From NCBI GenBank assembly GCA_026545225.1, contig CM048845.1:13268501-13332500 (forward strand): a DNA stretch of 64,000 nucleotides, written 5' to 3'. Origin of the DNA: Cornus controversa. Lineage: Eukaryota; Streptophyta; Magnoliopsida; Cornales; Cornaceae. The notes beneath the pieces were generated by a model that saw only the letters and a program-made list of their open reading frames with translations, searched no databases and was not told the origin of the DNA. Made by a program: the position numbers and the translations under genes. Below are positions 1 through 64,000 of this stretch, piece after piece; the stretch's first letter is position 1; the number at the start of each line of letters is the position of its first letter.

Positions 1-947
1 ATAAATTTGCTAACAAAATTCATCACCAAATTCATAATCATGGCACAATTTTCAATACACAAATATTTATAAAAATTTAGAAATTCATGTAATAAATTCG
101 TCTGCGTGCACGCAATCCAACTTAATCAAAAATTAATCAAATTTAATTGATCAATCTTTTAAAATACATTGGATGTTAAATAAATCAAACCACACATGAT
201 CAAATTATTTTTCATTGAATTTCATTTTTATATTTCTAAGACGATAGTTTTCACGCTTACAGGAAGCCACTATTTTCTCAAAATAACTCTTTTTAAAAGA
301 TACCTTATTGGAGATTTATGTCGTAGTGGAAGTTTCGAATACATCCCGAAGGTAGTTTTTTCTTTTGTCTTAGATTTTCAGCAATTCATTTTTTTCTCAT
401 TTTTTTCATGTTGAATTAAAAATAGAATCTTTTCTTTTTCATTTTTTTCATTGATCATTTAAGCTTTCAATGCTACTCGTTCAATATACTCTAGTCAACT
501 TCACATTAGTTTTCAATCAATTCTCTCAGAGTTGGACTAGTGCACAAATTGTATGGACTCAAAAGATTCACCTCTAAAAAAAAAAATACAGCACATTAGT
601 CATCAATGCCAAAATCATAAATTCAAATACTTCATCCATTTATAAACTAAGTGTCTCAATCATGTATTCACAAATCAAATTGAACTTAAAATGAAATATA
701 AAGAATTCACATTATTTCATAGAAAAATATTATTTCAACATTCACATGACTATTATAAAAATAAACAAAACCTAACCTAAAAATATATGGTCCAATGGAA
801 AACAAACAATGAACATAAACTCAGTCCATGACCATAAAAGTCCTAAATGACTCAGTTAGGGGGTTTTGCACTCAGATACCTATTAGAAAAAAAATCTCAT
901 AGTATCAACAGGCGCGAACTACTCCAAATCTTCCTTTCTCATCGAAA
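1..947 (-). mobile_element. Internal non-coding block of the left LTR element
   Basis: Positions 1 to about 490, read on the minus strand, match 48687-49120 of the second element of the same family, with the same order of landmarks (GAGTAGCATTGA, then CTTATAAATATTTGTG). This links the two copies. Positions 491-947 have no match in the window and no reading frame I can assign. On the minus strand the block follows the gag remnant directly, so no protease, integrase or reverse transcriptase is visible where a Copia pol would be expected. The element continues beyond the left edge. Confidence 0.6.
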
Positions 948-1211
948 TTATTTTAACATGCAACCTATCAAGAAAAAATTGTGGAGAAATAGAAACATTC
1001 TTTTTCTAATTTGAATTCTTTTTAGCTTGAGAATTTTTAGGATTGTTCCAATAATATGGCTTTCTAGCATGAACCCTATTCTTAGCAAAAGAATTATGCA
1101 CATAAAAATCAGAATATAATATTTTCTCTTCTTATAACAATAGTGTTGATTATGTCTATTCTTACCACAAAAAGTACAATGAAACACATAAGACACAACA
1201 TTAGCATGCAT
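948..1211 (-). pseudogene. gag remnant with second CCHC zinc knuckle
   Basis: The minus-strand frame contains CTFCGKNRHNQHYC, a CX2CX4HX4C zinc knuckle of the kind found in retrotransposon nucleocapsid proteins, followed by a lysine-rich tail. It lies downstream, in the minus direction, of the main gag remnant at 2732-4417 and was separated from it by the LTR-like insert at about 1240-2735. A second copy of the same 250 bp sits at 10644-10896 and retains a better frame after the knuckle. The frame here shifts soon after the knuckle, so this is a broken piece and not a host zinc-finger gene. Confidence 0.6.
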
Positions 1212-1239
1212 AGACTCAACTTGAATCTTAGGTTTGGGT

Positions 1240-2735
1240 ATAGACTGATCAGCGTTGAATGTTACGCATTCTAGCCTCTTAACTTATGTATTTTATTCTC
1301 TTAGTGATAGATTATTTTGTGATTTTACTTTGTTTTAGTGTTTTCTGTATTTTCACGGCCTTAATGATTATTTCAGTTAAAACCATGATTTTGGGCTTTA
1401 AAGATTACATCCAAGATGGTTAGATGAAGCCTACATCAAGAAGATCCATTCAACCACTTATTTCAACACAAATCAGCCCAAGGAAGAGGTCTAAGAGAAT
1501 TACAGCTACTTAAGAAGGTTTCAGGCCTGAAGCCCAAATCTGCACATAATACAGTCTTAATCCCGTTTTGGAAAACGAATCAGAAGTATTATTTATGACC
1601 CTCAAATTGACTTAATTTCTTTTTTTGTTGAACGAAATTCAATTCTGCACACGTTTGTATTTCACGAAAATTTCGTGAATCGGACTTCTAATGGGTCAAA
1701 AGTTGGGCCGAATAACAGTAGAAAAAACTCACCTGATTAGTGCTGTAGGAAAACCTAATTAATTCTTAATTGGATTAGGACTTTGGTGTATTCTCTTGGG
1801 GCATAAAGTGAAGAATTGGAGGCTGAGTTGAGGAGAGATTGGACAGTCTGAGAGAGCTTTGGACAGAACAGAAGACATACTTTGTAGAGCCATTGAAGAA
1901 TGAAGTCACACGCATAATTCATGAATATGATGTCTTCTTTCTCAACAGTTAAAGCTTCTTCTTCTATCATGAGCGACTAGTTCATCCACTAGGGTTTTGA
2001 TGTAGCCCTAACAAAACATCAATGGTTTGATTGTTTTAATTATTGGGGACCTTTATATACATGTATAGATTGTGTAATTTAGAAGATTCTTATTATAGAA
2101 TTGAGCAATAAAAGTCTTGTAAATTTAATTTCAATGATTTCTTATCTTGTCTTAGATATTTGGTTGTTGTTGTTGAACTCAATCTCTCTTATTTTCTGTG
2201 ATCATGAGAGCGATTATTCCACAATGGTAATCACTGAATATATCATTAAAAGCTTTGATGGATTATGCCTAGAGAAGATAAACCATACTGCACCCTAGAT
2301 TATAATAGTTAGGCAGATGGCCCATGCCAATCGAAGATAGTCCATGACTTAGCCTTAATCATATGTTATCTTCTTGACGAATGAAGGTGAGCTTGTAGCC
2401 ACCGACACCACTTATGTAAGATATAATCCCCCATAGTTAATTCAATTGACCATTGATTATGGAGTTAGTGGTGAAGTCAATTACCCTAGATTTCTCTCAT
2501 ATTATCTTCACTTTCTATTTACTTTGATTTATTTTATTTTACTTTTTAATTAGTTTAGTTTAAAAATCAGAATTCTTTTCTCTTAAATTTAATTAGAATT
2601 AATTCCGTATTCCAACTCATCAGACCATAATCCCTGAGGTTTGACACCCCTTTCGATAGCCTTATTCTGCAAGGAATTTGTTCTATTGTGAAGTGTGGTA
2701 ATTTTTAATTGATACACTTATTAAGTCACACTCAC
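1240..2735. mobile_element. LTR-like insertion splitting gag (probable solo LTR)
   Basis: About 1.5 kb interrupts gag sequence that resumes on both sides. It has no coding potential I recognise. A GCAATAAAA polyadenylation-like signal near 2104 and a TCCCTGAGGTTTGACACCCC stretch near 2630, resembling the 3' part of many plant LTRs, suggest a solo LTR in plus orientation. I could not define its ends or a clean target duplication; candidate 5-bp flanks match only imperfectly. It could instead be a non-coding piece of another element. Confidence 0.35.
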
Positions 2736-4417
2736 ACACGAATCATAGACATATTCAAGTTCTTAGGTTTAACAAACACAATTTTACCCTTAGATGATGA
2801 CCCAACAAAACCTACTCCAATCTTATCTCCTACTGGCTTTCCAACATTAATCATGCGATTAAGCTTAATCTGCCTAGAGGTAAAAACAATTAATTTCTCA
2901 AGTGATTTTTTCAATTCAGGTTCAAGAAAATTAATTCTAGCAACAAGAACATCTTTAGCAGAAATAGATTGACTTACCTCACTTTCGAGAAACTTGACTT
3001 TACTTTGAAGATTTTGAATGTTAGCTTTATTTTCTTCAATCAACTTCAATTGATCTTCATTCTTTTTCTTCAAAGTTTCTTTCACAGATTCCACTTGCTT
3101 TAGCTTCTAAGATTTCTTTTTATAAGCTACCAGCAAGTTCTCAAAGAGTTCTGGCAGCTTGCTCTCACATGCTTTTACATCAGACTACTTAACTTCTGAA
3201 TCATTAGACCCTACTTGACTGAGAGTAGTGTACACCTCTATTTCACCTATATCAGAAGAAGAATCATTAGCAATATCATGATCAATATGAGTAACAAAAG
3301 CAAAAACATCATTTTTAATAGAAGAATCACTTTTAGAACCAGAAGACTCAAACTCAAAAATAATAGCTTTCATGACTTTCTTTTTATCTTTTGAAATCTT
3401 CTTTGCACTAAAACTATTTTTCTTAGGACTTGGACATTGAGTAGATGTGTGACCTTTATCACCACATGTCCAACAAGTGAGTTCAGACTCCTTAAAATCA
3501 TCCATTTCTTTTTCCTTCCTATTCTTACCTTTAGATGATGAGTCTTGACTACAAAATTTAGAAGGATTTCATTTTCTTAATTTTTTATCCTTTTCATATT
3601 TAAGGATCTTTCTAAATTTCCTAGTAAGGAGTGCAACATTATTATCTGAATTATATTCAAAACTTTCAACTTTCACAACTTCAAATTTTGAAGAATTTAA
3701 AATATTTGACAAACTTGAAGACTTAGAAGTCTTTGAGATTTTTAAAGTCAAATTTTTTGATTTATGAAGTTTTGGATATTTCATCTCAAAATTTTGAATT
3801 GACCCAACTAATTCTGCCACCTCCATTGTATCAACATCTCTCCTCTCATCTAAAGCTTCTAACTTGGCTTAAAATCTATCAGGCAATGATCTCATGATTT
3901 TTCTAATAACCTAAAAATAAGGAATTTGCTCACCAAGGTTAGCATTACTTTGAACAATATCATTAAGCCTAGAATAAAAAGAAAAAAATATCTCATCTTC
4001 ATCCATTCTAATTATTTTACATTTAGTAGCTAGCATTTATAACTTTGATTTCCTTACCTTGGTGGTACCATCATCTGTAAAATATTTCATGCTTCTTTCG
4101 AAGTGGAACAAGCAAAAATTCTAGCAAATATAAAAGCGGCAACAGAATTGAATATTACATATAAACCCTTGTTGTTATTATTAGCATCTTCATGCTCAAC
4201 ATTAGACCATGTTACTTTATCCTTCTCTACAGTCACAGTAGCATCACCAGTACCTGTGGTAGTGGCAGGGATTTTATAGCCATTCTCAACAGCCATCCAA
4301 ACTCTCACCTTGAGATTTTAAAAAGGCTTTCATGCAAGACTTCCAAAAAGTATAATTTGAACCATCAAACAAAGGAGTTCGCTGAATCAATCCACCCTCT
4401 TTCATACTAGATACCAT
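2732..4417 (-). pseudogene. Broken gag of Copia-type LTR element
   Basis: A minus-strand gag starts at the ATG at 4417, 78 bp past the primer binding site, with the Copia-type opening LFDGSNYTFWK. It continues through VWMAVENGY (about 4305), a serine- and lysine-rich central part and the zinc knuckle CWTCGDKGHTSTQC (about 3470-3430). It ends in a coiled-coil segment (about 3094-2900) followed by KPVGDKIGVGF. The reading frame is broken by at least one 1-nt indel near 4310 and by several stop codons, so it cannot make a full-length capsid protein. The order LTR, primer site, gag on one strand shows that all belong to one element. Gag forms the cytoplasmic particle that packages element RNA. 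Confidence 0.75.
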
Positions 4418-4494
4418 GATGATTTTTGAAAACAAAAACAAATTTTTATTTTAAAAATACTTCTCAAGAAACTACTAACAAATTAGAGAACACT

Positions 4495-4508
4495 GCTCTG
4501 ATACCAAT
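4495..4508 (-). promoter_or_regulatory. Primer binding site, initiator-Met tRNA type
   Basis: On the minus strand the sequence next to the LTR reads ATTGGTATCAGAGC, the standard plant primer site complementary to the 3' end of initiator methionine tRNA. It primes minus-strand cDNA synthesis. Its position immediately inside the LTR end fixes the orientation and the boundary of the element. Confidence 0.85.
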
Positions 4509-5865
4509 TGTGAGTTACGCGATGTGGAAGCAGTTGCGAAAATTAGATTTAAAACCTAGAGGGGGTGTCAGGTTTACTCTCTTTTTGCTTAATTAGTCAG
4601 ATTATCCAATTATAAGTCCAATTAAAATTTAAGTAACCCTATAAAGAAATTAAATAAATAAAAGTGCAGAAAAGTAAATGAATGTACCAGATATACGTGA
4701 AAAACCTAGATTTGAAAAAAATCATGGGTGAGGCTTTGTAGCCCTAGAGAAGCAAACCCACTATCATCGAAGCAAAGTACAACAAACTCTGTCTCAGATT
4801 CACACCCATTCCACTCTAACAAGAACTCTGATACGGAACACCTCAGGCTTACAAGTACGACTACCTCGTCCAACTGCTGCAAATTGTCAACTAATGTCAA
4901 AATCCTTTCAGAAGGGTATCTGAAAGAACACGAACACTCAGCAAGTATTCTGTCCCCTTCGTAGCACAATCTTCTTCTCCTTTCTCACCAATGAATAGTT
5001 GTAGAAGACACCAATCCTGTAATTTGATCACGAAGAAGTCTTCAATGCAGTCTTCAAACAGTTGATCCACTAAATAGAGATCACCCAAAATCACTCAGTG
5101 AAATATGTGTGTGTTCTCAAAAATATAAACAACGAATTTGAGTGAAAAGATTCCCTGCTCAGGAAAACATCTCAATATTTTCACTCTCTAGAAAATCTCA
5201 ATTTGAGGTATATTGAAAGCTCTGTGAAAACACCCTGATAGAGAAATTATATGAGGTTTTTATAGAGATTAAAAACCTTAATTTTTCTTAGAAAACAAGT
5301 TAAATTCAATAGGAAACAAGTCTCCATGATTTTAGAAAGTTCTGGGTCCATTTCGGGTCAAAACACGATAAAACTAGTCAAAGTTCGTAGACCAGGCAAG
5401 TTAGACTGGTCTGGGCTCTAGTTGGACCGGTTCATGTTCTATAACAGAGACCTTAAGACCTCTTGGACTGGTCTAGGCTTTAGTTTAACCAGTCCAACCT
5501 TGAAAGTTTCATATTTTTTTCTTAAAAACCCCTCTTTTCAAGGTCGAAACCTCCCGATTTAAAAAGTACACGTTCTCACCACTTTACCTGAACTACGTGA
5601 CTCTTATATGTGATCAACGATGTCCTCATACATTTGGAAGCATCACAAACCTCCAATCGACCGAATTCTTGTTCAGACCATTAATGGTTTTTCTCGAATA
5701 TTCAAGCTTCATACTTTGATGAACCTTTGCATGGTTGGTGTAGAACTCATGCTCACTCTGAGACTTTAATTACATGATCAATAATAGAAATATAACACAT
5801 ATATACAACTCAATCATATTTGGTTTTAACTCCGAAGATTGCCAATTACAAAAGTATACGTCACA
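4509..5865 (-). mobile_element. 5' LTR (1357 bp) of the left LTR element
   Basis: On the minus strand the LTR starts TGTGACGTATAC at 5865 and ends GTAACTCACA at 4509, next to the primer site. It is clearly related along its length to the LTR at 51408-52755: both share the start, the CTTCGG block, the repeated 'accagtcc' motifs, the TCTAGAGA stretch and the end. It contains promoter and polyadenylation functions by family knowledge. The apparent frames at 4706-5094 lie inside it and are not genes. Confidence 0.85.
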
Positions 5866-5871
5866 AATTTA

Positions 5872-6402
5872 TGATCGAGGGCTGAAGAAGCTAGATCTCG
5901 AACAGTCTGGTTGATGATTGTTTGAATTTGTTAAATCAGGGAAGAAGAATGGCATGACTTTGAATGTGCTTGTTTTTGTTATTCTTTAGAGCTTTGAGGG
6001 TTAGATGAACGTATGTCTTCAGAACTTTAAGTATTGATTAAAGACAGAGGCCGACAGAACTTCAGTATTTTATCAGAGTATTCTCCCTTTCTCCTCCACC
6101 CCTGGACCTTTATTTATAGGCTTATCGAAGGGGTAGATTTGTAACTTTCTTTTCTTATGATAATTATCCTATAATTATCTTATATATATATATATATATA
6201 TATATCTTTAATTATCCATTTATCTGATTTTCAAGTGGACTTGGACATTTTAGCCAATTTGGACCAGCCAATGACCCATTTATTTGTGGTGTGTTTGGAA
6301 TTTAAATTATCTGACTCATTGGGCTACATTCCAAAGTGGGCTAAACTGAACGTAAGCCCAATTTATAGTTTGGCTCCATCATGTAATTTTTTACTGTCTA
6401 CA
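5872..6402 (-). repeat. 3' LTR of the non-autonomous Gypsy element
   Basis: 531 bp, matching 10057-10643. It contains a (TA)n run at about 6180-6207 that is longer in the other copy. It directly abuts the Copia-type LTR ending at 5865, leaving only a few bases between the two elements. Confidence 0.75.
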
Positions 6403-6422
6403 AATTGCCCCCACTTCAAGTC
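6403..6422 (-). promoter_or_regulatory. Polypurine tract of the Gypsy element
   Basis: On the minus strand CTTGAAGTGGGGGCAATT runs straight into the LTR start TGTAGACA. This is the plus-strand cDNA primer of LTR retrotransposons and confirms the minus orientation. Confidence 0.7.
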
Positions 6423-6509
6423 TCATGTTATATCAAGCTTGTCACGTATCTAAAGTGAGGCTTGAAGTATTTAATTTTTACAAAGTTTTTTTTTCCTTGT
6501 AAAAATCCA

Positions 6510-6745
6510 ATTGCAAAAAGGATATCTTCTTTGTCAAGTTGAATTGGAGTTTTAAAAACCATATTGCAAATAGGACTTTTTTTTTCATTGTCCAAGCGGA
6601 ATTGAAGACTTGAGGATCCTATTCCAAATAGGATTTTTTTTCCTTATTCAACCAGAATTGAAAACTTGGCAATCCTATTGCAAATAAGATTTTTTTCCTT
6701 GTCCAAATAGAACTAGAGTCTTGAGAACCTTTCTGCAAATAGGAT
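6510..6745 (-). repeat. Tandem array, about 70-bp unit, four copies
   Basis: Each unit carries 'gcaaatagga' followed by a T-run and a 'ccttgtccaa..gaattg' core. Units are diverged. The array lies in the 3' interior of the Gypsy element. Confidence 0.7.
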
Positions 6746-6839
6746 CCATTGTTGGCCATATATTCACGACCCTTTACTTGTATAGTTGTATAAAAGACTT
6801 TCACCGACTGGAAGGGAGTGAGAAGATGACTTAAAACTA

Positions 6840-7180
6840 AGTATTTTTTTTATTATCTCCTTTTATTGCTGTAACACATATCCCATGAATATACTGTAAA
6901 ACATGTTTGCTGCATACAAAGTTCTTCTTTTTTTTTTCCTTTTACACACTGCCTTAAACTACTGCCTCTTCTTTTTGGTTGTTTTCTTTATTTTTTTTTG
7001 TTTTTTTTTTATTCTACTGCCTTTTTTGTACGGCCTTATTTCCTTTTTTCCCTTTCTTTTTCCTTCTTTCTTTCTCTTTCTTTTATAATTTTTTTTCCTC
7101 TCTTTCTTTGTACGACCTTATTTTATTTTATTTTTTTATGGTTTATTCCTTTTCTTTCATGCTGATACAGTAGGAAGTGA
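6840..7180. other. T-rich low-complexity stretch
   Basis: Dominated by T-runs interrupted by C and G on the plus strand. Open frames across it encode only Phe/Leu/Ser-rich polypeptides and are composition artefacts. On the minus strand it is purine-rich, which matches its place in the 3' interior of the element. Confidence 0.6.
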
Positions 7181-7654
7181 CGTGGTGGCTGACTAGTTAC
7201 TGAGTGCTAATTAGACGATGATATAGCAGGTGACTAGATGTGTAAAAAAAAATATAAGAATTTTCATGTTGCTTGCTAGTTTTGAACCTGAGACCTCATG
7301 AAGAGGTATCACAACACCAAATCATCTCTCCTGGACTACTCCATGTATTGCAAACCCTTGCAACCAAGTATACATGCAGCTGAACATCGAAATGAACATT
7401 TTTTTTCTCAGTAGCAACTTTTCCTTCCGCAATCCCTAGTAACCAAAAATTTTTTTCCGATCAACTTATGCTTATAGCCTCTGCTCGAGCTTTGTGTTGC
7501 CTCTAGAAACGTACAGATCCATTGAACTCATCGAGGAAGACAATTTTATGCAAGTCACTCAACTATTTTCTTGCAAGTTTTAATTTTTTTCTCAATTCTT
7601 ACAGATTAAATCGCTTTTCTTAAAATATGGAGTTTGGAACGCCATTCATTAATC

Positions 7655-8020
7655 CCTTAGTTCTGTTGGAACACTTTATCATCCCTTTGGGGTCCCTTAG
7701 TGCTCTTCGGGATCACTTAATTTCTTTAAACAGTTTATCGTCCCTTCGGAACGTGCCCTTCGAGGTTATTTAGTTTCTTTAGAACACTTTATCGTCCCTT
7801 CAGGGTCCTTTAGTGCCCTTTAGGGTCACTTAAGCATCCCTTCGAGGTCCCTTAGTGCCCTTCGGGGTTAATTAGTTCCTTTGGAACACTTTATCGTCCC
7901 TTCGAGGTCCCTTTGTGCCCTTCGGGCTCACTTAGTTCCTTTGGAATACTTTATCGTCCCTTCGGGGTCACATAATCGCCTATTCAGGGTCACTTAATTG
8001 CTTTGGAACACTTTACTTTT
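7655..8020 (-). repeat. Tandem array, about 70-75-bp unit
   Basis: Five or more diverged copies of a unit with 'ggaacactttatcgtcccttcgg' and 'cccttagtgcccttcggg'. Unit length varies because sub-blocks are lost or doubled. It is unrelated in sequence to the neighbouring arrays. Confidence 0.75.
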
Positions 8021-8234
8021 TGGGTTAAATTCTTCTCACACTTTTTTTATTCTTGTCAGGTAAACAACCTTTAACTTATGCCAATCATGGTTTTCTTCAA
8101 AAATTTCAAGGCAAACACCATAACTATTTTAGAATGAGAGAACGATGTCATTGAGAAAGGAACTACACTAAATGATAGAACCCTACTGGTTGGTCATTTT
8201 GCTCCATGAGCCAAATTAACAAGGCGTGATGGGT

Positions 8235-8455
8235 GTTTTCAATATCTTCATGGCAAGTCAAGTTACCACAATGCGAAAAATACCTTTTAACATATTTTGG
8301 CGGTAAGCCAAGTCGTCACCACAGTAAGACAGATATCGTCAACATCTTGGCAGCATGCCAAGTCACCATGGTGCGGCAGACATCGTCAATATTTTCGTGG
8401 CAGGCCAACTCACCACAGTTCAACAGAAATCATTAACATTTGAATTGGCGGCATG
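8235..8455 (-). repeat. Tandem array, about 55-bp unit, four copies
   Basis: Copies share 'ggca.g.caa.tcaccac' and 'cagacatcgtcaatat'. Found between two other arrays of the same element. Confidence 0.7.
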
Positions 8456-8574
8456 ACAAAGGATTTTTTTTTTTTTGGGTTGACTAAACTTAGAACGAAG
8501 ATCTAAGTTGCCTACGTACACTCAAAAAGGAATCAAGTCATTTACGTAGTTCAATATATATATATATATATTTG

Positions 8575-8840
8575 TAAAGATAATTTATAATCATATTAAG
8601 GAGTGATTTTTTTTTTCATATAGATAGTTTATATTCGTATCAAGGAATGTGTTTTTTTTTAGTAGACAGTTTATACTCGTGTCAAGGAGTGTTTTTTTTT
8701 TTGGTAGATAGTTTATACTTATGTCAAGGAGTTTTTTTTTTGTAGACATTTATACTCGTGTCAAAGAGTAACTTTTTTTTTTGTTGACAGTTTATACTCA
8801 TTTCATAGAGTGTTATCGACAATTTAGGCTCGTATCAGGG
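8575..8840 (-). repeat. Tandem array, about 45-55-bp unit, five to six copies
   Basis: Each unit reads 'gacagtttatactcgtgtcaaggagtg' followed by a T-run of 8-13 bases. A short (TA)n run precedes it at about 8555. Confidence 0.75.
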
Positions 8841-9159
8841 ATCACTTTAGCTTTAATTATTTTTCAACTTTGTAAGACTCAAACGACAGTCCAAGCTTAT
8901 GTTGAAAGAGGTGAACCAACTCGGCTGCAATTCTAAGATTTTCTTCTTACTTTGTTTCTTCATTGTACTCTTCTTGTCTTTGAAAAGAAACCTCTCCTTC
9001 GAAGTCGTCCCCCCACCCAGAAGTAAGAGGTGTTTCATTCGTTATGGTCCATGTAGGAGGATTGAACCTCACTCAGTATGTTTCATTCCGCTATGAGATT
9101 CAATCCAGATAGCATCTTCAGGTTTTGGTCCCCACACTTACCTTGGTGCTTGTTGACGA

Positions 9160-9889
9160 CATGTTGGGAAGGAATTACTCGAACTGCCATTTGTATATTT
9201 TCAGACACTAATTCTTGTAAGATTTTTTTAAAACCATTCCCATCTTGAACTTTCTTTTTGGCCTCTATGTGAGAACAATTTTTTGATCCTTTCTACTTGA
9301 AGTTGTTTGAGGAGAATTGGAAAATTACCTTTATAATACTTCTTTGATGCAAATTCTTACGATTTGTCACTTTGGTTATGCCTTTATTTTTTTTGTTTCT
9401 TTCTTGAGACTTCTTTCTTATTTTGAGATTTGTGAAAATGTGTAGGCCTTTTTAAAGGACAAGCATGAATCTTGCTCCCTTGTCAAGGGTATTTCATATG
9501 AGAGAGTTGAGAATGAGTTTTGTATAGAGGGTTTGCCCCCTGTCTGTCCAGTCTTCTACCAAGGTTTTCTTGACTCACTGCCTTGGATAAATGAGAACCT
9601 TCACATGAAGTCACTGAAAAAATATGATATATTTCTTGATCTAAGTCTTTAGAGATGACGCTTATAACATAAGATGTATCTATTTCATCGTCTGAGTTAA
9701 GAAAAAAATTTCTTCCTCCTCGGTCTCATCCCCTTCATCTTTAAGATAATTGTCATACATATTGAAAAAGGCAAGAGCCTTTGCACCATGACTTGTTATG
9801 CTGAACTCCATATCATGGGCATGAGTAACCAGTTCTTCAAATGTACAAGGCCTGATTCCTTGAAGAATGTAGAGAAACTCCCAGTGCAT
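9160..9889 (-). pseudogene. Gypsy gag remnant
   Basis: A minus-strand frame at 9889-9680 contains RPCTFEELVTHAHDMEFSI, a pattern typical of the C-terminal half of plant Gypsy capsid proteins, followed by a short acidic stretch and a stop. A further frame at about 9290-9150 (VQDGNGFKKILQELVSEN) may be more of the same protein; it ends at a GTAAGT sequence. It lies shortly downstream of the 5' LTR, the expected place for gag. Too fragmented to be functional. Confidence 0.5.
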
Positions 9890-10056
9890 GCTTGATTCCT
9901 TTGAATTTTGAGTAAAGAATCCTATAGAGCTTTAGCGTTCTTTGAGAGTCTTCTGGTCCTCCCCCAGATTCAAAAGCTACTAGAGCTTGATCTTAAATCA
10001 GGTTGTTGGGAGTCCTCTTCAAGTGTTTGTTGATGAAGAAAACTAGCGAGAATTTT

Positions 10057-10424
10057 TGATCGAGAGTTGAAGAAGCTTGATCTCAAATAGTTTTGTTAAT
10101 GATTCTTTGACTTTGTTGAATCGTGGAGAAAGAACGACATGACTTTGAATGTGCTTGTTGTTATTGTTCTTCAAAGCATTGAGAGTTAGATGAACGTATG
10201 TCTTTAGAGCTTTAAGTGTTGATTAAAGACAGAGTCTGGCAGAGATTCAATATTCTGTCAGAGTCCTCTCCCTTTCTCTTCCATCTCTGAACCTTTATTT
10301 ATAGGCTCACCGAAGGGGTAGATTTGTAACTTTCTTTTCTTCTGATAATTATCCTATAATTATCTTTTATAATAATTGTGATAGTTATCCAATATATATA
10401 CATAATAATTATCTTTGATGATAA

Positions 10425-10464
<40 letters not shown>

Positions 10465-10643
10465 CCCATTTTCAAGTGGGCTTGGTCATTTTAGACAATT
10501 TGGATCAGCCTATGACCAATTTATTTGTGGTGGGTCTGGACTTTAAATTATCTTACTCCTTGAACCACATTACAAAGTGAGCTAAACTGAAGACAAGCCC
10601 AAATTTTATTTTGAGTATATCATGTAATTTTTTAATGTCTACA
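10057..10643 (-). repeat. 5' LTR of the non-autonomous Gypsy element
   Basis: 587 bp, the partner of 5872-6402. The extra length is mostly an enlarged AT block at 10370-10465 with a (TA)n run. It ends TGTCTACA at 10643 and is followed directly by a gag fragment of the neighbouring LTR family. Confidence 0.75.
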
Positions 10644-10896
10644 TAAGCAACCTATCAGGAAAAAATTGTGGAGAAACAGAAACATTCTTTTTCTAATTTG
10701 AATTCTTTTTAGCTTGAGAATTTTAGGTTTGTTCCAATAATATGACTTTCTAGCATGAACCCTATTCTCAGCAAAAGAATTATGTACATGAAAATTAGAA
10801 TTATAATGTTTTCTCTTTTTATAGCAATAGTATTGATTATGTCCATTTTTACCACAAAAAGTACAATGAAACATATAGGACACAACATTAGCATGC
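10644..10896 (-). pseudogene. gag fragment, second copy of the CCHC knuckle piece
   Basis: Near-identical to about 960-1211, including the knuckle CTFCGKNGHNQYYC. The minus-strand frame continues further here than in the other copy (HARKSYYWNKP) before it is lost. Similarity stops at GCATGC (10896), exactly where a MITE begins. It is a stray piece with no LTR attached on this side. Confidence 0.6.
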
Positions 10897-11206
10897 TACC
10901 TTCTTATCACTTTTTATTACAAATAATTAATAATTAATATTTTAATTTTAATATTAAATATAATAATTTACCATTGAATGTGTACCAATTGTATGAAATT
11001 TATTATTAACTTTAATCATATGCTAATATATGAATAAACTTTATATATTTATGACATTATCTATATGTTTTTAATAATATAAATTTTATTAACTATATTT
11101 TATATAATTTGATTAATTATACATATTCAATGGTAAAGTATTATATTTAAAATTAAAATTAAAATATTAATTATTAATTATTGTAATCAAAAGTGATAAG
11201 AAGGTA
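10897..11206. mobile_element. 310-bp MITE with about 85-bp terminal inverted repeats
   Basis: The left arm starts TACCTTCTTATCACTTTT and the right arm ends AAAAGTGATAAGAAGGTA. The inverted match continues for about 85 bp on each side with few differences (CTTACCATTGAAT-type core included). The centre is AT-rich and non-coding. If TA is the target duplication, the inverted repeat begins CCTTCTTATCAC, which would suit a Tc1/mariner-type origin, but the superfamily is not certain. Confidence 0.8.
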
Positions 11207-11210
11207 ATGG

Positions 11211-11493
11211 TCTTTTTTTTTGTCTAAAATGTCGTGGTTAAAGTGGTCATTTCATATGATTAATAATAAGGTTAATTTTGTCCTTTTACAGCATATAAGG
11301 ACATTTTTGACATTTCAATTATATATTTAACTGACTTTTAATCTTATTAACAGTCAACTAATGGCAGGAGTGGTCAGAGTAAAGTCAACCAAACCTGAGG
11401 GGAAGTTGACCAATTTCTTTTTATTACTTTAATCTTAGAGTAATTAAGGCAAAACCTCATAGGAGGTGAGAGTAATTTACCCTAATTATAATT
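11211..11493 (-). mobile_element. Fragment of a GGGTAAATTAC-type MITE family
   Basis: Read on the minus strand it starts GGGTAAATTACTCTCACCTCC and contains CTGCCATTAG and GTCAAC in the same order as the element at 31473-31760. Only one end is present; the other side abuts the 310-bp MITE. Non-coding. Confidence 0.45.
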
Positions 11494-11699
11494 ATATACG
11501 AAGAGAATGTTCAAACTGTGGACTCATCTTCATGTATGTTAATTAATATTTTTCATGCAAGACAGCCCTTATGCTACATTGATAATGGGTTTGTCCATAA
11601 TCAAATTCAAAAGGTATTATGCAATTCAAGTACTTGTGCAAGAAATAATCAACAGAGAAGAAGGTAATAAGTGGCTTATAGGATTGCATATTTTTGTAC

Positions 11700-11910
11700 G
11701 GTTTTTTTTTTTTTTTTTTTCCTTTCTTTCTCGGTAAAGGGCAATCTTTTTGTATAAACAACAAAGAAACTGTACAATGTAATACAAGGCACCAACTTAA
11801 CCAAGCAAAATGCCAGCAAGTCAGAAGACATCTACAAGAAAAACCATATATGGCCATGGGGACAAACAAAATAAGAATCAAACATACAATTCTCAACATA
11901 ATGAGACACT
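11700..11910 (-). mobile_element. Probable LINE 3' end with poly(A)
   Basis: On the minus strand, 'cttggttaagttggtgccttgtattac' is followed by TTGTTTATAC and CCTTTACCGAG, then a poly(A) run (the T-run at 11702-11720). This layout is typical of plant L1 3' ends. No protein match was visible in this short piece. Confidence 0.35.
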
Positions 11911-13080
11911 AACCCAAATTAGAGGCGAGACTTGAGCGGGTCAAGAGGTTAATTAACTATTGCGAAATTCAGATTTTAACATCTCAGCTCGCGTCAAGTT
12001 CAATTTTTGAAAAACTTATCACATCTCAACCGGTGGCAGATCGCACAAGTTTCATGAGTTTTCGAATTTCTAAGGTTGTCCAAAATTTTAATAATATACT
12101 AATAAATAAATATTACAAAAAATAAAATGTTAAAAGTACATAACTACATACACTTGACATGAAATGAAACCACTTACAAGTGGGTTTTCTTTGGAACTTT
12201 GGATGATTAAAACTTGTAAACTTAATAATATTAATTTTTTCTGATTAAAATTTTAAAAAACTCAAAATTGTATATTCTATATTATTTTGTTTCTTTAACT
12301 AAAATTCAATTATTAGAATTTTTTTCTTCAAATTTTTAAAGCAAGTATATCAGAGTTAGGTTACTACCTATAATACTATATATGAATCATCTAATCTTAA
12401 ATTTTACGTAAACTACATATAGCCTTAATAAATATAAAAATTATAAACTTTAATTGTATTTCAGGTTCCTCGGGTTAGTAAAACATTTATCCAAATCCGG
12501 TCCAAAATAAATTCTGACTCTAAAGTTTAAACCCAATCTCCAGTACCTTGCCCTTGCCCGCACTCGTGAAATCTTTGGACGTCAATTGAGTTGCTCCGTT
12601 AGGGTCACCCAAGTCACACCCCTAAACCCAATGCATATGATGACTTCATTTAGTCGAAAATTCATCTTTTTCCAATTTGTGTCTTCTTCCACTGGTTGAA
12701 CCAAAGTGAGTTAGGCCTGCCGTGGAGCTCCTATTGTTCTACAAGCCTTCTAGATTGAGCACAAGTATGAGAGCTGTCACTTGTTAATTAAGTCCAATCC
12801 ATCCTTCTAGCTAGCGCTTTGCATACTCCGAAAGGTTGTGGTTTTTTTTAATAATTTTTCTTCGATCTAAACATGGTATTTATATGACCACATATAATTA
12901 TAAGGCAGTGCTAGAAGCAGCGACAGCCATACTGGTACTCATGGTTTAGAACATGAACTGCATCCATCTGGTGAATATGCATCAAGTTGTGGCATCAATC
13001 TGCCAACAAAGCTAAACACAGCAAGAAGGTATAGTAAATATGAGAAGAAAACCTAAAGAAAAAGGACCATCTTATTATTG
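11911..13080. other. Non-coding stretch beyond the 3' side of BAHD gene 1
   Basis: AT-rich, no gene that I can support. Short GC-richer patches at about 11920-12060 and 12470-12570 resemble decayed terminal regions of DNA elements, but I see no paired ends. A short frame on the minus strand at about 13050-12940 is discussed as a weak finding. Confidence 0.4.
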
Positions 13081-13239
13081 ATTGATAAGTACATGGCTTA
13101 TATATAAAAGTACTTAAACACACAAACACACAGATATATATATAGTACATAAGAAGCTAGAAAGGCACACTTCGATGAGACAATGATAAACAGTTCGCCT
13201 AATTATAGACACCTTAATGGTTCACCACCAAGTTGAATT

Positions 13240-14547
13240 TTAGGCACTGCTTTTAGTAGCATCAAGAGAAAGGAGCTTATGATCACGTTCAAGCATGGTC
13301 ATATCATCTTCCAGCATATTGACCCATGCTTCTATTCCCTCCCCACAACGAGTACTCATCAAGATTACCACATTCTTAAAAGGCAAGGTTGTGGTGCACA
13401 CCCAAACTGGCTTACCCCAACCATAGTCCACTTCATATACGGGAAATCTACACCAGCTGCTAAAATTACTATAGTCTACCTCTCTCTTAGAGAAGTTTTC
13501 TGTTGCCCTCTTCAGATAATCCAAGTACCGATCTCCAATTTGTAGGTCCTTCACATAATCGCTGTCAATCTTCCTTATCGCGCTCCTCAGCTTGCTTAAG
13601 AGATCACCAAATCCTATCTCACCCTCCACTGATAACGCATCCGCGATCCTCCATATGTTCCCCAAGGCGTGGTCTGGGAGAGGTGGACTCATTCTGCTTC
13701 TCAAGTTCACTGCATGGGTTGCAACAAATATCTTCATGTGAGATGACTTACTTTTTGCCACATCTATTAAATGGCTCCATATGAAAGCCGAGAGAGCCTC
13801 AACACGAGTGGGATCCTTCACCTGTGAACCAAAGGCTGAGGAGGCGGCCTCTTTGAGTGTAGCCAACTTCATTTTATCGAACACAAACCTTCTTGTCACG
13901 ATCTTTTCTGTAGTGATGCCAATGGTTGGCATAAACCCTAATAAGTCTTTTGGTGGGAAATGAAATGCCAAATCAAAGCTAGGGGTTATCACATTTTCGA
14001 TAGCCCCACGAGCTGTTGCAGCCCATGCATTGGTAAAGGTGACTAGTGACGATCCATCGGCTATGTTGTGTGAAATACACAAGCCGATCACCAACCCTCC
14101 GCAAGTAAAGAAGTTGATTTGGATGGCTAGGAGTGCTTCCCTTCCCATAGCAGCGCTGGTGCCATAAGGTTCAATTGGGAGGTATTGATTTAGCTCTTCA
14201 ATATTAGGGTTTTCGATAACATGGAAGAGTTGAGCATGAACTTGGGTTTCAACATACTCAACTCCAGCATCATTGCAATCGATACAAACATCATTTTTTA
14301 TCCTTCCAGCTAATGGGTAAAAGCGAGTGAGGGTATCCGACAAAGATTGTTTCAGTAATTGAGATTTTTGGGCACGATCAATATCGTATCCCAATTTGGG
14401 TTGATAGAAGAAAATGAGAGGAATATAAACTGGTGGTGCAATTTGGTCTAGGAATGAAAGCTTGAGGTTGCTAAGGTGATGGGGTGTTGGAGATGATGGT
14501 TTAACCATCTCTCTAGAGATCACCTCAACATGAGTACTCACCTCCAT
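13240..14547 (-). CDS. BAHD acyltransferase, vinorine synthase-like (gene 1)
   Basis: A 435-residue single-exon protein of the BAHD family, which transfers acyl groups from acyl-CoA to alcohols or amines in plant specialised metabolism, in the cytosol. The catalytic motif HNIAD is at residues 160-164; the second family signature is DYGWG at 374-378, with Tyr in place of the usual Phe. The N-terminal PSSPTP and LSFLDQIAP blocks and the length match clade III members such as vinorine synthase and stemmadenine O-acetyltransferase. The start is supported by the same ATG context in gene 2 and by the leader shared with it. No frameshift or missing catalytic residue is seen. Donor and acceptor substrates cannot be told from sequence; an alkaloid or terpenoid acetyltransferase role is only a family-based guess. 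Alternative: another clade III O-acetyltransferase. Confidence 0.93.
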   Translation of the reverse strand: MEVSTHVEVISREMVKPSSPTPHHLSNLKLSFLDQIAPPVYIPLIFFYQPKLGYDIDRAQKSQLLKQSLSDTLTRFYPLAGRIKNDVCIDCNDAGVEYVETQVHAQLFHVIENPNIEELNQYLPIEPYGTSAAMGREALLAIQINFFTCGGLVIGLCISHNIADGSSLVTFTNAWAATARGAIENVITPSFDLAFHFPPKDLLGFMPTIGITTEKIVTRRFVFDKMKLATLKEAASSAFGSQVKDPTRVEALSAFIWSHLIDVAKSKSSHMKIFVATHAVNLRSRMSPPLPDHALGNIWRIADALSVEGEIGFGDLLSKLRSAIRKIDSDYVKDLQIGDRYLDYLKRATENFSKREVDYSNFSSWCRFPVYEVDYGWGKPVWVCTTTLPFKNVVILMSTRCGEGIEAWVNMLEDDMTMLERDHKLLSLDATKSSA

Positions 14548-14650
14548 CTTCCCTTTTGCTACCTAAAATAAACACAAATTAAGAAAGTTGATGCTTGTTC
14601 TAAATATGCAAACTTCAAAGGAGAGTACCACCTCCTTAAATAGTGTCAAG
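14548..14650 (-). promoter_or_regulatory. Leader and TATA-like box of BAHD gene 1
   Basis: On the minus strand CTATTTAAGG (14642-14633) lies about 90 bp before the ATG. The leader contains AACTTTCTTAATTTGTGTTTATTTTAGGTAGC, in parts identical to the leader of gene 2, and both genes have TTGACA just before the TATA-like box. Conservation between the copies marks this as the proximal promoter; I see no specific regulatory motif beyond it. Confidence 0.6.
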
Positions 14651-14756
14651 TGTAAGGAGGTTATGAAGAAGCAATAAGTATCACAGCTGCACCAACTCTA
14701 TGGACCCACGCGCAATTTTAAAGCCATAAGTTATGGATTTTAGTTAAAAAGCAACA

Positions 14757-14775
14757 CACATAAAAAAAAATAAAA

Positions 14776-14807
<32 letters not shown>

Positions 14808-15446
14808 CTTCTGAACTTTTTTAAAGTTGCAAAAGATCTAAACTATTTTTTTTTTTTTTAGTATTTCAATCCCTCGTCTTCTAAAAGATGACCACTTGAT
14901 CCCTAAATTATAATAACATATAAACACTTTAATATGACCATTATGTCATTTTCTCTATAAATATAGTATTTTTGAAATAAAAAATTTAAAAAAAAATAGT
15001 TAGATAAAATTTTTAAATAATAAGTTTAGAAACATAAAAAAATAAAAGGCCAATTGAATTTTATTTAAGATTTAAAAGTATATACATTTAATCAACTATA
15101 ATGACATATATACCTTTTTTTCTATAAGTAAAGTGTTTTTGAAATAAAAATTTTAAAAAATAATTGTTAGATAAAATTCTATTGGCGTTTTACTTTTTAT
15201 GTTCCTAAACTTATTATTTAGGAATTTTAACTATCTTTTTTATTTTTTTGAATTTTTATTTAGAAAACACTATATTTATATACACAAGAGCATAATGGTC
15301 ATAATAAAGGGTCTATATGTCATTATAGTTCTGTCGGGTCAAGTTGTCATCTTTTAGAAGATGATGGACTAAAGTATTAAAAAATATAGTTTAGGGCTCT
15401 TTTTGCAACTTTGAAAAAGTTAAAGGTTTTTTTATGCACTTTTGCC
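14757..15446. mobile_element. Hairpin-forming MITE (about 690 bp) upstream of BAHD gene 1
   Basis: Nearly the whole element is an inverted repeat. The left arm has GTTGCAAAAGATCTAAAC, TCTTCTAAAAGATGACCACTTGA and AATAATAAGTTTAGAAACATAAA; the right arm carries the complements in reverse order. An (AAAAC)n run sits inside the left end. A half copy of the right arm occurs at about 33290-33570. It has no coding capacity and begins about 210 bp upstream of the gene 1 ATG. Confidence 0.7.
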
Positions 15447-15543
15447 TAGATTTTATAATCATATATGATCACAACCAAATTAGTATTGACTCTTGGTTCC
15501 TACCGCTACCATAATTTGGATTGAACAGCACTATACATCATGA

Positions 15544-16410
15544 CAGGGGCGGCTCAACATAATTTGAGGCCTTAGACGAAGAATACAAGAGTGGCCCTTT
15601 AACGTGTAATATTTTAGTATCAAATATTAGATTATAATGTTTATATAAAAATTATTCTTATTGAAATTATTATATTTAATTGGAACATTTCCTACTAATA
15701 AATCTCTTAATCTTTCAACAATATTTTGGCATTGCATAGATATTGTGGGAATAGAATATGATTTGAATAAGATCTTCATTTTTTTTTACTTGGTTCATTT
15801 TTCTTTCATATTATTAGTAAACAATTTTCTTATGACACATTTGATCATCATTATGAATCTAAGTCGAAAATATATGTTTCTTTTATTATTGTATTATCTT
15901 CTAATTATTTTAGATGATTTGGTTGTTCAGTTGTTAATTTTTCACCTAAATTTCTTGTTGTTTTATAATTAATTATAACAAAAAAAATGTTGTAGTGAGA
16001 GAAGAGAAAACATGAGGAATAGAAAAGGAAAAAAAAAAGATAAAAGTTAATAGAAGAAGATGGAAAGTTTATAATTCTTTATTTTTTACAAATATTATTC
16101 CTTAAGTATATTCAACAATTCATTAAAAAAAACGTGAAATGAGGGGTGGGAGAGAAAAAAAAGGGAAGATTTCCAGATAAAGATAAAAATTAGAAGTTTT
16201 AGATAAATTAAATTATTTGGACCTATTATTAAATTTTTACCATTGGTTGAGTCCTAACACTACAAGGAAACAAAAATTTTAGAAAGTCTTATAATATTAG
16301 AAAATAAAAATTTTAGAAACTCTAATTGAAAAAATATAATAATTTGGAGGCCTTTTATTGGCTTGGGCCTTAGGCGCTGCCTAAGTCACCTAGGGTTCCA
16401 GTCGGCCTTG
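15544..16410. mobile_element. hAT-like non-autonomous element
   Basis: The left end is CAGGGGCGGCTCAAC with TTTGAGGCCTTAG just inside; the right end, reversed, is CAAGGCCGACTGG with GCGCCTAAGGCCC inside. Flanking 8-bp sequences catcatga and cagcacga match at 6 of 8 positions, consistent with an old hAT target duplication. The interior is AT-rich with no transposase I can recognise. Confidence 0.55.
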
Positions 16411-18090
16411 CAGCACGAACCCCAAAGCGACCTTTTGCAATTCTAATCTATCCATTCTAACCTTAACCCTATGGAGTTTAAACCCATAAAAGTATATCTA
16501 TATTTTCCATTGCAAACTATGGGTGCGAATATGTCTCATCTCGAGCAACAAGTACATAATATCATTATCATCATTCTTGCCTTAGTTCCATATGAATAGA
16601 GTCAGACACATAAATTGATCTCTCTCCAATATTTTCTATTACATTCTCATTTCTCTCACCATATTTAAATTTTTAAAGTCATTTTAAATAATCTCATCTC
16701 ATATTATTTTCGGTTGCCCTTTCAGTCTCTTACTTCCATTACAACTATTACAACACCACGTCTAGCTCTAGGTTGATCTCCGATATATGTGTTCAAACCA
16801 TGTTAGTCTACTTTCTCTAATTTTTTCACAAATGAATTTTACACCTAATTTTTTTCACACTTTCATTAGGAGTATAATCTACCAAACAATAATAATAATT
16901 TCTCAAATAGATCTCTATTTCTTAATGGCATCAATTTTATAAGAGAAATTGACTGTAACAATGTCGAATCTCTGTCAATATCACTTTCTTTTACTCTCTA
17001 TTCTCTCATCACCAAGAACACATAATGAAAGACCACGTGAAGGTAGCCCGGCTCTTGTGGCCAAGTGATATTTCCTGATCTTTTCATAAAAAAGGTCAGG
17101 GTTCGGCTCTCCTCGGAATCTAACAATACTAAAGTCAAATGTACACCATCTTACATACTTGTGTGTGCTAATATAATTGCATGTCAAACAAGATAGTAAA
17201 ATTGATAAAATCCTATTTAAGATCAACTCTGCTATAATAATAATAATAATAATAAGATCAACTCTATATGTTACAAGATTGAATGAATTAAATATAGAAT
17301 TTATTCAAAAATATATGATAACGGAAAAAAAATTTCTTAAATACACAAACTTAGATACTAATTTTGGATATAAAAAAAGCGAGAAGAATATCCAAAAAAC
17401 TAAAAAAAAAAATTTTACTAAATGAAAAGTTAATTAATTTACTTATATTAATGTAAAATTACCGAAATGGCCTTGTGCAGTTTTCACATTAAGCCTTAAT
17501 TTGGAGAACCGTGTAATAACTTCTATCAATTTGGCCTTCGACCAACTCTACAAAAGTGTCATCGATCGGTCAATAGCTTAAAGCTTGTTAGGACAGTTCT
17601 TGCAACATCTTTTTTCTGATTTAGCAGTGTGGGGCCGAGGGAATGCTTCTATTCAGATCGATTAATGGCTATAATTATGGCAAACAGTACTGGGTGGATA
17701 TGTAATAAGTTAATAACTTTTGGGTGCTTCCCTTGATTCTTTTTTCTTTTTTCTTTTTCTAGTTAAGGGAGAGGAAGACACACGTTTTTTGGATTTATAT
17801 AATATGTTTTTGTAAGATAGATTAGTGCAGTTAAAATTTTATATAAAAATACATTTATATATACTCCCTTTATATACATAGGAAGTGAATATTCGCACTC
17901 CTCTTTTAAAAAAAATGATATTTTTAACTTCAACTTCATAAGTGAATAATTATTTTTTAAAATTAAACAACTACTCTTTCGGACAAGACTAAAAAAAACA
18001 CGCAAATAATAAATATCTTATTCTTCATTGTGTTTTATTTAAATTTAATCAAATTGAACTGTGAATTTCGTATGATTTTGTTTTAAGACA
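16411..18090. other. AT-rich intergenic DNA with a possible SINE head
   Basis: No gene seen. At about 17046-17120 the sequence 'cttgtggccaagtg' followed 40 bp later by 'gggttcggctctcc' resembles the A and B boxes of a tRNA-derived SINE, but no 3' end or target duplication was found. An (ATA)n microsatellite lies at about 17233-17258. Confidence 0.35.
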
Positions 18091-18099
18091 TTTTTATAT

Positions 18100-18350
18100 G
18101 AATTTTTTTTATTTATAATAAAACAATATGTCATGAAAACTCCAACACCATCAGGTCACAGGATCCAAAAGGGAAACCAAAGCAAACAAAACTAACCAGA
18201 TCTAAAACGAAAGGAAGCAAACATGCAAAGCCAACAACCAACACAAGCAATATGATTTTTGACTATAGAGACCATGAAAAAAACTCCACCAGCATAAGCA
18301 CTCAGCAACTGACACTTCCACCAATGGCAAGTTAGAAGGAGAGCTTTCAA
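18100..18350 (-). mobile_element. Probable LINE 3' end
   Basis: Read on the minus strand, a coding-like stretch (about 18350-18290) runs into a G/T-rich 3' region ('ttggttgttggctttg', 'gatctggttagttttg') and then TTATTATAAATAAAAAAAATTC, an A-rich tail. This resembles plant L1 3' ends. No intact domain. Confidence 0.3.
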
Positions 18351-18354
18351 AATT

Positions 18355-18436
18355 GGGAAAAATTACACTTACCTCCCTCTAGTTAGGGTGTATTACACTT
18401 ACCTCTCATTTGTTTTGAAATATTACAATTACCTTC
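18355..18436 (+). mobile_element. Left end of a MITE split by the Tat element
   Basis: The sequence AAAAATTACACTTACCTCCC with CTCTAGTTAGGG pairs, inverted, with AATTTACCC and CTAACTAGAG at 31712-31759. The two halves were one element of about 370 bp before the 13-kb Gypsy insertion; the repeated CCTTC marks the break. Related family member: 11211-11493. Confidence 0.65.
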
Positions 18437-19680
18437 TACTCAGTATCAATTCACCAATCAAGCAGATTGATGGAATTGTCAGCGTTTGCAGGCGTGCCAA
18501 AGCCGTGATATCAATTTAATGTAAACAATTGGTCGAATACAAGTATCTCCTTTGAAGATTGTGTTGGATTAGGCGATTGACTAGGAAAAGATAATATGAA
18601 ATTTCCTATTGAATTCTTTTTTACCTCAATTAAAAGGACTTTTAATTGTATACAAAGAATTGCGAGACTGAATCGTAGCAAAGAGGGAGGTAGAAGGAGG
18701 GAGATAGAAAGTGAGGGAGATGTAGATAAAAAAACTAATTAGAGGAGGCCGAGAGCAAGAAATTATGAGGGAGATATAGATCGAGTATGAATCAGAGCAA
18801 CATTATAGGAGAATATTGTGAGAGAGATAGATTGCACGTGATGCAATTGTTTTGTTGTGGTTGTGGGAACCTTTAATATAGAGTTTCTTGCATTTATTTA
18901 TAGTAAAAATTTATATCACTGTATCTTCCTATATCTACGTTACAAGATAATATTGAAATAAACAATTTTCATAAAAAGAAACAAATCAGTTATATCCTAA
19001 TACACCATGTCTTCAAAATGCCAACAATGTATCTCATCTGCATTCTCAGTGTCCAAGTCCCACTCAACTTCGTCCCTTATTACAACCATCAGTTGCACAA
19101 AGTCCATGACTTGCCAAAAATCTTCCATTGTGACCCAATCCCACTAGAGTCCATGTATATTCTGTATAGCTCCATGATAGTAGCTTGATTGTCAACGTCC
19201 TGATCAATGAGCAATTTTATTACTACTTGGATTCCTTAGCGCGAATGACTCTATCTGTTATGCTTCAATAGAGTTTAAATTATATTCTGATTCACGTGCT
19301 CTGCCTAACTTTACCCATATTGGCCTATTATTCATGGTCATTAGCCTTTAAAGTCCTGTTTATGGTTAACTCTTTCATAGCCCTTTCACATGCATCCACC
19401 TTAGTCTTTCACTCTATATTAAACTCATTAGAGTCCAATTTACACTAGATTCCTTGCTTTCAGCCTGCAAAAATAATTATACAATCATATATGTACACCT
19501 ATACGTATATACGTAACTATATATTCATTCATATAGGTGACAGCTATTTATTTAGGACAACTTGCTGAAAGTCCTTAACCCTTAGAGTTTCCTTCGTAAT
19601 GGACTCTTTGTCAGCCTTACCCATTCGCCCAAAGGACCCCTAAGTTGGCTGCCAAGTGGCGCCACATTTAGGTGCCAACA
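18437..19680 (-). repeat. 3' LTR of the Tat element
   Basis: 1244 bp, starting TACTCAGTATCAATT and ending GGTGCCAACA on the plus strand. It aligns throughout with 30210-31467, with many substitutions, so the insertion is not recent. Confidence 0.9.
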
Positions 19681-19697
19681 ACTGTCCCCCAAATTCA
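19681..19697 (-). promoter_or_regulatory. Polypurine tract of the Tat element
   Basis: On the minus strand GAATTTGGGGGACAGT precedes the LTR start TGTTGGCACC, as expected for the plus-strand primer. Confidence 0.75.
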
Positions 19698-19868
19698 AAT
19701 ATTTGGGATAAGCTACACCATCATATTCGCACGGACCAAGGGATTTGAATAGTCCCTCAGCCATTTAATTTTCCTATCAAATCAAAATAACTCCCCCATT
19801 TAAGTAACCGAATGGCCACACCATTTATAGATCATAACTGCCCTAGCCACATATTCTCCATATCATAC

Positions 19869-19876
19869 TATATAAG
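19869..19876 (+). promoter_or_regulatory. TATA box of the antisense mobile-domain gene
   Basis: TATATAAG lies 96 bp before the ATG at 19965, which has a good plant context (AAGCCATGGCT). The spacing fits a real promoter inside the retrotransposon, firing opposite to the element's own transcript. Confidence 0.55.
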
Positions 19877-19964
19877 GCTGGCTCACTTACTTTACCAAAT
19901 CACCAATATTCACCTCTTCCTCTCAATCCTCCTGTCAACAGCCCTAATTTCTCCCCACAAAGCC

Positions 19965-22900
19965 ATGGCTCCCAAGTTTGTTGACCTTCTTCTTCCCTCA
20001 GAAGATGTCACTTCCCATGACAAACAAGCTGAGGTAGTAATCAATGCTACAGTCCTCAAGTAACTTAATTTGGATGTTCTAGTTGAACTTCCAAACAACT
20101 CCAAGGGCCTTGGCCATACGTTCACAAAGGACATGCCTCCTACTATCTCTTCCTTTATACTATGGCAGAGAAACACCTTCTTTTTCAAAGTCTTACTACT
20201 ATCAATGAGCCCTCAACCACCAATTTCCATATCCGAATGTGGCACTCAGTCAACTCTGACTGGAACGAGTGGGTCGATCGACTTTCTACTTCTAAGTGGC
20301 AGATATAGAAATCATGTGGCATTTGTGATGCCATTCATCTCAGTACTCTGCCCATGGTTCAGGACAAGTATCTACTCTGTTTTGCACCCCTCTTCTGGTC
20401 GATTACCACTAATTCTCTCTATCTACTTTGTGGAATGTTTTCTCCCATTATTAAAGACGTTTACATGTTAACGAGTCTAAAGGCTGCCAACATCAAAGTC
20501 ACATGTCTTTTACCGGAGTCAATAATAGCATTTAAATGCCCTACAAAAGCCACAAGAACGAAGGTCACAGTGGCATCCTATACTTATTTCATGAGAGTGA
20601 CCAAGAAGACTGTTGGACTGGTCGAGAACGAGGAACACATTGCGTTATTGCTCTACTGGCTAAATAAATGTCTTCTTTATGTTCTAGCCCTTCCAGTCAT
20701 AAAGGACCTACTTGAAATTGCTCTACCTCTGGTCGAAAGTAAGACCCTTGCCCTGGCCACTTTTGTGCTCTCCATCCTTTACAGAGGTCTCTACGACTTA
20801 CTGTCGACCCATTATGTCCATTCATGGGATCCCTTTTAGTTATTCTAAATTTGGCTAAGAGCTTACTTCCCCGACTTAAGTGTGGAGATGTCCCCCTTAG
20901 GTAATGTCTCTTTGGTTTCTTTCTGCTATGTCACTGCCTTACCCAAAACTCAGTCTTTCAAAGATTGTGTCAAATTCTTCATTCACTATCGCCATCAACC
21001 AATACCTCAACTGCTTCCTTTTGCTGACTCACCTTAAACTTTCATTACGCTGCAACCTCCCACCAGCTCGTCTACTAATAAGAACTGGATGATTATAATG
21101 TCTCTTAGGCTAGTTTCCTAATAGGTCAAAACCTCCATTATAGCTCTGCTCCTTTGTACTCACCCACTAGTCGCGTGGGTGTGAAATTTTACAATTTTAC
21201 CCAAATGGCGAGGCAATTCAGCCTTGTGCAAATGGTCCCCTTGCCTCTTTATCTACCTTATAACCAATCCTTCGATAAGAGGGTTCGATTCTAGGAGACC
21301 AAACACATCCAAGACATGTCTGATAAGAACAAGAATGCTTCAGATCGATTTCAGCTTTAACCCTTCACTTCCCAACCTCAGACTAATCCATCCTTTGATA
21401 TGTGGTGGGCCTCTCACATCACCTTAGCCATGGACGTGAATGAAACTTTGCTCTTCTAACATCTCCCAAATCCCTTCAATCTTTTGGCCCTTAGCTCTCA
21501 AAGGGACGAATCCTCTCCGGTGGTTTCTCCCAAAAAGGATAGGAGTCTGTTGCAAAGGCTATGGCAGATCCTCCTGTTATCAGTGCCCCTACTACCACCA
21601 GGACTAAATTGAAGTCTAAATAAGGTAATCTTAATACAGATTCTATACTTCATTCCTCATTCCTAGATTGCTTTACTTAAACCCTATTTTGTGCACTAAT
21701 CTTCCAACTATACTATTAGTGGCCAGCAGATTGATCTGACTGCGGACACAGATTCGCAGGCTAAGGAAATTTAGAGTTGACCTGTTTATAAGGTTAAAGC
21801 AAAACAGCCTCTACCTCCTAAGGTAATCTCAGGTCACTGGCTCGTTGATTCTTTTTCTCCATAACTATCTTAATCGTTTTTCTATTCAGCCTAAAAGAAA
21901 GAAGACCATAGCTAAAGGTTCCCCAAAGGGTACCAAGCTTGTCAAAGACCCCTCTGCAAACACCAAATCTGGTTCGAATAATGAACCTTTGATCAAGAGA
22001 AGCAAAAAGATTGCAAGCTCCACCCCACAGGTACTTCCATTTTCCCTTTCTTCACCATTCTGTTGATGACAATTGAGTTATATTCCTCACCATCCTATTC
22101 TACAAGCCGATGTTGGCACTGCTCCTTCGGATCAGTCGTTCCTTCCCACTGAAGAGGTCGATGTCCCCCCTCCTATCTTAGATGAAAGTAGCAAATCAGC
22201 CATGGGTCTAGACCCCTCTACAGTATCTCCCTTAGCTCAACCGACCACCTTAGCCACCAGAAATGTGGGCGAGTCCTTTACTCCCATCAAAGAGGTGTAT
22301 AGTCTTCCTTCAACTTTCCTTATACTTCTTGTCTTTTCCTGTTTCCTCATGCTACTATATATTTTTTTCAAAAATAGTTTCAATCTTTGGCCTTGCGACC
22401 TGCTAGTGGATCCTTTTCCGCAATAAAAAAATTAATTCCAATCCTTAGTTGCCTCAATTTTGAAGGATAGCTCATCGACCAGTACCAGTCCTCCTACCCT
22501 TCTGGTACCCTCTGCTCAAATATTCGAAGATGCTAAAAAGGCCCTCCAAAAAATCCTTGAATGGAACCTTTTGGATCTGCCATCCATGGTGAATGAGATC
22601 TCGAACTTGTTAGCCACCATCAATCTACATGGGAAACTTTCCCTAGTTATGTAGGCTACTGTTGCTTCTTTTCAAGTGCAGCTACCTGCCATGGTCAACT
22701 CCACCACTGAGGTTGCCAATGCGATCTCCCAATTTGAGGAAAAATATCAGGCTGAAAACACACTGGGCACCAAGATCCTGGATATCGTAGCTAAGTTTGG
22801 CAAGTTCGATCAAGTGAATGATGGGCTCAGAAATGAAGAACAACAGTTTCAAGAAAAGCTTGTCTGTGTCCAAGCTGCCAAGGTCGATGTCACTTCTTGG

Positions 22901-23035
22901 GCTAATGCTTTGTTAGAAAAGACTAATCAACTCCCCCCCCCAGCATACTGCTTTGAAGGCTGCCCTTCTAGAGTTAAAAAAGAACAAGGTTCTAGCCGAA
23001 CTCAACCTATAGCAGACCAAGCTTTTCTGGGATAG
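19965..23035 (+). pseudogene. Plant mobile domain (aminotransferase-like, MAIN/MAIL type) gene, antisense in the Tat element
   Basis: Pieces of a plant mobile domain (PF10536-like) lie in order on the plus strand. They start with MAPKFVDLLLPSEDV at 19965, then a WNEWVDRL / CFAPLFWSITTNS / LCGMFSPIIKDVY region (about 20250-20470). EEHIALLLYWLNKCLLY and LALATFVLSILYRGLYDL follow (about 20620-20800), then LARQFSLVQMVPLPLYLP (about 21205-21260). A basic, Ser/Pro-rich part (21845-22420) and a C-terminal coiled-coil-like part (22460-23035) complete it. Stops and frameshifts break it, and some gaps may be introns. In host plants such proteins (MAIN, MAIL1) act in the nucleus in silencing and genome stability; capture by Gypsy and Mutator elements is known. 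It ends about 300 bp before the integrase end. Most likely decayed cargo. Confidence 0.75.
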
Positions 23036-23349
23036 TATGAGGTCAAAATTTGATGCATTATGAAGATTAGTTAGACTATTTTTAGACAAATACTTTGTAG
23101 TTTCATGAATTGTGGTTGTAACTGATCCTTTATAAAATGACTTTTGACATGGTGCTTTGGTTATCCAGGAAAAACACTTACATTATTATCAAGCATAAAA
23201 GAGAAACAAAAGAAAAGGAAAAATAAATAGGAATACAGAAGAAAATGTAAAACTATACAACACACTTATGCCTCACAATGATTCTATAGTTATACTTCAC
23301 CTAAATAGGTGAAGTGGCCTAACCAGACTCCCTTTCCAGTCACTCAAAT

Positions 23350-24653
23350 ATAGTTGGTCGATATTCCTTCAGATAGATACGATTGGTTGGCCTGGGATGC
23401 AATTCTCCATTCAAGTCTTTCAACCTGTATACACCTTTATTGACAATCTCATGAACCAAATAAGGGTCATCCCAATATGGGACCACTTACCATAAACTCT
23501 ATTATACTTCCCAACTGGCAAGACCACTTTCCATACTAGGTTGCCTTCAGCAAATGACTTTGGCCTAACTTTTTATTGTAGGCCTTCATCATTTTTCTCT
23601 TATGATCTCTGATCTAATCCAAAGCATCCAGGCGTATATCATCCAAATCCTCCAGCTCGATTAACATGGCGAGATTGTAATCCGTGGGTTGTAAGTTCTG
23701 CTGCAATGCAACCCTAGTCGATCGTACATTCAATTCCATATAAAGAATGGCATTGTGCCCATATGTTAATAAGTATAGAGTGATGCATGTACTTGTCCTT
23801 TTAGAATTCCTGTAAGCCTAGAGGGATTTTGATAATGACTCATGACAACACTTTGGGCTCTCATTGATCATCTTCTCGATAATTCCAATGAGTACTTTAT
23901 TTGAAGCCTCAACCTGCCCGTTACTTTGGACGTAATAAGGTGTCGAGGTTACCATCTTAACCTTCATTTCTTTTCCATAGGCTAGCACCTCAACTGCTCT
24001 GAATACAGTTTCCTTAGCGGCCACAGTAAACTCAGGAAGACCGAAGCGATAAAAGATATATTTCTTAATAAAATCAATCACTACCCACTAGTCCACTAAT
24101 CGATAAGCCACATCCTCTACCCATTTGGTAAAATAATTCATAGCCACGATGATTCAATGGTGTCCTCCTACTAATAGTGGGTTGATTTTGCCAATAAGAT
24201 CTACGGCCAATCCTTTGAATGGCCATAGTTTAACAATCAGTTGCATTTTCCTGGCAGCGACCCTTTGAATCGGCCTATGCTTTTGGCAAGCATTACAGCC
24301 TTTACATATTTTAGGTAATCTTTTAAGATCCCTAGCTAGTGATACTCATATCTCCTAATCAGCCAACGTATTTTGATTCCTACTTGACGAGCCCCACAAG
24401 TGCCTTCATGAACCTCAAACAGAATCCTTAAGGATTCTATTTTACTGATGCATTGGAGCAATAGCCTATCCTCTACACTTTGCTTATATAACTTGTCAGC
24501 CAACAATAAATACCTCATGACCTTTCTCCTGATCCTCCTATCCACATGCCGATTAGGATTAATTACAAAATCGATCAAAGGGTATCTCCAGTCATCATCT
24601 TCTAATGTGTTGATATCTACCGCAAACGTATCATCCGTGGTTAAATTCCTCAC
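23350..24653 (-). pseudogene. Tat element integrase (broken)
   Basis: A minus-strand integrase in pieces. The zinc-binding part runs from 24653 (VHEGTCGARQVG, RRYEYH) to CNACQ near 24280. The catalytic core follows with AVDLIG (about 24210), FTKWVE, a region where the second Asp is not seen (FTVAAKETVF), and SNGQVEASNK with the Glu (about 23910). A C-terminal part with GPILG and VERLEWRIA runs down to about 23350. Stop codons and frame changes separate them. Integrase inserts cDNA into the genome; this one cannot work. Confidence 0.8.
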
Positions 24654-24699
24654 CTTAGTCGAAGGGAGGCTTCTTCATGATACTCTGATCAGCCTTTCA

Positions 24700-25260
24700 A
24701 CCAACCCTTCTGAGACCCTGACCCCCGAGTCTATCTGGGCTAAATCATTCGCCTCTTTGTTAAATTCTCTTAGCCGATATTCCATCTTGATAGTATCAAA
24801 TTGTTCCACTAGTTAAAGAGCCAATGAATGAAACAACCTCAACTGTCAGGCCAGGCATTGAAAGTCTTCAGATATTTAGCAGAGAACCAGATTCGAATCC
24901 CCTACGATATACACATCCTTAGCAGACATTTCTAGCAGGATTTCCAAACCAATAATCACAGCCTCATATTTTGCTTGGTTATTAGAGCATTTAAAGTCCA
25001 AGAAGAAGGAAAACGTTATCTTTCTCCCGTTTGGCGAGATGATCATTATTCCTACCCCGACACTGTCGCTGGTATTGGAGCTATCAAACATCAATGTCCA
25101 AGGAGTCATAAATAAGATTGTCATTTCTTGCTTGTCTAAGATATATGGATCGATATCAGTTGATGGATGATCATCCAAGAACTCAGCCATTGCCCTTCCC
25201 TTAATCGATTTTTGTCAGATATAAACAAAGTTAAATTCCATCAAGGCCAACGACCACTTA
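24700..25260 (-). pseudogene. Tat element RNase H domain
   Basis: The frame at 25190-24876 shows the RNase H acidic residues in order: Asp in LMFDSSNTSD, Glu in KYEAVIIGLE and Asp in IVGDSNLV. It lies between reverse transcriptase and integrase as in Gypsy pol, removing RNA from the cDNA hybrid. Closed by a stop soon after the last motif. Confidence 0.75.
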
Positions 25261-25689
25261 CCAATTTGGCTTGTGATCAAAGGTTTTGATAGAATGTATC
25301 TGATGAAGTTAGTTTGGCAAATCACATAAACCAACACCAGCAACATATACACCCTCAGTTTCATAGTGAAAAAGTATAAAGCCAGACACAATTTCTTAAT
25401 CGATGCATATCTATACTCGATTGAGGAAAGAACCCTCCTCTGATAATAGATGGCTTACTCATTTCCTAACTCATTATCCTAAGCCAACATACTTCCGATC
25501 GACTCCTCAGCTACTGACAAATAATGTTTCATCGGCCACTTCTTTCTTGGGGGCATCACAACAGGTGGATTAGTTAGATATTCCTTTATTCTTTTGAATT
25601 TTTGTTGATGTTTGTTATCCCACACAAAATCATCCTGGGATTTTAATTTCAATAGAGGAGAAAATATGTAATTCTTTCCAGAACAATTC

Positions 25690-26696
25690 GAGATGATGCG
25701 TTTTAGGAAGTTTATCTGGCCGATGAACCGCTGGAGCTATTTCTTATTACTAGGTGCCATGGCATTCATGATTGCCTTGGTTTTGTTCTGATTGACCTCT
25801 ATACCTCGTTGATGTACCAGAAATCCCAAAAAATTCTCGACCAACACCCTAAAAGCATATTTAACAAGATTCATTTTTAACTTATAAGCATACATCCTTT
25901 TAAAGGTGGCCCTAAGATGTATCAAGTACTACCTTTGGGCTGATGACTTCACTACCACGTCGTCTATATAAACCTCCATAAACTGGCCAATCGTATCATG
26001 GAAAATGGCGTTCATTGCCCTTTGGTACGTGGCCCCAACATTCCTTAACTCAAAGGGCGTGACCACCCATTAAAATGTTCCAATTGACCCAGGACACCTG
26101 AACTCCATTTTTGCAATGTCTCCTTTGGCCATATATATCTGGTTATAACTTGAGTGCCCATCCATAAAAGACATGATCTCATTCTTAGCAGCCGAATCTA
26201 TTAACTGATCAGCCATCGACATAGGATACTCGTCCTTTAGGGTGGCCAAATTCAAATTTCTAAAGTTAATACTCACTCTTAGCTTTTCATTTTTCTTAAT
26301 GATAGGTACCACATCGGATATCCACTCTACATACCTAGTCATTCGGATAAAGCCTGCCTTCAAAAGACTTTCTATTTCCTCTTTAACCTTTGATACCACT
26401 TCTTGAGACATCTTTCTAGGCAATTGTTTGTATGTTCTATACCCTTCATGGATTGGCAGCTTATGTTCCACTAGCTCTCTTGACAAACCTAGTATCTCCT
26501 CATAATTCCAAGCAAAATAGTCTTTAAATTCTTTCAACAATTCAATCATCTCATCCTGGAAATTAGGCTCCAAGAGAGCGCTAATATAGGTAGACCAAGG
26601 ATCATCAATTGTTCCTAAATTCACTTCTCGCAAAGGATCTTGTACTTCTACTTTGAGATCATCTAGTTTTGCTAGAGTTAATTCTAAATTTGCCAA
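25690..26696 (-). pseudogene. Tat element reverse transcriptase
   Basis: The minus-strand frame 26696-26070 covers the N-terminal half: HKLPIHEGYRTYKQLPR, VKEEIESLLKAGFIR, VPIIKKNEKLRVSINFRNLN and SFMDGHSSYNQI. The active-site YIDD is read across the following break at about 25971-25958. A thumb and connection part follows at 25925-25737 (KCAF-like MNLVKYAFRV, FLGFLVHQRGIEVNQNK). At least one stop or frame change lies between the halves, so the enzyme is inactive though its active-site motif survives. Confidence 0.85.
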
Positions 26697-26882
26697 TTAT
26701 ATTGCATCTATTTTTCCACTATCAACCTCGATCACTTTAGCCATATTGGCCGATAGTTCATGATAAAATTGTTCTGCCTTGACAATCCTTTTCTCAACTA
26801 AGTATGTTTTTAACCCAGCACAGGCAGCCCTGAAGGCATGCCTTATCTTCTCTTCTTTATTGGGTTCGTCTATCATCATCAA

Positions 26883-27450
26883 CTATTTTTTTGAGTCTAA
26901 ACTAGGCCGATTGAGCTCAAGCATCGACCTACGTGCTTCATGCAGCAGTTCCTTCACTTCAGAGGCCACTTTTCCCCTTCTCATTATAGCTGAAGTAAGT
27001 CGACCCATCTTGTCCGTGCCAATGAACTTGATCAGAACGCAAGCTTTATTATACATTACGACTTCAGTAGTGTATACTTTAGTCACAAAAGGCTTGTTAT
27101 CAACCTCTATTATTTTGACTTCATCCCCATCCCACAGGATCAACATTTGATACAATAACAACGGGATACACATATTTGAGTGAATCCAAACGCGGGCCAG
27201 AAACATGTTATAGGTCGTTGTTGATTCAATTATAAAGAAAGAGGTAAATGAAGATCGACCACCAACAATGACTTCTAGAGGGAGTATTCCTTTGGTGTTA
27301 GTGGAACCACCATTGAATCCGCTAATCACAACATCTGTAGGAATTACATCTTCCATGTTTTTCCCTAAAGCCTTCATTGTGGTTGATGGAATGATGTTTA
27401 CCACTAATCCATTATTGACCAGAACTCAGTTGACTAGCTGGCCTTCTACC
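26883..27450 (-). pseudogene. Tat element aspartic protease region
   Basis: The frame at 27404-26883 reads VVNIIPSTTMKALG, then YNMFLARVWIHS, matching the layout of Gypsy proteases, which cut the Gag-Pol polyprotein. Just upstream the expected catalytic D-(S/T/D)-G is read as NNG, so the catalytic Asp appears replaced. A stop precedes this segment. Confidence 0.65.
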
Positions 27451-27559
27451 TAGACTTTGACATACAAAGGCCTCAATTATTGAGTCATAGCTAATGGTGT
27501 TCTTTCAAATACCACACTATCGGCTGTCAAGGAACCTTCCTTAGAAACTGACGGTTTAT

Positions 27560-30159
27560 TGATCTATGTTATCTCTGGTGTAACTTTCTCAATCACGTGG
27601 TCGTTCTCCATCTCAGAAGGATCGGTCACTACACATAGATGGCCAAGTTTTGCTTAAAAAATGGCTGGCAAAATGAATTATATGTTACACACAACTCTCT
27701 CTAGGAAGTTTCTGAACTTAATTCTATATTTTGCCATATATTTTGGATCTTGGTCAGACTAGTCTGCCTCTTAGGAAGATTCTTCTTCAACAAATGCCAT
27801 ACATATGTTTGTTGCCTCATCTAAAGAAAGCTCTTGATCATAACCATCAGCCAACATTACTTGGCCGACAGCTTATTTCCTTCTCAGTTCAGCTCTCCTC
27901 CATTGCATTCTTCGCTTCTAAGCTCGAGTAGGAGTACCTTTTAGTATCACATTTCTAGAAAATTTAGGATGAGTTCCTTTTGTCCATCGGTCATGGGCAA
28001 CCACAGGTGGTTTTATCATCCTTGGCATATCAGTGATGTCTTCCTTTCTTACCCATATCTTTGGTTGATTTAGTACTCCTTTTTTGAACCTTGGTAGGTT
28101 ATGATGAGTAGGAAGTATCTTGTCAAACATCTCTCTATCTCAACGTATGGTGACTCCTTCTCATGGTTTGATTCTTTGGAAGACTGATTGATTTACAGCC
28201 ATCTAAGCAGGCCGATCTTGAAGGAACACGATCCTCTCATGGACACTCTTTCGTACACCTTGCCCCCTTAGTCCAATCTTTTTGTCACCATAATTCCCAA
28301 GAGTCTTACAAATTGGATAACATCCCTTTTCAATAGATCCAACTGAGCCTCTCATAGTTTTCATTCCAGTTCCTCTATTATCTTGTTATTTGAGGCAGTG
28401 GATAATGTTCTTTCATTAACCTTTGATTGTCGATCGTTAGCCTTTAGTGCAAGGCTGACTACATTACTCGAAACAATTATAGGAAAAGAGTTGTTGTCAA
28501 CCCCCAAACTTTCATTTGTTTATCTGGAAACTTCAAGGTGCCTTCGTCGATCGCTTTATGCACAATATTACGAAACACCGTACAATTGTTAGTATTATGT
28601 GTCTAAAAGTTATGGCATTTACAATATTCTTTTCCCTTAAGCTCGACAGCTGATGGGATCTTTTGCCCTTTGGGCAATGTGATCTGTTTATCAGTTAATA
28701 GATGATCAAAGATCTTATCAGCCATAGACAGATCGAATGAGTAAAATTTGCTTGCATCGGCCAACCCCCTTTTAACAGGATTGGCAAATGATGAAGTAGA
28801 GTGTGAGCTTCTAGTGGCTGACTTGACTCTTATTAGACTTTCACATATGTATGACTTCTTAATGTGGACCTCAGCCCAAATTTTTCTTGAGATCTCATTA
28901 ATTTTCGCCGAGAAAACCTCATCATTGGGATCTTTATAATAAGTTCCTTTTGATGAAATTTTTCTTTCTTTTTCTTCATTGAGGATCAATTCATATCTTG
29001 TAGCCCTATCGACTAGTTCAAATATATCATGGAATTCTATGCCCTCAAACCTCTTTCTGTGTTCAGTATCTAAACCACTAAACACTTTTGTCGGGTCCTC
29101 CTGAACCTTGTTATGAAAGTCTCGACCGTTTTCCTAGGCAATTAACTTAGCCTGGACAAATCAACCAAAGTAGTCTCTAGTTCTGGACGATAAAACTGAG
29201 TATGAAATAACTCCTCCATTTACTGCCAATTCATTACAAAATTTGGCCTCAAATTAGAATACCAAGTAAAAGTTATTCCAGTTAAAGAACTGGGGAATAG
29301 TCTTAATTTTCACATATGGTTAGCACCAGCCTCTCCACATTGGATTGTGAAACAACCGATGTGTTCCAATGTTATTGATTTACCTCTCCACTAAATGTAA
29401 AAAAGTTAGATATTTCATATCTAGTAAGATATTCAAGTAAATCATATTCTTCAGGATAAGGTTTCCTAAAGGTAGGTTGATTAGTCCTTCTTAATCCTAA
29501 AACTGGATAGATATCATCAAATTAATTTTCAAGAACGTTTGGATTCATTGGTTGCTCATGTTCTTGCCTCCTCGGTGGCTGATTATTCTCTATCTGCCCC
29601 CTGGGTGCAGATGTAATCGAGGGATCTTGCCTTCTTCCCCTGTTAGGGTTATCTCCAAGGTTGATTGGACCTATGGAGTCATTTTGAATATGCACCTGTT
29701 GTTACTCTGGCAGCTGTCTGTTCATAGTCCCGGTTGATAATTGATTTTTCTCTACACCAGGTTGAAAACTGCTACATGGCAGATTACTTTGTATTGAAGG
29801 ATGAGGTAAAAGTAATATTAGACCTTTCAATTTTTGGTCAACCTGCTAAGCATTTGGCTGATGAGTCGAATCTTGGGTGATAGAGCTCTGAATGATCGGT
29901 ATGTTCTGGACGGTCGATTGTCTTATCATTTCGTCTATTCGATCATTCGTGCGAACACTAGTCCGGGTGATCTTCTTGTCCAGTCGACCCATTTGGTGTT
30001 AACCTCGCCAAGTTGGACGCGCATTGCATGTATGGCATCCATTAGGACTATTATATCTGATAGATCGGCTGCAGAGCCACCTAAAGGCTGAGAGATCTCT
30101 TCCTCTTCAGTATCATCGCCAGGGGCTGAGTTCTTCGCAGACCTTAACTTGGGCAGCAT
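27560..30159 (-). pseudogene. Tat element gag (broken)
   Basis: The likely start is the ATG at 30159, about 50 bp past the LTR and leader, opening with MLPKLRSAKNSAPGDDTEEEE. Further segments include a capsid-type part at 29085-28603 (RFEGIEFHDIFELVDRATRY, KFYSFDLSMADKIFDHLL, then YCKCHNF, the start of a Cys/His knuckle) and a basic part at 28130-27918. Several stops and frame changes separate them. The order and motifs are those of Tat-type gag. Confidence 0.75.
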
Positions 30160-30209
30160 ATTCTCAATTCTTTAGTACTTTCTCAAGTCCCACCAAGCGT
30201 GCCAAAATA

Positions 30210-31467
30210 TATTCGGTATCAATTAATAAGCCAAGCAGACCGATTGAATTGTCAGCATTTGTAGGCATGCAAAAGTCGTGATATCGGCTCGATGTAAATA
30301 GTTGGGCAAACACAAGTATCTCTTTTGAAGGTTGTGTTGGATCGGGCTATTAACTAGGGAGAAAAAATACGAAACTCCCTATTGAGTTCTTTTTTGCCTC
30401 AATTAAGAGGACTTTTAATTGTGCGCAAAGAATTGCGAGACTGAATCGTGGCAAGGAGGGAGGCAGAAGGAATGAGATAGTAAGGAGGGAGATAGAAAGT
30501 GAGGGAGATGTAGATAAACAAATTGATTAGAGGAGGCTGAGAGCAAGAAATTATGAGGGAGATGTAGATCGAGTAAGAATCAAAGTAATATTTTGGGATA
30601 ATATTGTGAGAGAGATAGAATGCATGTGATGCAATTTTTTTGTTGTGGTTGTGGGAACCCTTAATACAGAGTTCCTTGCATTTATTTATAATAAAAATTT
30701 ACATCACTATATCTTCCTACATGTATGTTACAAGATAGTACTGAAATAAACAATTTTCATAAAAGAAACAAATCAGCTATATCCTAATACACCATGTCTT
30801 CAAATCCCCAACAGTGTAGCTCATCCCCCTTCTCAGTGTCCAAGTCCCACCTAACTTTGTTCCTCATTATAGCCTTCAATTACACAGAGTCAATGGCTTG
30901 CCAAAAATCTTCCATTGTGACCCAATCCCACTAGAGTCCATGTATATTCTGTATAGCTCCATGATAGTAGCTTGATTGTCAACGTCCTTATCAATGAGCA
31001 ATTGTATTACTACTTGGATTCCTTAGCACGATTGACTCTATCTGTTATACTTTAGTAGAGTTTAAGTTATATTCTGATTCACGTGCTCAACCTAACTTTA
31101 CCCATATCGGCCTATTATTTATGGTCGTCAGCTTTTAGAATCCTATTTATGCTTAACTCTTTCACAACCCTTTCGCATGCATCCACCCCAGTCTTCCACT
31201 CTATATTAAACTCATTGGAGTTCAATTTACACTGGATTCCTTACTTTCAACCAACAAAAATAGTTTTACAATTATATATATACACCTATACGTATATACG
31301 TAACCATATATGCATTCATATAGGTGCCAGCTACTTGTTTAGGACAACTTGTTGTAAGTCCTCAGCCTTTAGAGTTTCCTTCGTAATGAATTCTTTGTCA
31401 GCCTTACCCATTCGCCCAAACGACCCCTAAGTTGGCTGCCAAGTGGCTCCACATTTGGGTGCCAACA
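30210..31467 (-). repeat. 5' LTR of the Tat element
   Basis: 1258 bp, partner of 18437-19680, ending GGTGCCAACA before the CCTTC duplication. Inside the element it is followed, on the minus strand, by the leader TTTGGCACGCTTGGTGGGAC. Confidence 0.9.
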
Positions 31468-31472
31468 CCTTC

Positions 31473-31760
31473 ATTTTAAGTAACAATCATTAATGTTTTT
31501 TAATGGAGCATGTGAAATTACTCTTACGTCATTATTATTTATCAAATTACAATTTTAAATTTGAAGGGTATATTTGTCATATGAAGCTAGAAAACTTGTC
31601 ACATCAGCGTTGACTATTTTTTACCATTAGTGAAACTAATGGCAGAGATCGTTTTGTTACATACATGTGACTAGATGGGAAGTAACTTTAATATTTTAAA
31701 ATATATAGGATACAAGTGTAGTAAATCCTAACTAGAGAGGATGTAAATGTAATTTACCCT
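31473..31760 (-). mobile_element. Right part of the MITE split by the Tat element
   Basis: Ends CTAACTAGAGAGGATGTAAATGTAATTTACCC, the inverted partner of 18355-18443. Contains the family landmarks CTAATGGCAG and GTTGAC. Non-coding. Confidence 0.65.
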
Positions 31761-32120
31761 TCTTATAATCCGCAATGTATTTGATCCAGTTAAAGGCCAA
31801 TACCCATGACCATTTCTAATAATATCAGTAACTTTTGCATGAAAATCATTTCAAAAATCTTGAATAGGTCTATTATTCATATGTAAAACTTATAAATCTT
31901 ATTCATGATATGTCTTCTTTAGTTCAATGAAAATCATGTGCAGATCTTTTTGTTTACTCCTTCAGTCTTCTATTAATTATCTCATTAAGTAAATAGGAGT
32001 TGATCTACTAGGCAAAAATCCAAATGAATTATCAGATATTGAGGTTTTTTTCCTTAATCTTTGTTCAATTATCATTTCCCATATTTTCATTGTAAAACTC
32101 ATTAGTTTTATTCCTCTATA
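31757..32120 (-). pseudogene. RTE-type LINE reverse transcriptase fragment
   Basis: Minus-strand translation gives NYRGIKLMSFTMKIWEMII, then FGFLPSRSTPIYLM, the order and spacing of motifs around the palm domain of plant RTE-clade LINE reverse transcriptases. Further downstream, towards 31757, the frame is broken by several stops. Only a small internal part of ORF2 is present, with no 3' tail. Confidence 0.6.
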
Positions 32121-32149
32121 ATTATCACCTTTATTTTCATAAATTGTAT

Positions 32150-32620
32150 AAATCCAAATTATAGAACAATGATTTGAAATATTTAGGTTCCAAAAATTCT
32201 TATTTCTTTTATCAAACAGTGTTTACCCACAAAGACTTGGGATTAGATTGAAGAACATCCCACATATGATTAACCATTGCAGCTTTTGTTCCAAGAAATG
32301 AGATCCATCAGACCTAAACCACCCTTCCTTTTTAGGTTTATTAACAGAATCCCAAGCAAGTCTATTCCCACCATTGCTCAAAGAGGAGCCTTTCAAAACA
32401 AACTTTATAATGACATTATTAATTTCTTATATAACAGCTTTGGGAAGAATAAAATGAGATACCCAGTATACTTGCCCAAGCCAATTGAAGCCTTCTCCTA
32501 AAAGATAAGTATCTCCTAGCCCATGATTTTGCTCTCATAGTGATTCTATCTACCAAATCTTTGCAATGACCATATTTCAATTTAGTTGATATGACAGTGA
32601 GGCATTCTTTTAATTTCTTT
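32150..32620 (-). pseudogene. L1-type LINE ORF2 C-terminal fragment
   Basis: On the minus strand: DLVDRITMRAKSWARRYLSF and RRLQLAWASI (about 32560-32450), then after frame breaks KGGLGLMDLISWNKAAMVNH and SLWVN (about 32330-32220). These are the signatures between reverse transcriptase and the zinc-binding tail of plant L1 ORF2. Broken by stops and truncated at both ends; distinct from the adjacent RTE piece. Confidence 0.6.
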
Positions 32621-33050
32621 TATTTTTTTAACAAAACGATCATAAGTTAAAAATAAAATAATTTTGTACTAAGTTTGTGCGAATTTGGGAACGTTTATCA
32701 ATGCAATAGTAAAAGTTTGTATTGATAAGCAAGCAATATTGGATGGGGGTTTGAGTCTAAGCTGTTTTTTTTTTTTTCATGACTCTTTTTAATACTTAAT
32801 TTTGAATAAAGTATAGTATTTATTTATGGGCAAAGCTAACCTTCGTATTCGTATTTTTTTAATTTCATAGACGTAATGCACCAAAACCATTGTAGCACAT
32901 GGAAAATGTGGTAGACATTATATACTTTTAGAAAGATGGGTAGAGTAAAGAGTTGAACTCTCTGCCAACCATAAGAAATATTTTCATTACAAGTGACATA
33001 ATTAATAGTGCGACTAAATAGTCTACTTTTGGTAGAGGTATGTGTATATG

Positions 33051-33765
33051 CTAAGAAGCATGGACACGGATACGGGACACGGGTACGACACGACACGAAC
33101 ACGGCGACACGGCAAATTTCAAAAAAATAGGACACGACACGGCGGGGATACGGCTATGAAATAATATATTAATATATATTCAACAAGTTAATCAATATCC
33201 ACAATACCATAAATTTAACAATAAAAAAATAATAAATCACACAAATACTTCAATTTATTATCAAGTAATTAATGTATTTTCAAAAAGGATGTTCATTATA
33301 TTGATTTTTTTATTTTTTTTTGTTTCTAAATTTATTATTTAGGAATTTTATCTAACTATTTTTTATTTTTAAAATTTTTTATTTTAGAAAATACTATATT
33401 TATATAGAAAAGGGCATAATAGTCATATTAAATGATATATGTCATTATAGTTATTTCAAGGGGTCAATATGTCAATTTTTAGAAGATGAGGGGCTGAAAT
33501 GCTAAAAAAAATAGTTCAAAGGGGTCTTTTTGTAACTTTGCAAAAGTTCAGGGGTTTTTTTGCACTTTTAAAAATTACAAAATGTACCCCGCCGTGTCCC
33601 CCGCGTGTCCTTGCCGTGTCCCCCGCGTGTCCTTGCCGTGTCCCAGCCGTGTCCTAAAAAAAAAAATTCCAGGACACTTCTACGGAGTGTCCGACACGTG
33701 TCCGAGGAGTGTCCGAGTGTCCGACACGGATACGGCACCCCTATACGAAGTGTCCGTGCTTTCTA
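33051..33765. mobile_element. Mutator-like non-autonomous element with GACACGG subterminal repeats
   Basis: Ends AAGAAGCATGGACACGG and, reversed, AGAAAGCACGGACACTTCG, flanked by the perfect 9-bp duplication GTGTATATG (33042-33050 and 33766-33774), the size made by Mutator-type transposases. Both ends are filled with short GACACGG / CCGTGTC motifs that make this the most GC-rich patch in the window. A half copy of the hairpin MITE family (about 33290-33570) is inserted in the middle. No transposase. Confidence 0.75.
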
Positions 33766-34343
33766 GTGTATATGTATATGTATATGTATGTAAGTATAAC
33801 CCAAACCAATTTAACTTTTGGACACACTAGCCGAAGCTAAAAACGCAGTCCATTAAGTAATGTCTCTTTTTATTTTTTGTGTTTTGGTCTTAACAAGAAG
33901 GCCCTCTATCTGGGCCAGCCCAATTTGCAGTCCTATTGTGGATTGATTATATATTCATTATTTTGATATTTTCCCTTCATTGTTTCTAACTCATACAAAA
34001 ATAACAAAAGTTTTCCTTAATTTTTCACTATTGTGTGTTAAGATTTTGATTTAGATTCCCAGATTGCTTTGGTTGGATCATATGGTGATTGTTCTTGGAT
34101 ACTGTTCTAGAAGACTGTCGTTGTGTATTGATTAGTGCATTGAGAATAATAATAAGTGTTTATCTTAATAGCTGTCACATCAATCGGTATTTCACTAAAT
34201 CTTCATATGTCCTTTCTTTAGATGGCAAGCCAGTACTTCATTGCACTAAAATAGTTTTGGCATGTCCTATTAGACTTCAAAATTATCTCTATATAACATT
34301 GTTATTCAAGTGAAGAAAGGATAAATTCTATATTGAATACATG

Positions 34344-34540
34344 TGTTAGATTATATTGTGTATTACTTATCCACCACTCACCTAACCCCATTCCTTATAT
34401 AGGTTACTTGTTCTGCACTCACCTAATCCCATTTTTTGTCTTATAAATAAGCCTTGTACGCGTTGTATTATAATCAATTCAATATACGGAGAATTCATTA
34501 TCTCTCTCTCTCTCTCCTATTTTAACATGATATCAGAGTC
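34344..34540 (+). mobile_element. Short Copia LTR with primer site
   Basis: TGTTAGATTATATTG to CCTATTTTAACA (34344-34527, 184 bp) is followed directly by TGATATCAGAGTC, a one-mismatch initiator-Met primer site. It holds TATAAATAAG and a (TC)n run, as is usual for short Copia LTRs. No gag or 3' LTR was found downstream, so it is a 5' remnant. Confidence 0.7.
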
Positions 34541-35939
34541 TAGGTTTTGAAACCTTCTCTTAGTTCCGAGTTCCTCACCAACTCTTTGTGGTCATCCCGC
34601 AGCACTACCTAGTCGTTCAAGTTATGATCATTCTTAGTATAGGGTCTTTCCAACATAGTTTTAAGTTTCCAAACACAGAAGATGAAAGTTTTTTTGCTTC
34701 TTTTTTTTTTTTTTTTTACGTACTTCATCAATTATTAATTTATATTTCGTTGGACCTTTAAGAATTTCTAAAACAATTATTATCTTATACATTTAACGAA
34801 ATTATTAATTTAGTACACTGGCCTGAGTTGGGACCAAAAAATTTTATTATTTAAACAAAGTTATTAATATCGAACATTTATTTATTGAGATTTTACAGTA
34901 ATATGATCAAGAAAAAAACCATGTAATCCAAGAGAAATGCAGCAGAAGAATTAATGCAACAACGGGAACGAGAAACATATAGATTGGATCTCATTGGACT
35001 AGCTAGTTCAATCACTAGAAAAAGTACCGAATGATATGTAAATGCAACCAAACATATTTTGCACTATTGTCTCAAATAAATGATCTTTTTGCTACAAATT
35101 TTTTTTTTTTTTTGGGTAGGTGATAATTTATTGAAAGAATAAAGAATAAGAAAACTTATTCAAAAAAATTTAGTAAATAAAATTTTATTAGCAAATAACC
35201 AAATCTTTGTAGTGAATTTTGTACTTCTCTCTTCACCATCTTTCTTTCCTCTCGTTAGGTGTCGTGGCTTCTGTCACTCACCATGGAGCTTTTCAAATAT
35301 GATGTAGAATAGATTGTCTAAAATTACATGGACTGTTGGGACGGCCAGAAATCCAAACGGTGAGACTAACACATTTTTTTGGTTCAATTTTGACTCAGAA
35401 AATTCATTCTCGAAAATTATCTTAGTTTTGTCATTAGGAATTTAATTCTATTTTTTCATAACATCAATATTTTTATTTTTTTTTCTAGTTGGTGAACACA
35501 CGTCTACTTTCAAAAAATTATTTGCACCAAGAGAACTTGATCCTTAAACCTAATGTTTGCTAGACTAAGGTCAAATTCTTGATCCACTTGAGTCAACCCC
35601 ATAAGATATTATTTTCATTTTTACTCGATAAACAGATTAGATTTGCTGTTTCAAAGTTGTTCCATCATTTACTTTTATAGCTTTTGCTTGGTCGAGATAA
35701 TTTTCTTCATCTGTTGGCATGATTTGTTCTCGTCCACAACCGTGGAAAAGTTGAGGTTATGGTGTCCTCTCCATCAAGCTATATATCTCGAGACAAGTGG
35801 AGCATGCACGAAGGAGTCAAATGCTTTTTCTTCTTTTTCTTAGCATTGTTGGATCTTTCAGAACTTGAACTAGAGCATCACCATGAAATAAATCATCGCA
35901 GCTATGGTCCAACCAATTGAAATAGAATAAAAAAACTTA
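34541..35939. other. Intergenic DNA, no gene seen
   Basis: AT-rich. T-runs at about 34690-34718 and 35099-35113; the latter is followed by 'gggtaggtgataatttattgaaag', which in reverse resembles a LINE 3' end with poly(A). No reading frame with recognisable features. Confidence 0.35.
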
Positions 35940-37835
35940 GGCTTTGGTTTGTTTGTAACTTACAAAATTGTTTTCAAGGACAATTTTCAAAAAATCAAAA
36001 CAGAAAATAGTTTTCACCTTTTTCAGTTTAAAAATTCATTTGGTATGCAAATTTATAAAACAATTTTCAGAGAACAAAAACTCAAAAATCTGTTGGGTTG
36101 TAACTATTGAAAATAATTTTGTTGAACTAAGAAAATTAAACAATATTGCACATCGCTCTTTTATTTATTTATTTTTAAGATGTTAACTACTAATGCAATA
36201 AACTTTATGTTTCTTAAGTTTACTAATGCAATATTTATTAATAGGTATTCGAGGTGCATTACTTTTAAGCTAGTATTCTTAACTTAATAAATATTGCACA
36301 AATACAATATCACAAGTATAAATAAAACATGAGAAGTACATGACTTAATTTAATTTAAATAGAGTTACTTCAAGTGTCATATGTATTTTTAGTTCTACAA
36401 TCATTAAGTTTAGTTATACATATATACCAAAACAAAATATTAAATAATTAAAGAGACAAAGCTTCATCTATCATTGCCTGCGAATGATGGCCACATGGAA
36501 TTCATCGTGTGATTTCTATAGGCTGCCATTTGTGTCGCATCATCATCAAATAAGTTAAGACAATTCAATATACCATATCCACTACTGGTACCATTCCTCC
36601 CATCAAGGACATTAACATCTTCTTCTCCAAACTACATAAATAAAAAAAAAGTATCATCTAATGCATTTTAACGAAAGAAATTGTGAATCATAGAGGGGGT
36701 TACTATGAGTCATTGTCTAGTCAACTTATAAGAAGACATAAGCTTTAAAATAGGAAAATGAGCTTTTAGAACTCCAAAGCAACGTTCAATGACTTTACGA
36801 AGTGATGAATGTCAATAGTTAAACAACTCATTTACACCACGTGGTTGCCGATTGCTACCTCTATAGTCTTGTAAATGATATCTTTGACCACGATGTGGAG
36901 GGAAAAATTCTTTTGTGCATGGATAACCAGAATCAACTACATAATATTTTTCTGCAAAATACTATTTAAATTTTATTAGGGTTATAATTTATAATATGAT
37001 ACTATTAATGTTAGAAAGGAATAAGTATTACCATCAGTTGGTACAGGGAATCGTGCAACAGCTCCGGTAATTACATCAAGAAAAATTCTCAAGTCATTTG
37101 TCGTACCCTCCCAACATGTGTAAACGAAAGTAAAAATCATATCAAATGAGTAAGCACACATAACATTTTGTGTCACTATAACATTTCTTCCTCTATAAGG
37201 AATTTGTTTGCTAGTAGGTGCAAAAGCACTACATGTGTGCCGTCAATTTCTCCAATGCATTTTTATGATAAATTAAGTTAGAAGAAATACATAAAAATAG
37301 GTTATAAGATGAATGAACATAATTCAAGTAAAGGAAAGTAATACCTGAAATCAAGGATAATATTTAGAACTATGGAGTATATGAGAAGCCACATCGCTGC
37401 TTTGTGGTGGACGTATGAGCTCTTTTCCAAGGTGACATACTGCTTTCAATACGAGCTTAAAATGTTTAGAAACTGTTTCGTTAGAATGTTAAAATGTTCA
37501 GCTACCACTGCATGATGAATATTATGTCCTACAATGAACAAAAACACTGCCACTGACTCCTCAATTGAAATTGTATGTGTCTTCCAACAATTGACGTTAT
37601 CTCAATATTCGACAAAGTTTTATAAAAACTTCTCTATCCATGCGCAATATATCAAAACATCGATAGGCATGATCATTCAATAATTCCATAACATACTCGT
37701 GACCTGTTAATCCTGAAGTTCGTTTAGATACCATGGCCCTAAAGAAAATTTTAAACTCCAATAACAAATTCATAGCTATATGATCCAAAAATTGATCAAG
37801 ATTTTCTTAAACGAACGCAACACAAGATTCTCCAA
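35940..37835 (-). mobile_element. Partial PIF/Harbinger element, copy 1
   Basis: The left end GGCTTTGGTTTGTTTG is preceded by TTA, a typical Harbinger target. The sequence is collinear with 42246-44130 of copy 2. It holds a broken transposase but neither the SANT-type ORF nor a right terminus; similarity stops at about 37835. Confidence 0.75.
36450..37830 (-). pseudogene. Harbinger transposase (HARBI1-like), broken, copy 1
   Basis: Minus-strand pieces: MNLLLEFKIFFRAMVSKRTS and GLTGHEYVMELLNDHAYRCF (37788-37600), then frame breaks. TQNVMCAYSFDMIFTFVYTCW (37176-36982) follows, then ESTTEN-region DSGYP at about 36930 and a VIE-type block, up to the C-terminal NSMWPSF-like end near 36480. A TGA replaces the codon after RQ at the same site as in copy 2 (about 36707). 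Further stops make it non-functional. Confidence 0.7.
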
Positions 37836-37941
37836 GTGATGCAATTATGTCAGACAATTTCTTTGTTGTGATGATTAACATTATAGGGTGGGATTTTAAG
37901 TAAATTGTAATATAAGGAAATAAGTTGCCTTTGGAAAATAA

Positions 37942-38721
37942 GGGTGCGTTCACTAATGAAAACGTTTTTTGTTTTTGTACTCTAAAAAAAATAGAAATAT
38001 ATTCTTATTTTTTATGAGTGGAAACAGATGCAAAAATATTGTTCATTAAACTTATTGTTCCACATTTTTTAGAACAAAAAACAATGTTTAGTAACACATT
38101 TGTTACACATTTTTTTCTTTTTTTCATATTTAAACTTGTAACTATTAGATAATACAAAAAAACTTTTTAGCAAATATAGTCTTCCATAAATATGATATCA
38201 TATATATGTGAAAATTAAATTAAATTAAAATTGATATCATATATATGTAAAAATTAAATTAAAAAAGTGATATAAGTTAAAAGATGATAATTTACATAAC
38301 ATGTATATGATAAAGAGTTATTATTTATAAGTGAATTTAAAAAAAAAAATGAAAGCAAGAGCATTTTCAAAGTGTTTTTTTATTTTAATATAGATAATTT
38401 ATGCACATTATATCTTATATACTATTTAACTAAGTAGTCAAGAAAAATATTATAATAAGTAAATAAGAAAACAATTGTGCAAAAAATATGGATAGTGAAA
38501 GTTTTATTTAATATTATATATTATTTAATTAAGTAGGTCCCGTTACAGTGAAAAGAATATTTCACTACTACAGTAAAGAAATAGAAGAAACGTCTTTTTT
38601 TTGTTTCTTCTTTGTTTCACAAAAATAAGAAACATTTTACTAAATATGTTTTGCTTTTGTTTTTATCTTTTTAAAGGAAAGAAACAAAAAATCAAAAAAT
38701 ATTTTCATTAGTGAACGAACC
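37942..38721. mobile_element. Harbinger-type MITE, 780 bp, TAA target
   Basis: The ends GGGTGCGTTCACTAATGAAAA and, reversed, GGTTCGTTCACTAATGAAAA are flanked by TAA on both sides (37939-37941, 38722-38724). The interior is AT-rich and non-coding. A truncated relative begins at about 61725. Confidence 0.75.
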
Positions 38722-39434
38722 TAAGTCTCGGGTGAAAAGCCTAAAGAGTAACACATTTTTCAATGTAAATTTGGAAACTAGAATGATTGGAAAATATGAA
38801 ATTTTGGCACATGTTGTGCATAACCCATACGTGTGCGTGATGTGTAGTGTGGCATCTACTTTATAAACAGCACTTGACTTGTGTGATGGTGGATCGTGTG
38901 ATTACAAAAAATAATTGTCAAACTTTCATAGATGGTAATTGTAAAGCTAACAGTTTTAACACTTCTTTTGAGTTTGAATTTGCACCGTTTGGTACTCTAT
39001 AAATAGGGATATTTGCTAGAGAATTCACGGAACTTTTCAATATTTCTAACGACAAAAATTTAGAGCAGGTATTTTGTGAAGAATCTGATAGCAATTTCTT
39101 TGTAGTGAGGACAAACAACACCTTAAGAAAAAGCTCTCAAACCTGTGTCTTCTCCTACGTTACCCTTCTCCTTACTTGTCAAAAGAAAGAAATCATATCA
39201 AACCATCTCTCATTTTTCTCAAGTTTTCCACTCGCCATGAAAGTTTAACTTTGAAAGCAAAAGAAAGTAGAGATTGCTGAACCAAGTAAGCTAGCACCCT
39301 TGAACAGTTGAACTATACCATGAAGTGGTCAAAATGTTAAAAAGGTCATTATGTCACCAGTCGCAACCCAGGCTGCATTGTCCACAATTAAGGTTTAGAA
39401 ATCTTGGATTGAATAAATTTCAAGACTTATTACG

Positions 39435-39721
39435 TGTTGAGGTTGTGGAGTCTGAATCACAAGTTCGGTTTGTGTTGTCACTTTGCAGACTCTAGTTTAA
39501 GTCTAATTCTAGAATGTTTAGTTCTATATATATATAGAGTTTCATATATAGAGAGAGAGATAGGAGAGTTCTCTATTGTAAACCCCTATTATCGTTGATA
39601 ATGAATTTTTTTGGTACGCTTTATGAATTTTGGCAAAAAAATTTGTCGAAAGATTAAATTTGTGTCTTGTATGATTGATTTTCTCTTGCTTGGGTTTTCA
39701 ATTTCTGATCTATTCCCAACA
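39435..39721 (+). mobile_element. Solo Copia-type LTR, 287 bp
   Basis: Starts TGTTGAGGTTGTGG and ends CTATTCCCAACA, flanked by the perfect 5-bp duplication TTACG (39430-39434 and 39722-39726). It contains a 'tctctattgtaaacccctatt' stretch as in short Copia LTRs. No primer site or internal sequence remains, so it is the product of LTR-LTR recombination. Confidence 0.8.
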
Positions 39722-39725
39722 TTAC

Positions 39726-39835
39726 GGTCATAACATAATGCCACTTTACAAGGTTGTTTGTCAAGTACTTTAGACCAATGGTCATAACATAATGCCACTT
39801 TACAAGGTTGTTTGTCAAGTACTCTAGACCAAAGG
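39726..39835. repeat. 54-bp tandem duplication next to the solo LTR
   Basis: GGTCATAACATAATGCCACT starts at 39726 and again at 39780; the two copies differ at only one or two positions. A frame across it on the minus strand repeats the peptide DKQPCKVALCYD but is not a recognised gene. Confidence 0.8.
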
Positions 39836-40460
39836 AGATTGATGTCTCTACAAATTCTCATAAATTCAAAATTGTTTGTCATAGTTGCTTGTTAAATCTA
39901 GAAAGTCATTCTCATCTCTTTTTTTCTTGTGACTTCGTGTTGTTTGATAAAACAAAAAATTGAGTATGAAAATTTTAACTGCTCAAGCTTTCAAGTGGTA
40001 GTTAAAAAAACAAATATTTTTTTATCTAGTTCAGAGTTTAATAATAAGCGATGTTTGTGTCACTTAAAATAATTGTGGAATTCACATTAACGCTTCCTCT
40101 TCATACATACTATTCCAGTATGGGTTTTACTTCATTTCGGGAGAGAAGATCCGGATTCTGAAAGAACAGAGCAGTAACTGCTTCAACGGTCAATGCTTTT
40201 GAATTAATAATGGAAGGCCAATTGGGCCTGGGTACATGTCTTACAAATAGGTTCTGATGGGACTAGTCGTTACAGTTCTTACTTGTTTTGTTCGGCCGCC
40301 TGAGAGGCAGCCCAACCCACCTTTACAATAATCACCTTACCCTTTGAGCAAACTTATATGGATATCTCTTTTCCGACATCGTTTACATACATTCAGTATA
40401 AATACACTCCATTAAATTTAGACTTTACACGCAAAGTGGGCCCACTCTAAGTGTTGTGCA

Positions 40461-41128
40461 TAGGGTTGCACAAAGAACCGTCGGAACCGGAACCGGAACC
40501 GAGGGAAACCGTACCTAACCGTGGCTACGGTTCCGGTTCCAGTTCCGATTCCTAAAATTAGGAACCGTTACCAACGGTTCCGATTCCGGTTCCAGGACCA
40601 GTAGAACAGTACCAGAACCGGCACCGTTTGGGGTAACGATTCCTTGGAACCGGAACCGTTTTATATTAAATATGTGTATATATATATATAATATAATAAC
40701 TATATATAATATATATATATAATAATTATATGATAATATAATTATTATATATAATATATATACATTATATATAATTATTATATGTAATGTATATATATAT
40801 ATATAATTATTATATGTAATGTATATATATATATAATATAATATAATAATTATATATATATAGGGTGCCATTTTTAGATTGTAGGTTTCACATTTATTTA
40901 ATGAATATATATATATATATATTTTGTATTTTCAAGCTTCATTAAAAAAAAAAAAAAAATTCCAAGGAACCGCGGTTCGGAACCGGAACCGAACCGAGAA
41001 CCGCGGTTCGGTTCCTCAAGGTTCCAACCCCTAACGGTTTCGGTTCCGGTTCCGAAAATCAAGAACCGTTGGTAACGGTTCCGGTTCCACCAAGAACCGT
41101 GGGGAACCGTACCGTGTGCACCCCTAGA
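40461..41128. mobile_element. hAT-type non-autonomous element with GGAACCG motifs
   Basis: The ends TAGGGTTGCAC and, reversed, TCTAGGGGTGCAC fit the TAGGGGTG ends of many plant hAT elements. The flanks GTTGTGCA and CTTGTGCA match at 7 of 8. About 170 bp at each end is dense in GGAACCG/CGGTTCC motifs; the centre (40675-40960) is almost pure (AT)n with ATAATTATTATAT units. No coding sequence. Confidence 0.7.
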
Positions 41129-41183
41129 CTTGTGCATGCATAGTTACTGAACTTTACTAGTGAAGTGGAATTCATCATGAGTG

Positions 41184-41290
41184 TTGTGCATGCATATTTC
41201 AGATTCATCCGATATATTTACTACAGGTGTATTACAATGTGCATGCATATTTCAGATTCACCCGATATATTTACTACAGGTATATTATAA
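41184..41290. repeat. Two-copy tandem duplication, about 57 bp
   Basis: GTGCATGCATATTTCAGATTCA followed by CCGATATATTTACTACAGGT occurs twice with one or two differences. Non-coding. Confidence 0.75.
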
Positions 41291-41807
41291 ATGTGAGAGT
41301 TCGAATCGTGTTAGGAGAAGTTATTTATTATCTCGAAAATTTCTTACATATATGAATCTCATCAATGACAATCTGAGTTTACCATCATAATAGGAAAAAG
41401 TAAAAAATTCGATGATAATATTGTAGATGTGTCTGCGGATACATGAACTTTCAAAGAAATAAAACTTGTCATAACATCATAGGTTTTCCAAAAAAAAAAT
41501 AAGTTTGGATTCAAGTTGACTCGGATTAAAAATAACATTACATATTGATGATTAAAGAAATTAGTTTTAACGTTTTCTTTCAAAAAATAATGGGTTTAAT
41601 CTTTAAACTAAAAGATCCAAAAATAATAGTAAAAATTATGGGTCAGATATGGTCTTGCAAGTTTGGTTATCCTCTTTACGCATAACCCGTGTTTGACCTG
41701 CTTGAATGCGGGTCTAATTTGGATTTTCAACCCACTTTGACCGTCCAATTTGACAAGTACTTCAACTGTTCTCTGTATTAATTTAGTGAAAATCTAAGAT
41801 GATGTAA

Positions 41808-41810
<3 letters not shown>

Positions 41811-41840
<30 letters not shown>
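41811..41840. repeat. (TA)n microsatellite
   Basis: About 30 bp of alternating TA. Other runs occur at 6180-6207, 10436-10464 and within 40675-40925. Confidence 0.8.
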
Positions 41841-41845
<5 letters not shown>

Positions 41846-42764
41846 ATTGAAGTTTGTATCCTTTTAACTTAATATTAGGCATTTAACTACGAATTAACTT
41901 CTTTTTTTCAACACAAACTACGGATTAAGTAGTAAAATGGCATTTTAATATGCACACAAGATTAAACAGCAATGCGCAACTCAATCAAAATTTACCCAAC
42001 GTCTAGTTTGGAGTTTTGAATAGGCAATTGTGTATTGCTCCCCAAATGTTTGCGATGAATGAGAAGATGTACATAATTCCTTAGTAAAAAAAGAGCATAT
42101 GCATAGTGTATATATACATACTTGTATATAATTTATACTACAGACTACCAAACAGGAATTTTAACTCCGACAAGAAAAAAAAAATTATAATTACTTGGAA
42201 ATCAGATAGACATGTTGAGAGAGATTGAAATAAATTAATTAGATAGGTCTTGCTTGGTTTGTCACTCCCAAAATTGTTTTCAAGAATAGTTTTTAAAGAA
42301 TGAGAATAGAAAATAGTTTCTAGTTTTTTCAGTTTAAAAATTCGCTTGGTATGAAAATTTATAAAACAGTTTTCAGAGAACAAAAATTCAAAAATCTGCT
42401 TGGTTGTATCTATTGAAAATAATTTTGGTGAACTAAGAAAATAAACAATATTACACATCACTTTTATATTTATTTATTTTTAAGATGTTAACTACTAATG
42501 TAATAAATTTTATTTTTCCTAAGTCTACTAATGCAATATTTATTAATAAGTATTCGAGGTGCATTACTTGTTGGTTACTATTCTTAACTTAATAAATATT
42601 GCACAAATACAATATCACAAGTATAAATAAAACATGAGAAATACATGACTTAATTTAATTTAAATAGTGTTATTTCAAGTGTCATACGCACTTTTAGTTC
42701 TACAATCATTAAGTTTAGTTATACATACCAAAACAAAATATTAAATAATTAAAGAGACAAAGCT

Positions 42765-44197
42765 TCATCTATTATTGCCTGCGAATGATGCCCACATGGA
42801 ATTCATTATGTGATTTCTATAGGCTGTCATCTGTATCGCACCATCATCAGATAAGTTGAGACAATTCAATATACCATAACCACTACTGTTACCATTCCCC
42901 CCATCAACAACATTAACATCTTCTTCTCCAAACTCCATAAAAAAAACTATCATCTAATGCATTTTGACGAATGAAATTGTGAATCGTACAACAAGCGGTT
43001 ACTATGAATCATTGTCTAGTCAACTTATAAGAAGGCATAAGCTTTAAAATAGGAAAACGAGTTTTTAGAACTCCAAAGCAACATTCAATGACATTACAAA
43101 GTGATGAATGCCGATAGTTAAACAACTCATTTGCACCACGTGGTTGTCGATTGCTACCCCTATAGTCTTGTAGATGATATCTTTGACCACGATGTAGAGG
43201 AAGAAATCCTTTCGTGCATGGATAACCAGAATCAACTACATAATATTTTTCTGCAAAATATTAATTAATTCGGGTAATAATTTGTAATATGATACTATTA
43301 ATGTTAGAAAGGCATAAGTATTACCATCAGTTGGTACAGGGAATCGTGCAACAGCTCTTATAATTGCATCAAGAAAAACCCTCGAGTCATTTGTCATACC
43401 TTCCCATCCAGCATAAACGAAAGTAAAAATCATATCAAATGAACAAGCACACATAACATTTTGTGTCACTATAGCCTTTCTTCCTCTATAAAGAGTTTGT
43501 TTGCTCGTAGGTGCAAAAGTACTTACATGTGTGCCATCAATTGCTCCAATGCATTTCTACGATAAATTAAGTTAAAACAAAATACATAAAAAGAGGTTAT
43601 AAAATTAATTAACACTTTTTAAGTAAAGGAAAGTAATACCTGAAACTAAGGATAATATTTGGAACTATGAAGTATATGAGAAGGCACATCACTGCTTTGT
43701 GGTGGACGTATGAGGTTTTTCCCAAGGCAACATATTGCTCTCAATACAAGCTTAAAATATCTTGAAACTGTTTCGCCAGAATGTTGAAAACATTCAGCTA
43801 CCACTGCATGACGAATATTATATCCTATAATGAACAAAAATATTGCCACTGACTCCTCAATTGATATTGTATGTGTGTCTTCCAATAATTGACGTTCTCT
43901 CAATATTCGACAAAGATTTATAAAAACTTCTCTATCCATGCGTAATACATCAAAATATCGACGGCCATGATCATTCAATAATTCTATAACATACCCATGA
44001 CCTGTTAATCCTGAAGTTCGTTTAGGTACCTCAGCCCGAAAGGACTTTTCAAACTCTAACAACAAATTCATAGCCATATAACCTAAGAATTCATCAAGAT
44101 CTTCTTCTTTTGAATCACTAGACGATGATGATGATGATGTGTCACTCATATATGTGTCTTCCATCTTACTTTTCCAACAACCTGAACAAATTTTCAA
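42765..44197 (-). pseudogene. Harbinger DDE transposase (HARBI1/DDE_Tnp_4-like), copy 2
   Basis: Three exons on the minus strand: 44197-43640, 43556-43325 and 43250-42765, with short introns bounded by GT and AG (43639-43557; 43324-43251). The N-terminus is Ser- and acid-rich, then RTSGLTGHGYVIELLNDHG and LCRILRERQLL (DUF8040-like). The catalytic residues are all visible: Asp in CIGAIDGTHV, Asp in VVDSGYP and Glu in NVIECCFG. It is disabled by TAG at the end of exon 1 (YYP*), TGA at 43009-43011 and a 1-nt excess in a T-run near 42950. The enzyme would excise the element together with the SANT-type partner. Clearly recognisable but inactive. Confidence 0.85.
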
Positions 44198-44622
44198 TAA
44201 TCTGTATAAATTATTTCATCAATAAAATTAACCAACTAAATTTATCATGATGACCATCAAACATTAACTATATAATAAATGAAGGCAAACTGTACTAAAA
44301 TCTTCATAACATAAAACATAATAAATTATCCGCACAGAAATATAACATAACATAAGATCACATGCATGAAAATAAAAATAGTTTAACGATACATAAAACC
44401 AAATATTGCTTCAAGTCACATGCATCCACAAACAAAACCATACTAAAAAGCAACCACCCAAGTAAACAAACTTATCATCTATAAGCTGTTCAACCAAGCA
44501 AGCTTCTTGGAAATAGCCATGTTAACGAACAGTTCTCTATAGTGCTCTTCCTTGAACTTTTCTCCAGCCTTCAAATATGTCTCATCATTTATCCCATCAA
44601 TTGAATCAAGGATTTCAATGCA

Positions 44623-45508
44623 TCAAGAAAAAGAATGTTGATTTTTAGGTGGTGAGCTAGTCGCCTCTTGATTTGGTGTCATTTTCTTATACCTCTCTGC
44701 CTTAGCTTCATAAGCTTTCGTCCTTACTTTAGAAACTTCGGTCCTTGATTTAGAAGCCTCAGCAAAAAAACTAATAACATCAACGATTGAATCCTTTTTA
44801 GACTCTTTTTTCCCACGACGTTCAACGGGTGTGGAGTTACGACGACGACGACGATTGCTGCCTTCAGCTATAACATTTTCTGAATCATCTTGCCCCTCAC
44901 TGGTTTCATTAATATGGACACCTGCATTTAGAAACTCTTCCTCCAACTCTCGCTCTTCGTTTGTATTAGGTGGATCTTGAGTGGATGCATAATGAAGTTG
45001 CCCAGTAGCAGTCGACCTATTGAAAATGACTCCCAATAATCTGTAATTCTCACAACTCTTTTTCCGAAAACATTTAGCATAGGGATGAACTTGTTAAAGA
45101 AAATAATATAGTATAAATAAACATACTAAAAAAATTGCACTAATTATTGTAAAAGAATGATGATGATTTTTTCTTACCCGCAAATATCTTTGCCAACTTT
45201 CTTCATCTGCAGTCATAGTGTTTGTTTCTGAATTTGAACCAAATTCAGTCGGCTCATTCAGTAGAGTTGAAAACTCACGATGCTTTATGCGTAACCGATT
45301 ATATTTTTGCTTTAACTGTTTCACAGTATAATTGTGGGTAGTTCTTTTTTTAAATTCATCCCTGATTTGTTTCCAACACTTAGCAGTGAATATTCCAGCT
45401 GGCATATTCCCCTTGTTAACCTCATCAACTATTACGTCAATAAAATTTTTTTTCCAATTGTGAAGGCCATAGAGCTGACTCCTCAACATCAATAATTTCG
45501 GAAGCCAT
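44623..45508 (-). pseudogene. Harbinger SANT/Myb-like accessory protein (Myb_DNA-bind_3 type)
   Basis: Begins at the ATG at 45508 (MASEIIDVEESALWPSQL), then a 1-nt excess in an A-run at 45446-45453 shifts the frame. The domain continues: VNKGNMPAGIFTAKCWKQIR, TVKQLKQKYNRLR and SWQRYLR, as in plant SANT/Myb-like partners of Harbinger transposases, which bind the termini and import the enzyme to the nucleus. A probable intron (about 45177-45090) is followed by HPYAKCFRKKSCENYRLLG. After it come an acidic part, the nuclear-signal-like RRRRR (about 44845) and an amphipathic C-terminus. It lies about 430 bp upstream of the transposase and reads the same way. Copy 1 lacks it. Confidence 0.75.
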
Positions 45509-45509
45509 C

Positions 45510-47560
45510 TAATTTCCAAAATAAGAATTCAATAAAACATGCATATATCTATATTTTCATTTGAGAAATATTTTGAGCCATTTCTGTAGTGAAATTATAT
45601 GTCTCACTAGGTGAGAAGACTCTTAAAAAATTGAATCAAGCATTCAACACATGGATGCATTTAGAGCTTGATAATACTATCTAAGTAATCAATTTATTTC
45701 AATTTTAATTTATGAGAGGGAAAACATTCAAAGAGGCCAATCACTAAGGCCTTTTTATATTGACAGCAGGCCAATTGTAGAACCCTAGAATATGTGCATT
45801 CAAACTGATTAGATGATTTTTAAAGATAAAATATAAAAATGGTAATTCAATTATATATATAGTGTGTAGAAGGAAAATGAAAGTCTTCAATTACCCATAA
45901 TATTTTAACTTGGGGGTTTCACACTGCTTGCTTACAACAAACAAAACATAGACATCTCCTCTCACCTAACAAGAAGTCATCAATCCGATATGATAAATGA
46001 AAGAATGATAATTAAATAATAATAATAAAATTTGCCTATTTTTTCTTTCTATCAAATCCCCAGCAAAATTAACCTCACCTCAGTTTATTGCCCGTTTGAC
46101 TAATGGCCAAAAAGCATTCAAAAGCCCTAAGATGGAAAAAAGAATAAGGCAAGAACAACCAGGACTAGAAACATTTGTTGCATCCAAGCTCCCTCGCATC
46201 ACAATATTATGTAGGAAGAATAATATTCTACAATAATATCCTTCAAAAATTATATGTATCACAAGCACTCTTGATATTTCTACAAGTAATATTACATGCA
46301 ATCCATAATTTTTTTTTCTAATAGTTGAATGTAAAACCATTTTCTTGTTTAATATTAAATGGTTGCAACCTGTTTCCATAGTTTCACTCTATACATTATG
46401 CAGTGATATGATATACTTATTACAAAATCTGCCATTTTCAAGGCCTATTCATCCATTAGTTCCAAATTTGCATGAAGCCTCTAACACTTTAATACTAAAA
46501 AATGGCAGCATAGGAGATATACCAAAGAAACTCCTCAGTTGTAAACTTATTTTTTTTGATAAATTCCTAATGTGTAATCTTGTTAAGAGTACAAAAATAC
46601 ATGCACCACGACAATGATAAATGTAAATCTAGTTCTGAGGACTTATTAATTAGCATAATACCACCTACTCACGGTCCAATTACCAAAATCCCATAATATT
46701 ATTAGATATTGTCATGATCTTTGTGCATAAGTAATTCACCAATGTCCACCAAAATATCTCTTATAACGGGACCTCTCATAGTGTAGAACCATTCAACGAA
46801 ATATTTCCTAAACTAAGTACACAATTTCATATAGTACATGTGATTAAAAAAAAGGCCATTACCTAATGTTGGGTCTCTTTCAATTGAAGGTGTTTGGAGG
46901 GAGCATTTCTCTCAAGTTGCCTTGAGTGAGAACTTTTGGCAATTTTTTTGATAGTATTTTTGGCAAATTTTATTTTGAAGATAAGAAACGCAGAAGCATT
47001 GGCAAGAATACTTGGCAATGGTCCATATAATGCTAAAGGAAAATTAATCGCCATTAAAAGGTGGGAACTATAATTTGGTTAGAACCATAAATTTTTAACT
47101 TTCCATTGCAATTATGGACGGAAGATGGTTTAAGCATTACTGGTAGAATTAGAAACCTATACCAAGGACGAGCCTACTCAATGTAGAGTAAATTGTACCC
47201 GATAAGTGGCTTTGCTATCATCAACAAGAAATACAATGAATAGGATTTTAAACTATGCAAATCAGGTGAAAGCAACAAAAGAGCTAATGAAATAAAGAAA
47301 ATGATTGAGGTGCACCAGAAGTGTAGATGCAAGAGAGTTCAATATGGTCAATCAACCTATCAGTTACCAATGAACAATCTCAAATCCAAAGAATAATATG
47401 TAAAACAACAGAGATGGACACAAAATTATCCCATTTCGCCAAAAAAATAAACAAGAAATTTTTAAAAAAATTGCTCATATCTATGAGTGAAACATATGAA
47501 GACCAACCAAATCAAACCCAATCAACCCACAACTCAAACCAAAAATTTGAATATGAGAGA
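45510..47560. other. Spacer inside the Harbinger element
   Basis: AT-rich, with no recognisable domain on either strand. Open frames (for example 46080-46379 minus, 46345-46617 plus) show no motif, unusual codon use or match that I recognise. Confidence 0.4.
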
Positions 47561-47599
47561 GAGAGAATTTAACCTGAAGAGAGAAGGACCTTCAAGATG

Positions 47600-47990
47600 T
47601 GTAGATCAGTGAGAGAGACTTAGCAAAGAGAGCTTCAAGAAAAAGACTGAGCCGTTGGAGAGAACTTGAAGACGTCGATCCGTGAGATCAGTGAGAGACT
47701 TCGTAGAGAGATTGAAGAAGAAGAGGGTTGTTGCAGAGAACTTGAAAAGAGAAAGAGTGGTTTGTACGGCGTGAAGACGCCGATCCGTGAGATTGGTGAG
47801 AGACTTCGTAGAGAGATTGAAGAAGAAGAAAGTTGTTGCAGATAACTTGAAGAGAGAGAGGGTGGCTTGTGCGGCGTGAAGATGTCGATCCGTGAGATCA
47901 GTAGAGACTTCGCAGAGAGATTGAAGAAGAAGAGAGCCATTGCAAATAACTTGAAGAGAGAGAGGGTGGTTTGTGCGGCGTTATAAACTA
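47600..47990 (-). repeat. About 106-bp minisatellite in the Harbinger leader
   Basis: GATCCGTGAGATCAGTGAGAGACTTCG-type units (start points near 47674, 47780 and 47885, with a decayed first copy at about 47600) each also contain GAGATTGAAGAAGAAGA and AACTTGAAGAGAGAGAG. The repeats lie about 240-600 bp from the right terminus, on the 5' side of both transposon genes. The minus-strand frame over them is a repetitive Ser/Leu-rich peptide. Confidence 0.75.
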
Positions 47991-48225
47991 TATAGGGTTC
48001 CGTAGTTTTTTTAAGTGGACTTTCCTCCTTCTCCGTGTTTTCCTTTATCTCTAAAAACACCCAAAACATATTTTTATTATTCTCTTAAAACCTATACTCA
48101 ATTAACTCAATTTTTAAAAAATTGTTCTTAGAAAACACTACTAAGCAGCAAAAAATTTTGTTTTGTGTGTTTTTGTCACTCCCAAAACAGTTTTCTGTTT
48201 TGGGAGTTACAAACCAAACAGGCCC

Positions 48226-48554
48226 ATAGTGTTTGGAGGAGCTACTTGTCTTGAACTTGATTGTGCTTCCTTTATCATAGAATATCTGCCTTTGCAACTG
48301 TTGGTGATGTTGTTGATGACTCTCTTTAACTTTTTGTGGTTGCTGCTCTTGCCTCTTCTTCATGGCTCGCTCCTTCCATCTTAGACACCATAATGTAGAG
48401 AGAGAGATAGAGAGAGAGAGAATGTATTTGTGTGTGTGTGTGTGTGTGTTTATGGGGAACAACCATACATTCATCTCCTAAATTTATAGACCATGGTGGT
48501 GACTAAAATGCCCTTGGTATCTGCCCAATACCGCAATAATAACTTGGACTTCAG
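48226..48554. other. Unique segment between Harbinger and LTR element, possible host exon remnant
   Basis: On the minus strand a frame from about 48361 (MKKRQEQQPQKVKESHQQHH) continues with IFYDKGSTIKFKTSSSSKHY up to the Harbinger end. It is Gln/Lys/Ser-rich and preceded by (AG)n and (AC)n runs at 48396-48451 such as are found in plant leaders. It may be a first exon cut off by the Harbinger insertion. I do not recognise the protein and the frame is short. Confidence 0.25.
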
Positions 48555-49730
48555 TGTGACATGTATGTTTGTAATTGACAATCTTTGGTATCAAAATATC
48601 ACATGATCAAGTTGCAATCTTTTCATTCTATTCTTATAATTGATCATCTAATTGAAGACAGAGCGCAAGCATGAAGTTCATTGTATGAGTAGCATTGAGA
48701 GCTTAAATGATCAATGAAAAAAAATAAAATGAAAATATTATATGTTTATTTCAGCAGAAAAAAAAAGGACTACCTTCAGGATATGTTCGGAACTACCACT
48801 ACAACAAAGTCTCCAATGAAATATCAAATAAAAATTGTTTGAGGAAATAGTTGGTTGCCCATAAAAGTGAAAGTCGTCGTCTTAAAAATAAAAAATAAAA
48901 TTCAATAGAAAATTTTTGGTCACATGTTACTTTATTTTCTTATCATTCAATGTGTCTTAGAAGATGAATCAAAGAAATTTGATTAACTTTTTATGATGTT
49001 GGATAACACACACACATATGGATTGAGTAGATAAATTTCTAAATTCTTATAAATATTTGTGAATTGGAAATCATGTTATGATCATGAATTCAATGATGAA
49101 TTTTATTGACAAATTTATGAGTTTTAAAATTGCATGTGTATTGGTGAATTTTATTGAACTTTTTCAGAAATTTTAGAATTAATTGTTATTTTATGTGAAA
49201 AGATGGTTTTAATGATTGCATTATTATTTTATTTTATTTTCACATAAATAAAAATTTAAAAATATTTTTCTATTTTCATATTTTTAGGAATTTTTTTATT
49301 TTTCGTGCATTTTTAAGCATTTTAAAAAAAAAAAAAGAATTGCATTTAGGGTCAAAATTGGTCAATAGATCAATTTGAACCAAGCTAGACCGGTCTAAGG
49401 GATAGGCTAGACTGGTACAGACTCGGCCATATGGGTCTATTAAAGTGCTTGTGTGCATTGTGTGTTCATTACTCACTTTCTCTCTCTAACAAAGTCTCTT
49501 CATCTCTTTTAGGCATTTTCTTGAAAACTTTCAACATACTTTGTGATTGATATTTGCATCATATTGGTTTGTTCTTATGATTGATTCTAAGTTGAAATTG
49601 GTGGAAGGATTGATCTTTGGAGGATTTGTGTTGATTTTCGGAGATTTGGCAATTAAAGTTTCATTCAAGTTTGTATTTTCAAAGGTTACGCACCAAGTGT
49701 TTGTGAAAATTCCTTAGTGGCTTTTCATTA

Positions 49731-50797
49731 TTGCTTTGCATTCTTCTCATCGTTGCATTGGCCGGTGGATCAAGGAGACCAAAAGTTGATGTTTCTCTCA
49801 CAGCGGAAGGTAACATTATCTTCAATTTGAATCACTTTGATGAAGAAGATATCTTTAAAAATTATAAGAAAGTTATCGGTTGTAGGCCAATGAGATGTGA
49901 AAGAAGTTTTTATTTAGATAGCATTTTGTATGGATATCATTTGAATTTTTTGCATTATTTTAGAGATAATGGTTGGAGTCCTTTAGCTAATCTAGGAAAA
50001 GATTGTGTACCGAACATGGTTCGTTATATCTATAGTAATGTGCTTGCTTATAGTGTTAAGGAATTGTGGATGATTGTGAAGTGTTTTATTAGTGCTTTAG
50101 ATGCTGAAGATGGTTTAATTCTTCCATATGATGGGGCTAAGGAGGATGTACCAAACATGAAAGTAATCATTTGTAAGTTGTGTGAACGTAATCTCCATTG
50201 CTTGAGAATAAAGTTCCTAGTGCTTATATCACTGACAATGTATCTTCTTTGAATATGATTATATCTTATACATTTGATCCTCATTATCATAAGGGTGATT
50301 TACCAAGGCATGGAAGTGATATTTTGTGTCACATTGTAAATGGTGACAAAATTAATATGTTTGCTACTATTTTGAGGATAATAATTCAAAAGTCTAATGA
50401 TTACAAGCCTACCAATGCTTTGTCATTCCCTTTGATCATTATGAAAATTCTTAAGACAAAAAAAATGTACATTCTTTCAAATGCATTAGTTGAAAAGTCA
50501 AAAAGGAAGTTTACGACTTCTAATATTAAGTCTTCAATTACCAATAAGATGAAGAAAAAATCACAGATGAAAGCTGCTAGGCAAGATGTTGATGAAGATT
50601 TGAATGAAGATGATGATAATTCTCCAATTCTTGGATTTTAAGTTCCTAATTTTAATCGTGCTTGAACTACTAGTCAACATAATTAATCCATGAGGGGTTT
50701 GGATAGATACTTGAAAAGGAAGTTTTCAAATCTTAAAGCATTGATTCAGAGAGCTATACGAAGGAGTTTTGGAGATGATGATGAAGATGAAGATTAG
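49731..50797 (+). pseudogene. Putative plant transposon protein (PF20167-like) in the LTR element
   Basis: Two overlapping frames make one protein interrupted by a 1-nt shift near 50200. The first (49731-50252) has RSFYLDSILYGYHL, NGWSPLANLGKDCVPNMVRY and YSVKELWMIVKCFISALDAE. The second (50198-50641) has FDPHYHKGDLPRHGSDILCH, GDKINMFATILRIII and ALSFPLIIMKIL. After a stop, RGLDRYLKRKFSNLKALI and an acidic tail end at about 50797. The pattern (FYAN-like N-terminal half, then a block with H/R, G and repeated I/L) resembles the domain called 'putative plant transposon protein' found in many plant genomes near LTRs. Its biochemical role is not established. Position between leader and polypurine tract suggests it replaces pol. 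Alternative: an unrelated captured host fragment. Confidence 0.55.
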
Positions 50798-51391
50798 ATT
50801 CAAGGATAGATCTAATTAGATGTTTTGCTAGACTAAGCTTTTATTGTTATGTCTAGATTTCTATGTTTCTTTTGGACATGTTTATGTTATGTTTGTTTTA
50901 GACTATCTTTTGATTATGTTTTCTTTTAGATATTTGGTCTGTATATTCATATATTTTTTGTACTCATGCTTATATATTTTAATTGGAGTTTATGTTTTTA
51001 TTCTCACTTAATCATCTTGTTTTAGGTTCTCTCTTGTTTACCTTGGTCTTACTCTATCAATTTGTTCCAAAAAGGGGGAGAATAATTGTTATGATTTTTC
51101 ATGATTGATATAATTATAGGAGAGAACTAATATACTTGATATGGTTAATTACATGATTAAAGGGAGTTGATTTTTTATTTTGATATCATTATTATTATTT
51201 TTTATTAAGCTTTCACAAGTAATGTTTTTTGCATGATGTGCGAATTTCACAAGTTTTTGGAAGACACTGCGTATGATGCTCTGAAGTTTTCAACTTTTAT
51301 TTCTTTATATTTTGAGGAGATTATGACACATTGTAATCTAATTTTTCCAATGCTTAGGCTATGATTGTCTAGGTTGGTTTTGTCACGAAAT

Positions 51392-51407
51392 TGCCAAAGG
51401 AGGAGAT
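51392..51407 (+). promoter_or_regulatory. Polypurine tract of the right LTR element
   Basis: GCCAAAGGAGGAGAT precedes the LTR start TGTGACG. A second tract, AAAAAGGGGGAGAATAATTG, lies about 330 bp upstream at 51067-51086. Confidence 0.7.
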
Positions 51408-52755
51408 TGTGACGTATATTTTTGTAATTGACAATCTTCGGTGTCAAAACATCACATGATCGAGTTGTAATATTTTTATTCTATTCTTGTAATTGAAGAC
51501 AGAGCACAAGTATGAACTTCTACACCAAACATGCAAATGATCTTCAAAGGCATGAAGCTTGAATCTTCGGAAGAAAGCTTTGACGATTTAAACATGGATT
51601 TGATTGTTTAAAGTTTTTGAGTGATTTCAATTGCATGTGGACATCGTTAATCAAACATGAGAGTCATGTAATCCAGGTAAAGTGGTAAGAATGCATATTT
51701 CAAATCGGGAGGTTCCGACCTTGAAAATTATGGTTTTCAGACAAAATAGCAAAAATTTCAAGGTTGGACAAGATTAGACTAGTCCATGAAGTCTCAAGAC
51801 TTCAATTTTAATAGGGCAAAGCCTTGGACCAGTCCAAGAGTGGGTTGGATTGGTTCATGCCCTTTTTTGGTGGATTTTGGCTCTATAGTGTCTTGTTTTA
51901 ACTGGTTTTTGACTCTAAAAGTTCTTTAAAATTTAGGATATGTTTCCTATTGATTTTTGACTTATTTTTCATGAAAAATTAGAATTTTTAATATCTATAA
52001 AAATATCATATGATTTCTTTCTCAAAGCTCTTTGATTGAGTTTTCAATACACATAAAAATATAATTTTCTAGAGAAAGAAAGCATTGAGATATTTTTAAG
52101 GCAGAGAATTCTTCATTAACTCTTTATTTATATTTTTTTGAGAGATCACACACAGATATACACTATGAGTAATTTAGGTTTTGTCTCTCTCTTTGCTTGA
52201 TCAATTGTCCGAAGAGTGCTTCAAAGATTTCATGTTGATCAAGCTACTGGATCGTTTGGTTTCTTCTACAATTGTTCATTGGTGAGAAAAGAAAAGAAGA
52301 TCGCACTATGAAGATGATAGAATACTTGTTGAGTGTTCGTGTTCTTCCAGTTACCTTTTTGAAAGAATTATGACTTAGTCGGGAGTCTGTAGTAATTTGA
52401 CAAAGTCGCAAGAGTAAGCTTGAGGCATTCCGCATCAAGTTTTTGTCAAAGTGGAGTAGATGTGAGTCTGGGATAGAATTTATTGTACTTTATTTCGACG
52501 ATAGTGGATTTGGTTCTCTAGGGTTCAAGCCTCACCTGTGATTTTTTCGTTCTGAGTTTTCCACGTATATCTGGTGCATTCTTTACTTTATTACACTTTA
52601 TTTTATTTACTCGCTTTGTGTGATTACTTTAATTTTAACTGGATTTAAAATTAGATTAATTTAAAAAATTAAGCAAATGAGCAAGTAAATATAAGCATCC
52701 CCCCTCTTGGTTTTAATCAAACTTTCGCAACTGCATCTACACTGCGCAACTCACA
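51408..52755 (+). repeat. 3' LTR (1348 bp) of the right LTR element
   Basis: Same family as 4509-5865, alignable from the start TGTGACGTATA through the paired 'ccagtcc' motifs to the end CAACTCACA. Frames inside it are not genes. Confidence 0.85.
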
Positions 52756-52879
52756 TTCAGGACCACCAACCCCTTTTTATGAGGATCAATTTAATTGTTG
52801 GAAAAACTCTTTCATAATTTTAAATATAGTGTCCCCTTACATATTTGAACTCAAATATGTGAGTAAAGGTTGCAATTAC

Positions 52880-53205
52880 CAAAAAGTCCATTAATAGCAA
52901 ATTTTTCATTTGAGAAATAGTTTAGCACGAGAATATTGTTATTACTAAGATTGCATCTACGAATAACCTTGCAGATCCTTTCATTAATACTTTACCTACT
53001 CGGGTTCTTGAGTCTCATGTAGAAAAGATTGGTATCAAATGTAATGGTAATTGGCTTTGAGTGCAAGTGGGAGATTGTAGAGACTATATGCCCTAAAAAT
53101 TAATTACTTATTTTATATAATTGACATTTTGTTAATATATGTGATTTATATGTTATTGTTACCCAATAATTGATCCTAGAATGAGGGGTTGTTAAATAGG
53201 CTCTT
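52880..53205 (+). mobile_element. Copia pol C-terminus and start of its 3' LTR
   Basis: The plus-strand frame ITKIASTNNLADPFINTLPT then RVLESHVEKIGIKCNGNWL is the C-terminal end of Copia RNase H. It is followed by a stop, the purine tract AAGTGGGAGAT and TGTAGAGACTATATGCCC, an LTR start at 53076. The LTR is cut short at about 53205. It is a different family from the 1.35-kb-LTR elements. Confidence 0.7.
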
Positions 53206-53737
53206 TGAAAAATAATAGGAACTTTTCTGAATTAGCTAGTTTTAGCAAGAAAAGTTTGTTTAGACTTTTGCCAAACACTTAGTGAGCTTATGTATTCAAC
53301 TAGTGAGAATGCAAATGTAAATACACTATCTAGAGGCTCAAAGTAAAGATAATATTGATTGATTATACATTATATCAAACATTTGGTGTGCAGTTAGTTT
53401 TAGCAAATGAATAGTCAAATGAGTAATTCTTTCAAGCAACAATTTAATCAATTCCACAACTCAACCAACTTACTCTAAGCATTCATCGAATCCTTCTTTA
53501 CAATGCATATAATTATATCAATCAAAAAATCTCATATTATTCATAAACAAATCATTTAGAATGCAAATGAAAATTTGATTAATTAAAAGGTTTGCCAAAT
53601 TAAAGGAGTTAAAGAGTTGGAGAAATGCAAACTCAAGATATCATGGTTTACATGCGGTTTGGCACCTCCACGGTCACCTATGTCCATACCTCAAGAGCTA
53701 GGACCCCATGACTTAAAATTCCCAATCAAAGTTATTC
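53206..53737. other. Non-coding filler between two retroelement fragments
   Basis: No gene or ends recognised; probably decayed retroelement sequence. Confidence 0.4.
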
Positions 53738-55394
53738 TCCGTAAGCCTAATCTATCAAGATGAGTTACCAAATGGGCGATTGAGCTAGGAGCCTATGACT
53801 TAAAATATGAGCCTTGAACTGTAATAAAGGGACAGACAGTGGTAGATTTTTTGCTTGAGTATGAACTAGAAGATAATGAGGAACCATAAATTCTTACTCC
53901 ATCTGAATGGAAGCTCTATGTCGATGGATTGTCAACACAAACAAGATCAAAGATCGGTATAGAAATTTAAACTCTTTATGGAACCGCTTTACAACAAGCA
54001 ATACACTTAGAGTTCCCGACATCAAATAATAAAGTCAAATATGAAGCCTTCTGGAAAAACTGAGGCTAGTAAATGAGCTCTAAGTAAAAAATTTACAAGT
54101 CTTTAGTGACGCTCAGTTGATTGTGATATAAGTCCATGGAGACTACTCCCCAAATGATGATCGCATGAAGGTTTAATTACAAAGACTTGGTAGACCAGAA
54201 ATTCAAATACTTTGATCAAATTAGCATTTTCCAGATTCTGAGGGAACAAAACTTAGAAATAGACAAGCTAACATGTTCGGCTTCAGCCACCCAAACCGAG
54301 CTGATCAGGATTGTCCCGATCAATACAATGGTTGTCCCAAGCATTCATGCTAAAAAAATAAGTATTGGTTCTCCAAACAGAACCCAGCTAGATGGATCCC
54401 ATAAAAGCTTATATGATCAATGGAAGCCTGACCTCGTCGAAAGATGAAGCAAGGAAAATCAGGATGAACTCGCTAAAATATGCAGTAATTAGCGGTCATT
54501 TGTACAAAAGATCATTCTCTAGACCCTATTTGAAGTGTGTAACGTCATCCGATGCAAAAGAGATTCTCACAAGGACCCATGAGGCATATGCGAAAATTAT
54601 TCAAGGGTAAAATCGCTAGTTCACAAAGCTATTACTCAAGGATATTTCTAGTCATATATGGCTCAAGATACTGAAGAGTGTACTAAAAGATGTGATAAAT
54701 GCTAGTAACATGCAAGAGTACTCCATCATCCCCCTGAAGACCTTACCACAATGGCCAATCCTTGGCCTTTTACCAGATAAGGGGTGGATTCAATAGGACC
54801 ACTTCCTAAAGCAGCCAACAACAAAAGGTTCGTTCTGCTAGCCACGAACTATTTTACAAAATGGGTTGAGGCAGAAGCTTATGCAATAATCACCAATGTA
54901 CAAGTAAAGAGGTTCATACGAATCAACATTATCTGTCGTTTTGGTTTGCCATAATCTATTATTATGGATAATGCCAAAAATTTAAATAACCAGTCAACAA
55001 AGGCTCTTCAAAAAATATGTGATCAACCTGAAGTTTTCATCAAAGATCGTATCCGCAAGGGAATGGTCAAGTAGAGATAATAAACAGGACCATCTTCGAA
55101 TGCATCCGAAAGAAGTTGGAAGCTTGAAAGGAAAAATGGTTAGAAGAATTGCCCAAAGTAGTCTGGGCATACCGAATAACCCCCAGACAACTAACTAGAG
55201 AAAGCCCACTCTATCTTACCTACGGTTCGAGGCAGTGATACCAACTAAACTCTCTACTCCTACGATCAGGTCAGATGTGATAGAGAGGGGGCATAACAAT
55301 CAACTGTTGGAACAAAGCCTAGACTTGCTAGAGGAAATAACAGAAATGGCTCAGATCAGGTTGGCTTCGTATCAAAGAATGGTGCAAAATGGGG
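53738..55394 (+). pseudogene. Ty3/Gypsy RNase H and integrase (broken)
   Basis: In order on the plus strand: KWAIELGAYDLKYEP (end of the reverse transcriptase connection), WKLYVDGLST with the first RNase H Asp (about 53915), and DAQLIV. A linker follows (54187-54447), then RTHEAYAKIIQG and RCDKC of the zinc part, VDSIGPLPKAANNKRFVLLA with the integrase Asp, and IIMDNAKN with the second Asp. GNGQVEIINR with the Glu comes next, then LPKVVWAYRITPRQLTRESP and the C-terminal PTKLSTPTIRSDVIE up to about 55385. Several stops and frame changes make it inactive. Gag, protease and most of the reverse transcriptase are missing. Confidence 0.85.
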
Positions 55395-56219
55395 TGTCTA
55401 CACTATCTATATCCAATTGGAGCTAGGATAAAGAAGTCATTTTGGATCCTCATCTCTAGCCCTGGGTTAATAGTAGTAGTATATATAAGTATAGATTTAC
55501 ATATAAATATAGTAGTAGTATACATATAGTATAGATCTACATATATATTGAACAATGCAAGATGAATATCATGATGAATGTAAAATGCAATGCAAAAAGG
55601 GGGTGGATAATTCCACAAAAGAAAAATAAAAGTAGAATTAGAATATAGATGATGAGTTTTCAATGGACTTACATTGATCTTGATTCTTTTCATTTTGCTT
55701 TCTTTTTGTTATTTTTGGAGGATTTCTTCACTTGATTTGATCTTGAATCTTCTTCTTTGGCTTCACTTTGTAGATATTGGAAGGTTTCTTCACTTGATTC
55801 TTCAACGGAATGAAGGATTAATGTAAATGAGAAGCGCTCCTCCCTACTTGGGTAGAGAGAGAATTCTTTTGTAGAGATTTGCTAGAGAGAGAAATATTTT
55901 CTAGAGAAAAGTGAGAGCTAATGGAGGCATTATAATGGCTTAAAGAGTGAATGGATTCCCTAAAATAAGTGTAGGGGCGTCCAATTTATAGATAAACAAG
56001 GAAGGGCAAAATGGAAAATGAGAGAATGCAAGGAAGGGCAAAATGGGAAATGAGAGAATGCAAGGAAAACCAAAAAACAATTTTAAAAAATCTGCCCAGG
56101 CACTACCCAACCTAAAATAGGCATAAAAATGCCTAGGTCACACCCCCAACTAGTTCTCAAACCATTTTGGCCTTGGTCATATTTTTGCCTCAACTTTAGA
56201 AGCAACATTGTTCGAATTT

Positions 56220-56405
56220 AGTGATATTTGACACCCGCCTCATCTCAAAGTGAGGCATCATTCCACTTTAGTCTTTTTTGATGTTCGCCTCATCTTGAGA
56301 TGAGGCATCGTTAAACTTTAGTAATTTTTTACGCCTATCTCACTTCGAAGTGAGACATCTTTTCATTTTAGTGTTATTTGGTGTATGTCTCATGTTGAAG
56401 TGAGC
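56220..56405 (+). repeat. Tandem array, about 55-bp unit, four copies
   Basis: Each unit has 'gcctcatctcaaagtgaggcatc' followed by 'ctttagt.tttt'. 'gcctca..tgaggc' is an imperfect palindrome in every unit. Confidence 0.7.
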
Positions 56406-56659
56406 CGAATGGGCATTTTTCGAAATGATCATTTTACCCCCTAGGCTAGAAGAAATACTTGGAGTTTGATTTCGGGCTCGAGATTAAGCCTACCATAGGG
56501 TTTTTGACCCTTCTGAGCACAACGGTGAAGTCATATTTTTATTCGACAATGGGATTTGCCTCGGGTTCGACCTCTTAGTGGAGGAAAATTTTGGAACCTC
56601 ATTCCGATGTGATTCTCGAGTCTGTCCTAAGGCTATAGGGTATGGGGAATATCATGGCA

Positions 56660-57720
56660 AAGTCAGATTTTTTATCAGACAACCAAATTGTTCTGGAGAA
56701 AAATTATAATTTTACCCTTGGTGAGATTGAGGGTCCAAAGTCACATTATGATGTGAGACCAAGCGCTCCCAGGGTTTTGACATGCTATGAACATGATGGT
56801 GGGGTTAGAATTGTGATCCAACCTTTAGTGCAAAATTATTATTTTGCTCTTACAATGATTGAAGGTTTCGAATCACTTTTTGAAGTGATCCTAAGTGTCC
56901 CTAAGGCTTACTGGTGTTTTAAACAAGTTGATGGTGTTCGATCGTCAATCGAATGGTTAGATTTACGTGAAAGTGAGATTGTAAATTTGTTTCTTTGATT
57001 GTTGAAGTTTTGGGATGATGTTGTTATAGTTGATCTTGAATGATCTCAAGATTTTGGGTGTGTCGGATGCAACAATGAAGTCCGATCGCCAATCAAACGA
57101 TCAGATTTGTCTAGATGCAAAATTATAATTTTGCCCTTTGGTGACTTGAGGGATCGGGATCATAATACGATACAATCTTAGGCGATCTTTAGGTTTTGGG
57201 ATGTTTGAAATGCAATGGTGAAATCCAAGTTGATTGAACGGTCGGATTTGTCTAGGTGTAAAATTACAATTTTGCCTATGTGGTGGTTTGAGGGATCAGG
57301 ATCACAATACGATGCAATCTTGGGCGATCTCAAAGTTTTTAGGTGTGATAGATGCAATGGTGAAGTTCAATCGCCGATTAAACGGTCGGATTTGTTTAGG
57401 TACAAAATTATAATTTTGCCCCTAAGTTAGGCTTTAAATCAAATAACCCTTTGAACTAGAATGGACCTTTGATTACAATATTTTCTATAGTTTTTTGACC
57501 ATCCAAATGCAGCAGTGAGGTTTTCTTGCTGATTTGATCATTGGTTTGTCTGTCAAACTTTTTGGTTGACCATTCTACCCTTGTGCTAAGGTGTTGCGTC
57601 AATGGGGTGTCCGAAGTGGACTGGGTCCATGATTACAGATTTTTATACATTTTTTGGACCTTATAAAGACAGTGGTGAGGTCCGCTCATTGATTTGACAA
57701 TTAGATTGTTGGTTAAACTT
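56660..57720 (+). repeat. Diverged tandem array, about 140-bp unit
   Basis: The clearest copies start CGGATTTGTCTAGGTG near 57102, 57243 and 57386, each followed by CAAAATTATAATTTTGCC and GGGATC..GATCACAATACGAT. Older copies with the same landmarks lie on both sides (about 56700, 56830, 56960, and weaker ones to 57720). Confidence 0.7.
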
Positions 57721-58306
57721 TTAGTTTGACCAATTTGACCCTAATTTAGGGTTTGGTCAAACCTGAGTGCTCGGGAAGACTCATGTCTCTCATGAGTAAT
57801 CTTTTCTAAGTTTTTTAACCTTTCTGGACTCAATGGTAATGTTCGTTTGTTATTTGGACAACCAATTTTACGATGTTGATTTTGTGTGTTGAATGTTTTG
57901 AAATTTGTCTAGAACTAGAGTGGTGCAAAATGGAGTGTCTACACTATCTATATGCAATTAGAGCTAGGATAACGAAGTCCTTTTGGATCCTCATCTCTAG
58001 CCGCAGTTATTTAAACATCAATTATCTTTCAACATCACATACAGAATACTAGAGTGAGAGAAATGGTTCCACAAACCTGTCTTCGAGGTTCAACTATAAG
58101 AAGAAAAAATGTTCTCGTATATTAACGATCTAAAAATCATTCAAAGATATCAAATCTTTTTCAATGTTTGTTGATTTGATAGAAGGAAAAAAATCATGCA
58201 GTAAAGATTCTGAAATTTTTTAAATCGCTTCCGTCTATCCTTTGACATTTATCCTATTTTTAAGATGAAGATCAAAACATTAATATTATTTGTGTACAAA
58301 ATAATA

Positions 58307-58716
58307 GATGTTGTTTGATAAAATTGAAAATTAAGTGCCGAAAATTTTAGAAGTTGAATTTTAAAGGAGAAAATTTATGTGATAATTACAAATTGATAAT
58401 AATTTGATATATTTTTTTTTAATTTTAAGTGTTCAGAGTTAAGTGATAGACAAATAATGATTGATTACTTAATCCGATCATGTTTAATTATGAATAAATT
58501 AAATCTTTATTCAATTAAGGGTGTTCAATGACACAATTTATATACCACTTAAAAGAATAAGTTTTACTTCAAATTTTAAGTAAAAGAGGTTCAGTCGTTC
58601 TCATTGAACACTACACACAAAGATTCTCAATTTATTATTGGCACTTAAATTTAAACATGTAAAATGCAACTCCTGAAAATTTTAGTTCTTAATTTTCAGT
58701 TTATCAAACATGCATC
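58307..58716. mobile_element. MITE with TGTTTGATAAA ends
   Basis: GATGTTGTTTGATAAAATTG with AAAATTAAG is answered in reverse by GATGCATGTTTGATAAACTG with AAAATTAAG, giving inverted repeats of about 40 bp. AT-rich, non-coding, no clear target duplication. Confidence 0.55.
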
Positions 58717-59860
58717 CAAGTCTCATTCAGTTAAAATATTATCCTATTTTAAGTAACTGATTTTGCAAGTGATATGCATATTGTGTAATCAAATAAACTT
58801 AATTTATTTCATTCAAAACTAAGTATTAAATTGTATTATGAAAAAAGCCTTACTCTTAGACTCAAACCCCCCATCAAATGTTAGCTTATTATTACAAACT
58901 TTTACTATTGCACTGATAAACATCACCAAATTAATTTGCACAAACCTTTAAAAAATAAAAATAAATAATAAATAAATAAAAAGTTTTAAAATGAGAGAAT
59001 AAAAATGCTCCACTCCACGGCCATATACGTTCTTTAACCAGTCAATGCTGTCATTATAATTGAAGCTTTTCGATTTAGGTAAAGAAAAACAAGAATGATG
59101 ATAAGTTGAAAATTCTCTATTTCCACATAAAAATCATTTCAAGAAAAATTATTTATAAGTGGTGGGATCCATCACTCTTAAATCCAACCTAATATCATGA
59201 TTATCCTTCGCCCATTATCTACTCACCTTCTTAATTATAAGCCACAACTCACTAGGAAACGTGTCCTATTTCTCATAGAATCTAGTTTTGTTTTTTTTTT
59301 ATCTTCTTTGTCTGAAAATGGATTTGATTTGCATCACCTATGAAAATTTCTTCCAATTCTTGTTTTATTCATCAAAGCTTATCCTAATCTCCGTCTAAGT
59401 TCGTCACTTTTCAAAAAAAATCTTCATTAGAATTGGAAGAATAAGATTGAAATGACTGTTCAAAATTTCACCTATACCTTTGAAATTTATAAATAAATAA
59501 TTGAATTTTTTTATGAAATGTTTATTTTTATCAGCGTTGATAGCTTCTTCTGGTAATGGGTACGCTGGAGAGAGAAGGTTTGGAATTTTACCTCCTTTGT
59601 AAGTTCGTATTCTGTAAAAAACGAAAGTATACTTGATTCTCTTATCATTGAAAAAATCAATTTTCATTTTTTTTCAACAATTAAATTCTTGAAAAAGAAG
59701 ACTTTCTTAACCACATGAATAGACTTAAGATATGATAGAGTACTGTCGGTTCAACGTTGACAGTGATTTTCTTTTCTTATGTTTATACTAAACCTGTTTG
59801 CTTGCTGATATTAGGGACAGGTGGAACGCACCATCAAAGGGAGTACTAAAGGCTTACTGT
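58717..59860. other. Intergenic DNA, no gene seen
   Basis: AT-rich; a minus-strand frame at 59404-59667 shows no recognisable domain. Confidence 0.4.
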
Positions 59861-59861
59861 A

Positions 59862-61440
59862 TAAATTGACAATCTTGAAATGACTGCTGGGGAAGATGAA
59901 CCTAATCCATGAAGCTGATATTTATTTTGTTATTTTGTCTTTGCCTAAATTATAACAATGACTGAAGCAACTATTTTTTTTTTTTGGTAATGTTTAAATT
60001 TAAATTTTTTTTTTTTTTATAATCATGACGAAAGCAAGTTGTTACAAATGACAAGTTTATAGTAAGGTCTAAGGTTGAATTATTTAACGGGAAAATAACC
60101 CTTTAAGAATTATGATTGAACATTTTATTCGATTTTGTGTTTTCTGTTGTCAACCCCTCAAAAAGGAGAATCAAAAACAAAAATCAAGTTTAGTAATTTT
60201 CTTTTGACAATCTTGAAATGACTGCTGGGGAAGATGAACCTAATCCAAAAAACTGATATTTATTTTCTTATTTTGTATTTCACCATATTGCAAGGAAAAC
60301 ACCCCCCCCCCCCTCTCAATTATAAATTGACCCCCTGAACTATCATTAGATTGCAAAAAATTCGTGAACTACAAATTGGCCCCTTGAACTATCACCAAAT
60401 TGCAAAAAACTTCCCTGAAATATAAGAAACACACTCTTAAGGTCAAATCATCAATTATCATTTAACGAAAAAAATAAAATTATTTTTTTGTCCTTAGTTA
60501 ATATGTATCACTGTTAGTGAAGTAGACTAAGACTCTGTTTGGTAGCACTTTCGATTTCAGATTTCAGCTTTTATTTTCATTTTTTTGAAAGTCACAGCAG
60601 AAATCGCTTTTGGTAACGGGGTTTTCATTTCTGAAAAAATGAAAATAATTTCAAAATTTTGACAATCCTTAGGTATAATTTGAAAATTTCATAACGAAAC
60701 TTTCAGTTTCAGATTTCATTTTTTAGTTCAAGTTTTCATATATGATATTTTTTATAAAATACAATAAATAAAAAATTCTTGCTCAAAAATATAATATAAT
60801 ACAATAAATTAAAATTTTATAAAAAAAAAAGAATAAAAAAATTAGAAAATACAATAAATACAAAATTGGTGACTCAAAAAATATAAATATAACAAAATAA
60901 AATACAATAAAATAAGACATGTTAGTTATGTTGATCGTAGAGGTTGAGATATAAGGCGTATTTATATATATAATGGGTTTAACAGTCATAAGGGTATTTT
61001 TGGCATTCTAAATTTGGAGTGGATCATGTGTATCAACTAAGGTTAGATTTTGGACAGTAATTTAACGATTTGAGGTTTATTGTAGAGAAAGAAGATAATT
61101 CAAGGGGTTAAGTGTCTAAATGATAGTTCAGGAGAGTATTTTGAGAGAGAGAAGATAGTTCAGGGGGTTAAGTGTCCAAATAATAGTTCAAGGTAACTTT
61201 TTGAGAGAGAGAAAATAGTTGAAGGGGGTTTAATGCACTTAACCCATGCCTAAATTGTAACAATGACTAAAGCAAGTTTTTTTTTTTTATAATGTTTAAA
61301 TTTAAATTTTTTTTGGTAATGATGACGAAAGCAAGTTGCTACAAATGGCGAGTTTATAGTAAGGTCTAAGGTTGGACTATTTAATAGTAGAAATAACCCT
61401 TTAAGAATTATGTTCGCAGCGCAAATTGAGTTTTATTCGA
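59862..61440. repeat. Local tandem duplication, second copy split by a MITE-like insert
   Basis: The block beginning TTGACAATCTTGAAATGACT (59866) and running through CCTAAATTATAACAATGACT to CCTTTAAGAATTATG (about 60112) recurs as 60206-60280 plus 61247-61410. The second copy is interrupted by about 965 bp (60281-61246) rich in CCCCCTGAACTATC motifs at both ends, in inverted order. Inside that insert a further element begins near 60533 (CTCTGTTTGGTAGCAC). Non-coding. Confidence 0.7.
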
Positions 61441-61724
61441 TTTGTGTGAAGGGAGACACTTTACACACTGTCCCGATTATTGAATGGAAAAAACAAACGA
61501 GAGAGTTTATGGCGAGGCCCGGTGGTTTTTATCATGTGAGCTATCTTTTAAATTCTCATAGCTTGAGCATGAAAATTAAGACAAGGAATGCACAAGAACG
61601 GTGCTCCTACCTTTTTAATCCTTATATTTTGATCACGAAAAATAATACAAGGAAGCACAAGAACAGTGGTCCTGCCTCTTTGTATTGACGGCCTCAAAAA
61701 TGGAAAGCGCCCAAAAGTTACGAC

Positions 61725-62340
61725 CCGTTCACTAACTAAAAACGTTTTCTGTTGTCAAAAGAGAATCAAAAACAAAAATTACGTTTAATAATATATTTTT
61801 GTGTTTTCTAGTAGAAAATATTTTTTTTATTTTTGTGAAAAAAAGAGAAAACATAAAAAAAAATATTTCTTATGTTTTCGGCACAGTAACTCTAAATCAT
61901 TTTTGGTACATACAGTTACTACATAGACAGTGTTCATTTCAAATAAAATTCATACTACGTATATATTATTTGTAATATTTTATGTACATATTAAATAGTA
62001 ATAAAAAATATTTTTTAATATATTATATAAAAGTTTAAATGATTTTTTGGACAAATAAATTTATTATTTATTTTTTTATTTATTAATAAATTATTATGCA
62101 ATAGATATGACATAATATTATGTCATATTTACATTATATTATATGTAAATATTATATTATAATTCAAAAATAAATTATTACACTTATATTATTTAATATT
62201 TTTTATTTATTATAATATACTATATAAAATATTATATTATAATATATTATATGCTACTACATATAAGATATTATTTAATATGTATTATTATATATTATAT
62301 GTTAAATATATCAGCCATCAGATACTAATGTTATACATAA
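61725..62340. mobile_element. Truncated Harbinger-type MITE and AT-rich palindromes
   Basis: CCGTTCACTAACTAAAAACG resembles the end of the MITE at 37942-38721, but no partner end is found. From about 62000 the sequence is nearly pure A/T with short palindromes (TATAATATATTATA). No gene. Confidence 0.4.
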
Positions 62341-62496
62341 TGTAATACATCGAGTTTAAGACCCAAAAAAAAATGACTATCTGGACCCACCCTTAATTAT
62401 TCACCTACTTTTTGCCATAATTTTAGCCATTCCCTCTGGTGATTATGACTTTGAATATAAGCACTTTCTTGGCCCTACAAAGTAGTCTCCATATAC

Positions 62497-62589
62497 TTGA
62501 CATTATTTAAAGAGGCTGTGCTCTCCTTTAGAAGAAGCATCATCAACTTTCTTACTTTGTGTTTATTTTAGGTAGCGCCAAAAGGGAAG
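62497..62589 (+). promoter_or_regulatory. TATA-like box and leader of BAHD gene 2
   Basis: CTTGACATTATTTAAAGAGG is shared with gene 1 (CTTGACACTATTTAAGGAGG) at the same distance, about 80 bp before the ATG. The leader shares CAACTTTCTTA and TTTGTGTTTATTTTAGGTAGC. Upstream of about 62490 the two genes no longer resemble each other. Confidence 0.6.
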
Positions 62590-63903
62590 ATGGTGGTGAG
62601 TAATCACGTTGAGGTGATCTCTAGAGAGATGGTTAAACCATCATCTCCAACACCCCATCACCTTAGCAACTTCAAGCTTTCATTCCTAGACCAAATTGCA
62701 CCACCAGTTTATATTCCTCTCATTTTCTTCTATCAATCCGAATTGGGATGCGATATTGATCGTGCCCAAAAATCTCAATTACTAAAACAATCTTTGTCGG
62801 ATACCCTAACTCACTTTTACCCATTAGCCGGAAGGAAAAAAAATGATGTTTGTATCGATTGTAATGATGCTGGAGTTGAATATGTTGAAGCCCAAGTTCA
62901 TGCTCAACTCAAACATGTTATCGAAAACCCTAATATTGAAGACCTAAAGCAATACCTCCCAATTGAACCATATGGCACCAGCGTTGCTATGGGTAGGGAA
63001 GCACTCCTTGCCATCCAAATCAACTTCTTTGATTGCGGAGGGTTGGTGATTGGCTTGTGTATTTCACACAACATAGCCGATGGATCGTCACTAGTCACCT
63101 TCACCAATGCATGGGCTGCCACAGCTCGTGGGGATATCGAAAATGTAATCACCCCTAGCTTTGATTTGGCATTTCATTTCCCACCAAGAGACTTATTAGG
63201 GTTTATGCCAAGCATTGGCATTACTACAGAAAAGATCATGACAAGAAGGTTTGTGTTCGATAAAATGAAGTTGGCTACACTCAAAGAGGCCATCGCCGCC
63301 TCCTCAGCCATTGGATCACAGGTGAAGGATCCCACTCGTGTTGAGGCTGTCTCAGCTTTAATATGGAGCCATTTAATAGATGTGGCAAAAAATAGATCAT
63401 CTCCCATGACGATATTTGTTGCAACCCATGCAGTGAACTTGAGAAGCAGAATGAGTCCACCTCTCCCGGACCACGCCTTGGGGAACATATGGAGGATCGC
63501 GAATGCCTTATCAATGGAGGGTGAGATAGGATTTGGTGAACTTTTGAGCAAGCTGAGGAGCGCGATAGGGAAGATCGACAGCAATTATGTGAAGGGCCTA
63601 AAAGTTGGTGATGGGTACTTGGATTCTGTCAAGAAGGCAAGCGAGAATTTCTGTAAGAGTGAGGTAGAGTACTGTAATTTTAGCAGTTGGTGTAGATTTC
63701 CTGTATATGAAGTGGACTATGGTTGGGGTAAGCCAGTTTGGGTGTGCACCACAACCTTGCCTTTTAAGAATGTGGTCATCTTGATGAGTACTAGTTGTGG
63801 GGAGGGAATAGAAGCATGGATCAATATGCTTGAAGATGACATGATCGTGCTTGAACGTGATCATAAGCTCCTTTCTCTTGATGCCACTAAAATCAATGCC
63901 TAA
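62590..63903 (+). CDS. BAHD acyltransferase, vinorine synthase-like (gene 2)
   Basis: A 437-residue single-exon BAHD acyltransferase, about 48 differences from gene 1 plus a two-residue insertion (Ile-Ala, about residue 234). The catalytic HNIAD is at residues 160-164 and DYGWG at 376-380. The frame is open from the conserved ATG to TAA, with no damage. It is predicted to be cytosolic, using an acyl-CoA donor. Differences cluster at residues 325-360 and at 263-272, regions that in the family lie in the C-terminal domain and the domain-connecting part, so acceptor preference could differ from gene 1. The 3' end shares about 35 bp after the stop with gene 1. Its promoter lacks the hairpin element found upstream of gene 1. 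Confidence 0.93.
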   Translation: MVVSNHVEVISREMVKPSSPTPHHLSNFKLSFLDQIAPPVYIPLIFFYQSELGCDIDRAQKSQLLKQSLSDTLTHFYPLAGRKKNDVCIDCNDAGVEYVEAQVHAQLKHVIENPNIEDLKQYLPIEPYGTSVAMGREALLAIQINFFDCGGLVIGLCISHNIADGSSLVTFTNAWAATARGDIENVITPSFDLAFHFPPRDLLGFMPSIGITTEKIMTRRFVFDKMKLATLKEAIAASSAIGSQVKDPTRVEAVSALIWSHLIDVAKNRSSPMTIFVATHAVNLRSRMSPPLPDHALGNIWRIANALSMEGEIGFGELLSKLRSAIGKIDSNYVKGLKVGDGYLDSVKKASENFCKSEVEYCNFSSWCRFPVYEVDYGWGKPVWVCTTTLPFKNVVILMSTSCGEGIEAWINMLEDDMIVLERDHKLLSLDATKINA

Positions 63904-63939
63904 AATTCAACTTGGTGGTGAACCATTACGGGACGGTGG

Positions 63940-64000
63940 CTATATCTATATATCTATATATATGAATGTATGTGTGTGTGTGTGTGTGTATGTATATATA
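63940..64000. repeat. (TA)n and (TG)n microsatellite after BAHD gene 2
   Basis: TATATCTATATATCTATATATATG followed by a (GT) run at about 63970-63990, probably within or just past the 3' untranslated region. Gene 1 has a comparable (AT)/(CA) tract beyond its stop at about 13120-13142. Confidence 0.6.

Follow-up and report, generated by a model that had tools for sequence, protein, structure and literature searches.

The locus considered here raises the question of what a gene with a plant mobile domain (PMD) is doing on the opposite strand of an LTR retrotransposon, namely whether it is an insertion private to one copy or an accessory gene of the element's family, and how such a gene is built. 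The window that we analyzed is a stretch of 64,000 nucleotides of the Cornus controversa genome, and related copies were sought in the same 772-Mb assembly. With a probability of roughly three in four, we read the gene as a dead copy of a conserved, spliced antisense PMD/coiled-coil accessory gene of a Tat retrotransposon, equipped with its own TATA box. That Tat elements can carry PMD or TRP28 genes in antisense orientation has already been published (available text of PMC6317226, PMC5418596, PMC11963269, and PMC7264820).

The retrotransposon and its antisense gene

The element is a decayed, 13-kb Ty3/gypsy LTR retrotransposon of the Tat lineage that lies on the minus strand of the window. 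Blastn alignment delimits its LTRs as a direct-repeat pair, the 5' LTR (30210..31467, minus strand) starting with TGTTGG after the target site duplication (TSD) and the 3' LTR (18437..19680, minus strand) lying at the other end, and the 5-bp TSD GAAGG flanks the element on both sides. Over 1243 ungapped sites, the two LTRs share 88.3% identity (K2P 0.130, with the 3' LTR taken one base longer than given above), or 87% identical over 1262 columns by blastn, and at substitution rates of 1.3e-8 or 7e-9 per site per year this divergence gives the element an age of about 5.0-9.3 My. Directly after the 5' LTR, a box resembling a primer-binding site (TTTTGGCACGCTTGGTGGGAC; 30187..30207, minus strand) was read from the sequence, and part of the gag region was assigned, by position and by eye, to an open piece at 28603..29133 (minus strand) whose Pfam matches stay at chance level (best E=0.11).

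The pol pieces, all on the minus strand, follow in the order reverse transcriptase, RNase H, second RNase H, and integrase, and the second RNase H alone passes its Pfam cut-off. Over its full length, the reverse transcriptase piece (26070..26696; PF00078, RVT_1, E=0.0011, below cut-off) shows 66% and 75% identity to loci L011 and L013 of the same genome. The RNase H piece (25479..25736; PF17919, RT_RNaseH_2, E=1.7e-5) is likewise below cut-off, and the second, archaeal-type RNase H between RNase H and integrase (24876..25214; PF13456, RVT_3, E=1.3e-4) is above it. Two integrase pieces, the zinc-binding one (24336..24674) and the core (23818..24087), were assigned by eye and by conservation, same-genome copies being at most 72% identical over the full zinc-binding piece and the core having 70% identity to L013 and 73% to L028; Pfam returned no integrase match for these pieces and a single below-cut-off match of the core to SeqA (E=0.0035).

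According to PMC6317226 (available text), a second RNase H in this place distinguishes Ogre and Retand, the Tat clades of angiosperms, and the element combines it with an LTR pair flanked by a 5-bp TSD, as the original prediction of a Tat retrotransposon had it. A PMD extra ORF, reported there in 57% of Ogre elements (PMC6317226), is also present in the window element, which is suggestive of the Ogre clade and not defining. None of the six plus-strand open pieces of at least 80 aa matched the Retand-type TRP28 profile (PF04195) at E<=1, a result that decay and the shortness of the pieces may mask.

Between integrase and the 3' LTR, antisense to the element, lies the plus-strand gene. A profile search of the plus-strand frames, which had been proposed along with the prediction of an antisense mobile-domain gene at this place, bore that prediction out, with a match to PF10536, the plant mobile domain, at 20309-20839 (E=3.1e-13; score 50.1 bits, cut-off 34.9). 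The match covers profile positions 1-169 of 347, and the open PMD piece in the window is half a domain only. In nine copies the aligned DNA extends to the predicted TATA box (TATATAA, 19869..19875, plus strand), and seven of them keep it; L028 reads TATTTAA instead, L013 is unaligned at the box, and the fetched piece of L034 begins downstream. The start codon, read from the sequence at 19965, is kept in 8 of 10 copies and has the good context that had been claimed for it (GCCATGGCT). As for the basic and coiled-coil tail of the original prediction, a basic PKRKK stretch was read at the start of exon 3, and the coiled coil is seen by eye only; the stop codon follows at 23061-23063. TATA box, ATG, frame, and tail recur across related copies, which is more than chance would give.

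The window copy of the gene is a dead pseudogene, interrupted by several in-frame stops, the earliest of them 32 codons past the ATG, and by several breaks of the frame. Neither blastn nor a translated search found a second copy of the gene elsewhere in the window, and a comparison of the PMD piece with viral contigs gave three pattern matches and zero relatives.

Presence and constraint across the family

Family members were located in the same genome with PMD, integrase, and tail queries. The PMD piece of the window has at least 151 matches there, itself included, the next best being 72% identical, and 104 PMD rows were used after second fragments at the same place and most distant-subfamily rows had been dropped. 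Of at least 150 integrase rows, 88 were used, which takes in nearly every row with an identity of 54% or more; two rows of 55-56% and everything below 54% were dropped. A PMD lies within 8 kb of 47 of these 88 among the matches listed, the other 41 being without a listed PMD, and in all 47 it is antisense and 3' of integrase, with no case of the three other arrangements; within 15 kb, again among the matches listed, 54 of the 88 rows have the same arrangement, 1 has another, and 33 have none. The tail query listed 93 matches, of which the best 76 were used and the 17 weakest dropped. Among the matches listed, 54 of the 76 have a PMD within 8 kb (22 are without a listed PMD), and the tail is 3' of the PMD on the same strand in all 54 linked copies.

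Moreover, 20 loci were fetched around Pfam PMD matches, and 14 of them hold pol pieces like those of the window. In 13 of the 14 (L009, L011, L013, L014, L017-L020, L022-L024, L026, and L028), the PMD lies beyond the 3' end of integrase in antisense orientation, and in the remaining one, L025, the integrase pieces are oriented against the reverse transcriptase; no pol match was found in the other six fetched loci (L010, L012, L015, L016, L021, and L027). An insertion private to the window copy was rejected, as the gene occupies the same place in dozens of copies.

The PMD piece was compared among ten copies of the window's subfamily (the window, L013, L014, and L028-L034), and its median dN/dS is 0.11 (range, 0.06-0.31) in the 34 of 45 pairs that were measurable, 11 being saturated; when the frame is moved by 1 or 2 bases, the ratio is 1.08 or 1.48, respectively. 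For the tail (22655-22930), the median is 0.21 in 22 of 28 pairs, and the shifted frames give 0.83 and 1.31. Between the window and L013, L014, and L028, dN/dS is 0.09-0.19 in pol (five measurable values, the rest saturated), 0.15-0.18 in the PMD (two of three measurable), and 0.18-0.24 in the tail, and constraint on the accessory gene therefore appears to match that on pol or to fall slightly short of it, all of these values being rough because synonymous divergence is near saturation. A minus-strand frame that shares third positions has low pN/pS values as well (0.36 and 0.40), as expected for a mirror. Judging from these ratios, the PMD piece is under purifying selection between copies. The original prediction had proposed a check of conservation in the family, and it had named a missing mobile-domain match and relatives lacking the ORF, which would point to a private insertion, as findings that would speak against it; neither is the case here, and the antisense PMD of the integrase-linked copies, together with its low dN/dS, is what that check returned.

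These data also bear on the possibility that the antisense transcript itself is the functional product, pairing with the genomic RNA and thereby regulating pol or triggering small RNAs. Antisense transcription of maize Grande has been reported and a regulatory effect proposed (PMC7264820, available text), and the TATA box is conserved, but selection acts on amino acids, which an antisense RNA leaves unexplained, and over the PMD piece each of the ten copies has 0-2 stops in the PMD frame, whereas every one of the other five frames has 5-17. We consider this explanation improbable; regulation of the element by antisense RNA would be secondary to a protein role, and the two can coexist.

Exons and introns of the antisense gene

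Where the original prediction had a 3-kb gene, the gene itself proved to be real, but it is not one ORF, and its introns had been missed. A single unspliced 3-kb ORF was rejected on the stops and frame breaks of the window copy and on the exon/intron divergence pattern among copies. Eight copies were aligned (the window, L013, L014, L028, L029, L030, L032, and L034); L031 and L033 were left out because they are interrupted by other sequence, and L027 because its PMD and tail lie far apart. Four short GT-AG introns are common to the eight, with some sites broken in some copies, and three of the four acceptor counts given below were made by eye from the alignment.

All parts of the gene lie on the plus strand. 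Exon 1 (19965..21624) holds the start codon, the N-terminal part, and the PMD, and it is supported by the PF10536 match and by dN/dS, with stops and frame shifts in the window copy. It is followed by intron 1 (21625..21694; GT in 7 of 8 copies, AG in just 4 of 8), exon 2 (21695..21822), intron 2 (21823..21889; GT in 6 of 7, AG in 8 of 8), exon 3 (21890..22030), which opens with PKRKK, intron 3 (22031..22105; GT in 8 of 8, AG in 7 of 8), exon 4 (22106..22294), intron 4 (22295..22371; GT in 7 of 8, AG in 5 of 7), and exon 5 (22372..23063), which carries the tail, coiled-coil-like by eye, and the stop. The acceptors of introns 1, 3, and 4 are lost in the window copy and were left out of the column scoring. 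Column scoring was possible for the five splice dinucleotides that the window keeps, and their majority shares in the eight-copy alignment lie between 0.86 and 1.0; for 188 dinucleotides of the intron interiors the mean majority share is 0.48, and 12 of them reach 0.85.

Divergence between the copies is three-periodic in exons 2 (chi2 45.7), 3 (37.0), 4 (16.0, the weakest scored exon), and 5 (79.9, with dN/dS and the linkage of the tail as further evidence), and its phase is flat in each of the four introns. Taken together, chi2 runs from 16 to 273 in the five exon pieces versus 0.2-1.4 in the four introns, the leader, and the 3' flank, values that rank the segments and are not probabilities because counts across related copies are not independent. 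In a longer list of segments, periodicity is only weak in the N-terminal part and in the last portion of exon 1 (0.40 each). From this alignment, the gene is predicted to consist of five exons and four introns.

Spliced reading frames were also sought in other subfamilies, using controls in which the sequence was kept to the unspliced stop and the rest was shuffled, with 60 controls for each of nine copies. Once introns are allowed, the frames of L018 and L019, 621 aa long when unspliced, reach 1113 aa by way of two introns, scoring 1077 against controls of up to 824 and 851, and the spliced frames of L009 (563 to 904 aa), L020 (627 to 979 aa), and L026 (674 to 907 aa) beat all 60 of their controls. 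L023 (945 to 1073 aa) barely beats its controls (1055 versus 1052), and no gain beyond the 60 controls each was found in L010, L012, and L021. The frame-broken L022 was left out of this stricter control, and L018, L019, and L022 are near-copies that are not independent of each other. These results were obtained with relaxed settings of the search, the first settings having given no gain in L020 and L026 and a smaller gain in L009; part of an earlier excess over controls came from the first ORF alone, because those controls shuffled everything after the PMD. In an alignment of L016-L019, L022, and L024 inspected by eye, the GT of the first intron is present in all six and its AG wherever it can be placed, with internal length changes, and the GT-AG of the second intron is present in the five that retain it.

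For TRP28 (PF04195), 150 scored matches were listed in the same genome, and four loci (L035-L038) were compared. They form two close pairs, about 90-91% identical within and 80-83% between pairs over the gene, and the test therefore amounts to about one comparison. The antisense gene of these loci has four exon-like pieces, with limits set by eye, in which 0.65-0.73 of the differences fall in one phase, versus 0.36-0.49 between the pieces and 0.39 downstream of the stop codon. In three of the four loci, splicing yields frames of 475, 470, and 548 aa that outscore their controls (scores up to 314-342), and L037 has an early stop; the introns chosen by the program disagree with the four-piece view, in that L035 and L036 skip piece two and L038 reads through gap two. 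Integrase-like matches lie downstream on the opposite strand in three of the four loci. TRP28-type antisense genes of this genome look split too. That the antisense genes of angiosperm Tat elements, PMD and TRP28 alike, form one multi-exon class, whose separate ORFs would often be exons of one mRNA and whose products would be nuclear, anti-silencing, and akin to the PMD silencing proteins of the host, is a generalization that we regard as rather unlikely.

Descent, relatives, and possible function

A tree of 33 PMD rows from this genome, with TE-linked and host-like labels of our own, places the window within 16 TE-labelled rows (100/99) and sets seven host-like rows on one side of a branch (99/99), with several long branches and a warning from the program. 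The host-like loci (L001-L008) are 4-kb loci without pol matches, L002 standing outside the tree, and six TE-labelled rows are also without a pol match. Inside this genome, under these labels and with those long branches, the gene appears to group with TE-linked PMDs apart from the host-like ones, and the label "MAIN/MAIL-type" that it had been given finds no support in this tree. Gypsy-borne PMDs are reported to form clades apart from genic PMDs (available text of PMC5418596 and PMC6317226). A recent private capture, in which this copy alone took a host MAIN/MAIL-like gene, could draw on the host-like PMD genes that are present in the genome (the C8 cluster; L008), but given the position shared by dozens of copies and the separation of TE-linked from host-like rows at the 99/99 branch, it is very improbable.

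An older event may tentatively be envisaged, in which a DNA transposon or host gene, together with its introns, was inserted as genomic DNA into an ancestral Tat element, so that the introns would be relics. Introns in PMD genes, and apparently in TRP28 genes, fit such an origin better than the capture of a spliced mRNA, and PMDs are also found in MULE transposons (PMC5418596, available text). Later intron gain would speak against it, as do the host-like loci that were inspected (L001 and L008), which are single long ORFs.

Steinbauerova 2011 is said to have described PMD-bearing extra ORFs of Tat/Ogre elements. In the available text of PMC6317226 and PMC5418596, such extra ORFs (clades PMD-A1/A2) share their domain and superfamily with the window gene; ORFs are scored singly in PMC6317226, from 250 codons upward, whereas the window gene has five exons and four introns. 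The available text of the two papers names no intron in these ORFs, and the word "intron" has no match in PMC5418596. The TRP28 genes of Retand (Vicient 2025, PMC11963269, available text) are antisense as well and fill the corresponding interval from pol to the 3' LTR, with TRP28 where the window gene has a PMD, and some of these elements have Smc-like second ORFs; ORFs of at least 600 bp are counted there and "intron" is absent from the main text, whereas the TRP28 genes of this genome look split. Gene23 of maize Grande (PMC7264820) is likewise antisense, 3' of pol, and under its own promoter, with a nuclear product, but the available text names no PMD and mentions no introns. Ogre and EVADE elements (PMC12786077, available text) also have introns inside plant LTR retrotransposons, but these are introns of the sense RNA that give rise to subgenomic RNAs, whereas the window introns belong to a separate gene on the opposite strand. 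Deltaretroviruses (PMC8622228, available text) have a spliced antisense protein gene and are alike in arrangement, their protein and element being unrelated to those of the window, so that the likeness is not one of membership. In our literature search, which ran without Steinbauerova 2011, Gomez-Orte 2013, and Kejnovsky 2006, no antisense gene of a Tat element was described as having introns.

Comparison of the copies shows where the gene lies, that it is present throughout the family, that its coding sequence is constrained, and how it is divided into exons and introns, and we propose that host Pol II would transcribe it from its own TATA box beside the 3' LTR as a separate mRNA, which would then be spliced. 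A fully spliced sense intron is lost from new copies, which is the logic of intron-marked retrotransposition reporters. The antisense introns would be invisible to the genomic RNA and usable by the separate antisense mRNA; because the genomic RNA carries them in reverse, they would go unrecognized there and survive reverse transcription. Antisense placement may in this way let a retroelement keep fully spliced introns.

The PMD/coiled-coil product is probably nuclear, because it has a basic stretch and because the Grande gene23 protein is nuclear (PMC7264820, available text). It might bind chromatin or host partners and lower the silencing of the element, a plausible guess at somewhat less than even odds, and our leading one because host PMD proteins act in silencing (PMC5418596 and PMC7156037, available text). 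The host silencing proteins MAIN/MAIL1 have the PMD in common with the window gene but are host genes, whereas the window gene groups with TE-labelled rows, and interference with silencing has already been suggested for MULE-borne PMDs (PMC5418596). The next guess, held more tentatively, is a nuclear helper of the element's own cycle that would act in import of the integration complex, in integration, or in transcription by activating its own LTR; it would suit the basic stretch with which exon 3 opens and the nuclear location of the Grande protein, but the link between PMDs and silencing points elsewhere. Some other action of the product is less likely still.

Copying through RNA is expected to cost a retroelement its fully spliced sense introns, and a selected, intron-bearing antisense gene across retrotransposon subfamilies would be a way round this rule. 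ORF-based surveys of these antisense genes would then be incomplete. Moreover, the origin of the gene would become testable, as genomic DNA versus mRNA capture, and PMD proteins may be a point of conflict between transposons and silencing.

Features flanking the retrotransposon

Two intact transferase ORFs (PF02458), which we take to encode BAHD acyltransferases, lie on opposing strands about 48 kb apart, at 13240-14562 on the minus strand (E=2.9e-86) and 62572-63903 on the plus strand (E=5.3e-83); by eye they are much alike, and the Tat-lineage retrotransposon is located between them. Inverted repeats at 14928-15047 (arms 84% complementary) and 33308-33432 (arms 92% complementary) flank the retrotransposon, one on each side with 18 kb between, and may be copies of a small transposon.

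A reverse-transcriptase fragment adjoins the flank of the 5' LTR at 31977-32222 on the minus strand (PF00078, E=1.9e-4, under the cut-off) and looks LINE-like by eye. Translated search also placed pieces of a second gypsy pol at 53725-55226, with 30-50% identity to the pol of the Tat-lineage element.

Plant mobile domain loci elsewhere in the genome

A cluster of plant mobile domain (PMD) genes, labeled host-like in the present analysis, spans C8:6638944-6923294 of the source assembly, G000 (loci L001-L007). Their PMD matches contain no stops, the ORF of L001 reaches 610 aa, and their PF10536 scores of 364-400 bits are far above those of most copies labeled retrotransposon-linked. In one PMD element (L025, 1668-4458), reverse transcriptase and RNase H lie on one strand and integrase pieces on the other, as if through inversion or nesting.

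Lost splice acceptors of the antisense gene

Across the antisense PMD gene of the window and its subfamily copies L028, L029, and L034, six of the seven lost acceptors (introns 1, 3, and 4) carry AA in place of AG, as judged by eye. AA at these sites would be consistent with C-to-T change, linked to methylation, on the opposite strand.
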